Assembly (NCBI RefSeq): GCF_002381345.1
Contig: NZ_CP020663.1
Span: 62,001-126,000, forward strand
Reading direction: 5' to 3'
DNA from: Candidatus Enterovibrio altilux
GTDB lineage: Bacteria; Pseudomonadota; Gammaproteobacteria; Enterobacterales; Vibrionaceae
Length of the DNA: 64,000 nucleotides
Shown: positions 1 through 64,000 of the stretch, piece by piece
How positions within the stretch are numbered: position 1 is the stretch's first letter
Layout: every line of letters starts with the position of its first letter
Program-made: the position numbers and the translations under genes
Notes under the pieces: model-generated
The model's database searches: none
The model's input: the letters and a program-made list of their open reading frames with translations, nothing else
What the model was told of the DNA's origin: nothing

Positions 1-125
1 GATTCGGTTTGAGCTTAGAGACAGTATTGAGTAGTATTGTACAAAATAAAAGGGGATTAACATCGATGCGTTATTAACGCATCTGACACAGTCAAAGAAC
101 AACACTATGACAGGACTGCTAATTT

Positions 126-488
126 ATGCATACTGAACTGTTTAAAGAATTCATGTTTGAAGCTGCTCACCATTTACCACATGTGTCAAAAGGACATAAG
201 TGTGGTCGATTACATGGGCATTCTTACCACGTGCGTATTTATGTGACAGGTGAGGTTAACCCCTACACAGGCTGGATCATTGACTTCGCCGAAATTAAAA
301 TAGCATTCAAACCTCTCTATGACCGCCTTGATCACTATTATCTGAATGATATTAAAGGTCTAGAAAATCCAACAAGCGAAGTACTAGCAAAATGGATTTG
401 GGAACAATTGCTACCAGAACTGCCTTGCTTAAGTAAGATCATGATCAAAGAAACATGCACTGCGGGTTGCATCTATACGGGGGATTAA
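126..488 (+). CDS. queD: 6-carboxy-5,6,7,8-tetrahydropterin synthase QueD
   Basis: QueD converts 7,8-dihydroneopterin triphosphate to 6-carboxytetrahydropterin, the second step of queuosine (7-deazaguanine tRNA modification) synthesis, in the cytosol. The 120-residue length is normal for the family. The zinc ligands are visible as His15 in the AAHH motif and His30 and His32 in LHGHS; the catalytic Cys26 lies in [10 protein letters not shown]. The C-terminal ETCTAGC segment is also typical. The next pathway enzyme, queE, lies just downstream on the opposite strand, so the two genes are convergent. I saw no preQ1 riboswitch upstream. Identification is by family motifs and is secure. Confidence 0.95.
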
Positions 489-597
489 TTCACCTAACAC
501 ATATACCCAGCCACACGCACGAAAAAATGAGAGCAATGAGGCTTTTCTTAAGTGTTCCTAGCCCAATAAAATTTAGCGTGTAACGCTATATTATCGC

Positions 598-1263
598 TTA
601 GGTAATGTCAAGATATTTATGAACTTGAATCGACAAACGCCAATTACGTTTAATACATGTTTCAATACAAAGCGCTGTAGTGCGAGATTTCTGACTAATA
701 GGTTGTAATGCTATTTCAGCATCTGGTCGCAGATTAACACCCTTAAGTAACCTGTCAAGTTTTTCTATATCAGTTACAGTGCCGACTGTATATTTTATCT
801 CATTTGCGCGTATTAATACAGTGTTAAGGACAGGTAATTTGCCTCGCATATTTATTTTCGGTGATACTGTAACCCATGTGTTGTCAGTTACGCTCACATG
901 ATAGGTACCACTAGTTTCAATTTGGCAGCGATATCCAGCAGCTTCAAGCATGTAGATTAGCGGTTGCAGATCAAATATACAAGGCTCTCCGCCAGTGATC
1001 ACTACGTGCTTAGCAGTATAGTTTGCTTGCAGATGTTCTAAAATTTTTTGCGTATCAACTTTTGTCCACAGTTGACTATAATCAGTTTTGGCGACTACGG
1101 TACTAAAATCTCTTTCGTCCGAAGGTAAAGTGTTCCATGTTTGTTTTGTGTCGCACCATGGGCAACCGACAGGGCAGCCTTGTAAGCGTACAAATATAGC
1201 AGGAATGCCAGTAAAGGTTCCTTCTCCTTGAATGGTTTCAAATATATCGTTGACATTGTACAT
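598..1263 (-). CDS. queE: 7-carboxy-7-deazaguanine synthase QueE (radical SAM)
   Basis: QueE is the radical SAM enzyme that turns 6-carboxytetrahydropterin into 7-carboxy-7-deazaguanine for queuosine. The Fe-S ligands are Cys30, Cys34 and Cys37 in CPVGCPWC, preceded by the typical IFETIQGEG start and followed by VITGGEPC. I chose the ATG that gives MYNVNDIFETIQGEG and a 221-residue protein, close to the E. coli length; a longer frame adds 11 unrelated residues. It is convergent with queD, and the two make consecutive pathway steps. The frame is intact. Confidence 0.94.
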   Translation of the reverse strand: MYNVNDIFETIQGEGTFTGIPAIFVRLQGCPVGCPWCDTKQTWNTLPSDERDFSTVVAKTDYSQLWTKVDTQKILEHLQANYTAKHVVITGGEPCIFDLQPLIYMLEAAGYRCQIETSGTYHVSVTDNTWVTVSPKINMRGKLPVLNTVLIRANEIKYTVGTVTDIEKLDRLLKGVNLRPDAEIALQPISQKSRTTALCIETCIKRNWRLSIQVHKYLDIT

Positions 1264-1396
1264 ACAGCTTAAACAGTCAAATTTGAATGTGACCAAGATT
1301 ATGTCAGTTTATAGCCCAAGTGTCTTGAGTAGTTACTTCTTGAAAAATAATGTTCAGTACAGTGACATAATAAACTGTTGATTTTAGTAGAACCCA

Positions 1397-2190
1397 GGAT
1401 TTTGTTTCTTCATTTGAGTTCAGCGAGAAAATCTCAATATGATTCACTATTAGACTATTGCTTTCATTTTAGGCATATCTAGTTCTGTCCACTTATTTAA
1501 CGCTTTTATTATGCCGTTTGTTTCGCTAATCTGAGCACTGTGATTTCTAACCTTAATGTTCTTCTTTGTAAGTTTTTAACGCAACACATGGCCATCTCTG
1601 CTAGGGAACATTTATGACAACTATATCTCATACTTTTATGCTGATTTGCACTGCATAACTGTTGGTAACTAACTGCTAAATTGGGCGGGTGACCTCATTT
1701 TTAAAAATTGTTTCTTTTTTGATTGAATGAGTTGAACTGCTCGCTTAATACGAACGGTTTCGTGATATTGTCTGGTATTGTAGGCCCCATCGGCTGATAT
1801 TTCATTGATTTTCGGCGGGTCTATTTGAATAAATTAGGTAACACTTCACCGTCAGTCATATTTGATGCACTTCACGCGCAGCAGCAATCATTTTATGCGT
1901 ATTTATATCTACCGCTAAGTGTCACTTGCGCCAGACTCGTCATTTTCCATCAGTGCCATGCTTTTTTTACTTTTCATGCTCTTTTATTATAGACTTTGAG
2001 CCCCGCAAAATCAATGGCTAAGTGCTGGATGCTTCCTTTATTCTTCATCTTGAACATAACGTTAACCATTCTGGTTCGCTTGCTAATGCGTGCATAGTGA
2101 GGGCATGACAATGATAGTTGAACAAATTTGGAAACAGAATAAGTGAATCCTTTCAGACCCCTCAATAGTATTGAGAATACGTGTTTAATT
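1397..2190 (-). mobile_element. IS5/IS903-like element, decayed copy cut by a second copy
   Basis: This begins with a degenerate form of the element's right end (consensus GGCTTTGTTTCCTAA) and runs antisense through transposase sequence. Blocks shared with the other copies include the reverse complements of segments coding for HLAIDxxGLKVY and SRISKRTK-like residues. It stops abruptly where another element starts, and its 5' part is not found beyond that element, so this is not a simple clean insertion. The transposase frame has many stops; the longest surviving piece is about 86 codons. Confidence 0.8.
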
Positions 2191-3460
2191 GGCTTTATTT
2201 TTTTAATGCAAGTACAGATAACAAATTTCAACATGATTCACTTTTAGACAATCGCTTTCGTGTTAGGCGTATCTAATCTTATCAGTTTATTTCACACTTT
2301 TATCATACCGTAAGTTTCACTAATTTGAGTTGTGGGATCGCTCAAGCTCAATGTTCCTACCAGTAGTTTTTTAACTAGCATCATTGATGCCTCGGTTAGG
2401 GAACGTTTATGATAATCAGTTTTATTTCCTAAATCAGGGCACTAATTTTTTAATCCACATTCTAAACAGTTAGGATCACTTAAATATTCAAGTTTATGAA
2501 GAATCTTCGTCATAAAACAACAAACTGAAAACAGTGTAATCAAGCTTTAATCAATCGTGGCTCACTAACATTCTGATTGATGAAAAAGCTGTTCAACTAT
2601 GGAATCAAACTAAACAGAGTCATTATGAAATACCTTGGTTTTTAGCGACTTAGTCATTACAATGGCTCTAATGATTAAATACGTATTCTTAATACCATTG
2701 AGGGGTCTGAAAGGATTCACTTATTCTGTTTCCAAATTTGTTCAACTATCATTGTCATGCTCTCACTATGCACGCATTAGCAAGCGAACCAGAATGGTTA
2801 ACGTTATGTTCAAGATGAAGAATAAAGAAAGCATCCAGCACTTAGCCATTGATTTTGCGAGGATCAAAGTCTATAATAAAAGAGCATGAAAAGTAAAAAA
2901 GCATGGCACTGATGGAAAATGACGAGTCTGGCGCAAGTGACATTTAGCGGTAGATATAAATACGCATAAAATGATTGCTGCTACGCGTGAAGTGCATCAA
3001 ATATGACTGACGGTGAAGTGTTACCTAATTTATTCAAATAGACCCGCCAAAAATCAATGTAATATTAGCCGATGGGGCCTACAACACCAAACAATATCAC
3101 GAAACCGTTCGTATTAAGCGAGCAGTTCAACTCATTCAATCAAAAGAGAAATAATTTTTTAAAAATGAGGTCGCCCGCGCAATTTAGCAGTGAGTTACCA
3201 GCAGTTATACGCTTCAAATTAGCACAAAAAAATGAGGTATAGTTGTCATAAATGTTTCCTAGCAGAGACGGCAATGGTTCGAATCAAAAAATTTCTCAGA
3301 GGGACATTGAACCTAAGGAATCACACAATTCAGATTAGCGAAACCTACGCTATGCTAGAGGTATTAAGTAAGCTCACAAGGGTAGAGATGCCGAAAACGG
3401 TTATCTAATAGTCAATTATGTTAGGATTTGTTTTCTGAACTTTAATTAAAAAAACAATGC
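2191..3460 (+). mobile_element. Compound IS5/IS903-like element with long inverted repeats
   Basis: The first ~225 bp are the 3' end of the element in inverted orientation. They are followed by a full-length plus-strand copy starting near 2418 (GTTTTATTTCCTAAATCAGG) and ending near 3460. The two outer ends are therefore the same end of the IS, in inverted orientation. The transposase is broken; an 84-codon open piece survives at 2635-2889 (ends KVYNKRA). No target duplication is visible, since the left flank lies inside the preceding IS relic. Confidence 0.8.
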
Positions 3461-3472
3461 ACCGCGCAAGGT

Positions 3473-3499
3473 AAAAAAGGCCGCTAAGCGGCCTTTTTT
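3473..3499 (-). terminator. Rho-independent terminator of yhbY
   Basis: A GC-rich perfect hairpin (GGCCGCTAAGCGGCC, 3479-3493) is flanked by six A and six T, so it can work on both strands. It overlaps the yhbY stop codon. Confidence 0.85.
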
Positions 3500-3794
3500 A
3501 CCTACGTGAAACTTCAATTTTACGTTCAGTACTTTGGCGATATAATACAAGTATTTTACCAATGTTCTGTACTTTATTTCCTTTAGTTTCACGAATGATT
3601 GCAGCTACAATCAAGTTTTTAGTATTGCGATTTTTTGAAATTACTTTTACTTTGATCAGTTCGTGATGGTCGAGAGCTATTTCAATCTCAGCAAGCACAG
3701 CTTCTGTCAGGCCATTAGCTCCCATCAAAACGACAGGTTTAAGTACGTGAGCCAGCTCTTTTAGATGCTTCTTCTGTTTTATGCTTAGATTCAT
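3498..3794 (-). CDS. yhbY: Ribosome assembly RNA-binding protein YhbY (CRM domain)
   Basis: YhbY is a single CRM-domain protein that associates with pre-50S ribosomal subunits. The 98-residue length matches E. coli YhbY (97). The GANGLTEAVLAEIEIAL segment and the following HHELIKVKV are the conserved CRM surface. I chose the ATG giving MNLSIKQKKHLKELAH; the longer frame adds 18 unsupported residues. It is divergent from rlmE, the usual arrangement in gammaproteobacteria, and both act in 50S biogenesis. A terminator hairpin overlaps its stop codon. Confidence 0.93.
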   Translation of the reverse strand: MNLSIKQKKHLKELAHVLKPVVLMGANGLTEAVLAEIEIALDHHELIKVKVISKNRNTKNLIVAAIIRETKGNKVQNIGKILVLYRQSTERKIEVSRR

Positions 3795-3923
3795 GTTGAC
3801 TCGATTTATTGTTTTATAAGGATTGAAAACGTGGCATTCTACCGTCATCTCTATGCAAATTGAATAAAATTTAACTTAATAGTTCATTATCAAATCAAGG
3901 TAATAATGTGGGTTAGGTAAAAT

Positions 3924-4553
3924 ATGAGCAAAAAAAAACATTCAGCTAGTTCTGGGCGCTGGTTGAAAGAAAATTTGAATGATAAGTATGTTCAAAAAGC
4001 TCAAAAAAAAGGTTTTCGTTCTCGTGCTATTTTTAAATTAGATGAAATCCAAGGTAAAGATAAATTATTTAAGTCTGGGTTAACCGTCATTGATTTGGGG
4101 GCAGTTCCTGGCGGCTGGTCACAATATGCTGCCGCAGAAGTGGGTAGCAGCGGTGAGGTTATTGCGTGTGATATTCTCCCTATGGACTCATTGCCAGGCG
4201 TTAGCTTCTTGCAAGGGGATTTGAGAGAAACAGCAGTTTTAAATGCTTTGTTGGATTACATTCAACCGGATATGGTAGATGTGGTTATGTCCGACATGGC
4301 ACCAAACATGAGCGGTAACTTGGCATCTGATCAACCAAACGCTATGTACTTAGCTGAACTTGCTATGAAAATGTGTCGAGAAGTATTAACACCAAATGGC
4401 GGATTTATTGTTAAAGTCTTCCAAGGGAAAGGTTTTGAGCAGTATTTGACTGAAGTGCGTCAAATGTTTAAAGCAGCTAAAATTCGTAAACCCAAGGCTT
4501 CTCGTGCACGGTCACGCGAAGTCTACATTGTGGCTACAGGTTATACTTTGTAG
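3924..4553 (+). CDS. rlmE: 23S rRNA 2'-O-ribose U2552 methyltransferase RlmE (FtsJ/RrmJ)
   Basis: RlmE methylates U2552 in the A-loop of 23S rRNA late in 50S assembly. The 209-residue length is standard. The SAM motif reads [14 protein letters not shown]. The KDKE catalytic set is present: Lys38 in AIFKLDE, Asp in [10 protein letters not shown], Lys in [11 protein letters not shown], and Glu in SREVYIVA. It is followed by ftsH in the conserved rlmE-ftsH pair, with a 41-bp gap, so the genes are probably co-transcribed. Confidence 0.97.
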
Positions 4554-4594
4554 TACTCTACCACTACCATTATAGTTTTTGCGGAGCTAACACC

Positions 4595-6538
4595 TTGAGT
4601 GACATGGCAAAAAACTTGATTTTATGGCTGGTCATCGCTGTTGTGCTGATGTCAGTATTCCAAAGTTTTGGAACAGGAGATAATGCTAGCCGTCAAGTCG
4701 ACTACACAACATTTATCCAGGATATCGGACAGGATAAACTACAGGATGTGCAATTCAATAAGCGTGAGCTGAAAGTGCAGCGTCGTGATGGTACAAGTTA
4801 TGTTTCTTACATGCCTGTACAGCAAGATCCTAAGCTGTTGGATGACTTAATTAATCATAACGTAAGAGTGCATGGTGCGCTTCCTGAAGAAGAGAGCATG
4901 CTTGCAGCTATATTTATTTCTTGGTTCCCAATGTTGCTCCTTATTGGTGTGTGGATATTCTTCATGCGTCAAATGCAGGGTGGTGGTGGAAAAGGTGCAA
5001 TGTCTTTCGGTAAATCGAAAGCACGCATGATAAGCGAAGAGCAAATTAAAACAACATTTGCTGACATCGCTGGTTGCGACGAAGCAAAAGAGGAAGTAAA
5101 AGAACTGGTAGATTACTTGCGTGATCCTAGCCGTTTTCAGAAACTCGGTGGTAAAATCCCAACAGGTATTTTAATGGTTGGTCCTCCAGGTACTGGTAAA
5201 ACATTATTAGCCAAAGCGATTGCTGGCGAAGCTAAAGTGCCGTTCTTTACTATTTCAGGTTCTGATTTTGTCGAAATGTTTGTTGGTGTAGGTGCTTCTC
5301 GCGTCCGCGATATGTTTGAACAAGCAAAGAAAACATCCCCTTGCATTATTTTCATTGATGAAATTGACGCCGTAGGACGTCAACGTGGTGCAGGTTTAGG
5401 TGGTGGTCATGACGAACGTGAACAAACGCTAAACCAGATGCTGGTCGAGATGGATGGTTTCGAAGGTAACGAAGGGATTATCGTTATTGCTGCAACAAAC
5501 CGCCCAGATGTGCTAGACCCAGCATTACTACGGCCTGGTCGTTTTGACCGCCAAGTTGTTGTTGGCCTGCCAGATGTCCGTGGTCGTGAACAGATTCTCA
5601 AAGTACACATGCGTAAAGTACCACTAAGTGATGATATTGAAGCATCACTCATTGCTCGTGGTACACCAGGTTTTTCCGGTGCTGACTTAGCAAATTTGGT
5701 AAACGAAGCTGCGCTATTTGCTGCTCGTGGTAATAAACGAGTTGTGTCTATGGCTGAATTTGAACTAGCTAAAGATAAAATCATGATGGGTGCAGAACGT
5801 AAATCAATGGTGCTTACAGAAGAGACCAAAGAATCGACTGCTTATCATGAAGCCGGTCATGCTGTAGTGGGTCGACTCGTGCCAGAGCACGATCCTGTCT
5901 ATAAAGTGTCGATTATTCCACGTGGGCGTTCATTAGGTGTTACCATGTATCTGCCTGAACAAGATCGCATTCGTATGTCACGGTTGCACTTAGAGTCGAT
6001 GATATCAAGCTTGTATGGTGGCCGCTTAGCTGAAGAGATCATTTATGGTTTCGATAACGTTTCTACGGGTGCATCAAATGATATCGAACGTGCTACGGAT
6101 ATCGCTCGTAAAATGGTGACGCAATGGGGATTTTCTGAAAAGTTGGGTCCACTGCTTTATGCAGATGACGAAGGGGAGGTATTCCTTGGTCGTTCTGTTG
6201 CGAAATCTAAGCATGTTTCAGATGAAACGGCACGCATTATTGATAGTGAAATTCGTGAGCTAATTGACCGGAACTATGTACGTGCACGTAAACTCATCGA
6301 AGAAAATATGGATATTATGCATGCAATGAAAGATGCACTAATAAAATATGAAACTATAGATGCTGAACAAATCAATGATTTGATGGAGCGACGTTTAGTA
6401 CGAGAGCCTGCAGGTTGGGGTGCAGATTCAGATAATGTTAGTAAAACACCGAAAAAACCTGACGCAGAAACGGAGGTTAATGCTACAACTGATTCAGATT
6501 CCAAGCCTCTTGACCAAGATAATCAATCAGAAGCGTAA
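4595..6538 (+). CDS. ftsH: ATP-dependent zinc metalloprotease FtsH
   Basis: FtsH is the membrane-anchored AAA+ protease that degrades misplaced membrane proteins and short-lived regulators. Two N-terminal membrane segments (about residues 5-22 and 100-123) flank a periplasmic domain. Walker A is GPPGTGKT and Walker B is IIFIDEID; the zinc site is HEAGH near residue 418. The TTG start is preferred because GGAG lies 8 bp upstream of it, whereas the next ATG, three codons on, is 17 bp from that site. Length 647 is normal. The tail is polar and poorly conserved, as usual. A likely modulator, YccA, is encoded at 48.5 kb. Confidence 0.97.
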
Positions 6539-6618
6539 CTATTTTTATCGATACTAAACTTAGCCCTTACTTAAAAAATTTTTTTATACAATTTAATTAT
6601 CTCCTTGAATAAAGTCCA

Positions 6619-7467
6619 GTGATGATATTGACCAGTAAAAAATTAACGTTAGATCTCAGCTCTCCAAAAGTAATGGGAATTTTGAATATCACGCCTGATT
6701 CTTTTTTTGATGGTGGTAAATTTGAACGTCTCGATCGTGCTTTATTGCATGCAGAAAAAATGATCCTTTCAGGTGCTTCTATTCTTGATATTGGTGGACA
6801 ATCGACGCGCCCTGCTGCAAAAAATATTTCATTGGATGAAGAACTAGCGCGTGTTCTTCCTTCCATTGAAGCCATTCGTGCGCGATTCGACTGCTGGATA
6901 TCTATAGATACCAGTAAGGCTACAGTGATGACGGAAGCAGTCAATGCGGGTGCTAATTTAATTAATGATGTTCGTGCCCTTCAAGATCTTAACGCGCTGG
7001 AAGCTGCTATGGTAGCTGATGTGCCTATCTGTATTATGCACATGCAAGGACAACCTAGTTCAATGCAACTAGATCCAAACTATAATGATCTTTTTGAAGA
7101 TATTCATGCTTTTTTTGAACAAAGAATCGAAATATGCAAAAAAATGGGAATAGAAAGAAGTAAATTACTACTAGATCCTGGTTTTGGATTTGGGAAAACA
7201 CTCATGCATAATTATCAGTTACTTGCAAAATTGGAAAATTTTCATTGTTATGGATTACCCGTGCTTGTTGGTATGTCACGTAAATCTATGATTTTTAATT
7301 TATTAGATAAAGAACCTACAGATATTTTAGGTGGAAGTTTAACTTGCGCTACTATTGCTGCCTTAAAAGGTGCCCAGATAATAAGGACTCACGATGTGAA
7401 AGAAACTGTCAACGTAGTACGTGTGGTGAATAGCATATGCGAAGCAGCAAATTCACTTGGAAAATAA
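6619..7467 (+). CDS. folP: Dihydropteroate synthase FolP
   Basis: FolP condenses p-aminobenzoate with dihydropterin pyrophosphate in folate synthesis. It is a TIM barrel of 282 residues with the signatures [29 protein letters not shown] and [11 protein letters not shown], all intact. The start may be the GTG used here or the ATG one codon later; the upstream ribosome site is weak. The stop lies 1 bp before the glmM start, giving the conserved ftsH-folP-glmM order and probable translational coupling. Confidence 0.96.
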
Positions 7468-7468
7468 A

Positions 7469-8806
7469 ATGACAGAACGTAAGTTCTTTGGTACAGACGG
7501 TGTCAGGGGTAAAGTCGGGCAATTCCCTATCACACCAGATTTTATTCTTAAACTTGGTTGGGCTGCTGGTCGTGTACTTAGTCAACAAGGAACAAAAAAA
7601 GTTCTGATTGGCAAAGATACGCGTATTTCTGGCTATATGTTAGAATCTGCATTAGAAGCGGGATTATCTGCAGCGGGTCTTCAAGCCGCGTTTACGGGAC
7701 CAATGCCAACACCTGCGATTGCCTATTTAACGCAAACATTTCGTGCCGAAGCTGGCATTGTCATTTCTGCATCACATAATCCTTATTATGATAATGGCAT
7801 TAAATTCTTTTCTTCAGAAGGAACCAAATTACCCGATCACATAGAATTGGCTATTGAAGCTGAACTTGAAAAACCACTAACGTGTGTTGATTCAGCTCAT
7901 TTAGGCAAGGCCAAACGCATTGTAGATGCTGCAGGACGCTATATAGAATTCTGTAAAGGCACCTTCCCTTCAAAAATGAGCCTTAAATATTTAAAAATCG
8001 TTATTGACTGTGCACACGGTGCTACTTATCATATTGCACCTTTGGTTTTTTCAGAACTAGGTGCGGATATTATTGCCATGGGTGTTAAGCCTAACGGTAT
8101 AAATATTAATGACGCAGTTGGAGCAACAGACGTCAGATCACTTCAAAAACGTGTGATTGATGAAGAAGCAAGACTTGGTATTGCATTTGATGGTGATGGT
8201 GACCGGATTATCATGGTTGATCATGTAGGTAACAAAGTAGATGGTGACCAAATTGCTTACATTATCGCTCGTGAATCACTTCGTCGAGGTGAATTAAAAG
8301 GTGGCGTTGTTGGTACTTTGATGACCAACATGGGAATGGAAGTAGCATTGAAAAAACTGAGTATTCCATTCACTAGAGCAAAAGTAGGTGACCGTTATGT
8401 AATGGAAAAATTAGTCCAACATAATTGGAAAATTGGTGCTGAAAACTCAGGTCATATTATCTTGCTGGATAAGGTAACAACAGGTGATGCTATTGTTGCT
8501 GCACTGCAAGTATTGGCGAGCATGGTTGGTACAGGGTTGAGTTTGCAGGAGCTCTGTAACGGAATGAATATGTTTCCTCAAGTCCTTGAAAATGTAAAAT
8601 TTAGTGGTGAAAATAATCCCTTAAAATCAGATGCAGTGATATCAGCTATCGCTGCTGTTGAAGCCAAATTAAGTAACACTGGTCGTGTTCTTTTGCGTAA
8701 GTCAGGCACAGAACCACTAATTCGCGTTATGGTTGAAGGCGAAGATGCTGATGAAGTTAAAATGTATGCACTTGAAATCGCAAATGCAGTAAAAGCAAAT
8801 TGCTGA
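7469..8806 (+). CDS. glmM: Phosphoglucosamine mutase GlmM
   Basis: GlmM interconverts glucosamine-6-phosphate and glucosamine-1-phosphate, on the route to UDP-GlcNAc for peptidoglycan and lipopolysaccharide. The ATG giving [14 protein letters not shown] is the family start; four extra upstream codons would overlap folP. The phosphoserine loop is [13 protein letters not shown], the metal loop is DGDGDRI, and the phosphate-binding tail is [11 protein letters not shown]. The length of 445 residues is normal. It ends in TGA, which shows that TGA is used as a stop in this genome. Confidence 0.97.
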
Positions 8807-8866
8807 TTTAATTCAAACGTGAGAGAATAGTTTATGCGTTTGGTCATAAGATGTGCAAACGGGATG

Positions 8867-8894
8867 AAAAAAGCTAATTTTAGTATGCTTTTTT
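8867..8894 (+). terminator. Probable terminator after glmM
   Basis: AAAAAAGC and GCTTTTTT form an 8-bp stem around a 12-nt AT-rich loop, followed by more T-rich sequence. It sits between glmM and secG, and the stem is AU-rich. Confidence 0.5.
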
Positions 8895-9002
8895 GTTTAA
8901 CTGGCTGGCATTCGTTAGTATTCTTAGGGTACTAATCATGAACACTATACTAGTATATTTATATGACTAGTTAGCTCAATAATTAGTAATATAGGTGAAC
9001 CC

Positions 9003-9314
9003 ATGTACGAAATTTTACTTGTGATTTATCTGTTAGCAGCACTTGGTGTAATTGGTATGGTTCTTATTCAACAAGGCAAAGGCGCAGATATAGGAGCTTC
9101 GTTTGGGGCTGGAGCTGCAAATACAGTATTTGGTTCTGGAGGTTCTGGAAATTTTTTGACTCGTATGACTGCAACTTTTGCAGTGATTTTTTTTGTTCTG
9201 AGCTTAATACTCGGTAATATGAGTACTAAGAATGCTCAAGTCAGCAGTGAATACAAAAACTTAAATGTACTTCAAAGTGAACTAGTAACTCCAGTGAGTG
9301 ACATTCCTCAGTAA
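9003..9314 (+). CDS. secG: Protein translocase subunit SecG
   Basis: SecG is the small accessory subunit of the SecYEG channel. Its 103 residues contain two membrane helices (about residues 2-20 and 52-70) around the conserved GKGADIGASFGAGAANTVFG-type loop (about residues 26-45). The tail is short and hydrophilic. It is followed directly by tRNA-Leu and the rimP-nusA operon, the usual gammaproteobacterial order. Confidence 0.95.
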   Translation: MYEILLVIYLLAALGVIGMVLIQQGKGADIGASFGAGAANTVFGSGGSGNFLTRMTATFAVIFFVLSLILGNMSTKNAQVSSEYKNLNVLQSELVTPVSDIPQ

Positions 9315-9334
9315 TATAATCTTCAAAAAAATTT

Positions 9335-9421
9335 ACCGAGGTGGTGAAATTGGTAGACACGCTATCTTGAGGGGGTAGTGCCTATATAGGTATGCGGGTT
9401 CAAGTCCCGCTCTCGGTACCA
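9335..9421 (+). tRNA. tRNA-Leu (anticodon GAG)
   Basis: An 87-nt class II cloverleaf with CCA encoded. Acceptor ACCGAGG pairs with TCTCGGT. The anticodon stem is CTATC/GGTAG with loop TTGAGGG, so the anticodon is GAG (reads CUC/CUU). The variable arm is long, and the T-arm reads GCGGG-TTCAAGT-CCCGC. The position after secG is conserved. The 1:72 pair is A-T where E. coli has G at position 1. Confidence 0.95.
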
Positions 9422-9487
9422 ATATAAAATTCGTAGTTAAAGTCCACGGTACTTGAAAAAAAATGTAAGACAAAGATATAATATTAA

Positions 9488-9560
9488 ATGCTCGGATACT
9501 AGGTAGAACAGCTTAATCATTGTAAGCTCAGACACCACAACTACTTTATTGGTGACTTTG
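9488..9560 (+). pseudogene. Possible decayed tRNA-Met
   Basis: Where many relatives carry a tRNA-Met between tRNA-Leu and rimP, this stretch has GGTAGAACA followed at the right distance by an anticodon-like arm, GCTTA-ATCATTG-TAAGC. That is a perfect 5-bp stem with a 7-nt loop, T at position 33 and CAT at 34-36. Position 37 is T rather than a purine. I cannot build acceptor or T arms, so if this is a tRNA it is dead. Low confidence. Confidence 0.22.
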
Positions 9561-9621
9561 TAGTGAGACCAAAATAGTTGCTAATCATGGAGAAGCATGA
9601 CATTAGGGTTCAGCTGTATTA

Positions 9622-9645
9622 AACCCCCGTAATTCGGGGTTTTTT
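9622..9645 (+). terminator. Terminator after the tRNA-Leu unit
   Basis: AACCCC and GGGGTT form a stem around an 8-nt loop and are followed by TTTTT. It lies upstream of rimP, so transcription from secG/tRNA must stop or be antiterminated here. Confidence 0.75.
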
Positions 9646-9679
9646 GTTATCTAAAGATGACTATTTTGGATGGATAACT

Positions 9680-9699
9680 GGGCTTTAGGCCCTTTTTTT
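9680..9699 (+). terminator. Leader terminator/attenuator of the rimP-nusA operon
   Basis: GGGC-TTTAG-GCCC is followed by seven T and ends 15 bp before the rimP start. Tandem leader terminators are known ahead of the E. coli rimP-nusA operon, whose expression NusA autoregulates, so a similar control is plausible here. Confidence 0.65.
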
Positions 9700-9714
9700 A
9701 TTTCTGGGGTTTGT

Positions 9715-10170
9715 ATGACCGGACTAGAAAAACAGCTTCTGGCATTGTTTGAAGCGCCAGTTGAAAAATTAAACTATGAGCTTGTTGGGCTCGAATTTGT
9801 TCGTGCAGGACAACATTCAACCCTACGAGTATTTATTGATCATAAGAATGGCATCACAGTAGAAGACTGTACTGAAGTGAGCCGACAAGTCAGTGCGGTG
9901 ATGGATATCAAAGATCCCATCACAATAGCTTATAATCTTGAAGTTTCTTCACCCGGGTTGGACAGACCGTTATTTAAAGCAGTTGATTATCAGCGATTTA
10001 TCGATAATAAAATCAATATTGTGCTAAAAATAGCCATTCAAAACCGCCGTAAATGGACAGGGCTGATTATTTCTGTTGACGGTGAGACCGTTACCATCAA
10101 TGTAGATGGTAACGAAGAAGCGTTTGCCCTGAGCAATATAGCCAAGGCTAACTTGGTTCCTTCATTTTAA
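9715..10170 (+). CDS. rimP: Ribosome maturation factor RimP
   Basis: RimP is needed for 30S subunit maturation. The ATG giving [19 protein letters not shown] matches the family start; a longer frame would run through the leader terminator. The 151 residues contain the conserved [26 protein letters not shown] and [12 protein letters not shown] segments. It is the first gene of rimP-nusA-infB-rbfA-truB. A GGGG ribosome site precedes the start. Confidence 0.95.
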
Positions 10171-10191
10171 ATTTAAATGAGGCATTAATTC

Positions 10192-11679
10192 ATGAATAAA
10201 GAAATCTTGTCTGTTGTAGAAGCGGTATCCAACGAAAAAGCAGTACCACGTGAGCGTATTTTTGAAGCGTTGGAAATTGCTCTGGCGACAGCTACAAAAA
10301 AAAAATACGCAACTGAAATTGAAGTGCGCGTAGCCATCGATCGTAAAACAGGCGAAATAGCTACCTTCCGTCGGTGGGAAGTGGTTCTAGAAGTTACTCA
10401 ACCAATGCGTGAAATCACGCTTGATGCTGCGCAGTTTGAAGACGAAACGATGGAAATTGGCAGCTATATAGAAGATGATATTGAGTCCGTATTATTTGAC
10501 CGGATTACTACACAAACCGCAAAACAGGTTATAGTACAAAAAATCCGCGAAGCTGAGCGCATACAAGTGGTTGATCAATTCATGGATAATGAAGGGGAGT
10601 TGATCACTGGTGTCGTTAAGAAAGTCAGTCGTGAAGTGGTTATTGTTGATTTAGGCAGTAATGCGGAAGCGGCAATCCAACGTGACGACCAATTACCACG
10701 CGAGAACCTACGCCCAGGTGATCGTGTGCGTGGCTTGCTATATGCTGTGCGCCCTGAAGCACGTGGTTTCCAGTTATTCATGACTCGTTCTAAGTCTGAA
10801 ATGCTGATCGAATTATTCCGCATTGAAGTGCCAGAAATTGGCGAAGAAATCATTGAAGTAATGGGTGCTGCACGTGATCCTGGTTCTCGTGCAAAAATTG
10901 CTGTTAAAACTAATGATAAACGTATTGATCCTATTGGTGCGTGTGTTGGCATGCGTGGTGCTCGTGTTCAAGCTGTTTCTGGAGAACTAGGTGGAGAACG
11001 CATTGACATCATTCTTTGGGATGATAATCCAGCTCAGTTCGTTATCAACGCTATGGCACCTGCAGATGTAGCATCTATTATTGTTGACGAAGATACTCAT
11101 ACAATGGATATCGCGGTGGAAGTTGATAACTTAGCACAAGCAATAGGCCGTAACGGTCAAAACGTTCGCTTGGCATCTCAGTTAACAGGCTGGATACTAA
11201 ACGTCATGACTGTTCAAGATCTTCAAAAAAAATACCAAGAAGAGGCAGGCAGATCTATTGAATTATTCAGTAAGTATCTTGGTATTGACGAAAAATTTGC
11301 CACTCTATTGGTTGAAGAAGGCTTCACCACACTAGAAGAAGTGGCATACGTACCTGCTGCTGAGCTTCTTGATGTTCATGGCCTTAATGAAGATACAGCA
11401 AAAAAATTGCGAGGCCGCGCGAAAGAAGCGTTGACGACTATTGCGCTGGCAAAAGAAGAAATTTTTGATGGGATTGAGCCTGCTGAAAACTTACTAGGTT
11501 TGAATTGTCTGGAACGAGATTTTGCGTTCCGACTTGCAGCAAAAGGCATCTGTACCTTGGAAGCTCTAGCTGATCAAGGGATAGATGATCTTCTGGATAT
11601 CGAGGGAATGAATGAAGTGAAAGCGGGTGAGCTGATTATGGCCGCGCGCAATATATGCTGGTTCAGCAACGAAGCTTGA
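10192..11679 (+). CDS. nusA: Transcription termination/antitermination factor NusA
   Basis: NusA binds RNA polymerase and controls pausing, termination and antitermination. The 495-residue order is normal: N-terminal polymerase-binding domain (1-125), S1 domain (about 135-200), two KH domains (about 230-345, with [11 protein letters not shown] and [14 protein letters not shown]), then two acidic C-terminal repeats (about 365-490), as in gammaproteobacteria. A nine-A run near codon 35 is read through intact. Its stop is followed closely by the infB ribosome site. Confidence 0.97.
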
Positions 11680-11700
11680 ATGCAGCAAAGGAGGAGCAGA

Positions 11701-14340
11701 ATGTCAGAGGTTACAGTTAAAGCACTGGCGAACGAAATCGATACGTCAGTAGAACGTTTGCTGAAGCAATTTCAAGATGCAGGCATTCAAAAATCGACAG
11801 ACGACAGTGTAAGCCAGAATGAGAAACAAACCTTGCTGTCACACCTAAAGCGAGAGCATGGTAATGATGGTAGTGCTCCAATCCGGCTGACGTTACAGCG
11901 CAAAAAGCGTAGCACTTTGAGTGTTTCTGGTACCGGTGGAAAAAGTAAGGATGTGCAGGTAGAAGTGCGTAAAAAACGTACTTACGTGAAACGCAGTGAA
12001 CTAGAAGAACAACGTGTGATTAAAGAGGCTGCACGGCGTGAAGTTGAAAAAATAACAAAGCGCAAAGCTCAAGAACAAACAAAACGTGAGGCAAGAAAGA
12101 CATCCAATCGTAACACAGAAGAACAAATATGTATTACGACGAAGAAAGAGCCATTATCACAAGAAACAGCAAAAGAAAAAACCGTTCGTGTAACTGCAGA
12201 AATGCAAACCAAGAATGAAGCTGATGAACTCAAGCGCCGCCAGGAAGAAGAAGCCAAGCGTAAAGCTGAAGAAAAAAGCCAGCGCCAGCTAGAAGAGGCA
12301 CGCAAAATGGCAGAATTAAATGCAGAGCGTTGGAGTCAACAAGACGCAGTACCAAACGTAATGGAAACAGCAGATCATCACATTACAACCTCAACACACG
12401 CACGTGAAGCAGAAGATGAGGCGGATCGTCGCCAAGAAGCTACACCTCGCCGTCGTAAGAAAAGAAAATCTGCACAAGATAAAGATGACTCAAGTCGCAA
12501 CCGCCGTGGTCGAACCAAAGGTAAAGGCCGTTTAGCTAAACTAACCACTATGCAGCATGGTTTCCAAAAACCAGCACAAAAAGTTAACCGTAATGTAGTA
12601 ATAGGTGAAACCGTTACTGTTGCCGAACTGGCTAATAAAATGGCAGTTAAAGCGACAGAAGTGATTAAAGCAATGATGAAGATGGGTGCTATGACTACCA
12701 TTAATCAGGTTATTGATCAGGAAACGGCAGCACTAGTTGCTGAAGAAATGGGTCACAAGGTTGTTCTCCGCAAAGAGAATGAGCTAGAAGAAGCTATTCT
12801 ATCTGATCGTGATGACACTGCAATCCGTGAACCACGTGCACCCGTTGTTACTATCATGGGTCACGTTGATCACGGTAAAACATCTCTACTAGATTACATC
12901 CGTAAAGCACACGTAGCATCAGGTGAAGCGGGAGGTATTACCCAACACATCGGCGCATACCATGTTGAAACTGATAATGGCATGATTACCTTTTTGGATA
13001 CTCCAGGACACGCAGCGTTTACTTCAATGCGTGCTCGTGGTGCGAAAGCAACTGATATCGTTGTTCTGGTTGTTGCAGCTGATGATGGCGTAATGCCACA
13101 AACTATCGAAGCTATCCAGCATGCAAAAGCGGCAGAAGTGCCACTGATTGTTGCCGTAAACAAGATCGATAAAGAAACTGCTAATCTTGATCAAGTTAAG
13201 AATGAACTAGCTCAATACAATGTTATTCCTGAAGAGTGGGGCGGTGAAAATATCTTCGTTCATGTTTCAGCGAAGGAAGGTTTAAACATTGACAGTCTTT
13301 TAGAATCAATTCTTCTTCAATCAGAAGTACTTGAGCTCGAAGCAATTCGCGATGGCATGGCAAGCGGTGTCGTTATCGAATCTCGCTTGGACAAAGGTCG
13401 TGGCCCAGTAGCTACCGTTCTTGTTCAAGAAGGTACTTTGAAGAAAGGCGACATTGTTCTTTGTGGCCTTGAGTATGGTCGTGTTCGAGCAATGCGTGAT
13501 GAAAACGGTCAAGACGTTGATATTGCTGGTCCTGCTATTCCTGTAGAAATCTTAGGTCTATCCGGTGTTCCTCAAGCAGGAGATGAAGCAACAGTTGTTC
13601 GTGATGAGCGTAAAGCACGTGAAGTTGCGTTATATCGTCAAGGTAAATTCCGTGACGTTAAACTGGCTCGTCAGCAGAAAGCAAAACTGGAAAATATATT
13701 TTCTAATATGACCGAAGGTGAAGTCTCTGAACTCAATATTGTTCTTAAAGCTGATGTGCAAGGTTCTGTTGAAGCGATTACTGACTCATTGATAAAATTA
13801 TCTACTGATGAAGTGAAGGTAAAAATCATTGGTTCAGGGGTTGGTGCTATCACTGAAACTGATGCCGTTCTCGCGGCTGCGTCTAACGCTATCTTAGTCG
13901 GCTTCAACGTACGTGCAGATACATCTGCACGTAAAATTATCGATGTTGAAAATTTAGATTTACGTTATTATTCAGTTATTTACGATCTAATTGACGAAGT
14001 AAAAAAAGCGATGGGTGGTATGCTTGCTCCTGAATTCCAACAAGTCATTATGGGTCTGGCTGAAGTGCGTGAAGTCTTTAAATCGCCTAAAATTGGTGCA
14101 ATTGCTGGCTGTATCGCGACTGAAGGTACAATTAAACGCAACAATCCAATTCGCGTTTTACGCAATAATATTGTTATCTATGAGGGTGAGCTTGAGTCAC
14201 TACGCCGTTTTAAAGATGATGTAAATGAAGTGGAGAAAGGTTATGAATGTGGTATCGGAGTTAAAAACTACAATGATGTTAGCGTAGGTGATCAAATCGA
14301 AGTGTTTGAGATTATCGAAGTTAAACGCACTATTAAATAA
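11701..14340 (+). CDS. infB: Translation initiation factor IF-2
   Basis: IF-2 is the GTPase that places initiator tRNA on the 30S subunit. The ATG giving [21 protein letters not shown] is chosen because AAAGGAGGAG lies just upstream; an in-frame ATG seven codons earlier would swallow that site. The 879 residues comprise an IF2N domain, a long charged K/E/R-rich linker (about 90-300), a second IF2N-like segment, the G domain ([31 protein letters not shown]), and the C-terminal fMet-tRNA-binding region. Intact. Confidence 0.97.
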
Positions 14341-14424
14341 TAGTTATCTCTGAAAAGTTGTCTATCAACACCATGGGGGGAAGGCACTTAGACCTTGCCT
14401 CCATTCCATATGAGAAAAAAAGTG

Positions 14425-14817
14425 ATGGCAAAAGAATTTAGCCGTACCCAGCGCGTTTCTCAGCAAGTACAAAAAGCAATTGCTTTGATCTTGCAACGCG
14501 AAATTAAAGACCCGCGTATAGGTATGGTAACAGTATCTGGCGTTGATGTTTCACGTGACCTTTCGTATGCAAAAGTACACGTAACCTTTTTTACCATAGG
14601 CGGTCAAACCGTTGAAGATGGTTTAACAGTGCTAAATGAACAAGCTTGGTACGTACGTATTCTGCTTGGTAAAGCGATTAATCTGCGTATAATACCTAAA
14701 GTGCTCTTTGTTTTTGACCAGTCGCTGACCGAAGGTATACGTATTTCTAGCCTTATTTCTCGTGCCATTACATTAGACAAAAAACATCGTGTAGATGTTA
14801 ACAGAGAAGAGGAATAG
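14425..14817 (+). CDS. rbfA: Ribosome-binding factor A (RbfA)
   Basis: RbfA assists 16S rRNA 5'-end processing and cold adaptation of 30S subunits. The start at [21 protein letters not shown] matches the family; upstream ATG and TTG codons in frame add 5 to 10 unsupported residues. The 130 residues form a KH-like fold with the conserved [11 protein letters not shown]. Its TAG stop shares one base with the truB GTG start, so the two are translationally coupled. Confidence 0.94.
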
Positions 14818-15791
14818 TGGGTCGTAGTCTTCGTCGTAGCGGACGTCAGGTTGATGGAATCATTCTGCTAGATAAACCAAGAGGTATTACTTCTAATGAT
14901 GCTGTGCAGCAAGTAAAACGAATTTTTTTCGCAAAAAAAGCAGGTCACACTGGTGCTTTAGATCCATTAGCTACTGGCATGTTGCCTATATGCTTTGGTG
15001 AAGCAACTAAATTTTCTCAGTTTTTATTGGATTCAGACAAGCGTTATCGCGTAGTGGTGAAATTAGGTGAACGCACAAATACATTAGATTCTGATGGTGA
15101 AGTGATTGAAACTCATGACGTTAACGTCAACCTCGAACAAATTGAAGGTTGTATTGCAGGCTTCCGTGGTGAAACCATACAAGTGCCACCAATGTTCTCT
15201 GCATTGAAGTTTGAAGGCAAGCCGCTTTATGAATACGCCCGTGCTGGCATTGAAATTTTTCGTGAAGCACGTAAAATTACGATATATGAAATTTCTTTAT
15301 TGCATTTTGCAGGTGATAGTATTGAGATGGAAGTGTACTGTTCGAAAGGCACTTACATTCGTGCCATCGTGAATGATTTGGGTAAAATGCTAGGTTGTGG
15401 TGCACACGTGAGTGCATTACGTCGTATTGGCGTTTCAACATACCCGATAGAAATGATAGTAACTCTGGAACAATTGAAAGAATTGCTTGAGCAAGCGCGT
15501 GAGCAACATACCCAACCACATGAATTACTCGATCCACTTCTTTTACCTCTTAATTCAGCGGTGCAGGCTTTACAAGAAATTAATTTATCTCCGGCAGCTG
15601 CGAGTTATGTATTACAAGGTCAAGCAGTGCAAGTGTTAAACGCTCCGTCTAAAGGCCGAGTAAGCATGACTGTTGGTGAGCAGCGTACATTTATTGGTGT
15701 AGGTGAAATTAATGCTAATGGTTTGATTACGCCGCGTCGGTTGGTAAAAATTCATCAGCACGAAGCATTTATTGAAAACAAAATTTATTAA
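14817..15791 (+). CDS. truB: tRNA pseudouridine-55 synthase TruB
   Basis: TruB makes pseudouridine 55 in the T-loop of tRNAs. The catalytic residue is Asp49 in [12 protein letters not shown], with [13 protein letters not shown] and [10 protein letters not shown] further on, followed by a C-terminal PUA-like domain. GTG is the start because it overlaps the rbfA stop and gives the expected N-terminus leading into [10 protein letters not shown]. The length of 324 is slightly above E. coli (314). Intact. Confidence 0.96.
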
Positions 15792-15923
15792 TAGTAAGAA
15801 TATGTTAGTGTGGGCTATATTGATTGCTTTATTGAGTAAACTCTGTACAATTAATTATTCGAGTGTCAGCTGAATCAGAGATTGGCTGACATAAATTTAA
15901 CCTTTAATATTTAGGAAGAGACT

Positions 15924-16193
15924 ATGTCTCTGAATGCAGAAACTAAAGCAACAATTGTTGCTGACTATGCACAAGGAACTCATGACACTGGTTCTCCAGA
16001 AGTTCAAATAGCGCTGCTAACAGCCTCTATCAACCACCTGCAAGGCCACTTCGCTGAGCACAAAGGTGACCATCATAGTCGCCGAGGTTTGTTACGCATG
16101 GTGTCACGTCGTCGTAAGCTTCTGGATTATTTGAAGCGTAAAAATGCTAACCGTTACTTTGAGTTGATCAAACGTCTTGGTCTACGTCGCTAA
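15924..16193 (+). CDS. rpsO: 30S ribosomal protein S15
   Basis: S15 is a primary 16S rRNA-binding protein of 89 residues. The signature [20 protein letters not shown] and the C-terminal [13 protein letters not shown] are intact. AGGAAGAG precedes the start. In relatives pnp follows closely; here it lies about 1.2 kb away, behind a terminator and an IS relic. Confidence 0.97.
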
Positions 16194-16223
16194 TAAAGCT
16201 TTGGCTTTTATGTACCGCATATC

Positions 16224-16254
16224 AAAAGGAGTCTATACGACTCCTTTTATTATT
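16224..16254 (+). terminator. Rho-independent terminator of rpsO
   Basis: AAAAGGAGT and ACTCCTTTT form a strong stem with a short loop, followed by an AT-rich tail. It sits 30 bp after the rpsO stop. Confidence 0.85.
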
Positions 16255-16529
16255 TATTTTAGCTAGTACACTAGGTCTAAATTGTCAAATCTATGAGAAC
16301 AATATATATGAATGAACCTTAAAAAAGCTTGATCATTAATCATATACAATCGTGCCATAAGTTATAAACGTTTTTTCAATTGATAACCAAAGATAAAAAC
16401 TTAAAATGTAGCATAATAAGACTCACAGTGACTATGTGTGTGACTGCATAAACTCAGTATTTTTTATCCTTTAAGGTTGGAATACATCCATAATTTCTTA
16501 AGCTTAACGTATTAACTTACCACTATACC

Positions 16530-17040
16530 TATTAAATGGTTGCCTATGTTTACAAGCCGTTTGGAGTTCACTATACGGCAGCTAGAATCAACAACATAGC
16601 TACGTCATAATACGTACAAATTTTATATTACAAAATAAAACAATTTTATTCGTCGCAACGATGCATGGATAGATACGTAAAGAGCAAGATTAAGCTTTCA
16701 AAACAACGGCAAATAGTAGTCGTATTCATCTTATTGGTGGCCTAATTTTTAGCAAAGTTGTAGACACTCTGAACAACTCAGATAATACAATAAACCATTA
16801 CAATATGGCCTGTTTTTTGCAAATTAATAATTTTTATTTATAAGCTGCGTATTTTTAATGGAGCAGAATATCATCGAAGTGACTTCACTAAAAATACAAT
16901 ATTTGTTTTTAAATTGAGCATTCTTGCCTTCCTCTTTATCTTACCAATCTCAATCTAATAGAGCAGATATAGACATTATGAATAAATAGTAAAGGTTATT
17001 TTAAAGAAGTTATTGATAAATTTTTTAATAACCTGACTAA
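16530..17040 (+). mobile_element. IS630-like transposase relic between rpsO and pnp
   Basis: Broken-frame translation gives AYVYKPFGVHYTAARINN, then WIRK-like, KTTANSSRIHLIGG and NIIEVTSLKIQYLF. These resemble the middle of IS630-family transposases (FGVxYT...; GWIRKGxxK; SRxxxLIGA). Several stops and a deletion separate the blocks. The same order and similar sequence recur at 60.33-60.88 kb. Family call is by motif memory only. Confidence 0.5.
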
Positions 17041-17163
17041 ATAATAAGTTTTAAACACTAAATTCTGCATTTTTAGGTTGATTAAGTCAAGCTATTTGAA
17101 TACGTTTTATTTCTTTGTATCACCTAGCCTTAAGTGTGAACCCTAGTTATTCGTGCCTAAACA

Positions 17164-17192
17164 TGCAACTCATGACCATTTGGGTATATAAT
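17164..17192 (+). promoter_or_regulatory. Putative promoter for pnp
   Basis: TATAAT at 17187-17192 with TGCAAC 17 bp upstream is a weak sigma70-like candidate lying between the IS630 relic and pnp. About 190 nt of leader would follow. Confidence 0.3.
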
Positions 17193-17382
17193 ACTGGCAC
17201 TTTCATTGACTTTGCAATCTACTAAGTTAACCTTCAGGTTGCTACTATTGAGTAACTATTCATTATTATCTTTGTTTCTAAATAGATAAGTAGCAATAGA
17301 GTATTGTCATTAATCACGATTAGTGAAGCCGTTAAAAAAAGTATATGTGCTCAGAATGCGTCAATAAAATAAGGAGTTTATA

Positions 17383-19515
17383 GTGAATCCAATCGTAAAA
17401 ACATTCCAGTATGGAAACCATACTGTTACGCTAGAAACTGGCGTTATGGCTCGTCAGGCAACTGCGGCTGTAATGGCAAGCATGGACGATACTTCAGTAT
17501 TCGTAAGTGTTGTAGGTAAGAAAGAGACTGTTGAAGATCAAGACTTCTTCCCGTTGACGATTAACTACCAAGAGCGTACTTATGCGGCAGGTAGGATTCC
17601 TGGTGGGTTTTTCAAGCGTGAAGGGCGTCCTTCTGAAAGCGAAATACTAACATCACGTCTGATTGACCGTCCAATCCGTCCACTTTTTCCAGATGATTTT
17701 AAAAATGAAGTTCAGGTTGTTGCCACTGTGGTTTCTGTAAACCCAGATGTTAATCCAGACATCGTAGCTTTGCTTGCAACTTCTGCTGCTTTAGCTATTT
17801 CTGGTCTGCCTTTTAACGGCCCTATTGGTGCTGCACGCATTGGGTTCATAAACGGTCAGTGGGTTCTGAACCCAAGCAACACAGAATTAGAAAACAGTCG
17901 TTTAGATCTGGTTGTTGCTGGTACTGGTAGTGCAGTTCTAATGGTTGAATCAGAAGCTGATCGTTTGAGCGAAGAACAAATATTACAAGCTATCATGTTT
18001 GGTCATGACCAACAACAAGTCACGATTAATGCAATCAAAGAGTTCGCTGCTGAAGTGGCCATACCTTTATGGAATTGGGTTGCACCTGTTGTTAATGTAG
18101 AGCTTCAAGTTCGTGTTACTAAGCTCGCTGAAGTACCATTAGTTGAAGCGTATCAAATCACCGAAAAAATAGCTCGACATGCAAAAATTAACCAGATAAA
18201 GAAAAAGATTATTGAACGACTGACCGAAGAAAATGATTCACTGAATGTTCGTGAACTTGAAAGTATGTTGGGTTATCTTGAAAAAAAAATTGTTCGTAGC
18301 CGTATTCTTGGTGGTAAGCCACGTATTGATGGTCGTGAAAAAGATATGGTACGGGCACTTGACGTACGTACTGGCGTTTTGCCACGTACCCACGGTTCTT
18401 CACTGTTTACTCGCGGTGAAACTCAGGCATTAGTTACTGCTACTTTAGGTACTAAGCGTGATGCGCAGATCATTGATTCAATCACTGGTGAGCGTATTGA
18501 TAACTTCGTGCTGCACTACAATTTCCCTCCATACTGTGTAGGTGAAACTGGTTTTATTGGTTCACCTAAACGTCGCGAAATTGGCCACGGCAAACTGGCG
18601 AAGCGCGGCGTTCAAGCAGTTATGCCTTCACAAAACGAATTCCCGTACACAATTCGTGTGGTTTCTGAGATAACTGAATCTAACGGTTCGTCTTCTATGG
18701 CATCTGTATGTGGGACATCGCTAGCGTTGATGGATGCGGGTGTTCCAATAAAGAAATCTGTTGCGGGCATCTCCATGGGTCTTGTAAAAGATGATAATAA
18801 TTTTATCGTTCTTTCTGATATTTTGGGTGATGAAGATTACCTAGGTGATATGGATTTTAAAGTAGCAGGTACAGACGATGGTATTACTGCATTGCAGATG
18901 GACATGAAGATTGAAGGTATCACGAAAGACATCATGGAAGTCGCTTTAAACCAAGCTAAAGGTGCTCGTCTGCATATTCTTAGCATCATGGATCAGGCTA
19001 TTAGTTCTGCACGTGAAGAGATTTCTCAGTTTGCACCTCGCATCCATACTATCATGATTCATCCTGACAAAATCAAAGATGTGATTGGTAAAGGCGGCGC
19101 AGTGATCCGTGCTCTAACTGAAGAAACTGAAACTACCATTGAAATCGAAGATGACGGTACAGTGAAGATTGCTGCAACTGATGGTGATAAAGCTCGTGAT
19201 GCGATTGAACGTATCGAAGCACTGACGGCTGAAATTGAAGTTAATCGTATTTACACGGGTAGAGTTACACGTGTCGTAGACTTCGGTTGCTTTGTATCTA
19301 TTATCGGTACTAAAGAAGGTTTGGTACACATTTCCCAAGTTGCTGATAAACGTATTGAGAAAGTATCTGACTACGTTGAGCAAGGTCAAGAAGTTCAAGT
19401 TAAGGTTATGGAAATCGATCGTCAAGGTCGTATTCGCCTGAGCATGAAAGAAGCATTAAAAACCACTACGATACCGGCTGAAGTATCTAATATTCAGCCA
19501 GAAGCTGGCGCATAA
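17383..19515 (+). CDS. pnp: Polyribonucleotide nucleotidyltransferase (PNPase)
   Basis: PNPase is the 3'-5' phosphorolytic exoribonuclease of the RNA degradosome. The order in 710 residues is RNase PH-like core 1, helical linker, RNase PH-like core 2 ([18 protein letters not shown]), KH domain ([20 protein letters not shown] near residue 565) and S1 domain (near 625-690). GTG is the start, with AAGGAG upstream. Separated from rpsO, it probably relies on its own promoter. Confidence 0.97.
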
Positions 19516-19590
19516 TGTCAATCTAAACCTGTGTAATTGGGATGTTACGAGTCATTAAATGTGCAGCCATTTCAATCATCCAAAATATAG

Positions 19591-19612
19591 AAGGGAGCTT
19601 TGCTCCTTTTTT
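19591..19612 (+). terminator. Rho-independent terminator of pnp
   Basis: GGAGC-TTT-GCTCC followed by six T, about 75 bp after the pnp stop. Confidence 0.88.
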
Positions 19613-20029
19613 AATTGTAGAAATAAAACTAATGCAGAAAACAATAATGGCTGTGTACTTTCGTAAATTCATGATTGTTGTTGTTTGGATATTCTGTAAT
19701 TCAGTTAACAATTACTATCAACCATGGTTTTAGTGACTCATAGTAACTCAATAAAAAAGTTTAGCTGGCTGGTCATGTATTTCATAGGTTGTTCGTTGTA
19801 TAAAATACCAATTTCTGCTATGGTGATCATTATAACTACGACGTTAAATATTATTTTTACTAGCAGACAAAACGGTTTAAAAGTACCATCTTGTCCTCAG
19901 TGGGTACCAATACTATTTTTGTGAAAAATATTGACTAATCTTCCAGCATGAATATACAGAAACAACGTTTTTAGTGTGAAATTACACTAAGTTTAAATGC
20001 CCAGGAATGTCCAAGTTGGAGGCATTGAC
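19613..20029. other. Gene-free stretch after pnp
   Basis: I see only short open frames of about 60 codons, with no recognisable product and no ribosome sites. In other vibrios a gene often follows pnp here; no readable relic of it was found. Confidence 0.5.
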
Positions 20030-20146
20030 ATCATAATAAAAGCATTAAATAATGCTAGTAGAACTAAGATACTAACAACGAAAGCAATCGTCTAATAGTG
20101 AATAATGTTGGGACTTGCTGTCTAAATTCGAATTAGGAAACAAGCC
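20030..20146 (+). mobile_element. Solo 3' end of the IS5/IS903-like element
   Basis: About 117 bp match the last part of the element: AGCATTAAATAA, then GAAAGCAATCGTCTAATAGTG, ending AATTAGGAAACAAGCC. The rest of the copy is absent. Confidence 0.8.
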
Positions 20147-20299
20147 TATCGTTAGTTTTATAATGTTCAATTTCATAGTTTTGAACTACCTTTCTACGCT
20201 GGTACAGACAATACTTAACATAAATCATAACCTCAGAAAACAAGCATACTACAATAAGTTTAATGTAATCAATACATGCACACTTAAACGATGACTAAT

Positions 20300-21622
20300 T
20301 TACATCATTAAGATTATCAGAAGGCCAACAGGTATATTTTGCCCCGTTAAGGAAACAATTTGGTTACCTTTAATTTTAGCGTTCACTGTCAATATGCCTT
20401 CTTTTTGGCTAACAAAACCATATTTTTCAAGCCTGTCAATCATATTTCTTATCTTAGGAAAAATTACCACATAAGCAAGTGGTACACTAATATTAACATC
20501 ACCTTTAATTTTATTTGGTAATGCTTTAATATTCTGAGATACATTTGAAAGACCTGATTCTAGAGTCAAATCTGCATTCGCATTGATATGCCCTTCCAGT
20601 GTACCAATTTCAAGTGAATTTAATTTAATGCTCAAACCTTTCGCAACGAGTGAATCTAATGTGGTTATCATCTGAAGCATATTTTGTTCTGTCAATTCAT
20701 GACGCATAACATTCGCAATCAATGCTAATGTTGTCATTGCATTGTAAGCGAACGCATTAAAACCTACCACTATCTTACAATTATGCAAAGTGATGACATC
20801 TTGAATATTAAATTTTTCGATGGAGATCTTATTTTCAGTGTTAAATCGAAGATCATTTGCTGCAGCTAATTTTACATTACCACCACCCAAAGCATAAAGC
20901 ATATTCTTCACTTCCATCGTCAAATTATTCATGTTTACTAATATACTACTTTGTGTATCAATATTTATAGCTTCAACATTTATGGATTGAGAACCAACCC
21001 ATATGTCATCAACAAGACGACCACGACCCGTACCTGTAATATTAATAGCAACAGTCTTGTCACCCAATGGGGAGTTAACATTTAAAAATGGCCAGCTTAT
21101 ATCAAATGTAATGATATGTTTTTTATTCATTTCACCATTAATAATAAGAGGCGCACTGGTTACCATCATTTCTTCATCTTTCGCATTAAGACCTGTAAAG
21201 GTCATATTGTACTGTGTATCACCTAATATTGACGTTTCTAAATGCGCAAAAAGTGGAGATTCACCATTTGGCCAAAATTTATTAGTTATGACTTTTAACT
21301 CAGGGGTTATTTTTAATGTTGAATCACTACTAATACTTAAGACACCATGCGATACGTGACTGTTTACAACATATGTCGTTGGAATATCGTATACATCTAA
21401 CTGTTTTTTGACAGCTCCGATCAAGGAAATTTTCGTTACAATATCAGACGACAGATAGCCGCGATCATAAGATTCACGGGTAAGAACTGCATATGGAGTT
21501 TGGAATTGTTTAATTTTTTGATCATACATAGATTGACTTATTTGTCCTGACGCTAAAGGCCAAATAACGACTAATGCCACAGCACCTGCAATTGCCGTGT
21601 GCTTCCCAAAAATCATATTCAC
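20300..21622 (-). CDS. YdgA-like DUF945 family protein
   Basis: A 440-residue protein with an N-terminal hydrophobic segment (about residues 8-26, a signal anchor) followed by a long, beta-rich and mostly polar body, as expected for the DUF945/YdgA family of inner-membrane-anchored periplasmic proteins. The QTPYAVLTRESYDRGYLSS segment near residue 40 resembles the family's conserved N-terminal region. The molecular function is not established. The frame is intact and AT-rich. It stands alone, with no operon partner, between IS debris and the lux region. Confidence 0.75.
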   Translation of the reverse strand: MNMIFGKHTAIAGAVALVVIWPLASGQISQSMYDQKIKQFQTPYAVLTRESYDRGYLSSDIVTKISLIGAVKKQLDVYDIPTTYVVNSHVSHGVLSISSDSTLKITPELKVITNKFWPNGESPLFAHLETSILGDTQYNMTFTGLNAKDEEMMVTSAPLIINGEMNKKHIITFDISWPFLNVNSPLGDKTVAINITGTGRGRLVDDIWVGSQSINVEAINIDTQSSILVNMNNLTMEVKNMLYALGGGNVKLAAANDLRFNTENKISIEKFNIQDVITLHNCKIVVGFNAFAYNAMTTLALIANVMRHELTEQNMLQMITTLDSLVAKGLSIKLNSLEIGTLEGHINANADLTLESGLSNVSQNIKALPNKIKGDVNISVPLAYVVIFPKIRNMIDRLEKYGFVSQKEGILTVNAKIKGNQIVSLTGQNIPVGLLIILMM

Positions 21623-21810
21623 TCCAATGTATTATATAAAAATTTTTCCTTATTGTAGGCTATTAAACTTTTTAACCCCATGGCTTAATACAGTTTTTAA
21701 CTTAAATGCGTCATTTTACAACTGCTATTCTCAGCTTACATACTATTTATAAAATAAAAAATTTTATTTTATAAATGAGGCAACTCAGTTATTCATCTAC
21801 GTTCTCAACA

Positions 21811-22850
21811 GGCTTTGTTTTCTAATTTGAGTTCAAATAGCAAATCTCAACATAATTAAGGATTAAACGATTTCTTTGATTCTAGGCATACCTAGCCCGG
21901 TCAGTTTATTTAACGCTTTTATCATACGTGAGTCTCGATAATCGAAGCATTGTGATCTCAGAAGTTCAATATCTCTCCCAATCATTTGTTGACTCAAACA
22001 TAACCTATCTCTGATAGAGAGCGTTTATGATTACCATACTTCGTTTTCCAATGCTTGTTTGGATCATAGAACTTTTGACAATTGACCGCTACATTACGCG
22101 GATGATCACGTTTTTAAAAAATCGCTGCTTTTCTTTGTTAGCTAAGTGGGACCGCTCGTTTAGTACGAATGGTTTCATAACGTTGTCTGGTGTCGTAAGC
22201 ACCATCGCCTGGTATTGCATTGATTCTGCAACGAGTCTGTTTGAGTAAGTCAGGCAGCGCACACCGTCAGTTACACTTAACTCAGCAGGAATTATCTCAG
22301 GCATATGGATATCTATTGATAAATGTAACTTGCATGAGACTCACCGTTTCCCATCAATGTCATGCTTTTTTACTTTTCATTATCCTTCACCGTAAATTTT
22401 TAGCTCCGTGGAATCAATGGCTAAGTGCAGTATAGTGCTTTTAGTCTTCGTTTTGAGCATGACGTTAACCGTTTTAATTCATTAGCTCGTGCATGCATAA
22501 TTAAGCCATGACAACGGCTATTGAATAAATTTAAACATAGAATTAATGAATCTTTGTAGACTTCTCCATGGCATTGCAAATACGCATTTAACCATGAGGG
22601 CTATCATAATGGCTAAGTCACTGCGCAACAGTAGTTTCCCATGATTACCTAGCTTAGTTTTATTCCAGCGCCGAACAGCTTCTGCATCAATCCAGCATGT
22701 TAGTGAACCACTATCGAGTAAAGCTTGATTATGCTACTTTCAGTTAGTTTTTTTGTAGCAAAATTTATTCGTTGACCTAAATATTTAAGTGAGCCTATCT
22801 ATTTAGAGCGTAGATTGATGATGTAGTTTCTTAATTGAGAAAACTAAACC
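21811..22850 (-). mobile_element. Full-length decayed IS5/IS903-like element left of lux
   Basis: Both ends are recognisable (GGCTTTGTTTTCTAA; right end decayed to GAGAAAACTAAACC). The 1040-bp length equals the consensus element. The transposase has multiple stops and frameshifts. Flanks GTTCTCAAC and GTACTCAAG agree at 7 of 9 bases (if one base is allowed outside the left end), which could be an eroded target duplication. Confidence 0.85.
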
Positions 22851-23271
22851 GTACTCAAGCCTGAATCTTCAAGTTGATTTAGTATATTAAATAAAGTTTG
22901 AAGTATGATTTATGATTTATTGTGCTTTTTGGATCGATGTCAAAATTATGCATATTCTTGTATATAGTGTCTAGTTTTAGATCAGTATTGTGCTATATTC
23001 ATATGCAGATAGAAAACAACTTAAATAGTAGTATTTTAAAATAAGTAAGTAAATCATATGTTATTTTAATGTAAATGATAATAGTATTATTCAAGTAACA
23101 CTTATTTATTTATTTAATGTTAAACTTTAATGTTATATTTAGTATAAATCAATGTAGTGAGGTATATATAATATGTTCATTTTTAATATGTTAACTAACT
23201 AATAATATTAGAATTGATCAATACCTCTTATCATATTCCTTAATTTAACCTGTTAAGATAATGTGGTGTAT
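22851..23271 (+). promoter_or_regulatory. Leader region of the lux operon
   Basis: About 420 bp of very AT-rich, gene-free DNA precedes luxC. I see no 20-bp lux box and no LuxR-type palindrome. A 13-nt palindrome, ATAATAGTATTAT (23078-23090), lies in AAATGATAATAG... context that only partly resembles a Fur site. No sigma70 promoter stands out with good spacing. Confidence 0.4.
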
Positions 23272-24717
23272 ATGGATAAATTAATTCCAATGATCATTAA
23301 TGGTCAGATTGAAAAACAATTTGAAAATACAGAAAAAAATATGAAAATTGATTTCAATAATGGCGCGCTTGTTTACTTACCAAGTATATCTCTATTACAT
23401 ATTAAAAAAATAATAGAATATGAAAATATAAATACTTTAAAATTGCATGACATTATTAATTTTTTATACACAGTTGGGCAGCGATGGAAAAATGAAGAGT
23501 ACTCAAGAAGAAGAACGTACATCCGTGAACTTAAAAAATTTATGGGTTATTCGGAGCAAATGGCAAAGTTAGAAGCAAATTGGATAGCCATGATTCTCAG
23601 CTCTAAAAGTGCTTTATACGATGCTGTTGATAATGAACTTGGATCCAGGCATATTACTGATGAATGGATTCCACAGGATGAATGCTATGTAAGAGCTTTC
23701 CCTAAAGGAAAATCTATGCATTTGTTAGCGGGAAATGTTCCCTTATCAGGTATTAGTTCAATTATACGTGCAATATTAACAAAAAATCAGTGCATAATTA
23801 AAACTTCGGCAGCTGATCCATTTACAGCACATGCTTTAGCTATGAGTTTTATTGATACTGATCCTGAACATCCAATAACACGCTCTTTATCTGTAGTTTA
23901 TTGGTCTCATGACGATGATACAAGTTTACCTGAACAATTAATAAAAGGAATGGATGTTGTTCTTGCTTGGGGAGGATCTGCTGCCATCGAATGGGCTGTA
24001 AAACATTCACCTCCTATAATTGATGTAATTAAGTTTGGTCCTAAAAAAAGCTTAAGTCTTATTGATAATCCGGAAAATATCTCAGCCGCAGCAACAGGTG
24101 TTGCTCATGATATTTGTTTTTACGATCAGCAAGCATGTTTTTCTAGTCAAAATGTTTTTTATATTGGTAATTCCTATCAAGCATTTAAAAGTGAACTAAA
24201 AAATAGTCTTAACTTATATAAAAAAATACTTCCAAAATCAAAACAGAACTTTGATGAACAAGCTGTATATTCTCTTACTGTTAAAGAATGTCAATTTGCA
24301 GGGCTTAATGTAGATATCGATGCTGAACATGAATGGATGATAATTGAATCTGATCCTGGTGTTGAGTTTAATCAACCATTAGGACGATGTGTATATTTAC
24401 ATCATGCTGTAAATTTCGATAAAGTGCTTAAATTTATTGTTAAATATCAAACACAGACAGTATCAATATATCCGTGGGAGTCATCATTCAAATATCGAGA
24501 TTATCTCGCATTGAAAGGCGCAGAACGCATTGTTGAATCTGGCATGAATAATATATTTAGAATAGGTGGTTCACATGACACCATGCGTCCACTTCAACGA
24601 TTAGTTAGATTTATTTCACAGGAAAGACCGTTTGATTTTACTGCTAAAGATGTTGCAGTTAAAATTGAACAAACCCGCTTCCTAGAAGAGGATAAATTCT
24701 TAGTTTTTGTCCCTTAA
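23272..24717 (+). CDS. luxC: Acyl-CoA reductase LuxC
   Basis: LuxC reduces acyl groups handed over by LuxE to the long-chain aldehyde consumed by luciferase. The 481-residue length is normal. The catalytic cysteine lies in [14 protein letters not shown], and [13 protein letters not shown] and [11 protein letters not shown] are typical nucleotide-binding segments. The ATG giving [13 protein letters not shown] resembles the family N-terminus; two GTG codons just upstream could also serve. First gene of luxCDABEG, very AT-rich, frame intact. Confidence 0.97.
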
Positions 24718-24732
24718 TACGAGTAAAATAAT

Positions 24733-25662
24733 ATGGAAAATTTAGAAAATACTACTATGATTAATCATGTAATTGATCTCGGTAGTAATAAGTCAATCCG
24801 AATTTGGGAAACATTGCCAAAAATAAATACTAAAAAAAGAAAAAATACAATTATTATTGTATCTAGTTTTACTAAAAAAATGGATCATTTTTCAGGTCTT
24901 GCTGAATATTTGTCAAATAATGGTTTTCATATTATTCGCTATGATTCATTACATCATGTTGGATTAAGTAGTGGCAATATAAATGAATTTACAATGACTG
25001 CAGGTAAAAACAATTTACTCACTATTATTAATTGGTTAAAGACTAGGGGCATCAATCAGTTAGGTTTATTTGCTGCAAGTTTATCTGCGCGTATTGCTTA
25101 TGAAATTGCAGCTAGTATTAAGTTATCTTTTTTAGTCACTGCTGTTGGTGTTATTAATTTAAGAGATACACTTAAACGTGCACTTAAATGTGATTATTTG
25201 CAGTTGGCAATTGAAGATTTGCCAAAAAGTTTTAATTTTGAAGGTCATAATTTTGAAGCAAAATCTTTTGTAGTTGATTGTTTAAATAATAAATGGGATA
25301 CACTAGAATCAACAAAAAATAAACTTAATAATTTAGATATACCATTTATTATATTTACCGCTAATAATGATAATTGGGTGAAAGAATCTGAAGTAATTGA
25401 ACTTATAGATAACATTCATTCCGACAGATGTAAAATTTATTCTTTAATTGGTGGTTCTCATAACTTAGGCGCAAATCTTGTTGTATTAAGAAACTTTTAC
25501 CAGTCAATAACTAAAGCTGCTATTGTAGCAGATCATGGTTCTGTAGATATAGATATTAATATTGATATTAATGAACCTCAATTTGAAACGTTAACCACAG
25601 TAACGGTTAATGAACGTCGATTAAAAAATAAAATAGAAAGTGAAATGCTTAGCATTGTTTAA
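24733..25662 (+). CDS. luxD: Acyl transferase (myristoyl-ACP thioesterase) LuxD
   Basis: LuxD diverts fatty acyl groups from acyl-ACP to supply the LuxCE reductase. It is an alpha/beta hydrolase of 309 residues. Ser116 in AASLSARIAYE is the expected nucleophile, and the catalytic His is in GGSHNLG. The start lies 15 bp after the luxC stop. Very AT-rich. The frame is intact; the C-terminus beyond DHGSVDIDINIDIN is family-variable. Confidence 0.96.
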   Translation: MENLENTTMINHVIDLGSNKSIRIWETLPKINTKKRKNTIIIVSSFTKKMDHFSGLAEYLSNNGFHIIRYDSLHHVGLSSGNINEFTMTAGKNNLLTIINWLKTRGINQLGLFAASLSARIAYEIAASIKLSFLVTAVGVINLRDTLKRALKCDYLQLAIEDLPKSFNFEGHNFEAKSFVVDCLNNKWDTLESTKNKLNNLDIPFIIFTANNDNWVKESEVIELIDNIHSDRCKIYSLIGGSHNLGANLVVLRNFYQSITKAAIVADHGSVDIDINIDINEPQFETLTTVTVNERRLKNKIESEMLSIV

Positions 25663-25708
25663 CTATTAAATAATCCTAAAGCAGTATATGAAATAAGAGG
25701 AAAATATC

Positions 25709-26797
25709 ATGAAATTCGGAAATATTTGCTTTTCATACCAGCCACCAGAAGAAACCCATAAACAAGTAATGGAACGTTTTATTCGACTTGGTGTGGTATC
25801 AGAAGAGCTTGGTTTTGACACTTATTGGACGCTTGAACACCATTTCACAGAATTTGGACTCACTGGTAATCTCTATGTTGCGTGTGCAAATATACTAGGG
25901 CGCACTAAAACGCTCAAAGTTGGTGCCATGGGTGTTGTTATCCCTACTGCTCACCCTGCGCGCCAGTTAGAAGACCTTCTTTTATTAGATCAACTCTCCA
26001 AAGGTCGTTTCAATTTTGGTATCGTTCGTGGATTATATCATAAGGATTTTCGAGTTTTTGGAGTAAACATGGAAGAATCACGTGAAATCTCGCAAAACTT
26101 CCATGAGATGATGATGGAAGGTACGCAAACTGGTTCGATACATACGGATGGTACACACATTACCTTCCCAGATGTTAAGGTTTATCCAGAAAAATACTCT
26201 AACATTATAGCCACACGCATGACAGCAGAATCAGCAAGTACAACAACTTGGCTGGCAGAGCGAGGTTTGCCAATGGTACTGAGCTGGATTATTACAACAA
26301 ATGAAAAAAAAGCACAAATGGAGCTTTATAATGAAATTGCGGAAGAAAACGGACATGATATTCATAATATTGACCATTGTATGACATTTATTTGTTCAGT
26401 TGATGAAGATGGTGATAAGGCGAGTGAAGTTTGCCACAAGTTTCTTGAAAACTGGTATGATTCTTATGTTAATGCTACAAACATCTTCAATGACAGTAAT
26501 CAAATTCGTGGTTATGATTATCATAAAGCTCAGTGGAGAGACTTTGTGCTTCAAGGTCATACTGATACTAATCGTCGTGTTAATTATAGTCACGACATTA
26601 ATCCCGTGGGTACACCAGAAAAATGCATAGAGATTATTCAACGAGACATTGATGCTACAGGAATTACAAATATTACTTGTGGTTTTGAAGCTAATGGTTC
26701 TGAAAATGAAATAGTAGCATCTATGAAACGGTTTATGACTCATGTTGCTCCATTCTTAAAAGAACCAAAATATGAAATGCAAAGGACTGTTGCATAG
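25709..26797 (+). CDS. luxA: Bacterial luciferase alpha subunit LuxA
   Basis: LuxA is the catalytic subunit of luciferase, oxidising FMNH2 and aldehyde with emission of blue-green light. His44 and His45 in [10 protein letters not shown] are conserved. Position 106 is Val ([14 protein letters not shown]), as in Aliivibrio fischeri, rather than the reactive Cys of V. harveyi. [11 protein letters not shown] and [14 protein letters not shown] are also intact. The 362 residues include a short C-terminal extension. AGAGGAAA precedes the start. Its codon usage looks less AT-rich than that of the other lux genes. Confidence 0.98.
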
Positions 26798-26872
26798 ATA
26801 TTTGGCTCTAAACTGAAGATATATTATTACATTTTATTATTTAACTATTACATATTACACTTAAATATGCTT

Positions 26873-26921
26873 GGCGATCTTTTTTTATGAATATAATTAA
26901 TATAAGTCTATTAAGATCGCC
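26873..26921 (+). promoter_or_regulatory. Stem-loop between luxA and luxB
   Basis: GGCGATCTT and AAGATCGCC form a perfect 9-bp stem around a 31-nt AU-rich loop in the 170-bp luxA-luxB gap. There is no U-tract directly after it, so it looks more like an mRNA-processing or stability element than a terminator. Confidence 0.6.
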
Positions 26922-26967
26922 TTAATAGCATTATTTCATGGTATTTTTTATAAAAAAGGCATTTATA

Positions 26968-27942
26968 ATGAAATTCGGACTTTTTTTTCTAAATTTTCAA
27001 CTAGATAATAGCTCAGAAGAAGTATTGGATACTATGATCAATACAGTATCATTTATTGATAATGATAATTATCATTTTGATAATGTTTATATTAATGAAC
27101 ACCATTTTTCTAAAAATGGTATTATTGGGTCACCCATTACAGCCGCAAGTTTTTTACTGGGACTAACAAAAAAACTTCATATCGGTAGTTTAAATCAAGT
27201 TATTACAACGCATCATCCTGTACGTGTTGCTGAGGAAGCAAGTTTACTTGACCAGATGTCTGATGGACGATTTATCTTAGGTTTTAGTGACTGTAACTCT
27301 CAATTTGAAATGACATTTTTTAAACGAGAATTGACATCCCAACAATTACAATTTGAAGCATGTTATGATATTATCAATGAAGCTATAACAACAGGTTATT
27401 GTCAAGCAGAAAATGATTTTTTTAATTTTCCTAAAATATCAATTAACCCACATTGTTTTACAGAAACTGGGCCAAAACAATATGTTATAGCTACAAGTGA
27501 AAGTGTTGTCAAATGGGCTGCAAAAAAAGCTATACCATTAACATTTAAATGGGATGATAGTTTATTAACCAAAGAAAAATATTCTTCTTTATATAATATG
27601 ACGGCAAAAGAACACCATGTTGATATTTCAATGGTAGAACACCAATTACCACTTATTGTTAATATTAATGATAATGGATTTTTAGCACGTGAAGAAACAA
27701 AAAAATACCTAGCAAGCTATATTGCTGAAGCATACCCTGACCATGATCAAGAGATAAAAATTGGTGAAATTATTGATGAAAATGCTATCGGAACAAATGA
27801 TGATTACTATGATTCAACATTGTTAGCAATATCTAAAACAGGTGCTAAGCGAATATTACTATCATTTGAATCCATGGGTGATAATAGTAAGATGCTAAGC
27901 GTTATTAATGAAATTAACAAAAAAATAATAAATAATATGTAG
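26968..27942 (+). CDS. luxB: Bacterial luciferase beta subunit LuxB
   Basis: LuxB is the non-catalytic partner that stabilises LuxA in the heterodimer. The ATG giving [10 protein letters not shown] is the family start and follows AAAAAAGG; a frame opening 10 codons earlier is not supported. The 324 residues contain [14 protein letters not shown], the [18 protein letters not shown] segment and FESMGDN near the end. The frame is intact. More AT-rich than luxA. Confidence 0.97.
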
Positions 27943-28003
27943 TACTAACTATTCTGCATATAGATTAAAATAATCAAAGCTAGGAAGTAAGATACTTATT
28001 ATC

Positions 28004-28032
28004 TGTGGTGATTCCGGCCTGTAGTCACCACA
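28004..28032 (+). promoter_or_regulatory. Stem-loop between luxB and luxE
   Basis: TGTGGTGA and TCACCACA form a perfect 8-bp stem around TTCCGGCCTGTAG in the 152-bp luxB-luxE gap. It is followed by AATATTTT, so partial termination is possible, as is 3'-end protection of the luxAB transcript. Confidence 0.6.
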
Positions 28033-28094
28033 AATATTTTAATATAATAAATATTTATTAATGTATATAACCCTTATATTAATTTGGTGGTTTT

Positions 28095-29210
28095 ATGGTA
28101 TTTAAAGCAAAAACTCAGAAATTAGACATCATCGTTAGCTCTGAATTAGATGATCTTATTTTTATGAGTAACCCAAATATGTGGACACTAGAAGAGCAAG
28201 AAGAAATACGAAATCGTCTTATTAAAATGTCTTTTGATTATCACTTTAAAAATAACGAACATTACAGAGCATATTGTCTTTTACAGAATGTAGATGAAAA
28301 TATTAAGTCTATTGATGATATTCCTGTTTTTCCCACATCAGTATTTAAAAGCCTTAAATTTCATACTGCAAAAGAAAAAGACATTGAAAACTGGTTCACA
28401 AGTAGCGGAACAAGTGGTATAAAAAGTTATATAGCAAGAGATAGACTAAGTATTGAACGGTTACTGGGTTCTGTTAATTATGGAATGAAGTATATTGGCA
28501 ATTGGTTTGAACACCAGATGGAATTAATTAACTTAGGACCTGATCGTTTTAATGCTGCTAATGTATGGTTTAAATATGTGATGAGTTTAGTTGAACTATT
28601 ATACCCAACAGCATTTACAGCATCAGATGCTGAAATTGATTTTGAAGGAACAATTAAACACTTAGAAAGAATAAAATGTTCTAAAAAGACAACGTGTTTA
28701 ATCGGACCTCCTTATTATATATTTCTTCTTTGTCGCTATATGCAGAAAAATAAAGTTAATTATAAAGGAGACGATCAGATCTATATTATTACCGGAGGAG
28801 GATGGAAAAAAAATGAAAAAGAATCCTTAAGTCGAGAAGATTTTAATAAGCTCTTGATTGATACATTTCAGCTGACTAGCGTAAAGCAAATTAGGGATAC
28901 TTTCAATCAGGTGGAATTAAATACTTGTTTTTTTGAAGATGAAAATCAACAAAAGCATGTTCCTCCTTGGGTGTATGCAAGAACTTTAGATCCTAAAACA
29001 TTGTTACCATTAGCAAAAGGAGAAGTAGGATTAATGAGTTATATGGATGCGTCATCAACCAGTTACCCTGCATTTCTCGTAACAGATGACATTGGTATTG
29101 TGCGTGAAAGCGATGAGCATCATTCAGGCACAACGGTAGAAATTATTCGTCGTTTAAGTACACGTGGACAAAAAGGTTGTGCATTAATTATGTCTGAATC
29201 ACTAGCGTAA
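28095..29210 (+). CDS. luxE: Acyl-protein synthetase LuxE
   Basis: LuxE activates fatty acid with ATP and passes the acyl group, through its own C-terminal cysteine, to LuxC. Cys362 in [10 protein letters not shown] is that residue. [12 protein letters not shown] is the adenylate-forming motif, and [11 protein letters not shown] is typical. The length of 371 is normal. It is separated from luxB by a stem-loop and followed by luxG after 17 bp. Intact. Confidence 0.96.
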
Positions 29211-29227
29211 ATAATGAGGGCTGTTGA

Positions 29228-29935
29228 ATGAGAATGAATTGCCAAATTAATGCAATTATTCCTCTCGCAAAGTATATATATAAAGTAAAATTGCGTCCAG
29301 ATTGCTGTGTTGCATTTAAGGCCGGACAATATATTACTACAGAAATAGAGTTAAAGAAAAAACATTTTTCAATTGCTAGCAGCCCTTTTGAGCTTGATAC
29401 CTTAGACTTACATATTGGTAGTTCGATATTAGATGAATCAACTGTATTAATGTTGAATATGTTCCAAGACCACTTTGAAAAGGGTAAGGGTATTGATATT
29501 GAAGGGCCATATGGTAATGCGTGGCTGCGAAAGGAAAATGGACGTCCTATTTTGCTGATTGCTGGAGGTACTGGTATTTCTTATACATATTGTATATTAA
29601 AAAGCTGTGTTTTACAAAAATTGCTTCAACCTATTCATATGTATTGGGGCGTAAAAAATTATAGTCTCTTATATATTCATGATGAATTAATGGACTTAAG
29701 TAAACAGTATAACAATATTCGATATATTCCTGTGTTAGAATCTTTCAATAAAACTAAATCATACAAAACTGGAACTGTTTTAGATGTTGTTATGCAAGAG
29801 TTTAACTGTTTAAAAAATTATGATATTTACTTATGTGGCTCTGTAGAAATGATTAAATCTATACACCAAAACTTATGTAAAGAAAAAAAGGCTCAAGAGA
29901 GTCAGATGTATGCTGATGCTTTTGACTATTTATAG
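29228..29935 (+). CDS. luxG: NAD(P)H-flavin reductase LuxG
   Basis: LuxG supplies reduced FMN to luciferase. It belongs to the Fre family: an FAD/flavin-binding barrel at the N-terminus (AGQYITTEIE; KKKHFSIASSPFE) and a nucleotide-binding half (LLIAGGTGISYTYCIL, LCGSVEMIKS). The 235 residues are the usual length. It is last in luxCDABEG; a large inverted repeat inside IS debris follows within 60 bp. Confidence 0.95.
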   Translation: MRMNCQINAIIPLAKYIYKVKLRPDCCVAFKAGQYITTEIELKKKHFSIASSPFELDTLDLHIGSSILDESTVLMLNMFQDHFEKGKGIDIEGPYGNAWLRKENGRPILLIAGGTGISYTYCILKSCVLQKLLQPIHMYWGVKNYSLLYIHDELMDLSKQYNNIRYIPVLESFNKTKSYKTGTVLDVVMQEFNCLKNYDIYLCGSVEMIKSIHQNLCKEKKAQESQMYADAFDYL

Positions 29936-29958
29936 TAAAAATTATTGATGCTTTTATA

Positions 29959-31145
29959 GGCTCTATGTCCTAAATAAGGAAACTAAGTCACTAATCTGTT
30001 CATAGGAACATTGTAATCCCTTAGAAACAATGTCCTATGAACAGATTTTTGAATCGGAGCATTGCCGTCTCTAATAGGAAACAGTTATGGTAACCATACC
30101 TTATTTACCAATAATTATGAGTTTTATTTTCTAAATCAGGAAACTAAAGCATCAATCTACACTCTAAACAACTAAGTTCACTTAAATATTTAGATTTATG
30201 AGCAAATTTAACTACAAAATAACCAACTAGCAATAGTATAATCAAGCTTTAATCACTCATAGCTCACTAATATTTTGGATTGGTGAAGGAAAACCATTCA
30301 GCTATAGAATCAAAACTAAGCAGAGTGATCATGAGAGACTTTATTTATTTAATGACTTAGCCATTACGCCGGCTTTCATTATTAACCGTATATTTTCAAT
30401 ACCATTAAGAGGTCTGCAAGAATTCATTAATTATAGTTTCAAACTTGCTCGACGGTCTTTACTGTGCCCTCACTATTCAGCATTAGCAAGCAATCCCAAA
30501 CGGTTAACGTCACAGCCAAAGTAAAAATTAAAGAAATCATTCCGTACTTAGTCATTGATTTTACAGGGCTAAAAGTCTACGGTTAAGGCTAATGGAAAGT
30601 AAAAAAGCATAGCACTAATGGGAAACGGCTAGTCTAGCGCAAATTACATTTAGTGATAGATATAAATACGCATGAAATCATTCCGCTAAGTTAAATGCGT
30701 CCAATATAACTAACAGTGAAGTGCTACCTAGCTTACCAAACAGACCCGCTGAAAAATCAATGAAATATCAGCCAATAGTGCTTATTATACCATACGATAT
30801 TACAAAACCGATCGTATTAAACGAGCGTTTCCCACTCACACAACCAAGAAACGAAGCAACTTTTTAGGAATGAGATCATCCACATAATTTAGCGGTGAAT
30901 TACCATACAAGGTATGCTTACGATAAGCGTTCCCTATCAAAACCGGTAATCTTACGAGTCAAACAACTACTTGGAGAGACATTGTTGATCCTAAGCGATT
31001 ACAATGCCCAAATTGGCGAAATCTACACGATGATAAAAGCGTTAAATAAGCTGACTCGGCTAAGTATGTTTAAAATGAAAACGCACATTGAATAGTGAAT
31101 CATTTTGGAGTTTGCTATCTGAACTCGAATTAAAAAACAAAACCC
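29959..31145 (+). mobile_element. Rearranged IS5/IS903-like element right of lux
   Basis: A short plus-strand 5' end (GGCTCTATGTCCTAAAT) leads into an inverted piece of the 3' part, then a full plus-strand copy starts near 30120 (GAGTTTTATTTTCTAAATCAGG) and ends near 31145. The inverted piece runs about 25 bp past the junction seen in the other compound copies, so this is probably a separate event. The transposase is broken; a 66-codon piece of its C-terminal part is open at 30895-31095. Confidence 0.75.
29996..30044 (+). terminator. Long hairpin downstream of luxG
   Basis: CTGTTCATAGGAACATTGT and ACAATGTCCTATGAACAG pair over 18 bp with one bulged A and a 12-nt loop, followed by ATTTTT. It starts 61 bp after the luxG stop and is built from IS sequence. 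It could end lux transcripts, though that role is inferred. Confidence 0.5.
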
Positions 31146-31424
31146 ATATAAGAGGTACTACTTCTATGCGTTCATACACTAAGCTATCATGAATTTTATC
31201 GTATTAAATTTAGAGTTTTTATTTTAACTATTGGTTAAAAAAGCTTCATAAGCTACTACAATATCATTAATAGTTACTAAATGAAGCCTTTTCAATGATT
31301 AGTATATGTGGATATGGGATACTTAGATCACAAGGTCAGAAAATGTTGATCTATGTAAATAGCTTCGCTGACTTGGCAATGATATTATTTGTGAAAGAAT
31401 CCAGTAATATTTAATGAGGTAATA

Positions 31425-31685
31425 ATGCTGACCACGCAAGACAAACCACGGATCAAATGGGCGTGCCGTCGTGGTATGCTGGAGCTGGATATGAGCATTA
31501 TGCCTTTTTTTGAAGAGTGTTTTGATCATTTAAGTGAATCAGAAAAATACAATTTTATTGCTTTATTAGAGTATGATGACCCAGATCTATTCGCATGGCT
31601 AGTGGGCCACACTCACAGTGAAAAGCATGAACTTTCGTCTATAATAGAAAAAATTATTGCATACAATCGAAGCAAGCTGCATTAG
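31425..31685 (+). CDS. sdhE: FAD assembly factor SdhE (YgfY)
   Basis: SdhE promotes covalent attachment of FAD to succinate dehydrogenase and fumarate reductase flavoproteins. The 86 residues carry the RRGMLELD signature (RGxxE) and the DPDLFAWLVGH segment. It stands alone, with IS debris upstream. Convergent with der. Confidence 0.93.
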   Translation: MLTTQDKPRIKWACRRGMLELDMSIMPFFEECFDHLSESEKYNFIALLEYDDPDLFAWLVGHTHSEKHELSSIIEKIIAYNRSKLH

Positions 31686-31931
31686 TTAACCGATCAGTAT
31701 TCCCCGTTATCTAATCTGATGTTTGGCGGCAAGGTGTAAGTGCAAGTAATTACCTTTCTATTATTTACAAATACAGTTCTCACTTAAAGAAAATAAAAAC
31801 ATTCAAAGAAACGAGTGAATCATTTTTTACTGTGGCTCCTCTCATAAAATTGCAGGTTTTTTAACGCTCCAAATAAATGGCAAGTTTTCAAGCTTATAAC
31901 TGAAAGTTGATTGAGCATACACCAAATTTAT

Positions 31932-33404
31932 TTACTTTTTATAACGCTTTTTAACTATATTTAGCAAATGTTTATGCTGACGCGATTGCGAAATGGTTAA
32001 TTTATTAGTTTTACTTTCAAATGGATTTTCACCACTTTGGAACTGAATACGAATAGGAGTACCCATAATTTTCAGTGATTTACGAAAATAATTCATTAAA
32101 TAACGTTTGTATGAATCAGGTAAGTCTTTGACTTGGTTACCGTGGATAATAAAGATTGGCGGATTATAGCCCCCAGCATGCGCATATTTCAACCTCACAC
32201 GCCGACCACGAATCATTGGCGGCTGATGATTATCTTGCGCCATATTCATTATCTGTGTGAGCCTAGCAGTACTGATGCGCTTTGTTGCAGACTCATAAGC
32301 TTCTTGAATGGACTCAAACAAATAACCAATACCGGTACCATATAAGGCTGAGATAAAGTGAATGCGTGCAAAATCAACAAATCCTAAACGACGGTCTAGC
32401 TCAGACTTAACACGATTCTTCACATCTTTATCCAAACCATCCCATTTGTTAACTGCAATGATAATTGACCGCCCTGCGCTTAATGTAAAGCCTAATAAGT
32501 TCAAGTCTTGGTCTAAAAGGTTGTCACGCGCATCAATCACTAAAAGAACAACATTTGCATACTCAATCGCTTTCAGGGTTTGAATAACAGAGAACTTCTC
32601 TACTTTTTCGTTAACACGTTTACGACTACGAACACCGGCAGTATCAATGACTACATATGCATGATCATTACGTTCCATTGGAATATAGATAGAATCACGG
32701 GTAGTGCCTGGCATATCAAAAACAACGACACGCTCTTCGCCAAGTATACTGTTTGTTAGAGTTGACTTTCCTACGTTTGGACGACCAATAATACCCAACT
32801 TAATGGGGCTACTTTGAAAACGTTCAAACGCACTTTCCGTACTCTCTTCTGTTAATTTTTTATATGCTTGTGCCAAGTCAACAAGATCTTTTTTTTCATT
32901 TTTAAGCATCAAGTCTGCATATGGCTTAAGAGCACGATCAATGAGACCTAATACCCCACGGCCGTGTGCTGCTGCAATTTGAAACATGTACTTCATACCT
33001 AACTTCCAGAACTCTGCACTTGCAGCATTTGCATCAATGCCATCAATCTTGTTTATAATAAGAAAGGTGTTTTTTTTACGTGAGCGTAAATATTGAGCAA
33101 TCGCTTCGTCAGCAGCAATTAAACCAGCTCGTCCGTCAACCATAAATAACACAATATCCGCTTCTTCAATTGCGGCCAATGACTGTTCTGCTACCTTGAC
33201 TTCGACACCTTCTTCGGTGCCATCAATACCACCAGTGTCAACCACAATAAACTCGCGCTCACCCAGCATTGCCTTTCCGTATTTACGATTTCTGGTTAAT
33301 CCAGAACAATCAGCAACAAGCGCATTACGTGTTCGTGTTAACCGATTAAAGAGTGTAGACTTCCCAACATTAGAACGCCCAACAAGGGCTACTACAGGAA
33401 TCAT
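31932..33404 (-). CDS. der: Ribosome assembly GTPase Der (EngA)
   Basis: Der is a double GTPase needed for 50S assembly. Two G domains are visible: [12 protein letters not shown] with DTGGID near the start, and [12 protein letters not shown] with DTAGVR and NKWDG in the second. A C-terminal KH-like domain follows. The 490 residues are normal. Last gene of the minus-strand block rodZ-ispG-hisS-yfgM-bamB-der, in the conserved gammaproteobacterial order. Confidence 0.97.
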
Positions 33405-33529
33405 GCTGACCTCTAAAAATTTTTTATTTATGAATAAAAGCGACTCCTAACCTCTTAAGATCAGGAGCCTAATATTTTTATTACGTTTAATACTCAATGT
33501 GTTGAATTAATTTAAGTATTGTATGTTAA

Positions 33530-34690
33530 CTATGGCATCTGTTTTTTGCTAACGTTGCCGTCACGTGTGACAACAATATAACCGTCATCAACAAGCACAG
33601 GTGCCACAGCAATGCCACTATTATTTAGTTGTTGCTGGGCAATAAATTCACCAGATTTTGGGTCTAACCAATGCAAATATCCCTCACTGTCCCCAACAAC
33701 GATATAACCAGAAATAGCAACAGGAGGAGTAAGTTGACGATATTCAAGTTTGTTATTTGACCAAATTTCTGTACCATTGTGCACATTCACTGCTACCACA
33801 TGATCTTTATTAGTAACAAGGAATAAGTAGTTACTAACAACCAAAATATCAGTCGACGAACTATACGGGCGCTGCCATATTTGGTGACCGGACCGTAAAT
33901 CAATAGCTACTAGCGACCCATTGTAACCCACCGCATACAGCAATGAGTCATAAATAACAGGAGTCGCATCCACATCTACAATGCGATGAATTTCCCTTGC
34001 GCCTTTTGGGCTTGCAATGGTTTGCTGCCAGATTATATTGCCATTTTCAATAAAAGCTGCACCGAGACGTCCATTTGCCATGCCCCAAAATACACCGCCA
34101 GAGATCGAAACAGGAGAACTATCACCACGAAGCGTTAGATTAGGCACTTCATTTAAAATCCTCCAGCGTTCTTTACCTGTATCAGCTTCATACGCAGCAA
34201 GTACACCATGGCTAAAGTTAACCACAATAACCCCTGCATCAGCCAATGGTTTTGATAAAATCTCACCGCCAGTTTTAACATGCCAAACAATATTGCCTGT
34301 TTTTTCATCCAGTGCAATCAAATCACCAGTTTCCGTCCCCAAATAGAGCCTGCTGTATGATGCTGTTATACCACCAGAAATTAATGCTGGCACGTCTTTA
34401 CCAAGATTGACGCTCCACAGTACTTTACCATTATTAACATCTATCCCACTAACAGTGCCATCTCGATCTGCTGAAAATACTTTTTCGTATGCAAATGCGA
34501 GAGTCAAATGACTAAAATATTTACCGATACCATTTCCAACTTTAGAAGACCAGAGAGATATTGGGATGAATTCACTGTCAATAACAGGCAAAGGCGCCAT
34601 TTGAGTCGAATTTTCTTCACTCGCACAACCAGTAATCAGCGTACCAAATAAGATTGCTGCAGCAAAGTGTTCCCATCGTTTACTCATCAT
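33530..34690 (-). CDS. bamB: Outer-membrane assembly lipoprotein BamB
   Basis: BamB is the beta-propeller lipoprotein of the BAM complex that inserts outer-membrane proteins. The signal peptide ends in a lipobox, LITGC (Cys22 if the first ATG is used). Repeated PQQ-like blades with GxVxWxxxxG patterns fill the body (GKVLWSVNLG, GNIVWHVKTG, GHQIWQRPY). The length of 386 is normal. Two adjacent ATG codons are possible starts, and both overlap the end of yfgM by a few bases. Confidence 0.95.
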   Translation of the reverse strand: MMSKRWEHFAAAILFGTLITGCASEENSTQMAPLPVIDSEFIPISLWSSKVGNGIGKYFSHLTLAFAYEKVFSADRDGTVSGIDVNNGKVLWSVNLGKDVPALISGGITASYSRLYLGTETGDLIALDEKTGNIVWHVKTGGEILSKPLADAGVIVVNFSHGVLAAYEADTGKERWRILNEVPNLTLRGDSSPVSISGGVFWGMANGRLGAAFIENGNIIWQQTIASPKGAREIHRIVDVDATPVIYDSLLYAVGYNGSLVAIDLRSGHQIWQRPYSSSTDILVVSNYLFLVTNKDHVVAVNVHNGTEIWSNNKLEYRQLTPPVAISGYIVVGDSEGYLHWLDPKSGEFIAQQQLNNSGIAVAPVLVDDGYIVVTRDGNVSKKQMP

Positions 34691-35312
34691 AATCAGACCT
34701 TATAGGAGACAGATTATCAAGTTTCATCTGAACAACTGGGTTTGTTGCAGCAGCAATTGACGCAACATATGCAGAACGCGCTGCCGTAGCATCACCTTTA
34801 CGCAGCTCAATATCACCACGCAGCTCTTCTACTTGAGCAGTCCAGCTTTCTCCCGTTATTTTGTTTAGTTCTTGCAATGCCGTATCGAAATTTTTTAATT
34901 CGGCTTCAACACGTGCTAAACGAAAAGAAGCAATTGTGTTAAGCATTTTATTTTTTGACGTTTGGGCGACACGAAATTGCTCAGCAGCTTTGCTTAATTC
35001 ATTTGTTTCTACAAAAAATTTTGCCAATTGCAAAGATGCAAGAGACACATACGCCTCTTCTTTTTTACGCTCGTCTATAAAGGTTGCCACTTTTTTTTCA
35101 GCATTTGCATCTCCAGCAACTAAAGAACTAACTACTAAGTTATATATTTCAGAAGTTTGTTCACGATTAGTTTCTTGCTCTGTCTGAAAATAACGCCATC
35201 CATACAAGCTACCCAGGCAAGTTACTACACTGAGGCAGACTACTTTACCATTGTTTCGCCACCACTGTTTAATTGCTACAACTTGTTGTTCTTCTGTGGT
35301 GTAGACGTCCAC
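34680..35312 (-). CDS. yfgM: YfgM family TPR-like membrane protein
   Basis: YfgM is an inner-membrane protein with a periplasmic TPR-like domain that works with PpiD and SecYEG as a periplasmic chaperone partner. The 210 residues show an N-terminal cytosolic EEQQVVAIKQWWRNNG segment, one membrane helix (about 21-40), and a helical repeat body. It sits between hisS and bamB as in relatives. Overlaps the bamB start. Confidence 0.92.
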   Translation of the reverse strand: MDVYTTEEQQVVAIKQWWRNNGKVVCLSVVTCLGSLYGWRYFQTEQETNREQTSEIYNLVVSSLVAGDANAEKKVATFIDERKKEEAYVSLASLQLAKFFVETNELSKAAEQFRVAQTSKNKMLNTIASFRLARVEAELKNFDTALQELNKITGESWTAQVEELRGDIELRKGDATAARSAYVASIAAATNPVVQMKLDNLSPIRSDYDE

Positions 35313-35325
35313 GTTATATCCTCTC

Positions 35326-36594
35326 TTAAACTAATTTGCCTAATTTTTCAGCTATATCGTCCTGAGAAATGGTTCGTTGCTCTCCTCCTCTCAGGATTTT
35401 AAATGTTACCTCATTTTTCGCGACTTCATCTTCACCAAGTACTAGAACAACTGATGCTCCAATTCTATTAGCTCGCTTAAATTGTTTTTTAAAATTACCG
35501 CCACCGAAGTGCATCATTATACGCAATCCAAAAATATTTTCGCGCAATGTTTCTGCGAGTTTCATTCCGGCAGCAAGCGTACCTTTACCAGAAGTTACCA
35601 TGTAAACATCAACCACATGGCGGGTTGCTCTTAACTCAAGAGTTTCCATAAGCAGCACAAGACGCTCCACTCCCATAGCAAAGCCTACAGCTGGTGTTGC
35701 TTTACCGCCCAATTGCTCAACAAGGCCATCATAACGACCACCACCACAGATGGTGCTTTGTGAACCTAAGCTCTCCGCAATCCATTCGAATACGGTACGA
35801 TTATAGTAATCAAGACCACGAACTAATTTTTCGTTAACTGTATATTGAATCCCTGCCTCGTCTAACAGCTCACACAAACCTGCAAAGTGCTGCTTTGACT
35901 CATCATCCAAATACTCAGATAACTTCGGAGCATCTGTTAATATCGCTTGGATCTCAGGTACTTTTGTATCTAATATACGTAACGGATTATTATGCATACG
36001 GCGCTTACAGTCATCATCCAACACAGGCTCATGCTGCATCAAAAAATTAGTCAACTTTTTACAATAACTTGCACGCGATTCTAGCGAACCAATTGAATTT
36101 ATTTCGAGACGAACGTATTTAATTACGCCCAACTTGCGCCATAAACGCGTGGTCATCATGATTAATTCCGCATCCACATCAGGGCAATGCAGGCCAAAGA
36201 CTTCCACACCAAATTGGTGGAATTGACGGTAGCGACCTTTTTGTGGGCGCTCGTGACGGAACATAGGACCCATATACCACAGACGTTGTTCTTGATTATG
36301 CAATAGACCATTTTCTATGCCTGCACGTACACAACCCGCTGTACCTTCTGGACGCAGACTTAAACTATTGCCATTGCGATCTTCAAAGGTGTACATTTCT
36401 TTTTCTATCACATCGGTAATTTCACCGATAGCACGCCTGAATAAATGTGTCATTTCAACGATCGGCATACGCACTTCGCTGTAGCCGTATGCACTAATAA
36501 CATCTTTAACTGTGCCTTCAATTTTTTGCCAAAGTGGAGACTGTGTAGGGAGGCAGTCGTTCATACCTCGAATTGCTTGAATTGATTTTATCAC
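35326..36594 (-). CDS. hisS: Histidyl-tRNA synthetase
   Basis: HisRS, class II. The N-terminus [12 protein letters not shown] and the motif-2-like [20 protein letters not shown] are intact, as are the histidine-specific [15 protein letters not shown] and the glycine-rich [16 protein letters not shown]-terminal anticodon-binding domain follows (DVYMVTSG...). The length of 422 is normal. In the operon after ispG; yfgM follows 13 bp later. Confidence 0.97.
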
Positions 36595-36644
36595 TTTAAT
36601 TCTCGTAACCGACCCGATATTTTAGCGTAAAGTCAATAGGATGC

Positions 36645-37769
36645 TTACTTCCGAGTATTTACGTCTATGTGAATGCGATTATTGTCATCCAACATTGCAG
36701 CTTTTGCCCGAATTTTTGCTTCCAACTGATCAATCAAATGGTCATTATCAAAACGTTCTTTTTGGCGTTTTCCATCATTATAATATGCACTGCGCTTCTT
36801 ACTACCAGCCACACCAATATGAGCTATTTCAGCTTCACCGGGACCATTTACGACACAGCCAATAATAGAAACATCCATTGGAATTATAACATCTTCCAAA
36901 CGTTGCTCTAGCGCATTAACGGTAGCAATAACATCGAACTCCTGACGGGAACAAGTTGGGCACGCAATAAAGTTTATGCCACGCGAACGAATGCACAGCG
37001 ATTTAAGAATATCGAAACCCACTTTAATTTCTTCCACCGGGTCAGCGGCCAAAGAAATACGAAGAGTATCACCAATACCTTCAGCTAACAGCATACCTAG
37101 GCCTACTGATGATTTTACAGAACCTGCACGAACACCTCCTGCCTCCGTAATGCCAAGATGAAGAGGCTGCTCAATACGTTGAGCTAGCTGTCGGTATGCT
37201 TCAACAGTTAAGAAAACGTCAGATGATTTCACGCTCACTTTGAATTGTTTAAAGTTCAAGCGATCTAAAATGTCAACATGACGCATGGCTGATTCAACCA
37301 ATGCCTCTGGTGTTAGCTCACCGTATTTTTTTTGTATATCTCGTTCAAGTGAGCCTCCATTTACACCAATGCGGATAGGGATATTTTTATCACAAGCAGC
37401 GCCAACCACAGAACGAATACGTTGTTCACTACCAATATTACCTGGATTTATTCTCAAGCAATCCACACCATATTCAGCCACACGGAGGGCAATACGATAA
37501 TCAAAATGAATATCTGCCACCAAAGGCATAGAGGTTTGCGCACGAATAAGCTTAAATGCTTCTGCTGCCTCCATTGTGGGAACAGAAATACGCACGATGT
37601 CTGCACCAACGTTTTTTAAAATTTTTATCTGCGTAACCGTAGCTTCCACATCAGTTGTACGAGTATTAGTCATTGACTGAACAGCTATTGGTGCACCATC
37701 ACCGATTGGCACACCGCCCACATAAATACGCGTTGACTGACGACGCTTAATAGAACATTTGGTATGCAT
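36645..37769 (-). CDS. ispG: 4-hydroxy-3-methylbut-2-enyl-diphosphate synthase IspG (GcpE)
   Basis: IspG makes HMBPP from MEcPP in the non-mevalonate isoprenoid pathway with a [4Fe-4S] cluster. The cluster ligands are in [11 protein letters not shown] (two Cys) and [10 protein letters not shown] (one Cys, followed by the conserved Glu). The N-terminal TIM barrel begins [20 protein letters not shown]. The length of 374 is normal. It starts 14 bp after rodZ, as in relatives. Confidence 0.97.
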
Positions 37770-37783
37770 TAATGTACTCTAAA

Positions 37784-38794
37784 TTACTTCGGAAGGCTCA
37801 AACGGACTACTAAACGTGGAGGATAGCTACTAAGATCAATTTTTTTATTATTATAAACTAAATTGACAACAGATGGAGCGCCTAAAATAACTTTAAGCGG
37901 TGGCTTACCAAACAAGGTTAATGTTTCACCTGCTGTTTGGATGCCAGCAACTAAACGTGTCCCGTTTGCATCACGTACATTCACCCAACAGTCAGCACTA
38001 AAAGTCATGGTAAGCGGAACGAATGAATTAGCGGCTTGATTCTTAGATGTCGTTGCAATAGCGGGCATTAACACTGTTTTAGTTGTCGTTTCAGTTTTTG
38101 TTACTAATGGGGTTCGATGAGATTCAGCCGTTTGAGCTGTTGCTGGCTTAGACAACACAACATTAGTGTTATTTGTTATCGCTGTAATGTTTTCGCTTGG
38201 TATCACTGCCGTGCTTTTCACTACAGACGTCACCCCTACACTATTTTTAATCGCTTGCGATTCAACAAGATCAGAATCTATTTCATTAACGACTATGTTC
38301 GTTTCATTTTCGGTTTCTCCTTCCTTCTGTACAAAAATATTAGCAGCATCTGGAAGGATGGGCAGAGGAACATTTTGTTGATTCTGCCACCACCACAGTA
38401 TTGTTAAACTTACCGCTACCGCAAAAATGAACCATGTTAAACCCAGCACACGACTATCCTGTTTTTCAAGACGCATTTTACGCGAAAAACTTTGCATTTT
38501 TTGGATAGAATTTTCTTCTTTTTCTTCGGCTGTCTGAAAATTGCAGAGCAGTAAGTCTGCATTGAGTCCAAGCAGTTTTGCATAGGACCGAATATAGCCA
38601 CGCGTAAACGTAACAATTCGTTTTTTATCGTAAAAATCATCTTCTAATTCTTGGATAACAGACGCGCGGAGTTTCAATCGATTCGCAACATCTTGTGCAG
38701 ATAAACCCAACGCTTCTCTTGCTTCTTTGAGCATGGCGCCTAAATGCTTTGTCTCAATGTTTAACAACTGCTCTTTGTTTTTTTCAATATTCAT
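37784..38794 (-). CDS. rodZ: Cytoskeletal protein RodZ
   Basis: RodZ links MreB to the elongation machinery and keeps rod shape. Order in 336 residues: N-terminal helix-turn-helix domain (LGAMLKEAREALGLSAQDVA onward), one membrane helix (about 117-136, LGLTWFIFAVAVSLTILWWW), a low-complexity Thr/Val/Asn linker, and a C-terminal DUF4115 beta domain with FSADCWVNVRDANGTRL. First surviving gene of its operon; the usual pilF/pilW gene upstream is reduced to a relic. Confidence 0.94.
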   Translation of the reverse strand: MNIEKNKEQLLNIETKHLGAMLKEAREALGLSAQDVANRLKLRASVIQELEDDFYDKKRIVTFTRGYIRSYAKLLGLNADLLLCNFQTAEEKEENSIQKMQSFSRKMRLEKQDSRVLGLTWFIFAVAVSLTILWWWQNQQNVPLPILPDAANIFVQKEGETENETNIVVNEIDSDLVESQAIKNSVGVTSVVKSTAVIPSENITAITNNTNVVLSKPATAQTAESHRTPLVTKTETTTKTVLMPAIATTSKNQAANSFVPLTMTFSADCWVNVRDANGTRLVAGIQTAGETLTLFGKPPLKVILGAPSVVNLVYNNKKIDLSSYPPRLVVRLSLPK

Positions 38795-38831
38795 TCGCTA
38801 AGTACAATCTATATTCTTTCGATTGAGGGAA

Positions 38832-39010
38832 TTATTTAGTAAATACTCTTACGTATAGAACCACTTCATGAGGTTGCTCTGCCTTTACTTTTAACTCTAT
38901 CATTGTCAGCAAACTACTAAAATGATACTTATAACTTTCATGAAAATGGAATAAGCGTAATCTAGCTTCTGTCAGTTCACTATCAACCAGTTCATGTCAT
39001 GCAAGCTGCA
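38832..39010 (-). pseudogene. Probable tail of a decayed pilF/pilW (type IV pilus lipoprotein)
   Basis: Antisense translation gives ELVDSELTEARLRLFHFHE, followed by SSLLTMIELKVKAEQPHEV and a stop 38 bp before rodZ. The pattern matches my recollection of the PilF/PilW C-terminal TPR region (LF...SLLxxIxL...), and the place directly upstream of rodZ is where vibrios carry this gene. A TGA interrupts the frame just upstream, and no start or signal peptide remains. Confidence 0.4.
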
Positions 39011-39269
39011 GCGTGAACAACCAATAGTTTAGTACATGAACGATGTTTTTTACAATTATCATTCGGCTCCATCGCATTCTCCTACTTCTTGAAAATAATG
39101 GGTAAAACGGATCAATACATGATAATAGGTAGACGTAAATTGAACCGCAGTTTCAAAGTTCATCATGTTTTTTTTCACTGACTTACCTTCAAATAAGTAA
39201 ACTAGAATGCACTTAGAAGCTCAGGAACTAGAATAGTATCAAACTTTCAACCATTTTGCTCCTCTGTTA

Positions 39270-40305
39270 GGATCTGTTTTTTAAATAAGCGAGCTAAATC
39301 ATAAATCTACGTGTTAAACAGCTAGATTCACTTAAATGTTTAAATTCATGGACAAATTTCACTATAAAAAACCAACTGGAAGTAATATAATCAATAGTGG
39401 TTCACTAATTTTCGAGGTTGATGCAAAAGCCACTCAGCTATGGAATTAGAATAAGCGAGGTAATCATAGAAGACCTCGTTTATTTGGCGACTGAACCATT
39501 ACGACGACTTTTGTAGTAAAACGCGTATTTTCAATGCCATTGAGAGGGTCTGCAAAGATTCATTAACTCTGTTTTCAAACTTGCTCAACTACCATTGACA
39601 TGCCTTGATAATTCATGCATTAATAAGCTAGCTAAAACGGTTAACATCATGTTCAAAATGAAAGCTAAAGGAATCATTCAACAATTCACCATTGATTCTA
39701 CAAAGATAAAAATTTACGGCCAAAACGAATAGCAAGTTAAAAAGCATAGTACTGACGGTAAATGTTAAGCCTGGCACACGTTAAATTTAGTGGTAGATAT
39801 AAATACGCACGGAATCATTGCGGCTGAATTACGTTAATTAAATGTGACTGATGGTGAAGTACTGTCTAACTGACTCAAAACAGACCCACCGAAGAGTCAA
39901 TGAAATATCCTACGATGGTGCTTACAACACCAGACAATGCTGCAAAATCGTTCGTATTAAACTAACGATTCCACTGATCCCACACAAAAAATAATTTTTT
40001 GAAAACGGATTCACCTGCGTAATTTAGTGGTCAGTTATCAAAAGTTATATGGTTCAAATCAGCATAAAAAAATGAGTATGATTACCATAGATGTTCCCTA
40101 TAAAAGACGGCAATCTTTCGAATCGAAAAGTTCCTTAGAGAAGCATTGAACTTAAAAGATCACAATACTCAGGTTAAAAAAACCTCAACAATAATAAAAG
40201 CATTAAATAGGATGACAGAGCTAAGTATGCTTAAAATAAAAGCAATTGTCTAATAGTGAATCATGTTAGGACTTGCTATATGCACTTTAATTAGGAAGCA
40301 AATTT
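39270..40305 (+). mobile_element. Full-length decayed IS5/IS903-like element
   Basis: The 5' end is GGATCTGTTTTTTAAATAAG and the 3' end is AATTAGGAAGCAAATTT; the length of about 1036 bp equals the consensus. No inverted extension is attached at either end. The transposase has many stops. It separates the rodZ operon from dinB. Confidence 0.82.
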
Positions 40306-40418
40306 TCTCCTTAAAGTTATTTGTATTTAATGCTTTTTCATTCAATTGACATCATTGTATTAAGCCACAGATAATGCATACTATTCATATATACATCATT
40401 TTTAAATAGTATCTTCCT

Positions 40419-41477
40419 ATGAAAAAGATCATCCATATTGATATGGATTGTTTCTACGCTGCTGTAGAGATGAGAGATAATCATTCTCTTCGAGGAATAC
40501 CGCTCGCAATTGGTGGCTCAGAAAAACTTCGAGGTGTTATATCTACCTGTAGTTATGAGGCTCGAAAATTTGGAGTGCGATCAGCAATGGCAACATCGCA
40601 TGCACTAAAGCTTTGCCCTACATTGAAGGTGATTCACAGTGATATAAAAAAGTACAAAGCCGTATCTATACAAATTAGGGCTATTTTGGGACGTTACACA
40701 GATAGAATTGAGCAACTTTCCTTAGACGAAGCGTATTTAGATGTTAGTGACTCTTCACTTTTTTACGGTTCGGCGACACTCATCGCCGGAGATATTAGAC
40801 ACACAGTCAAACGCGAGCTTGGTTTAACGGCATCTACTGGTATCGCTCCGGTGAAATTTATTGCCAAAATAGCTTCTGATCTTAATAAACCTGATGGTAC
40901 ATTTGTTATTACTCCAGATGGCGTTGAGAACTTTGTGAAAACATTAGCATTGAAAAGGATTCCTGGCGTTGGAAAAGTAACAATAGCAAAGCTCTATGCA
41001 ATGAATTTATACAAAGGAGAAGATGTGCAAGCATATGATAAGAATGCATTATTAGTTCAGTTTGGTAAATTTGGCCAATCTCTGTGGAATAGTTGTCATG
41101 GTATTGATACTCGCGAAGTCGAAACAAACCATATTAAAAAGTCTATTGGTGTTGAACGTACATTACCCAAAGATATCCAATCTGAAGCAGAATGCTTGTA
41201 TGTGATGAAATTACTATACGCAGAGATGAAAGTACGGTTAAAACAAGCATGTCCTGATTTATTAATCGCACGACAAGGCGTCAAATTAAAGTTTTCAGAT
41301 TTTCAACAAACCACGGTAGAGCATCGACAATGGCGCTATAATACTGATGTGTTTCCTGAATTGATGCATGAAGCATTATCACGGCAAAAAAATCGTAGGG
41401 TGAGGCTGATAGGTATTACGGTAGGATTACTTGCTACCAATAAAAATAAGACCTCACAGTTGAGCTTTGATTGGTAA
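40419..41477 (+). CDS. dinB: DNA polymerase IV (DinB)
   Basis: DinB is the Y-family polymerase used in translesion and stress-induced synthesis. Catalytic residues: Asp8 in IHIDMDCFYAAVE and the Asp-Glu pair in LSLDEAYLDVS. The helix-hairpin-helix KRIPGVGKVTIAKL and the little-finger domain follow. The 352 residues are near full length; the end QLSFDW resembles the family's beta-clamp-binding tail only partly. No LexA box was recognised upstream. An isolated survivor between two IS copies. Confidence 0.95.
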   Translation: MKKIIHIDMDCFYAAVEMRDNHSLRGIPLAIGGSEKLRGVISTCSYEARKFGVRSAMATSHALKLCPTLKVIHSDIKKYKAVSIQIRAILGRYTDRIEQLSLDEAYLDVSDSSLFYGSATLIAGDIRHTVKRELGLTASTGIAPVKFIAKIASDLNKPDGTFVITPDGVENFVKTLALKRIPGVGKVTIAKLYAMNLYKGEDVQAYDKNALLVQFGKFGQSLWNSCHGIDTREVETNHIKKSIGVERTLPKDIQSEAECLYVMKLLYAEMKVRLKQACPDLLIARQGVKLKFSDFQQTTVEHRQWRYNTDVFPELMHEALSRQKNRRVRLIGITVGLLATNKNKTSQLSFDW

Positions 41478-41518
41478 ATAAACGAGTAACTATTGAAGAT
41501 GCTTGATATCCTAATAAT

Positions 41519-42378
41519 GGCTTTGTTGTCTAATTCGAGTTTAGATAACATTGAATCGGTCAGCCACATTGAATGAACTTAACTCAGCAGCAATGATGTC
41601 ATGCGTATTTATATCTACCACTAAGTGTAATTTACATTACACTCGCCATTTTCCATCAATGTCATGTTTTTGATCTTTTATTTTTTTTCACCATAGACTT
41701 TAAGCCCCGTAGAATCAATTGCTAAGTGCTGAATAGTTCCTTCATTCTTCGTCTTAAATATGACGTTAACCATTTTGGCTCACTTGCCAATGCATGAATA
41801 GTAAAAGCATAATAACGGCAATGAAGCAAGTTTAAAAAACAGAATTAATGCATTCTTGCAGCCCTCTCAACGGCGTTAAAAACACTCGTTTCACCATGAA
41901 AGCCATCGCAATCGCTAAGTCACTAAATACACGATGTCTCCCACGATTACCCGGCTTAATTTGGTGCCATAGCTACACGTCTTCTTCATCGAGCCAAGAT
42001 GTTAGTGAGCTACTATTCATTAAAGCTTGATGATACTCCTTCCAGTTGGTTGTTTTGTAGTGCAGCTTGTTCATAGGCCTGAATATTTCAGTTAGCCTAG
42101 CTGTTTAAAATGTTAATTGAAAATCTAGTTCCCTGATCTAATAAATAAAGCAGTTACCATAAACGTTCCTTAGCAGAGATAGCAATATTTCAAGCCAACA
42201 AACTGCTGGGAGGGGACATTAAGCCTAAGGGATCATACTGATCAAATGAGCGAAACCTGCGCTATGCTAAAAGCGTTAAATAAACTGACAGGACTAAGCC
42301 TACCTAACACGAAACCAATTATTTAATAATGAATCATATTGAAATTTACTATTGGAACTGAAATTAGAAAATAAAGCC
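41519..42378 (-). mobile_element. Compound IS5/IS903-like element with internal deletion
   Basis: The minus-strand copy starts with GGCTTTGTTGTCTAATTCG, loses several hundred bases of its 3' half, then runs to its 5' end near 42150. There AATAAAGCA is joined directly to GTTACCATAAACGTTCC, the start of a plus-strand 3' fragment ending at 42378. Same junction as the compound copies at 2.2, 50.2 and 58.5 kb. Confidence 0.8.
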
Positions 42379-42557
42379 CATTTTGCATGCTGAAAAAATG
42401 ACATTTAATATCAATTATAGCTATAATAATCAGCATGAGTGTAGACATTGCACCCGAAGAATAATTTATTGAAGACAGAATTTAAAATAGCACATTAATC
42501 ATTATTAACCTAATCTCCAAAATTTTCATATTTTTTTGCTTTTTGGTTCATGCGGAA

Positions 42558-43094
42558 ATGTTAGATTCCAAACAATTATACGTATCAACCCTAATAGGGG
42601 TGAATTGGGAGACTCCAGATTGGACACAGTTGAAGACAACAGACAAAGGTAAATGGCTACTTGAACGTCATTCGATGACAAAACGATTGAAGTTGTGTTG
42701 CGCAATACTTGACGTAGAAGTGTTGAGTTTGCATCGATGTGACGTGAAGACGCTGACAGAAAGTGAGCGCAATTTATTAGGATACGAAGTATGCTTAGTA
42801 CGAGAGGTTATTCTTTCCGGTGACAATGCTCCTTGGTTATGCGCACGTACTTTAGTCCCAATGTCAACACTAACGGAACAAGAAGCTGATATTGCACAGT
42901 TAGGTGCGGTGCCATTGGGTCAGCGTGTGTTTACTCAAGCTAACGCGCGACGTGATACTATCGAAGTGGCAACGGTCAACATTGATGGAAATATTCTATT
43001 GGCGCGTCGTTCCAGGCTGTGGGTAAATGACAAACCTATGCTGGTATCTGAATTATTTTTACCTCGAGCTCCAATGTATCAGGAGGATAACTAA
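42558..43094 (+). CDS. ubiC: Chorismate pyruvate-lyase UbiC
   Basis: UbiC releases pyruvate from chorismate to give 4-hydroxybenzoate, the first step of ubiquinone synthesis. Family marks are SMTKRLK near the N-terminus, REVILSGDNAPWLCARTLVP, LGAVPLGQRVF and the C-terminal RRSRLWVNDKPMLVSELFLP. The ATG giving MLDSKQLYVSTL is preferred; a TTG five codons earlier is open too. The usual partner ubiA does not follow; an IS relic begins 17 bp after the stop. Confidence 0.9.
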   Translation: MLDSKQLYVSTLIGVNWETPDWTQLKTTDKGKWLLERHSMTKRLKLCCAILDVEVLSLHRCDVKTLTESERNLLGYEVCLVREVILSGDNAPWLCARTLVPMSTLTEQEADIAQLGAVPLGQRVFTQANARRDTIEVATVNIDGNILLARRSRLWVNDKPMLVSELFLPRAPMYQEDN

Positions 43095-43111
43095 AGAGAT
43101 GCGATTGAGAT

Positions 43112-43754
43112 GGCTTTATTTCTTAATTCGAGTCCAAACACCAAATCCCAATATGATTCACTATTAAACGATGTTTTTGTTTTAGGTATACCTAACCCGG
43201 TCAAATTATTTAACGCTTTTATCATACCGTAAGTTTCCCAATATGCACATTATCATTTCTTCAGCTCAATGTCCCTCCTAGTAATTTTTTGACTCAAAAC
43301 ATCCTGTCTCTGATAGGGAACGTTTGATGAGTGGAAGTCCTCGTTGAATATGAACTATTTCGTAACATTATCTGGTTTGGGGATGCTCCATCGCCTGATA
43401 TTCCATTAATTCTTCGGCGGGTCTGTTTGAGCAAATTTTAAAGCAGATTGATGAATCCATGCAGACTTTTTCATAGTATTCAAAATACGAGTTTAACCGC
43501 CAGTGCCATAATAATGATTAAGTTACTAAATAAACGAGGTCTCCCAAATTACCTGGCATAATTTGACGTCATAGCTGCAGGTCTTTTTCATCCATCTAGC
43601 ATGTTACTGAGCCACGATTGATTAAAGCTTGATTATACTGCTTCTAATTAGTTGTTTGGTAGCTAAGCTTATGTATAAACCTGAATCTTTAAGTGAACCT
43701 AGCTGTTTAGAACGTAGCTTGAAAATTTAGTTCCCTAATGTAGGAAATAAAGCC
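43112..43754 (-). mobile_element. IS5/IS903-like element with ~400-bp internal deletion
   Basis: The right end (GGCTTTATTTCTTAATTCGAG) and left end (AGGAAATAAAGCC) are both present, but only about 643 bp lie between them. The middle of the transposase is missing. No extra inverted 3' fragment. Confidence 0.8.
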
Positions 43755-44026
43755 ACTTAAATCAATTTTATAACAGAACTCTTATCCGTATTCTGGTCAT
43801 TACATTAATATTATTGTGTACATGAATAGTAACGATTAAAATTTTGCAACAATTGACCGACATGCTTTAACGCAATTGATTTGCACTTTGAAAGCTATAA
43901 TTAGCACATAACATTTAATTAATATCTTGATACAGACGATGAATCCATTGTTTTAATTCAGTAGTTAGAAGAGCAAAAGCCAACGCATCAATAGGTTCTT
44001 GTGTTAAGCACTAAACGTATGAGTAC
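43755..44026. other. Gene-free stretch between IS relic and ribE
   Basis: AT-rich, no open frame and no recognisable relic. It lies downstream of ribE on the minus strand; no clear terminator hairpin seen. Confidence 0.5.
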
Positions 44027-44635
44027 TTAATTTTTAACGGCCAAGACGCGCTCAACAGTGTCAACAACTGCCTGCGTCTGAGGATCTATTTCAATATTTA
44101 ACTTATCCCCCACCTGTCGCCGCCCTATATTAGTTCTTTGAAGTGTCTCAGGAATCAAGTTAACGCAGAAGTGATTTTTTTTAATCTTACCAATGGTCAG
44201 ACTAATACCATCTATGCCAATATAGCCTTTTTCAAGCACATACTTTGTGGTGTTACTAGGTACTTCAATCCAAATTTGATAGGCGCTTTCAGTCTTAATG
44301 ACTTCAACAATATCAGCCATACATGTGATGTGACCTGACATACAATGCCCACCAATTTCGTCGCCGAATTTAGCAGCACGCTCAACATTGATTCTTTCAC
44401 CCACCTTCAACTGGCCTAGATTAGTCAATGCCAGAGTAACTTGCATAAGATCAAACCAAACAATGTTATCATCAATGCTAGTAACCGTTAAACAACAACC
44501 ATTATGTGCAACGGATGCTCCCAATGCCAACTCTGCTAATATCTTTCGTGGAAAAATCACAGCATAACGTTGGAAATTAACACTTTTGACAATTTTAATA
44601 ATTTGACCTGAACTTTGAACAATACCAGTGAACAT
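44027..44635 (-). CDS. ribE: Riboflavin synthase alpha chain
   Basis: Riboflavin synthase joins two lumazine molecules to riboflavin, the precursor of the FMN used by luciferase. Two lumazine-binding repeats are visible: MFTGIVQSSGQI with ASVAHNGCCLTV, and GGHCMSGHITCMADIV with GIDGISLTIGKI. The 202 residues end VERVLAVKN, about 10 short of E. coli at the variable tail. MFTGIVQ and the retained active-site residues favour the enzyme over a lumazine-protein paralogue. Confidence 0.93.
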   Translation of the reverse strand: MFTGIVQSSGQIIKIVKSVNFQRYAVIFPRKILAELALGASVAHNGCCLTVTSIDDNIVWFDLMQVTLALTNLGQLKVGERINVERAAKFGDEIGGHCMSGHITCMADIVEVIKTESAYQIWIEVPSNTTKYVLEKGYIGIDGISLTIGKIKKNHFCVNLIPETLQRTNIGRRQVGDKLNIEIDPQTQAVVDTVERVLAVKN

Positions 44636-44797
44636 TGCTAGTCCTTTTTATGTGCTTTGCACTGCGAACATTTTATAGTAATGAAGTAATTTTAAAAGCA
44701 TAGTGTAAAGAATAAGTTAGAAAGATACAAAACTTCTCCTCTTTCATCTGCATCGAATTAAACTCACGAATAACCTATAAAATAGGGCGTTTTCAAG

Positions 44798-45060
44798 GGC
44801 TTTATTCCCTGATTCGAGTTCAGGTAACCAGTCTCAACATGTTTAACTATTAGACGAGCACTTTCATTTAATACATACTTAATCCGGTCAGCTTATTTAA
44901 CACTTTTATCACGGACTAAATTTTGCTAATTTGAGCATTGTAATCCGTAAGGATCAATGTTCCTCTGAGCAGTTTTTAATTCAAAACATTGCCATCTTTG
45001 ATAGGAAGAGTTTACGGTAGCCATAAACCTTCCCTATCAGAGACGATATTTTTTTGACAA
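44798..45060. mobile_element. Fold-back fragment of the IS5/IS903-like element
   Basis: About 210 bp of inverted 3' end (GGCTTTATTCCCTGATTCGAG onward) turn back at GGTAGCC into about 45 bp of the same region in plus orientation (CATAAACCTTCCCTATCAGAGAC). The two arms meet at the element's internal palindrome. No full copy is attached. Confidence 0.7.
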
Positions 45061-45123
45061 GAGCGACACTGATATCAACGGTATTCACAATAATCTCTCC
45101 AATAAAATAGGTATATTATACTC

Positions 45124-45151
45124 AATTTAATTTAATTTAATTTAATTTAAT
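45124..45151. repeat. AATTT pentanucleotide tandem repeat (about 5.6 units)
   Basis: AATTT repeated without error five times plus AAT, in the gap just downstream of the DUF2989 gene. A candidate length-variable tract, though it lies outside any promoter or frame. Confidence 0.9.
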
Positions 45152-45178
45152 AACTATATGATCAGTAAACGCGGTTTA

Positions 45179-46039
45179 CTAATCGTTAATAATAGTTAGC
45201 GAACTTAATAAGCTAACATTGAAATCACCGTTTTTTATGGCATCTGAAATATTGCGTGCGAGGCTAGCAATACGCCTGCGACGAAAATCATTCATTGGAT
45301 AAAGTTGCCTTAATTGTGTTTGGTTTGCCACAGGCAGATCCAATTGAGAACCAATCAATGCCCAGAGGTAAGCATCATCCATATTGCCTAGAGAATGATT
45401 AGCCGTTGCGAGCGATTTGATTACTTCTGGCACAACGTTATCCCGAGTATGACCAGCTCTACCATCATAAAGTGACAATGCTTTCAGCAAAAGACTTAAA
45501 GTATGAAGTTTGTCTTTATCAAAATAGTATGTGGCTAATCCTAGCTGCATTTCTGATGTATCTAAGTATCTTGTTTCTTCCAGTTTGAGAAATTGCTCAA
45601 GAGCTTCATTGTCACCTTGTGTCCAGCGATAATAGATAATTGAAGGTTGGTAAGAGTTTTTAAGATCTCGTTCAATACGATCAATAGAATCAAAAGCGTG
45701 GAAAAGTGCTTCAGTGCGTTTTGTTTTCTTTGATTTAAGAGTGGTTGTTTCAATCTGTGCAACTAACTCCATGCACCGAGCATACTTTTTGGTTAGTACG
45801 AGCTCATCAAACTTATTAAGGTCTGTTGGCTTTTTCATCACGTTATATCGCTGCCAGATTAAGTCTGTCCGCTCATGACGACACTGACCGTCTCTAACAT
45901 TAAGTTTTGCACATAGTTGAGAATTATTTTTGCATAGCTGTGCAGTGCTGCGGTTATTTTCAAAACAGCCGTTAAGTCCAGACGTAACAAACAGTGTAGC
46001 TGCGAATTTGAAACTAAATGTAGTTCGACTTATCTTCAT
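45179..46039 (-). CDS. DUF2989 family lipoprotein, function unknown
   Basis: A 286-residue protein with an N-terminal hydrophobic signal ending in GLNGC, a plausible lipobox. RSTAQLCKNNSQLCAKLNVRDGQC is followed by RTDLIWQRYNVMKKPTD, which I recognise as the start of a vibrio DUF2989 protein. The rest is helical and repeat-like (LGLATYYFDK; SLATANHSLGNMDDAYLWALIGS), suggesting a TPR-type scaffold. The function is not known. In many vibrios it is near tfoX, as here. Confidence 0.7.
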   Translation of the reverse strand: MKISRTTFSFKFAATLFVTSGLNGCFENNRSTAQLCKNNSQLCAKLNVRDGQCRHERTDLIWQRYNVMKKPTDLNKFDELVLTKKYARCMELVAQIETTTLKSKKTKRTEALFHAFDSIDRIERDLKNSYQPSIIYYRWTQGDNEALEQFLKLEETRYLDTSEMQLGLATYYFDKDKLHTLSLLLKALSLYDGRAGHTRDNVVPEVIKSLATANHSLGNMDDAYLWALIGSQLDLPVANQTQLRQLYPMNDFRRRRIASLARNISDAIKNGDFNVSLLSSLTIIND

Positions 46040-46387
46040 AACCAGTACTACTATTATTTTTTATCTCTTACAAATCACTTATAATATAGATATATTTCTT
46101 TAGTCTAAGTGCAACTTCTAGTTTTACGTAAGTATAGACTGAAAAAAAGTTTCGCTGAGTTTAAGGCCACTATCTTAAGAACGAGTGACTTTTTTATTAT
46201 TAATTTTTGTTGGGTATTTCATTATTGTTCTTAACATAGCCCAAGGGTAGATTTCCTTACTATTTTATTATCCAGCGTCAACCGTTTTCCATTGCCACAT
46301 AATATGTTTAATACCTTTAGTATCATTCTTGGATTTTATCCATCAGGCCAGATAAATTGAACCTATCGTAATATACTTTTTTTATTA
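46040..46387. other. Gene-free stretch upstream of the DUF2989 gene
   Basis: AT-rich, without open frames or recognisable relics. It presumably holds the promoter of the DUF2989 gene. Confidence 0.5.
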
Positions 46388-46736
46388 GGCTTTGTTTCTT
46401 AATTTGAGTTCAGATGGCATATTTAAACATGGTTAACTATTAGACAGTCACTTTCGTTGCAGGCAAAGTAAGTCCGGTCAGCTTAGTTCATGCTTCGAAC
46501 ATGACATAGGCTTAGCTAAGAATTATGTTCCCTTAAGCTCAATGCCAAGATTAGCAAACCCTACTCAATCATAAAAGTGTTAGATAATCTGACAGAGCTA
46601 GATATATCTCAAATGAAAGCGAGCATTTAATCATGAAGAATATTGGGATCTGCTATCTGATATTCAGAGTGTCAGTGAGTCTAGCTGTTTAGATCATATA
46701 TTGATGACTTAGTTCTCTTATTTAGGAAACAAAGCT
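46388..46736. mobile_element. IS5/IS903-like ends with the middle deleted
   Basis: Only about 350 bp remain: the right end GGCTTTGTTTCTTAATTTGAG, mixed-orientation fragments of the 3' part (GCGTTAGATAATCTGACAGAGC-like text in plus orientation), and the left end TTTAGGAAACAAAGC. A late decay stage. Confidence 0.75.
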
Positions 46737-46860
46737 CATTGACAGAGGTAATTTAACTCTTCATACACGCTTGAAACAACCTAATAGAGAAATGAACCGA
46801 TACTTAAAATCAAAGGTAATACACGATAAAGTCATTGGTACATTCATTGCAGTATGAACA

Positions 46861-47511
46861 TTACCTTTGCATCAAAATTAATTCAGTGAATACATAATCG
46901 ACTGTATTGGTAGAATTGGTATGGATTAATAAACTAAGCAATTCGTCGCGACGTTGTGGTGTAATCACTGACCAATATATCCTTTCAATAGCCCCTTCAA
47001 GTGCCCACAGCAGTGCAAAATTTAGTGCGTTGCTGTGAAATTTTTGCAATGCTTGATAAGCGCATACAGAACCTTTTGCTTGTAATTGCTCAACACTAGT
47101 AATACCTGCTTTTTTTAGCATACATTCAGTTGCCAGACGAAGGTTTGGCAGATCTTTAATACGAGTAAGGATAGCTGTTTTTTTCTTTTTTTTATCATAA
47201 CGAGCGATGACCAGTGCTTCCGTTGTAAAATTCATCAAAATATCGGTTTGTTCCCACCAGTTATCAGGAACACTGTAGTATTTGGTTACAACTGGAAATC
47301 TACGTTTTTTGTAGATGTAAGGCTGCATATTAAAGCGTTTAAATTTAATTTCATTTTTCTTTCATGCTCAAATATGAAGACAATCATTTATGACCAGGGC
47401 AAACGTAGCTTGATCACAAAAAGCGCCAAAGCCACCGAACATAGAGCGTGACTTAATTATACCCAGACGTTCAAAAAATTTTAGAGTGTTCTTAAGCTTA
47501 GGTTTGTCCAT
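46861..47511 (-). pseudogene. tfoX: tfoX (Sxy), competence regulator, broken by two TGA codons
   Basis: TfoX activates natural competence genes with CRP. The reading frame runs from ATG at 47511 (MDKPKLKNTLKFFERLG, then SRSMFGGFGAFCDQ and FALVINDCLHI). It hits TGA at codons 48 and 50, then continues in the same frame through YKKRRFPVVTKYY, KDLPNLRLATECMLKKAGI and LLWALEGAIERIYWSV. No frameshift is needed. The first TGA could be CGA in an ancestor (LHIRA). TGA ends normal genes nearby (glmM, nusA), so it is a true stop here. The C-terminal 155 codons stay open. Confidence 0.85.
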
Positions 47512-48065
47512 TTGACTTATTCTCAATCAATACGTTTTTTGAATGATGGCCAAGGGGTAACATAGCCAAGTGAACTCATAGAATTGTCAACAATCAGGAT
47601 TGATCCAGTATATGAAGGCTAATGTCACCAGTAACTCCGCTATCAATAATACACGTTGTGTGATGTAAGGCCGGCAGCTTTTTACCCTAGATTTTCATTA
47701 TGGTTTGCCTTTTTCTTGACAGTATTTAGCTTAACCGAAACGTTTTAATTTGTCGTTATTACTAATCTAAAAAATGTGAAATTCCTTCAAATATGGTATT
47801 TTAATGACTTTTAAAATATGCTCTTGTCTTTGTAATTACAGTATTTTTGCATAGTAAACGCAATTTTTCAGTGGAATGAAGGAGCTTATATTCAATGATT
47901 TAATCGTGATATAAAAGTGATGCTACGTTTCATGAATGTACAATGATTTAGTAATGTATTGCCGTTGACTTTGAACACCTGAGAGGTTTTTATTAAGTTC
48001 TTGTAAGCGAATGTAAAGGATCAAATTATCCCTACTATTCGAGGGAAGTGGTGTCCACCACTATT
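47512..48065. other. Gene-free stretch between tfoX relic and tusE
   Basis: About 550 bp without open frames. Short in-frame patches on the minus strand (for example CIIDSGVTGDISLHILDQS) hint at a dead gene, but I cannot name it. Confidence 0.4.
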
Positions 48066-48395
48066 TTAAAGACATTTGGTGGGTTTTGGTAAACCAGCCA
48101 ATTTGGTGGCTTGTTTAGCTGGCCCTTTAGGAAAGAGTGTAAACAGATAACGGCTACTGCTTTTTTCTGGACCGTATTGTTTTTCTATCGCTTTTACTAG
48201 TATACGTACTGCGGGTGATATGTGAAATTTTTTATAAAATTCTTGCACAAAATATATGACTTCCCAGTGGGCGTCAGTCAACCTAATATTCTCTTGCTCG
48301 GCAAGAAAAACAACAACTTCTTCACACCAGTCTGAAAAATTACTCAAATAGCCTTGAGCATCGATATTAATATACTTACCGTCTACTTCCAACAT
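48066..48395 (-). CDS. tusE: Sulfurtransferase TusE
   Basis: TusE takes persulfide sulfur from TusBCD and passes it to MnmA for 2-thiouridine in tRNA. The DsrC-type fold of 109 residues has the conserved YLSNFSDW start and the penultimate cysteine in GLPKPTKCL. AHWEVIYFVQEFYKKF is also typical. yccA lies just upstream, the yccA-tusE order seen in E. coli. Confidence 0.94.
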   Translation of the reverse strand: MLEVDGKYINIDAQGYLSNFSDWCEEVVVFLAEQENIRLTDAHWEVIYFVQEFYKKFHISPAVRILVKAIEKQYGPEKSSSRYLFTLFPKGPAKQATKLAGLPKPTKCL

Positions 48396-48474
48396 AGTTT
48401 ATCTCATTCTTCGATCTGACAAAACATATCTACTTATGGAGTCAATCATAAAAATTATGTATAAAATAATTCAG

Positions 48475-48515
48475 TAAAAAAACAAACATAAAAGCGCACG
48501 TAAGCGCTTTTATGT
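48475..48515 (-). terminator. Rho-independent terminator of yccA
   Basis: ACATAAAAGCGC and GCGCTTTTATGT form a perfect 12-bp stem with a 6-nt loop; on the minus strand a T-rich tract follows. It begins about 11 bp after the yccA stop. Confidence 0.87.
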
Positions 48516-48525
48516 TATTTTTAAC

Positions 48526-49191
48526 TTATTCGTCACCACTGAAAAGACCTAATAGCTGCAATAAATGCAGAAATAGACTGTAGATAGACACATATAGACT
48601 AACTGTAGCAGAAATATAGTTCGTTTCACCACCTCGAATGATTGACTGCGTCGTCAATAAGATAACGCCTGTTGCGAATAAAACAAATGAACCACTGATA
48701 GCAACAGAAAGCATTGCCATTTGCAGGAAAATATTTGCAATCATACCAACAACTATAACAATGAAGCCAGCTAGTAACATACCATTCAAAAACGATAGAT
48801 CACGCTTAGTTGTTAGTGCATAAGCAGAACATGCCATAAAAGTAAGCGCGGTACCACCTAGCGCTGGTGCAATTGACCAACCAAGACCTGCACCTACATA
48901 CATGTTGAGAATAGGCCCTAAGGTATAACCCAAGAAACCTGTAAGCACGAATGTAAACACGATACCCAGTGAGTTATTTTTGTTTTTTTCAGTCAAAAAA
49001 AGTAGACCATACAAGCCCACTAACATGATGATAATATTTGGAGATGGCATGCTCATTGCCATCGAAACACCTGCTACAATTGCAGACCATACAAGGGTAA
49101 GTGACAATAAAAAATAAGTATTCCGTAATACTTTGTTGGTAGCAAAGTGACTCTCTTGTGAGTACTCATTAACAACAAACCGATCGTTCAT
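48526..49191 (-). CDS. yccA: Bax-inhibitor-1/YccA family membrane protein
   Basis: A 221-residue protein with seven predicted membrane segments, starting about residue 24 (VLRNTYFLLSLTLVWSAIVAG). The family signature GAGLGWSIAPALGGTALTF and LTTQSIIRGGETNYI are present. E. coli YccA is a substrate and modulator of FtsH, which is encoded at 4.6 kb here. It is upstream of tusE, separated by a terminator. Confidence 0.92.
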   Translation of the reverse strand: MNDRFVVNEYSQESHFATNKVLRNTYFLLSLTLVWSAIVAGVSMAMSMPSPNIIIMLVGLYGLLFLTEKNKNNSLGIVFTFVLTGFLGYTLGPILNMYVGAGLGWSIAPALGGTALTFMACSAYALTTKRDLSFLNGMLLAGFIVIVVGMIANIFLQMAMLSVAISGSFVLFATGVILLTTQSIIRGGETNYISATVSLYVSIYSLFLHLLQLLGLFSGDE

Positions 49192-49446
49192 AGCTTTCTC
49201 CCAGTGGGGTACATATATTATATCTTATATGATAGTTATTGCGTGTTTCACTCTATTTTTCAAGTTATATTTGTCGCATTACTGATACTAAATTAGTTTA
49301 CCCTTTGAGAATACTCATATATTTCTCTAGTTAGGCCTATTTGATCTTGTAAATAAATGTAAATGATCGATTATCTTAAAAGGATCATAGTCATAGTTTA
49401 CAATATTAATGATGCAAAATTTGGCTCAAGGACAGTTGAGTGTGAT
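49192..49446. other. Short gene-free stretch upstream of yccA
   Basis: AT-rich, no open frame; it probably includes the yccA promoter and the frameshifted end of the aapP relic. Confidence 0.4.
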
Positions 49447-50158
49447 TTAATTGCAGATTATTAAAAAATTCATTAAATTTATTTTTTCAAAAACCTCACC
49501 AGCATCCCTGAGCATTACTTGATCTGCTACCTTTTTAATAAATTCCACTTTGTGAGTTACACAAAGCATTACCATACCTTCTTCAGCCAGTTCAATCATT
49601 ACATCTAATACTTCGCGCACTATTTCTGGATCTAAAGATGAGGTTGGTTCATCATATAACACTGCGTTTGGGCTCATGCAGAATGAACGTCCAATTGCTA
49701 CGCCATGTTGTTAATGACCTAAAAGCTGACCAGTGTACTTATTTGTTTACTCTTGAATTTTTACTCGTACCAGATAATTCATCGCAATAGTTTCAACTGC
49801 TTCTTTCGGTACTTTCTTGACTTAAACTGGAGCGAAGATACAACTTTTAAATACTATGAAATGAGGTAATAAGTTGAAATATTGGAAGCAGATACCGACC
49901 TCTTTTCTCACTAGCTAGATATTTTTTAAATCATCTGTGCGCTCTGTGCCTGCGATAATGATGGAATCTTCATGATGTTCTTCTAAACGGTTAATACATT
50001 GAATCATAGTTAATTTTTCTGAACAAGATGAGCCATAGATAATAATTTTTTGTTTCAAATACTGAAAAATTAACGTTTTTTAATCCGTGAAACTGGCCGT
50101 ACCATTTATTTACATTGCTCAATTAGATCACAAATAAATCCACTCGTTGCACCATAAT
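49447..50158 (-). pseudogene. aapP-like amino-acid ABC transporter ATPase, decayed
   Basis: The C-terminal third stays open (DEPTSSLDPEIVREVLDVMIELAEEGM, CVTHKVEF). Upstream, in broken frames, come NVNKWYGQFHGLKNVNF, INRLEEHHEDSI, VRKEVGI and a damaged GxLSGGQ region (TGQLLGH). A Walker A is no longer readable. The order and sequence fit AapP/YhdZ, the ATPase of a general L-amino-acid importer. An IS compound element abuts its N-terminus. Confidence 0.8.
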
Positions 50159-51436
50159 GGCCTTGTTTCCCAATTTAAATGTAAATAGTAAATCCCAGCA
50201 TGGTTGACGATTAAACAATCGCTTTTATTTTAGCCATACCTCACCCAATCAGCTTATTTAACACTTTTATAATGCTGTAGGTTTCCCTAATCTGAGCATT
50301 ATGAACTCTTAAGCTCAATATTTCTCTGAATAGTTTTTAACTTGAAGCATTGCAATCTCTGATAGAAAACATTCATGGTCATCATACTTCGTTTCCCAAT
50401 GCTGATTGGATGCTTATAACTTTTCGTATAACTTTGGCAACTGACCGCTAAATTGCATGAATGATTTCGTTCCCCCAAAGTTATTCTTTTTCTTGATTGG
50501 ATGATTGGAACTACTCGCTTAATACGAACGGTTTCGTCGCCTTATTTAACGTCGTAAGCACCATTAACTAATATTGCATTAATTTTTCGCTGGGTCTGTT
50601 TGAGCCAGTTAAGTAGCACTTCACCGTTAGTAATATTTAATGCACTTAACTCAGTAGCAATTATTTTATGTGTATTAATAGCTATCGCTAAACGTAACTT
50701 ATGTTAAGCTCACCGTTTCTCATCAATGCTCTACTTTTTACTTTCCATTCGCCTTTGCCGTAGACTTTAAGCTTCGTATAATCCATGGCTAAGAGTTGGA
50801 TGGTTTTTTATTCTTCACCTTGAACGTAAGGTTAACTATTTTAGCTCGCTTGCTAATGCATCAATAGTGAAGGCATAACAACGGCTAGTGAGCAAATTTG
50901 AAAACAAAATCCATGAATCCTTGTAAATCTTTGTAATGCAATTAAAAATACGCATTTAACCATGAGGAGTATTATAATGGCTAAGTCGCTAAACACACGA
51001 AGTCTCCCATGATTACGCGGCTTAGTTTCATTCCATATCTCGATGTCTTATTCATCAATCCAGAATATTAGTGAGCCACGATTGATTAAAGCTTTATTAT
51101 ACTGCTTCCTATTAGTTGTTTTGTAGTAAAACTTGTTTATAGACTTAAATATTTAAGTTATTTTAGAATGTTCATTAAAAATTTAGTTCCATAATTTAAA
51201 AAATGAACTTAATTAGTTATAAACGCTCCATAGCAGAAACAACAATAGTGCGAATCAAAAAACTACCGAAAAAGACATTAGATCTAAGGGATGATACAGT
51301 TCAAATGAGTGAAACTTACGCCATGATACAAGCGTTAAATAAGCTTATATAACTGAATATGCCTAATATAACAGTGATTATTCAATAATGAATCATGTCG
51401 GGATCTGCTACATGAACTTAAATTAGGCACAGAACT
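50159..51436 (-). mobile_element. Compound IS5/IS903-like element with 9-bp target duplication
   Basis: A full minus-strand copy (from GGCCTTGTTTCCCAATTT) ends near 51200 and is joined through TTAGTTATAAACGCTCC to about 232 bp of plus-strand 3' end. The 1278-bp unit is flanked by CACCATAAT (50150-50158) and CATCATAAT (51437-51445), an 8/9 match, as expected for the 9-bp duplications of the IS903 group. It lies between the aapM and aapP relics. The transposase is broken. Confidence 0.82.
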
Positions 51437-51477
51437 CATCATAATGCAATACTTGTTTTCTACCTCTTGTAGTCAGT

Positions 51478-52533
51478 CTAAAGTTTATTTTTAAGATAAA
51501 TGCTATAATGAGACATACCGAAAGAGAATACCCTGAATGTAAAAGTTACGAATACGTAACTCTCCGTTGCAAAACCGAACAACTCAGAATCGGTATTGAC
51601 AGATTGACCAATACCAATGATCAGGATAAAACTCATGTCTTTGAGCCGCCCAATAAGAGTGATTATGATAGCAGGAATGGTAATCTTCCATGTCTAAGGC
51701 AAAATGATAAATCTCATTTTTTTAAGTAAGTGAAGCCTAGCGCATCAGCGACTTCATATTTTTTTAAAAATAGCCTACAATTCATCACGCACCACTTCCA
51801 TCATATATGCCTCCAAAAATCATACCATGCTAATCAGCACGCGCTAACTTATTGGTTTCAAATTCGTCAGGCATAAACGGTGGCAACATAACAGATGCCA
51901 TGAAACGTACCATTATTAAGGGGGGCGCCACGCCAAACTTCAATGTAAACAATAGATAAACTGCGTATCATACGCATATCTAAGCGACGATCAAGTGCAA
52001 GCACAATGCTAATTGGCAACGCAACTATAATACTGATGATGACAATGATCATAGTGATGAATAAACCCACCCAAGGTGTATTTCAATCTTTGACAACCCA
52101 ACAACATCACCAAACAGTAAGAGAATCATCAGTAATCGAATACAATAACAAATGAAAGCAGTATCAAAGGACGTTTCGGTGTTTTCTCGTAAACCAGTAG
52201 AAGAATAAAGATGACTAAGATTGGATAGAATAATTTTAGACGCCAGAGTTATTCGAATGAGTAAAAATCGAGCATCAATCATTCGAAGCGCACGTTGATG
52301 AAAACCCAACACACTCCTGCATATGAGCATGCATCATGAGTAGAGCCAACCCAGTCGAAATTAATAAACGCCCACTTAATAACAGTCCACAGTTCTTCAA
52401 ACACAATAAACGGCAAGATAAAAACTATTCTAAAGTTTTTTTGGGTTGAGAACAGGTATTTTTTCATCCATCCAATTGCACCCACAGTATTTGGTGATAG
52501 CAGACTTGGCTGAAACTCATGTTGTGATGTCAT
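51478..52533 (-). pseudogene. aapM-like amino-acid ABC permease, decayed
   Basis: The first 84 codons are open (QPSLLSPNTVGAIGWMKKYL, AFINFDWVGS, CWVFINVRF). They are followed by frameshifted blocks: ALDRRLDMRMIRSLSIVYIEVWRGAPL, FMPDEFETNKLARAD, VADALG-like, IIGI and FATESYVFVTF, ending MSHYSIYLKNKL and a stop. Homologous in order to AapM/YhdY permeases. The 73-codon frame on the opposite strand at 51508-51729 is its shadow. Confidence 0.8.
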
Positions 52534-52537
52534 GAAT

Positions 52538-53521
52538 TTATTTTTCTATTAGCGCGACTTTGGCATTATAGATGTTCATTAGCGGTAATGTTAGGTTACG
52601 TGCTAGACTAAGCGCCATGAAGACTTGAATTTAGCCGTAGTTCACTGCATCTATCCCGAAGTGTACAATTTCGGTAATGAAAGATGCAATATAAATAACC
52701 AAAGCTAACATCAGCGCTGTAAGCTCTATGCTGATGGAGAAACTACCACAGAAATTAAATCCTTTCAATTCAGGATACTCCAACGATACTAGCATTCCAG
52801 AGGTAATAAATGCTAACAGCGAGAGACCAATAATGATTGACAAAGAAAATAGCATAATAAATATTTATTTCCCTGCAATTTTTTATTTATCTTTTTCACA
52901 ATGTATCAGTATAAAACTCAAGATAAGAGCAACAATCAACGAAAGAAAGATCCAGGTGGAACCCTTCTTCAAAAACAGGACATATAAAAAATAAATCATG
53001 CATGTTTAAAAAAATAATTCACTAATGTTAAAACTTTGTTTGAGTAATGGCAATGCTTGAAGAACTACGAAGTACCAAAAAAATATTTAAAAAAATATTT
53101 CGAAAGTTTCAATGCAGACAGCAGCAATATGGTCTAAAAACCAGTTTTTGAAAGACTCGCAATCCCAATGAGTAAACTAATTGTGGTTACCAACACTATA
53201 CTCAATACAGACACCCATGCCGTGTTAAAAAGATCCACAAATAAATGTTCTGCCATAAAAATATTTTTCATCATATTCAATGAGCGTTAAACCAATTCTA
53301 AATTCGGCTTCTTGGCTAAAAAAGCTAAAAGCGGTAGCAATCTAACGTATGTCCACATTTGTTAGGACATTCTTTACAATTGTATGGACAACAAACATTA
53401 AGACCAGAATCGCAATAACTTGAAATATGGTGGCACGGCAGGTTGGATTGTAGATCAAACTTTGCTTTTTATAAAAATTTGGTATCTTTTCTGAATGCAA
53501 TACATTTCCTTTAAATGCCAT
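52538..53521 (-). pseudogene. aapQ-like amino-acid ABC permease, decayed
   Basis: It starts MAFKGNVLHSEKIPNFYKKQ and continues through stops and shifts (QSLIYNPTCRATIFQVIAIL, LFNTAWVSVLSIVLVTTISLLIGIASLSK, a 74-codon open block with GFNFCGSFSISIELTALML). It ends NLTLPLMNIYNAKVALIEK, as in AapQ/YhdX. It stops 4 bp before the aapM start, so the operon layout is preserved although both permeases are dead. Confidence 0.8.
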
Positions 53522-53528
53522 ATAACTG

Positions 53529-53562
53529 CCCCTCTATCCATAGACGTTTAGACATAGGGGCA
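53529..53562 (-). promoter_or_regulatory. Hairpin between aapJ and aapQ
   Basis: GCCCC and GGGGC plus adjoining A-T pairs form a stem in the 82-bp gap. Such hairpins after binding-protein genes often stabilise the upstream transcript; no U-tract is present. Confidence 0.35.
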
Positions 53563-53603
53563 CAATAAGATGCCTCGGTGCGTGTCAGAGGTAGCAATAT
53601 TAC

Positions 53604-54740
53604 TTAACGGATAGGTGGTGCATAAAGGATACCGCCATCACTCCACAATGCGTTCACACCCCGTGGAATGTTCAACAATGAGTCTGAACCAACAGTGCGT
53701 TGGAAGCTTTCACCATAGTTACCTATTTGCTTGATAATTTGGTAACCCCAATCATGATTCAAACCAAGACCTTTGCCGTTAGGGCCATCAAGGCCAAGGA
53801 TACGACGGATGTTGGGATCTTTCGATGTTTTCATCTTATCTATGTTTGAAGATGTGATTTTAAATTCCTCACCATTTATCATGGTGTTCAGCGTCCATTT
53901 TGCAACGTCAAACCAGTTGTCATCGCCTTGACGAACAACAGGCCCTAATGGTTCTTTAGAAATAATTTCTGGTAGTACGACAGCGCTTGCTGGATCGGAT
54001 AGTTTGATGCGTGACGCATACAAACCAGATTGATCAGTTGTGAGCGCATCACAACGACCAGACTCGAAACCTTTCACAGTTGCATCATATGTATCGTAAA
54101 CAACAGGTTTGAACGACATACCATTAGAGCGAAAATAATCAACAAGATTAAGTTCTGTCGTTGTACCAGATTGGAGACATACAGATGCGCCATCTAAATC
54201 AAGCGCACTATCTATGCCGAGAGTTTTTTTAACCATAAAGCCTTGGCCATCATAGTAATTAACACCTACGAAGTTCAAGCCTAACATGCCGTCGCGTTGA
54301 AATGTCCAGGTAGTGTTACGGGAAAGAACATCGATTTCACCTGATTGCAATGCAATGAAACGTTCTTTTGCAGTCAAAGGTACATATTTAACTTTCGATT
54401 TATCACCTAGGACTGCGGCGGCTAATGCTTGACAGTATTCGACGTCAATTCCTTCCCATTCACCGTTTAACGTTAGACTTGAGAATCCAGGCAACCCTGT
54501 ACTTACGCCACAACTAACCCTATCAGCATTCTTAACCTTATCTAATGTGTTATCACCCTGTGCAGATGATGCCAATGTCTGAGCTGCTCCTATTTTAGCA
54601 TCAAAAATCTGTTTCTCTAAAGAAACAATCTGTTTTTGCAGTGCGTCAACTTGCTTTTGATTATTAGCGCTGTTTCCGTCACTGTCACAACCTGCAAGCA
54701 GAAGTGCTACGCATCCCAATGTTAACTTCAGGTAATTCAT
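53604..54740 (-). CDS. Amino-acid ABC transporter substrate-binding protein (AapJ-like)
   Basis: This 378-residue protein is the only intact part of the aapJQMP cluster. The N-terminus (LTLGCVALLLAGC) has a lipobox, followed by a heptad-like segment (QVDALQKQIVSLEKQI, about residues 30-45) that may form a short coiled coil. The binding-protein body then starts VKNADRVSCGVSTGLPGF and includes GIDVEYCQALAAAVLGD, LSRNTTWTFQRD and LGLNHDWGYQIIKQIGNYGE. It would bind polar L-amino acids at the cell surface. Its permeases and ATPase are pseudogenes, so any present role must use other partners. Confidence 0.88.
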   Translation of the reverse strand: MNYLKLTLGCVALLLAGCDSDGNSANNQKQVDALQKQIVSLEKQIFDAKIGAAQTLASSAQGDNTLDKVKNADRVSCGVSTGLPGFSSLTLNGEWEGIDVEYCQALAAAVLGDKSKVKYVPLTAKERFIALQSGEIDVLSRNTTWTFQRDGMLGLNFVGVNYYDGQGFMVKKTLGIDSALDLDGASVCLQSGTTTELNLVDYFRSNGMSFKPVVYDTYDATVKGFESGRCDALTTDQSGLYASRIKLSDPASAVVLPEIISKEPLGPVVRQGDDNWFDVAKWTLNTMINGEEFKITSSNIDKMKTSKDPNIRRILGLDGPNGKGLGLNHDWGYQIIKQIGNYGESFQRTVGSDSLLNIPRGVNALWSDGGILYAPPIR

Positions 54741-55092
54741 ATTTATTAATCCTTCATAGGTTATAATTGGCTACTATTTTTGGCAGAAAGTCATCCAACG
54801 TAAAACGATTGAAAAAATAATGAAAATTCCGAAAACCATGAAAAAATAATCATTAGCTGTAAAATATTTATTTTTTGAAATAAATTTCAGTATAAAACTT
54901 AAGGTCTCGCCTGCAAATCAATCAAGTAATCCGTGTGATCTAAACAATAATTATTTAAAATAAATGCAAATTAACTAACTTATAATACCTTATTTTTACA
55001 TGGCTCTTAAAAATAGCAGACTTTAATTATGTAGCTTATGGCGTATGCATTTCGTGTATGCAATACGATACCTGCAATTTAAAAATAATTTT
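54741..55092. other. Gene-free stretch upstream of aapJ
   Basis: About 350 bp, very AT-rich, without open frames. It should contain the aapJ promoter; I could not assign -10/-35 boxes with confidence. Confidence 0.5.
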
Positions 55093-55937
55093 GACTATAT
55101 TTCCTAAATCATGGGATAAAATCATAAAATTACGCTCTAAACAACTAGGTTCACTTAAATATTTAAATCTATGGAGAAGCTTCGTTACCAAAAACTAACT
55201 GAAAGCAGTGTAAGTGTAATTAATAGTTAATCATGGTAAACTCAACCATTAGTTAGATTTAATGCACTTAACTTAAAAGTAATAACTAAGTGCTATATGC
55301 TTCCTTTATTCTTCCTTTTGAACGTGACGTTAATCATTTTGACTCGCTTGCTAATGCATGAATAGTGAAGATATGACGCTAGCAATTGGGCAAGTTTAAA
55401 AACAGAGTTAATGAATCCTTGCAGACCTCTCAATGGCATTGAAAATACGCACTTAACCATGAGAGCCGTCGTAATAGCTAAGTGGCTAAATAAATGAAAT
55501 TTTCCATGATTACCCTGCTTAATTTGATTCCATAGCTAAATAGCTTCTTCATCAATTCATAATGTTCGTAAGGACAATTTATTAAAGCTTGATTATACTG
55601 CTATCAGTTAGTTATGTTGTCGCAAAAATTATTCATAACCTGAGTATTTAAGTGAGCCTAACTGTTTAGAGTATTGATTGAAAATTTAGTTCCCTTATTG
55701 AAAAAATAAAGCTGATTATTATAAATGTTCCATAGCAGAGACAGCAATGGGTCGAGCCAAAAACTACGGTAGGGGCATGGAGTCTAAGAAATCACATAAC
55801 TCAGATCAGTGAAACCGACGCCATGATGCAAACGTTACATAAGCTGACAAAACTAGGCATCCCTAACACGAAAGCGATTACCTATATAGTGAATCATGTG
55901 AGGATTGGCCTCTCAACTCGAATTAGGGAACAAAGCA
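55093..55937 (-). mobile_element. Rearranged IS5/IS903-like element, 5' end inverted
   Basis: A plus-strand 5' end of about 150 bp (CTATATTTCCTAAATCATGGG) switches to the minus-strand copy, which has lost its 3' half. The minus copy ends near 55712 and is joined to a plus-strand 3' fragment at TGATTATTATAAATGTTCC, ending AATTAGGGAACAAAGCA. Confidence 0.75.
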
Positions 55938-55967
55938 ATCTGCAAAATTAATTAATTTTGCTTTTTA

Positions 55968-56935
55968 AACTTGCTCAAAAGCCGTTGACATGTTCTCGCT
56001 ATTCATGCATTAGCAAGCAAACTAAAACGGTTAACGTCACGTTGAAGACGAAAAATAAAGGAACTATCTAGTAATTAGCCATTAATTCTACGGGGCTCAA
56101 AGTCTACGGTGAGGGCGAGTAAGAAAAGAATGGCACTGATAGGAAACGGAGAGTCTGACGCAAATTACATTTAACGGTAAATATAAATGCGCATGAAATC
56201 ATTACTGCGGAGTTAAGTACATCAAATGTTACTGACGATGAAATATTATCTGATTTATTCAAACAGACACACCAAAAAATAAGTGCAATATCAAGCGATA
56301 AAACTTTCGATACCATTCGTATTAAACGAGCAAGTCTACTCATTCCACAAAAAAAGAACAATTTTTTAAGAATGAAATTATCCTCGGTAATCTAGCAGTC
56401 AGTTACCAGAAGTTATACGGTTCAAATAAACATGGGCAAACGAAGTATAGTTAACATAAAAATTTTTTTATCAAAGACGGCAATGTTTCGAGTCAAGAAA
56501 CTACTCGAAGGTACATTGAACTTAAGAGAACTACATTGTCAATCAACACTCTAAACAGTTAGGCTCACTTAAATATTCAGGTCTATGAATAATTTTGACT
56601 ACAACACAACTAACTGGCAGAAGTATAATTAAGCTTTAATCCATCGTGACTCACTGACATTCTGCATTGATGAAGAAGCTATCCAACTATAGCATCAAAC
56701 TAAGCAGGGTAATCATAGGAGACCTCGTTTATTTAGCCACTTAGTCATTACGATGGCCCTCATGGTGAAATGCGTATTTTTAATGCCATTAATATGTCTA
56801 CAAGGATTCATTAATTCTGTTTCCAAACGCACTCAACAGCCATTACCATGCCCTCACCATTCATGCATTCGCAAGCGAACTAAAATGATTAACGTCACGT
56901 TTAAATACCATATATTATGCGGTTTAAATAAACCT
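55968..56935 (+). mobile_element. Two fused IS5/IS903-like fragments in tandem
   Basis: A plus-strand middle-to-3' piece (from TTTTTAAACTTGCTCAAAAG) runs to about 56527 and is fused to the 5' part of another plus-strand copy (GAGAACTACATTGTCAATCAACACTC onward), which stops near 56935 in its own middle. No proper element end lies between or around them. Confidence 0.72.
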
Positions 56936-57141
56936 TAGCAAGCAAAGCTACTCAAAATAAACACAAATGTATAATTAAATAATTGGTGTATTTAGTGGCT
57001 GAAAATACGACGTTCAAAACGTAATTAGCGTATTGCATGCACGACCTTGCTCCTTGTTACAAATACCTCCTAAGGATCGTTCAATTATCTGAAATAAATG
57101 AAATTAATCCTATAGTATGCCTTGTTTCATGATATTTTGTA

Positions 57142-58359
57142 TTATACATTCAGTGAAGAAAATACAGGCTTGTATTCTTGTAACGTTCTCTCAAACATGG
57201 CAACTCCTTGAGGTAAGTTTGCAGCACCCCCTAATTCTTTAATGGTAGAGCCAAGTGCATGCAGAGTGCGGAATATGTTATGAACGCGGCATTGTTCTCC
57301 CATCTGCCCAATACGAATAATGTCTAATCCAAATGAACCGGAAATTTCAACCTGATACTCTCGTGATATATGCTTCAATATGTCTTTTTGATTTAATTCA
57401 TCAGTAACGTGTATGCCAATAACTGAATTTAAGCGGGCAGCTTTATCGACAGAGAGAGAAAGCCCTAACCCTAGAATACCAGCTTGCAGGGCAAGAGAAC
57501 ATTTTAGATGGCGATCAAAACGTGAGGGCAAAGATTCTTGACAAACTAGACGTAATGCTTCGTGAATTGCCATGATTCCTGAGACAGGTGCTGTATAATG
57601 GTACGAACTTTGGTACCAAAACTTATCAGCGAGTTTTGCATCTAGGCACCAATGGTGCAGTGTATCTGAACGAGTGGTAATTTTATCCCATGCATTGTTA
57701 GAAAATGCCACTAGCGATACACCTGGAATACAACTCAGGCCTTTTTGTCCCCCTGTAATCACTGCATCAATGCCCCACGCATCCATGTTTAGTGGCATAG
57801 CACTTAAGGTACAAACCGCATCAACAATGACTAAACAGTTTGCGATTTTGGCTGCTAGACATATTGCTGGCAATGCTGCATTACATACTGTGTTGGACGT
57901 TTCACCTTGCACAATGGTAAGAATTTTTGGGTGGTGTGAAATGATTGCTGCTTCTACAAGCTGAGGGTCTGCGGCTTGACCTTCTTCAATTTTTAAACAG
58001 ATAACGTTACCACCAACGCGTTCTGACATATCAGCTAAGCGATCACTAAAGAAACCATTACTCACAGACAACACTACATCATCAGGTTCAATCAAGTTTG
58101 CAATAGCCATTTCCATAGCAGCTGAACCTGGACCTGCTACTCCCAAAATGTGTAATGACTCAGTTTGAAATACATAACGCGACATGGCTTTAACTTGTTC
58201 TATAATGCGCAACATGGCGCCACCTAAGTGGTTTATTACTATGCTATTCGCGGCGGCTACTTTGGCTGGAATAGGCACTGGACCTGCTCCCATCATCAGT
58301 AATGGTTCGTCTGGTAAAATTGAGTCTAACGACTCGACGACTGGGGCGGATACGTGCAC
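57142..58359 (-). CDS. Class V aminotransferase, alanine-glyoxylate aminotransferase family
   Basis: A 405-residue PLP enzyme of fold type I. The glycine-rich GPGSAAMEMAIANL binds the cofactor phosphate. The aspartate lies in LVIVDAVCTLSAMPL and the Schiff-base lysine in ITGGQKGLSCIPG. The family includes alanine/serine-glyoxylate aminotransferases and pyridoxamine-pyruvate transaminase; the exact substrate cannot be told. The N-terminal MMGAGPVPIPAKV and the C-terminal IIRIGQMGEQC are typical. Intact and isolated between IS relics. Confidence 0.85.
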   Translation of the reverse strand: MHVSAPVVESLDSILPDEPLLMMGAGPVPIPAKVAAANSIVINHLGGAMLRIIEQVKAMSRYVFQTESLHILGVAGPGSAAMEMAIANLIEPDDVVLSVSNGFFSDRLADMSERVGGNVICLKIEEGQAADPQLVEAAIISHHPKILTIVQGETSNTVCNAALPAICLAAKIANCLVIVDAVCTLSAMPLNMDAWGIDAVITGGQKGLSCIPGVSLVAFSNNAWDKITTRSDTLHHWCLDAKLADKFWYQSSYHYTAPVSGIMAIHEALRLVCQESLPSRFDRHLKCSLALQAGILGLGLSLSVDKAARLNSVIGIHVTDELNQKDILKHISREYQVEISGSFGLDIIRIGQMGEQCRVHNIFRTLHALGSTIKELGGAANLPQGVAMFERTLQEYKPVFSSLNV

Positions 58360-58546
58360 GCAATACTCCTATCTAATCACAATATTTTTGTTATAATATA
58401 GGCTGTTATTTAACCATAGTTAAATAATATCTCTTGTTTAGACACAAATGCCTAGATAGCATATAGCTTTGTATTTTAAAATAGGAGAATGACGAGTAAT
58501 ACTTTTATATGCGAACGCGACATGATTTTCAAGTACTCCTATTGTA

Positions 58547-59824
58547 GACTTTATTTCCTAATTTAAGCTCAAATAGAAAATTTCAACAGGATTAACGATT
58601 AAATAACCGCTTTTATTTTAGGCATACCTAGTCAAATCAGTTTACTTAATGCTTTTATCATAGCTTAAGTTTCGCTAATCTGAGCATTATAATCTCTGAA
58701 GTTCAATGTTCCTCCTAAGTAATTTTTTGACTCAAAATATTGCCATCTCTGATAAAAAATATTTATGGTAACCATACCTCGTTTTTCAATGCTAATTTGA
58801 ACCATATAATTTCTGGTAACTGATCGCTAAATTACGCGGCTATTCTAGTTTTTAAAAAAGTTGCTCTTTTTCTTTAGGAGATGAATGAAACCGTTCGTTT
58901 AATACTAACGGTCTTGTAGTGTTGTCTGGCGTCATAAGCATCATTGGCTGGTCTTTCATTAATTTTTCAGCGGGCCTGTTTGAGCAAGTTAAGTAAAACT
59001 TCACCATTAGCCACATTTGATACACTTCACTCAGCAGCTATGATTTCGTGCGTATTTATATCTACCGCTAAATGTAACTGCGTCAGACTCACCGCTTTTC
59101 ATCAATACCATGCTTTTTTACTTTTCATTCTCCTTCACCGTAGACTTTGAGCGCCGTAAGATCAATGATTAAATACTGGATGCTTCTTTTATTCTTCATC
59201 TTGAACGTGACGTTAACCGTTTTGACCTGCTTGCTAATGCATGAAGAGTGAGGGTAAGACAATGGCAGTTGAATAAATTTGAAAACAGAATTAATTAATC
59301 CTTACAGACTTCTCAATGACATTAAAAATACGCATTTAGCCATGAGGACCGTCGTAATAGCTAAGTAGCTAAATAAATGAGGTCTTCCATGATTACCATG
59401 CTTAATTTGATTCCATAGCTGAATCACTTTTTCATCAATCTAGAATGTTAGTGAGCCACTATTGCTTAAAACTTAATTATACTGCTTCCAATTAATTGTT
59501 TTTTTAGAGAATATTATTCACAGACTTGAATATATAAGTGAGCCTAACTATTTAAAGTATTTATTGAAAATTTAGTTCCGTGACTTAGGAAATGAAGCCG
59601 ATTACCATCAACGTTCCCTTGCAAAAACACCAATGGTTCTAGTTAAAAAACTACAGGGAGGGACATTGAGCCTAAGGTATCACACAATTCAGATTAATAA
59701 ACCTACGGCATGACAAAAGCGTTACATAAGCTGAAAAGACTAGGTATGCCTAATACGAAAGCAATTATTTAATAGTAAATCATGTTGGGTTTTACTATCT
59801 GAGTTTTCATTAGGAAATACAGCC
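58547..59824 (-). mobile_element. Compound IS5/IS903-like element, complete architecture
   Basis: A full-length minus-strand copy (GACTTTATTTCCTAATTT to AGGAAATGAAGCC, near 59598) is joined to a plus-strand 3' fragment starting GATTACCATCAACGTTCCC and ending TTAGGAAATACAGCC. The total of 1278 bp equals the copy at 50.2 kb. No matching 9-bp flanks are seen (CCTATTGTA versus AGGTAGCAT). The transposase is broken. Confidence 0.82.
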
Positions 59825-60329
59825 AGGTAGCATTAATGTCCATATAGTCTATTTCAAACTGTTAAACTACATTTCTTTGCTTCCAAAAATGGCACTAGAT
59901 ATTAACGGTAGCCACCATAATTACTCCATAAAAGACGGTACATTACACTAAGTACAATGGATGAAATATATGACTGTACGAAGGCTATAATGTGACTATT
60001 TTATATTTATCTTTCGATATTACTCAACCTCATCAATATGCGCACAGAATATCATAGACAAAAAGTGCAAAAGTAGAATTATAGAACCATATCTACTATA
60101 CTGAGTATAGAGTGTTGCATATTCACGTGTTACAAATATGACATTAATCAAACATATTTATACTCGTAATTATTGAAGATGCTTACTTTATTGATGATTT
60201 AGTATCATACTATAAACTATAAAATTTCATTAACCAATAGTCGAAAATACAAATTCAAAACTCATTATAATAAAATTAGTAATGGTCGAGTGTGTTACCG
60301 CATAGTATGCAGTGCTCCTTATATCCAAA
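59825..60329. other. Gene-free stretch between IS relics
   Basis: AT-rich, no open frame. A short match to the IS internal segment (GGTAGCCACCATAATTACTCC) near 59910 is the only recognisable text. Confidence 0.4.
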
Positions 60330-60880
60330 TTGGAGTATGGCCATGATGTCTCAATTTTTACGTCTCCGGAGACAACGATCCTTATTGAGCACCTCAGCTA
60401 ATTAACTCATCAGCCTATCTAACTTAATAGGTGGGTATGGGGTTGACGTACATAGGAGCCATAATGAACAAGTGGTTTCATCATAGTGTGTTCAATTATA
60501 AAATACCGAAAGGGATTTAACCCAAGTTTAATATCAAAAAACAAGAGGATATTACTCGTTATTATGTATGCATTAAGAGCCGCTTGTACTATGATACGTT
60601 CATTAATGGATACGTAAATGGCAAGATAAAGTTCTCAAAAAGAAGGCTAATCATAATCTTCTTGATCTTATTAACTCCTTAGAGTTCTATTGTTCTAAAT
60701 GAAGCAGAATGCCATCGAAGTAACTCCATAAAAAGTACAGCATTTATTCTTAATATTAAGTTTCATAATCCTCTTATTCATAACTCAAGTTTTAATCCGG
60801 TAGGGCTACTATGAAAGATGATGAATAGACAGTTAAGAAACAACGGTTATTTTAACAATAAATATTCTTTCAAAAAGAAA
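60330..60880 (+). mobile_element. IS630-like transposase relic
   Basis: The frame from 60464 reads MNKWFHHSVFNYKIPKGI, stop, PKFNIKKQEDITRYY, matching the IS630-family pattern MxKWLHxxGFSYKKPKGxPxK. Downstream come text related to WIRKxxDK..., then NAIEVTP*KVQHLF. The same blocks, in the same order, occur at 16.53-17.04 kb. Highly decayed; terminal repeats not found. Confidence 0.55.
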
Positions 60881-61003
60881 ATACTGAGTAATTTTTTACT
60901 GTACTTTTTTTAAAATTACCAGCTTCTTGAGGTCCAAAATAACCAATAAATTCCAGGTGTTTAAGCCTGTATCTTTAAGTTGATTAAGTATAGGAATAAT
61001 TGT

Positions 61004-61375
61004 ATGACTGAAAGACGTAAATTTTCTCGAGTCGTTTATTACGCTACTGCGACTATAAAACAGGCCAATAGGACTTGGTCATCTAAAATTTTAGATTTAT
61101 CTTTAAAAGGTGCATTGTTAAATTCTCCTTTAGGATGGCAAAATGGTAACAACGATAAATATAGCATGCACTTTCAACTACATGAATCAGAAGTATTCAT
61201 TAGCATGGCATTAAAGCTCATTCAAGGAAATAACGATTACTTACATTTTCAAATTATTTACATTGGTATCAACAGTGCTAGCCACTTAAAACGCCTTATT
61301 GAATTAAACGTAGGCAACGACGGTTTACTCCACCGTGAATTAGCACAACTCATAGATATGAAAAGTATAGTATAG
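61004..61375 (+). CDS. PilZ domain protein (putative c-di-GMP receptor)
   Basis: A 123-residue single-domain protein. The ERRKFSR motif (RxxxR, residues 3-9) and DLSLKGALL (D/NxSxxG) about 30 residues on are the c-di-GMP contact motifs of PilZ domains. The ATG giving MTERRKFSR is preferred; eight more residues are possible upstream. In vibrios such small PilZ proteins link c-di-GMP to motility and surface behaviour; the target here is unknown. Not in an operon. Confidence 0.88.
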   Translation: MTERRKFSRVVYYATATIKQANRTWSSKILDLSLKGALLNSPLGWQNGNNDKYSMHFQLHESEVFISMALKLIQGNNDYLHFQIIYIGINSASHLKRLIELNVGNDGLLHRELAQLIDMKSIV

Positions 61376-61415
61376 TCTTTGCTGTACATTGCGTATATGT
61401 TTAATCGTCACCACA

Positions 61416-62070
61416 TTGCTTTGTTTCCTAATGCGGACTTAGATAGCAAATTTCAACATGGTGCACTATTAGACCATCGCTTTTGTTTTAGGCATACCTA
61501 GCCCGGTCAGCTTATTTAATGCTTTTATCGTGACGTAAGTTTCGGTCAATCTAAATGTTGTGATCTCTTAAGCCCCATGTCTATTCCATAAATTTTTTAG
61601 TTCGCACCATTGCCGTCTCTAATAGAGAGAGTTTATGCTAGCCAGCTTTATTTCCTAAATAAAGGCATTAAATCTTCAATCAATATTTTAAACAGTTAGG
61701 CTCACTAATATTCTGGATTGATGAAGAAGCTGTTTAGCTGTGGCATCAAACTAAGCAGAGTAATCATGAGAGACTTCGTTTATTTAGCAACTTAGCCATT
61801 ACGACGGCACTCATGGTTAAATGCGTATTTTCAATGTCGTTATCATGCCATCACTATTCATGCATTAGCAAGCGAGCCAGAACGGTTAACGTCACGTTCA
61901 AGACGAAATAATTGAAGCATGCAGCATTGAACCATTGATTTTACGAGGCTCAAAGTCTACGATGAGGGAGAATGGAAAGTAAAAAAACATGGTACTAATG
62001 GTACTAATAGAAACGATGAGTCTGACGTAAGTTGCATTTAACGGTAGATATAAATACGCCTAACATAAAA
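61416..62070 (+). mobile_element. Truncated compound IS5/IS903-like element
   Basis: An inverted 3' fragment (from TTGCTTTGTTTCCTAATGCGG) joins at TTTATGCTAGCCAGCTTTATTTCC a plus-strand copy with an internal deletion. The copy breaks off in the transposase middle (GGTAGATATAAATACG) about 20 bp before the tRNA-like gene. Same junction as the other compound copies. Confidence 0.75.
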
Positions 62071-62089
62071 ACGACTAAATAATTTAACG

Positions 62090-62166
62090 TGGCTACGGGA
62101 GCTGGATTTGAACCAATGACCTTCGGGTTATCAGCCCGACGAGCTACCAAACTTCTCCATCCCACG
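62090..62166 (-). tRNA. Initiator-type tRNA with anticodon GAT (altered or decayed tRNA-fMet)
   Basis: At 77 nt with CCA encoded, it has the length of tRNA-fMet. Initiator hallmarks: an unpaired C1-A72 (CGTGGGA against TCCCGTA) and three G-C pairs closing the anticodon stem (TCGGG/CCCGA). GGTAGCTCG and AAGGTC match E. coli tRNA-fMet. However the loop reads CTGATAA, anticodon GAT instead of CAT. There are further departures: A at 13 (mismatch with C22), A at 49 (mismatch in the T stem), and G as discriminator. Either a dying initiator gene or a changed one. Confidence 0.75.
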
Positions 62167-62394
62167 CTACTATAAAAGTGTATTCTGGAACAGAACTGAA
62201 GTACACAAAATTGCAATTAAATGCACAACTACTCTTTAGCAGCTTCCTTTTAACTTTACTTGAAGGAGTATACCTTTCACTATCGTATGAATCAATATTT
62301 TATAAATTTACATCATCTAGCCAACACAAATGAGTTAAAAAATTCATTCACTTAAATTCACAGTATAAATAATATAACATAGTATGGTCACAAA

Positions 62395-63549
62395 AGTGGT
62401 ACTAATCTGAGTTATGTGATCCCTTAGGTTCAATGTCCCTACCAGTAGTTTTTTTGACTCTAACCATTGCTGTCTCTGCTAGGGACGTTTATGGTAACCG
62501 GTTTTATTTTTTACATAAGGGAACTACATTTTCAATCCACACTCTACACAATTAGGCTAACTTAAATATTCAGGTCTATGAACAATTTTCACTATAAAAC
62601 CACTAACTGGAAGCGGTGTAATCAAACTTTAATGAATCGTGGCTCACTAACATTCTAGGTTAATGAAAAAAGTTATTTAGCTATGGAATCAAACTAAGCA
62701 GGGTAATCATGGAAAACCTTATATATTTAGCAACTTAACCACTACGACGGCCCTCATGGTTAAATGCGTATTTTCAATGACATTGAGAAGTCTGCAAGCA
62801 TGATTAATTCTGTTTGCAAACTGATTCAACTGCCTTTGTCGTGCCTTCACTATTCATACATTAGCAAGTGATCCAAAACGGTTAATGTCACGTTTAAAAC
62901 GAAGAATAAAGAGGCATATAGCACTTATCCATTAGTTTTACGGAGCTAAAAGTTTACGATGAAGGAGAATGGAAAGCAAAAAAGTATGGTATTAATGGGA
63001 AATAGTAAGTCTAGCACAAGTTGCAGTTAGCGGTAAATATAAATACGTATGAAATCAGTGTTGCTGAGTTAAGCGCCTCAAATGTGACTGACGATGCAGT
63101 GCTGCCTAGTTTGCTCAAACAGCCCCGCTGAGAAATTAATGCAATATCAACGAATGGTGCTTACGACACCAAACAATGTTACGAACTTGTTCGGATGAAA
63201 TAAGCAGTTCCAATTATACCACCAAAAAAAGGAACAATTTTTTAGGAACGCGGTCATCCGTGTAATTTAGCGGTCAGTTACTAGAAGTTATACGGTTCCA
63301 ATCAATATTGGGAAACGAAGTATGCTTATACTAAACGTTCCCTATCAAAAACGGCAATGTTTCAAATCAAAAAATTACTGGGAGGGATATGGAGCTTAAT
63401 AGCTTATAATGCTCAAATTAGCAAAACTTACACCATGATAAAAGCGTTAAATAAGCTGGCAGAGCTAAGTGCATCTAAAACAAAAGCGATTGTTTAATCT
63501 TTAATCATGTTAAAATTTGTTATTTGAACTAGAATGAGAAAATAAAACC
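62395..63549 (+). mobile_element. Compound IS5/IS903-like element, left arm shortened
   Basis: About 100 bp of inverted 3' sequence (ACTAATCTGAGTTATGTGATCCC onward) meets a full-length plus-strand copy at TTTATGGTAACCGGTTTTATTTTTTACAT. The copy ends GAATGAGAAAATAAAACC. The transposase is broken by many stops. Confidence 0.78.
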
Positions 63550-63557
63550 ACATAGAA

Positions 63558-63592
63558 CGATAATTTAGCTCTCTACTTTAGGAAGCAGGGCC
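63558..63592 (-). mobile_element. Solo end of the IS5/IS903-like element
   Basis: ATAATTTAGCTCTCTACTTTAGGAAGCAGGGCC-type text matches the last 35 bp of the element's 5' end in inverted orientation, just beyond the preceding copy. Confidence 0.55.
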
Positions 63593-63842
63593 ATAATTTA
63601 AAAATCATCTCTTTTTGCATATTGTGGCTGCGCAATATGCATTTTAATGGATAAAGTAAAAGTTCTACCCCGTGATCACATTTTTACTTTGTTAACGGTG
63701 TTATACTAAAAATAGTAAAAGCCTATATCAAATATAAACTAACCCAAGATCACAGTTCTGAGAATGTTACGTCTATGTACCTGTACTCATCGAACGTAGG
63801 TTTACATTTACATTGCTCAAAAAATTCAGGAATGAACACTCA

Positions 63843-64000
63843 ATGATAAATCAGGCCAATGTAGATCCAGTTGAAATGCAAAAATTTAAAAATATAGCTT
63901 CTAGCTGGTGGGATTTAGAGGGAGCATTTAAAGCCTTACATCAAATCAATCCACTTCGTCTGAATTATATCATTGAGCATAGTAACGGGATCTTTGGTAA
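63843..64000 (+). CDS. ubiG: Ubiquinone biosynthesis O-methyltransferase UbiG (cut by window end)
   Basis: The first 52 codons are visible ([20 protein letters not shown], then [23 protein letters not shown]), the conserved N-terminus of UbiG, which carries out both O-methylations in ubiquinone synthesis. AGGAATGA lies upstream of the ATG. The SAM-binding part is outside the window, so integrity is unknown. Confidence 0.9.

Follow-up and report, generated by a model that had tools for sequence, protein, structure and literature searches.

The window and its insertion sequence family

The window, a stretch of 64,000 nucleotides from the Candidatus Enterovibrio altilux genome (C2:62001-126000; 2,143,356 bp in 4 contigs, C1 having 1,604,691 bp), contains 23 matches to the profile of one decayed IS5/IS903-like element, many pairs of which are ~70-75% identical to each other. 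In the census sample, consisting of the window and 40 further stretches (864 kb, ~40% of the genome), this family profile fills 28.5% of the DNA. The window also carries a luxC gene at 23263-24717 (PF05893, E 3.1e-121), and the run of open reading frames from luxC to about 29935 may be a lux operon, luxC being the one gene of the run that was tested. The copies of the element discussed here are collected in Table 1.

Elements of the IS903 subgroup are close to 1,050 bp long, with a single left end and a single right end, inverted terminal repeats that begin GGCTTTG, and a 9-bp target duplication. The consensus transposase of the window family, translated with its one in-frame stop entered as X, scores 359.5 bits against the IS5 family model NF033579 (cut-off 140, E 1.4e-107), with PF13737 and PF01609 also above cut-off, and IS903-type terminal starts were seen in the consensus and in individual copies (element tips GGCTTTGTTTCC). 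Both the IS5/IS903 DDE transposase and the GGCTTTG tips are therefore present in the family consensus. The standard form of the element, ~1,050 bp long, also has one left and one right end; the 1,278-bp compound form, as a derivative, departs from this plan.

Every protein match listed from the window's own genome (143 counted) contains internal stops. A live relative (L086) was found by a search for element tips; it measures 1,051 bp and has a perfect 9-bp target duplication. An inverted-repeat scan of the relatives' loci detected no element ends, but the tip search did find ends. When 41 genomes (the own genome and 40 relatives) were searched at the DNA level, with at most 10 candidates scored per genome, matches were found in 5 including the own genome, and those outside it were only partial. 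One relative of the same genus with a reduced genome of 2.6 Mb (G012) holds 134 relatives of the transposase without the compound joint, the best being ~50% identical among the matches listed.

According to the accessible part of a published account, 672 IS5-family transposase genes were counted in 'Ca. Enterovibrio luxaltus' CC26, the symbiont of the anglerfish C. couesii, where all transposase genes are pseudogenes and transposable elements make up 28% of the coding sequences (PMC6020299). That part of the account gives the CC26 transposase genes as either truncated or without inverted repeats, and contains no description of a compound IS form (PMC6020299).

Table 1. Copies of the IS903-like element in the window, followed by mirror-image units of the sample. 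Positions are those of the window unless another stretch is named.
Feature	Position	Strand	Profile match	Details
Full compound	2192..3460	+	5-1271 of 1274	Arm ~2192-2417; joint between 2417 and 2418; left-tip word at 2418; ends extrapolated to tips
Standard copy without arm	21811..22850	-	225-1274	Tips read
Armed unit, other joint, standard-type body	29990..31144	+	127-1273	Right end extrapolated
Standard copy without arm	39270..40305	+	226-1272	Tips read
Compound, body cut at model 836	41541..42378	-	2-836	Arm complete, ~42152-42378; joint word at 42154 with 1 mismatch
Full compound, 1,278 bp	50159..51436	-	5-1273	Arm ~51211-51436; joint decayed near 51210; main-type body
Compound cut at model 667	55274..55937	-	2-667	Arm ~55713-55937; body 55274-55712
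Full compound, 1,278 bp	58547..59824	-		Body 58547-59599; arm 59600-59824; joint between 59599 and 59600; C2:120547-121824 in the genome
Compound with 288>367 deletion, cut at model 783	61417..62067	+	2-292 and 367-783	Joint between 61643 and 61644; left-tip word at 61644; deletion visible at 61699-61710
Compound, arm cut to ~100 bp, main joint kept	62400..63549	+	126-1273	Right end extrapolated
LL units, among others	L041:15879, L042:14818, L043:18354, L045:14091, L069:19603, L036:4779, L077:6324			Right tip adjoins inverted left part of another copy

Anatomy and census of the compound form

In the compound form, an inverted 225-bp piece of the element's own right end stands in front of a full element, so that both outer ends of the 1,278-bp unit are right ends and the left end is internal. 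Its consensus, built from 18 copies, has 1,274 columns, with 3 tip bases falling outside; columns 1-225 are the inverted right end (the arm), the GGCTTT tip stands at 226, and a near-complete IS903-like transposase frame follows and runs to the right tip. No DNA was found between arm and body in either the consensus or the reading of the joints, the two abutting directly. The first-pass annotation had described this structure at seven loci of the window, and all seven hold an arm and the joint region, the unit given as 55.1 kb lying nearer 55.27 kb. By their coordinates, two of the units have exactly the 1,278 bp that had been claimed for them (Table 1). An eighth armed unit, at 29990, was absent from that list; its joint carries 24 extra bases past the main one.

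In the sample, 231 profile matches reach the left tip: 94 include 20 bp or more of an arm, 135 begin near the tip, and 2 belong to neither group. After chaining across internal deletions, and with other joints included, the 864 kb contain 81 compound and 116 standard left ends, and among full copies 57 are compound and 56 standard. The majority base of the body separates the two forms at 27 columns, with the strongest contrast at 257, 264 and 267, where the triplet T, A, A is found in 87, 80 and 87% of compounds vs 14, 11 and 23% of standards. By this triplet the 94 armed copies comprise 77 with a main-type body, 15 with a standard-type body and 2 unclear, and among 125 standard copies 108 are of standard type and 14 of main type, with 3 unclear. 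Those 14 had been chosen for a start within 216-236, and in 9 of them the start falls at 225-227, as would be expected if the inner left end were used or the arm had been lost.

Throughout the family in the sample, internal deletions recur at fixed places, and direct repeats of 8-11 bp in the consensus bound most of them. The commonest are 281/367 (13 copies), 458/650 (9), 503/557 (8), 973/1040 (8) and 932/1020 (6), and the classes 726>814 and 338>409 share words of just 5-6 bases. Some deletions occur on both compound and standard backgrounds and therefore look like repeated short-repeat deletions.

The joint between arm and body

The consensus main joint is GGTAACC followed directly by GGCTTT. 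A 24-base joint pattern was found at 100 places genome-wide at up to 3 mismatches, vs 0 for the reversed control, and gave 0 matches in 12 relatives at the same threshold; the exact pattern gave 0 matches in genome-contig and viral-contig collections, from which the window's own genome may be missing. The word TTACCATAAACGTTCCC, which the first-pass annotation had given for the joint, has 10 window matches at up to 3 mismatches vs 0.11 expected; since most of these fall in ordinary right ends, the word alone is no joint marker. The joint had also been placed inside a palindrome, and ATGGTTACCAT is a near-palindrome only, its length being odd.

Joints were re-read on the raw sequence because profile alignment hides insertions. 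Model positions 214-236 are free of indels in 64 of the sample's 77 main-type armed copies; in the other 13 there is one indel, of 1 bp in 12 cases and of 5 bp in one. The earlier statement that the joint is always the same thus holds for the main lineage, within which joints differing by many bases, expected if the rearrangements were independent, were not found; it fails for a minority of armed copies. In the unit at 50159 the arm is present, but the decayed joint misses the 17-base word at up to 3 mismatches. Among the 15 armed copies with a standard-type body, only 2 have the main joint (L069:14735-15987 and L076:14429-15443); these may be recombinants or of separate origin, and they count against a one-lineage reading. 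The other standard-type armed copies include ~5 arms of about 202-205 bp, one of ~190 bp, two that overrun the main joint, and five that are short and doubtful. From these other joints it follows that armed forms arose more than once and that one of them was amplified.

Shared history of arms and bodies

Arms differ from ordinary right ends by majority at 14 of 225 columns, of which 2 pass a stricter cut. Position 139 is T at a frequency of 0.61 in arms vs 0.00-0.06 in three right-end groups, and position 204 is C at 0.71 vs 0.05-0.14. At these two columns, 45 of the 56 scored arms are arm-type and 4 right-end-type, and only 4 of 157 scored right ends are arm-type. The arms thus share variants that are rare in ordinary right ends, in agreement with the expectation that arms of one mobile derivative should group together rather than with unrelated copies. 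On a tree of 48 compound and 51 standard bodies, the compound label needs 21 changes vs 33.4 +- 2.7 when shuffled (minimum 25 in 500 shuffles). Compound labels therefore cluster, yet the compounds do not form one clade on this star-like tree.

Distances between arms and between bodies correlate with a raw r of 0.38 over 62 copies, which falls to 0.058 (p 0.008) once copy-wide decay is removed, and no correlation was found within the main type (53 copies) or within 31 full copies. The proposed check for a common history of arm and body accordingly has a divided outcome: the two share a deep split into two types, and below it lies a star without further signal. Gene conversion between an arm and the right end of the same copy was unsupported (identity 0.696 vs 0.692, p 0.10, 31 copies).

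Divergence from the own consensus is lower in 58 main-type compounds (0.148) than in 80 standard-type standards (0.187; Mann-Whitney p 2e-10), and transversions alone give the same order (0.041 vs 0.055), as do both halves of the body. The compound is read as the later form because of this lower divergence. C>T and G>A changes amount to ~0.22 per site and the remaining changes to 0.01-0.05. Overall, the 1,278-bp compound looks like one derivative that spread late in the burst of the insertion sequence and is now a decayed fossil.

Neighbouring copies and mirror-image units

Among the 235 left tips, 133 are free of IS neighbours, 3 have a neighbour on the same strand and 99 have an inverted one; 81-82 of the inverted neighbours are at the main position, a class that is defined by position and takes in a few units with other joints, and 18 of the 99 are elsewhere. 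Of 290 right tips, 240 have no neighbour, 39 an inverted and 11 a same-strand one. In a nest left in place, the right tip of the inner copy would abut the outer copy's left half, whose end would lie near model position 1059. The right end is present in 55 of the 82 units at the main position, and an IS neighbour within 15 bp of the right tip was found in 9 of these 55, in every case at another position. In all 55 of these units the expected place therefore lacks the second half of the interrupted copy, and a nested insertion still in place was rejected. A genome-wide search for the partner joint gave 0 matches at low sensitivity, a comparable search having found 1 place where the sample held 4. 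Among the remaining full copies, just 2 are flanked by IS pieces left and right, in a pattern that does not match a single nest.

The mirror image of the two-right-end (RR) arrangement also occurs, as LL units (Table 1). Further RR and LL joints are each found in 2-5 copies of the sample. The joints RR 617 and LL 625, and likewise RR 458 and LL 466, share an overlap of exactly 9 bp, which is also the length of the target duplication in the live relative; two such pairs would arise by chance with a probability of ~0.02, given 11 RR and 20 LL positions. These pairs are suggestive only, because the positions were read by hand after the list had been seen and because an 11-bp direct repeat contains the 458 site. 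The rarer RR and LL units suggest that the route was taken repeatedly.

Target duplications and flanks

No 9-bp target duplication was detected round the compounds (identity 0.304, null 0.291, z 0.68, 57 copies), and at most a weak excess round the standards (0.341, null 0.303, z 1.83, 55 copies). Over lengths of 2-14 bp, z peaked at 1.70 for compounds (at 8 bp) and at 2.72 for standards (at 2 bp); in a smaller sample, p was 0.83 over 19 compounds and 0.0045 over 17 standards. Under the decay seen here, surviving 9-bp duplications would be expected to show an identity near 0.7, so that duplications would be kept in at most about a tenth of the compounds and about a fifth of the standards. Recombination between IS copies and adjacent deletions are named as causes of duplication loss in the accessible part of PMC11708052. 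The missing duplications separate compound from standard copies little, if at all.

The compounds are dispersed, and nearly all of their flanks are unrelated: 103 IS-masked 300-bp flanks of full compounds gave 3 non-self matches, one of them of 270 bp at 70%. In an empty-site test with the translated flanks of 6 compounds, no pair resembling one gene was found by eye.

Origin and spread of the compound

Insertion of one copy into an inverted copy, followed by spread as a 1,278-bp unit, is the best explanation of these results, and we hold it with fairly high confidence. An IS903-like element would have multiplied to hundreds of copies, one of which would have inserted, inverted, into another at GGTTACCAT near the 3' end of the transposase gene; taken by itself, nested insertion is a somewhat favoured first step. 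The inner full element together with the 225-bp right part of the outer copy would then present two outward right ends, and transposase acting on these may have moved the 1,278-bp unit as one. This unit would have retained the whole transposase frame and an internal left end, which may have stayed in use, as the 14 standard copies with a compound-type body suggest. Late in the burst the compound would have become a source lineage and reached at least 100 places, its copies afterwards decaying by C-to-T-rich mutation. The first-pass annotation had proposed the same origin, and its account is the best supported by the shared variants, the one main joint and the 0 of 55 left-over halves; because target duplications are missing, the nesting and the movement by two right ends stay at the level of inference. 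Against this explanation stand the absence of duplications round compounds and of any arm-body history beyond two types, and the other joints in a minority of armed copies.

That the near-palindrome of the element is a preferred target, and that independent insertions formed the same joint many times, is improbable. Abutting inverted copies are indeed common off the main position (the 18 left tips and 39 right tips given above), and several arm lengths exist, with ~205 bp in about five copies and 190, ~250 and 260 bp in single ones; however, main-class arms have variants in common, as do the bodies, none of the 55 units has the remaining part of the outer copy where such insertions would leave it, and the other joints reach just ~5 copies in the sample. 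It is likewise improbable that the compound did not transpose and that its copies were spread by recombination or segmental duplication. The lack of target duplications would agree with such a spread, but the standards, which must have transposed, lack them almost as much, the masked flanks give next to no matches, and many copies keep both outer tips.

The first step may instead have been an adjacent deletion, made by transposase where two copies lie inverted next to each other, or a switch of template in the near-palindrome. This less likely alternative overlaps with the insertion account, since it keeps all later steps of the spread. The two other full copies flanked on both sides by IS pieces misfit one nest, which is in its favour, and adjacent deletion has been described for IS903 in the accessible part of PMC11708052. 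A template switch does not predict a joint exactly at the tip of the element, as strand transfer and adjacent deletion do, and the 9-bp overlap of the two RR/LL pairs is what split nests would give, which is suggestive evidence against both alternatives to nesting.

Relation to known systems and significance

The compound shares its transposase family and tips with IS5/IS903 elements, among them the live relative of 1,051 bp with its 9-bp duplication, and differs from them in its length of 1,278 bp, in a third, inverted right end and in having right ends on both outsides. In composite transposons of the Tn903 type, two inverted copies of one IS bracket other DNA. There too two IS copies cooperate and the outer ends move the whole, whereas the compound keeps just 225 bp of the second copy and has no passenger gene; with its arm abutting the body and no DNA between them, it is not a composite transposon. 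A MITE is short and without a transposase gene, and the compound, whose consensus holds a near-complete transposase frame, is not one either.

In an Arabidopsis study, as far as its accessible part goes, an atypical Ds with an adjacent 598-bp inverted repeat was reported to show correlated movement (PMC1978519). As in the compound, an inverted repeat there arises beside a transposon; Ds is a plant element, whereas here a bacterial DDE element has its own end inverted and is present at no fewer than 100 places. TIMEs and mosaic non-autonomous bacterial elements, as described in the accessible part of PMC4133298, likewise build new and more complex mobile units from element ends; TIMEs are derived from Tn3 and lack a transposase gene, whereas a near-complete one is retained in the compound consensus. 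In listings of largely open literature, no bacterial IS with a comparable structure was found.

Many copies in this genome keep both ends (57 compound and 56 standard in the sample), contrary to the accessible part of the account of CC26 (PMC6020299). Together, the copies form a fossil series in which an IS forms new end combinations (RR and LL) from its own copies, one of which was amplified. Whether an IS, by inserting into itself, evolved 225-bp terminal inverted repeats and two right ends, partly replaced its ancestor in one genome and took the same route repeatedly (RR, LL) is evenly balanced in our judgement; if so, this single fossil genome would document how long inverted ends can grow on an IS. 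Such a series allows a test of whether transposition is raised by two right ends, and it points to a way in which long terminal inverted repeats can form in bacteria.
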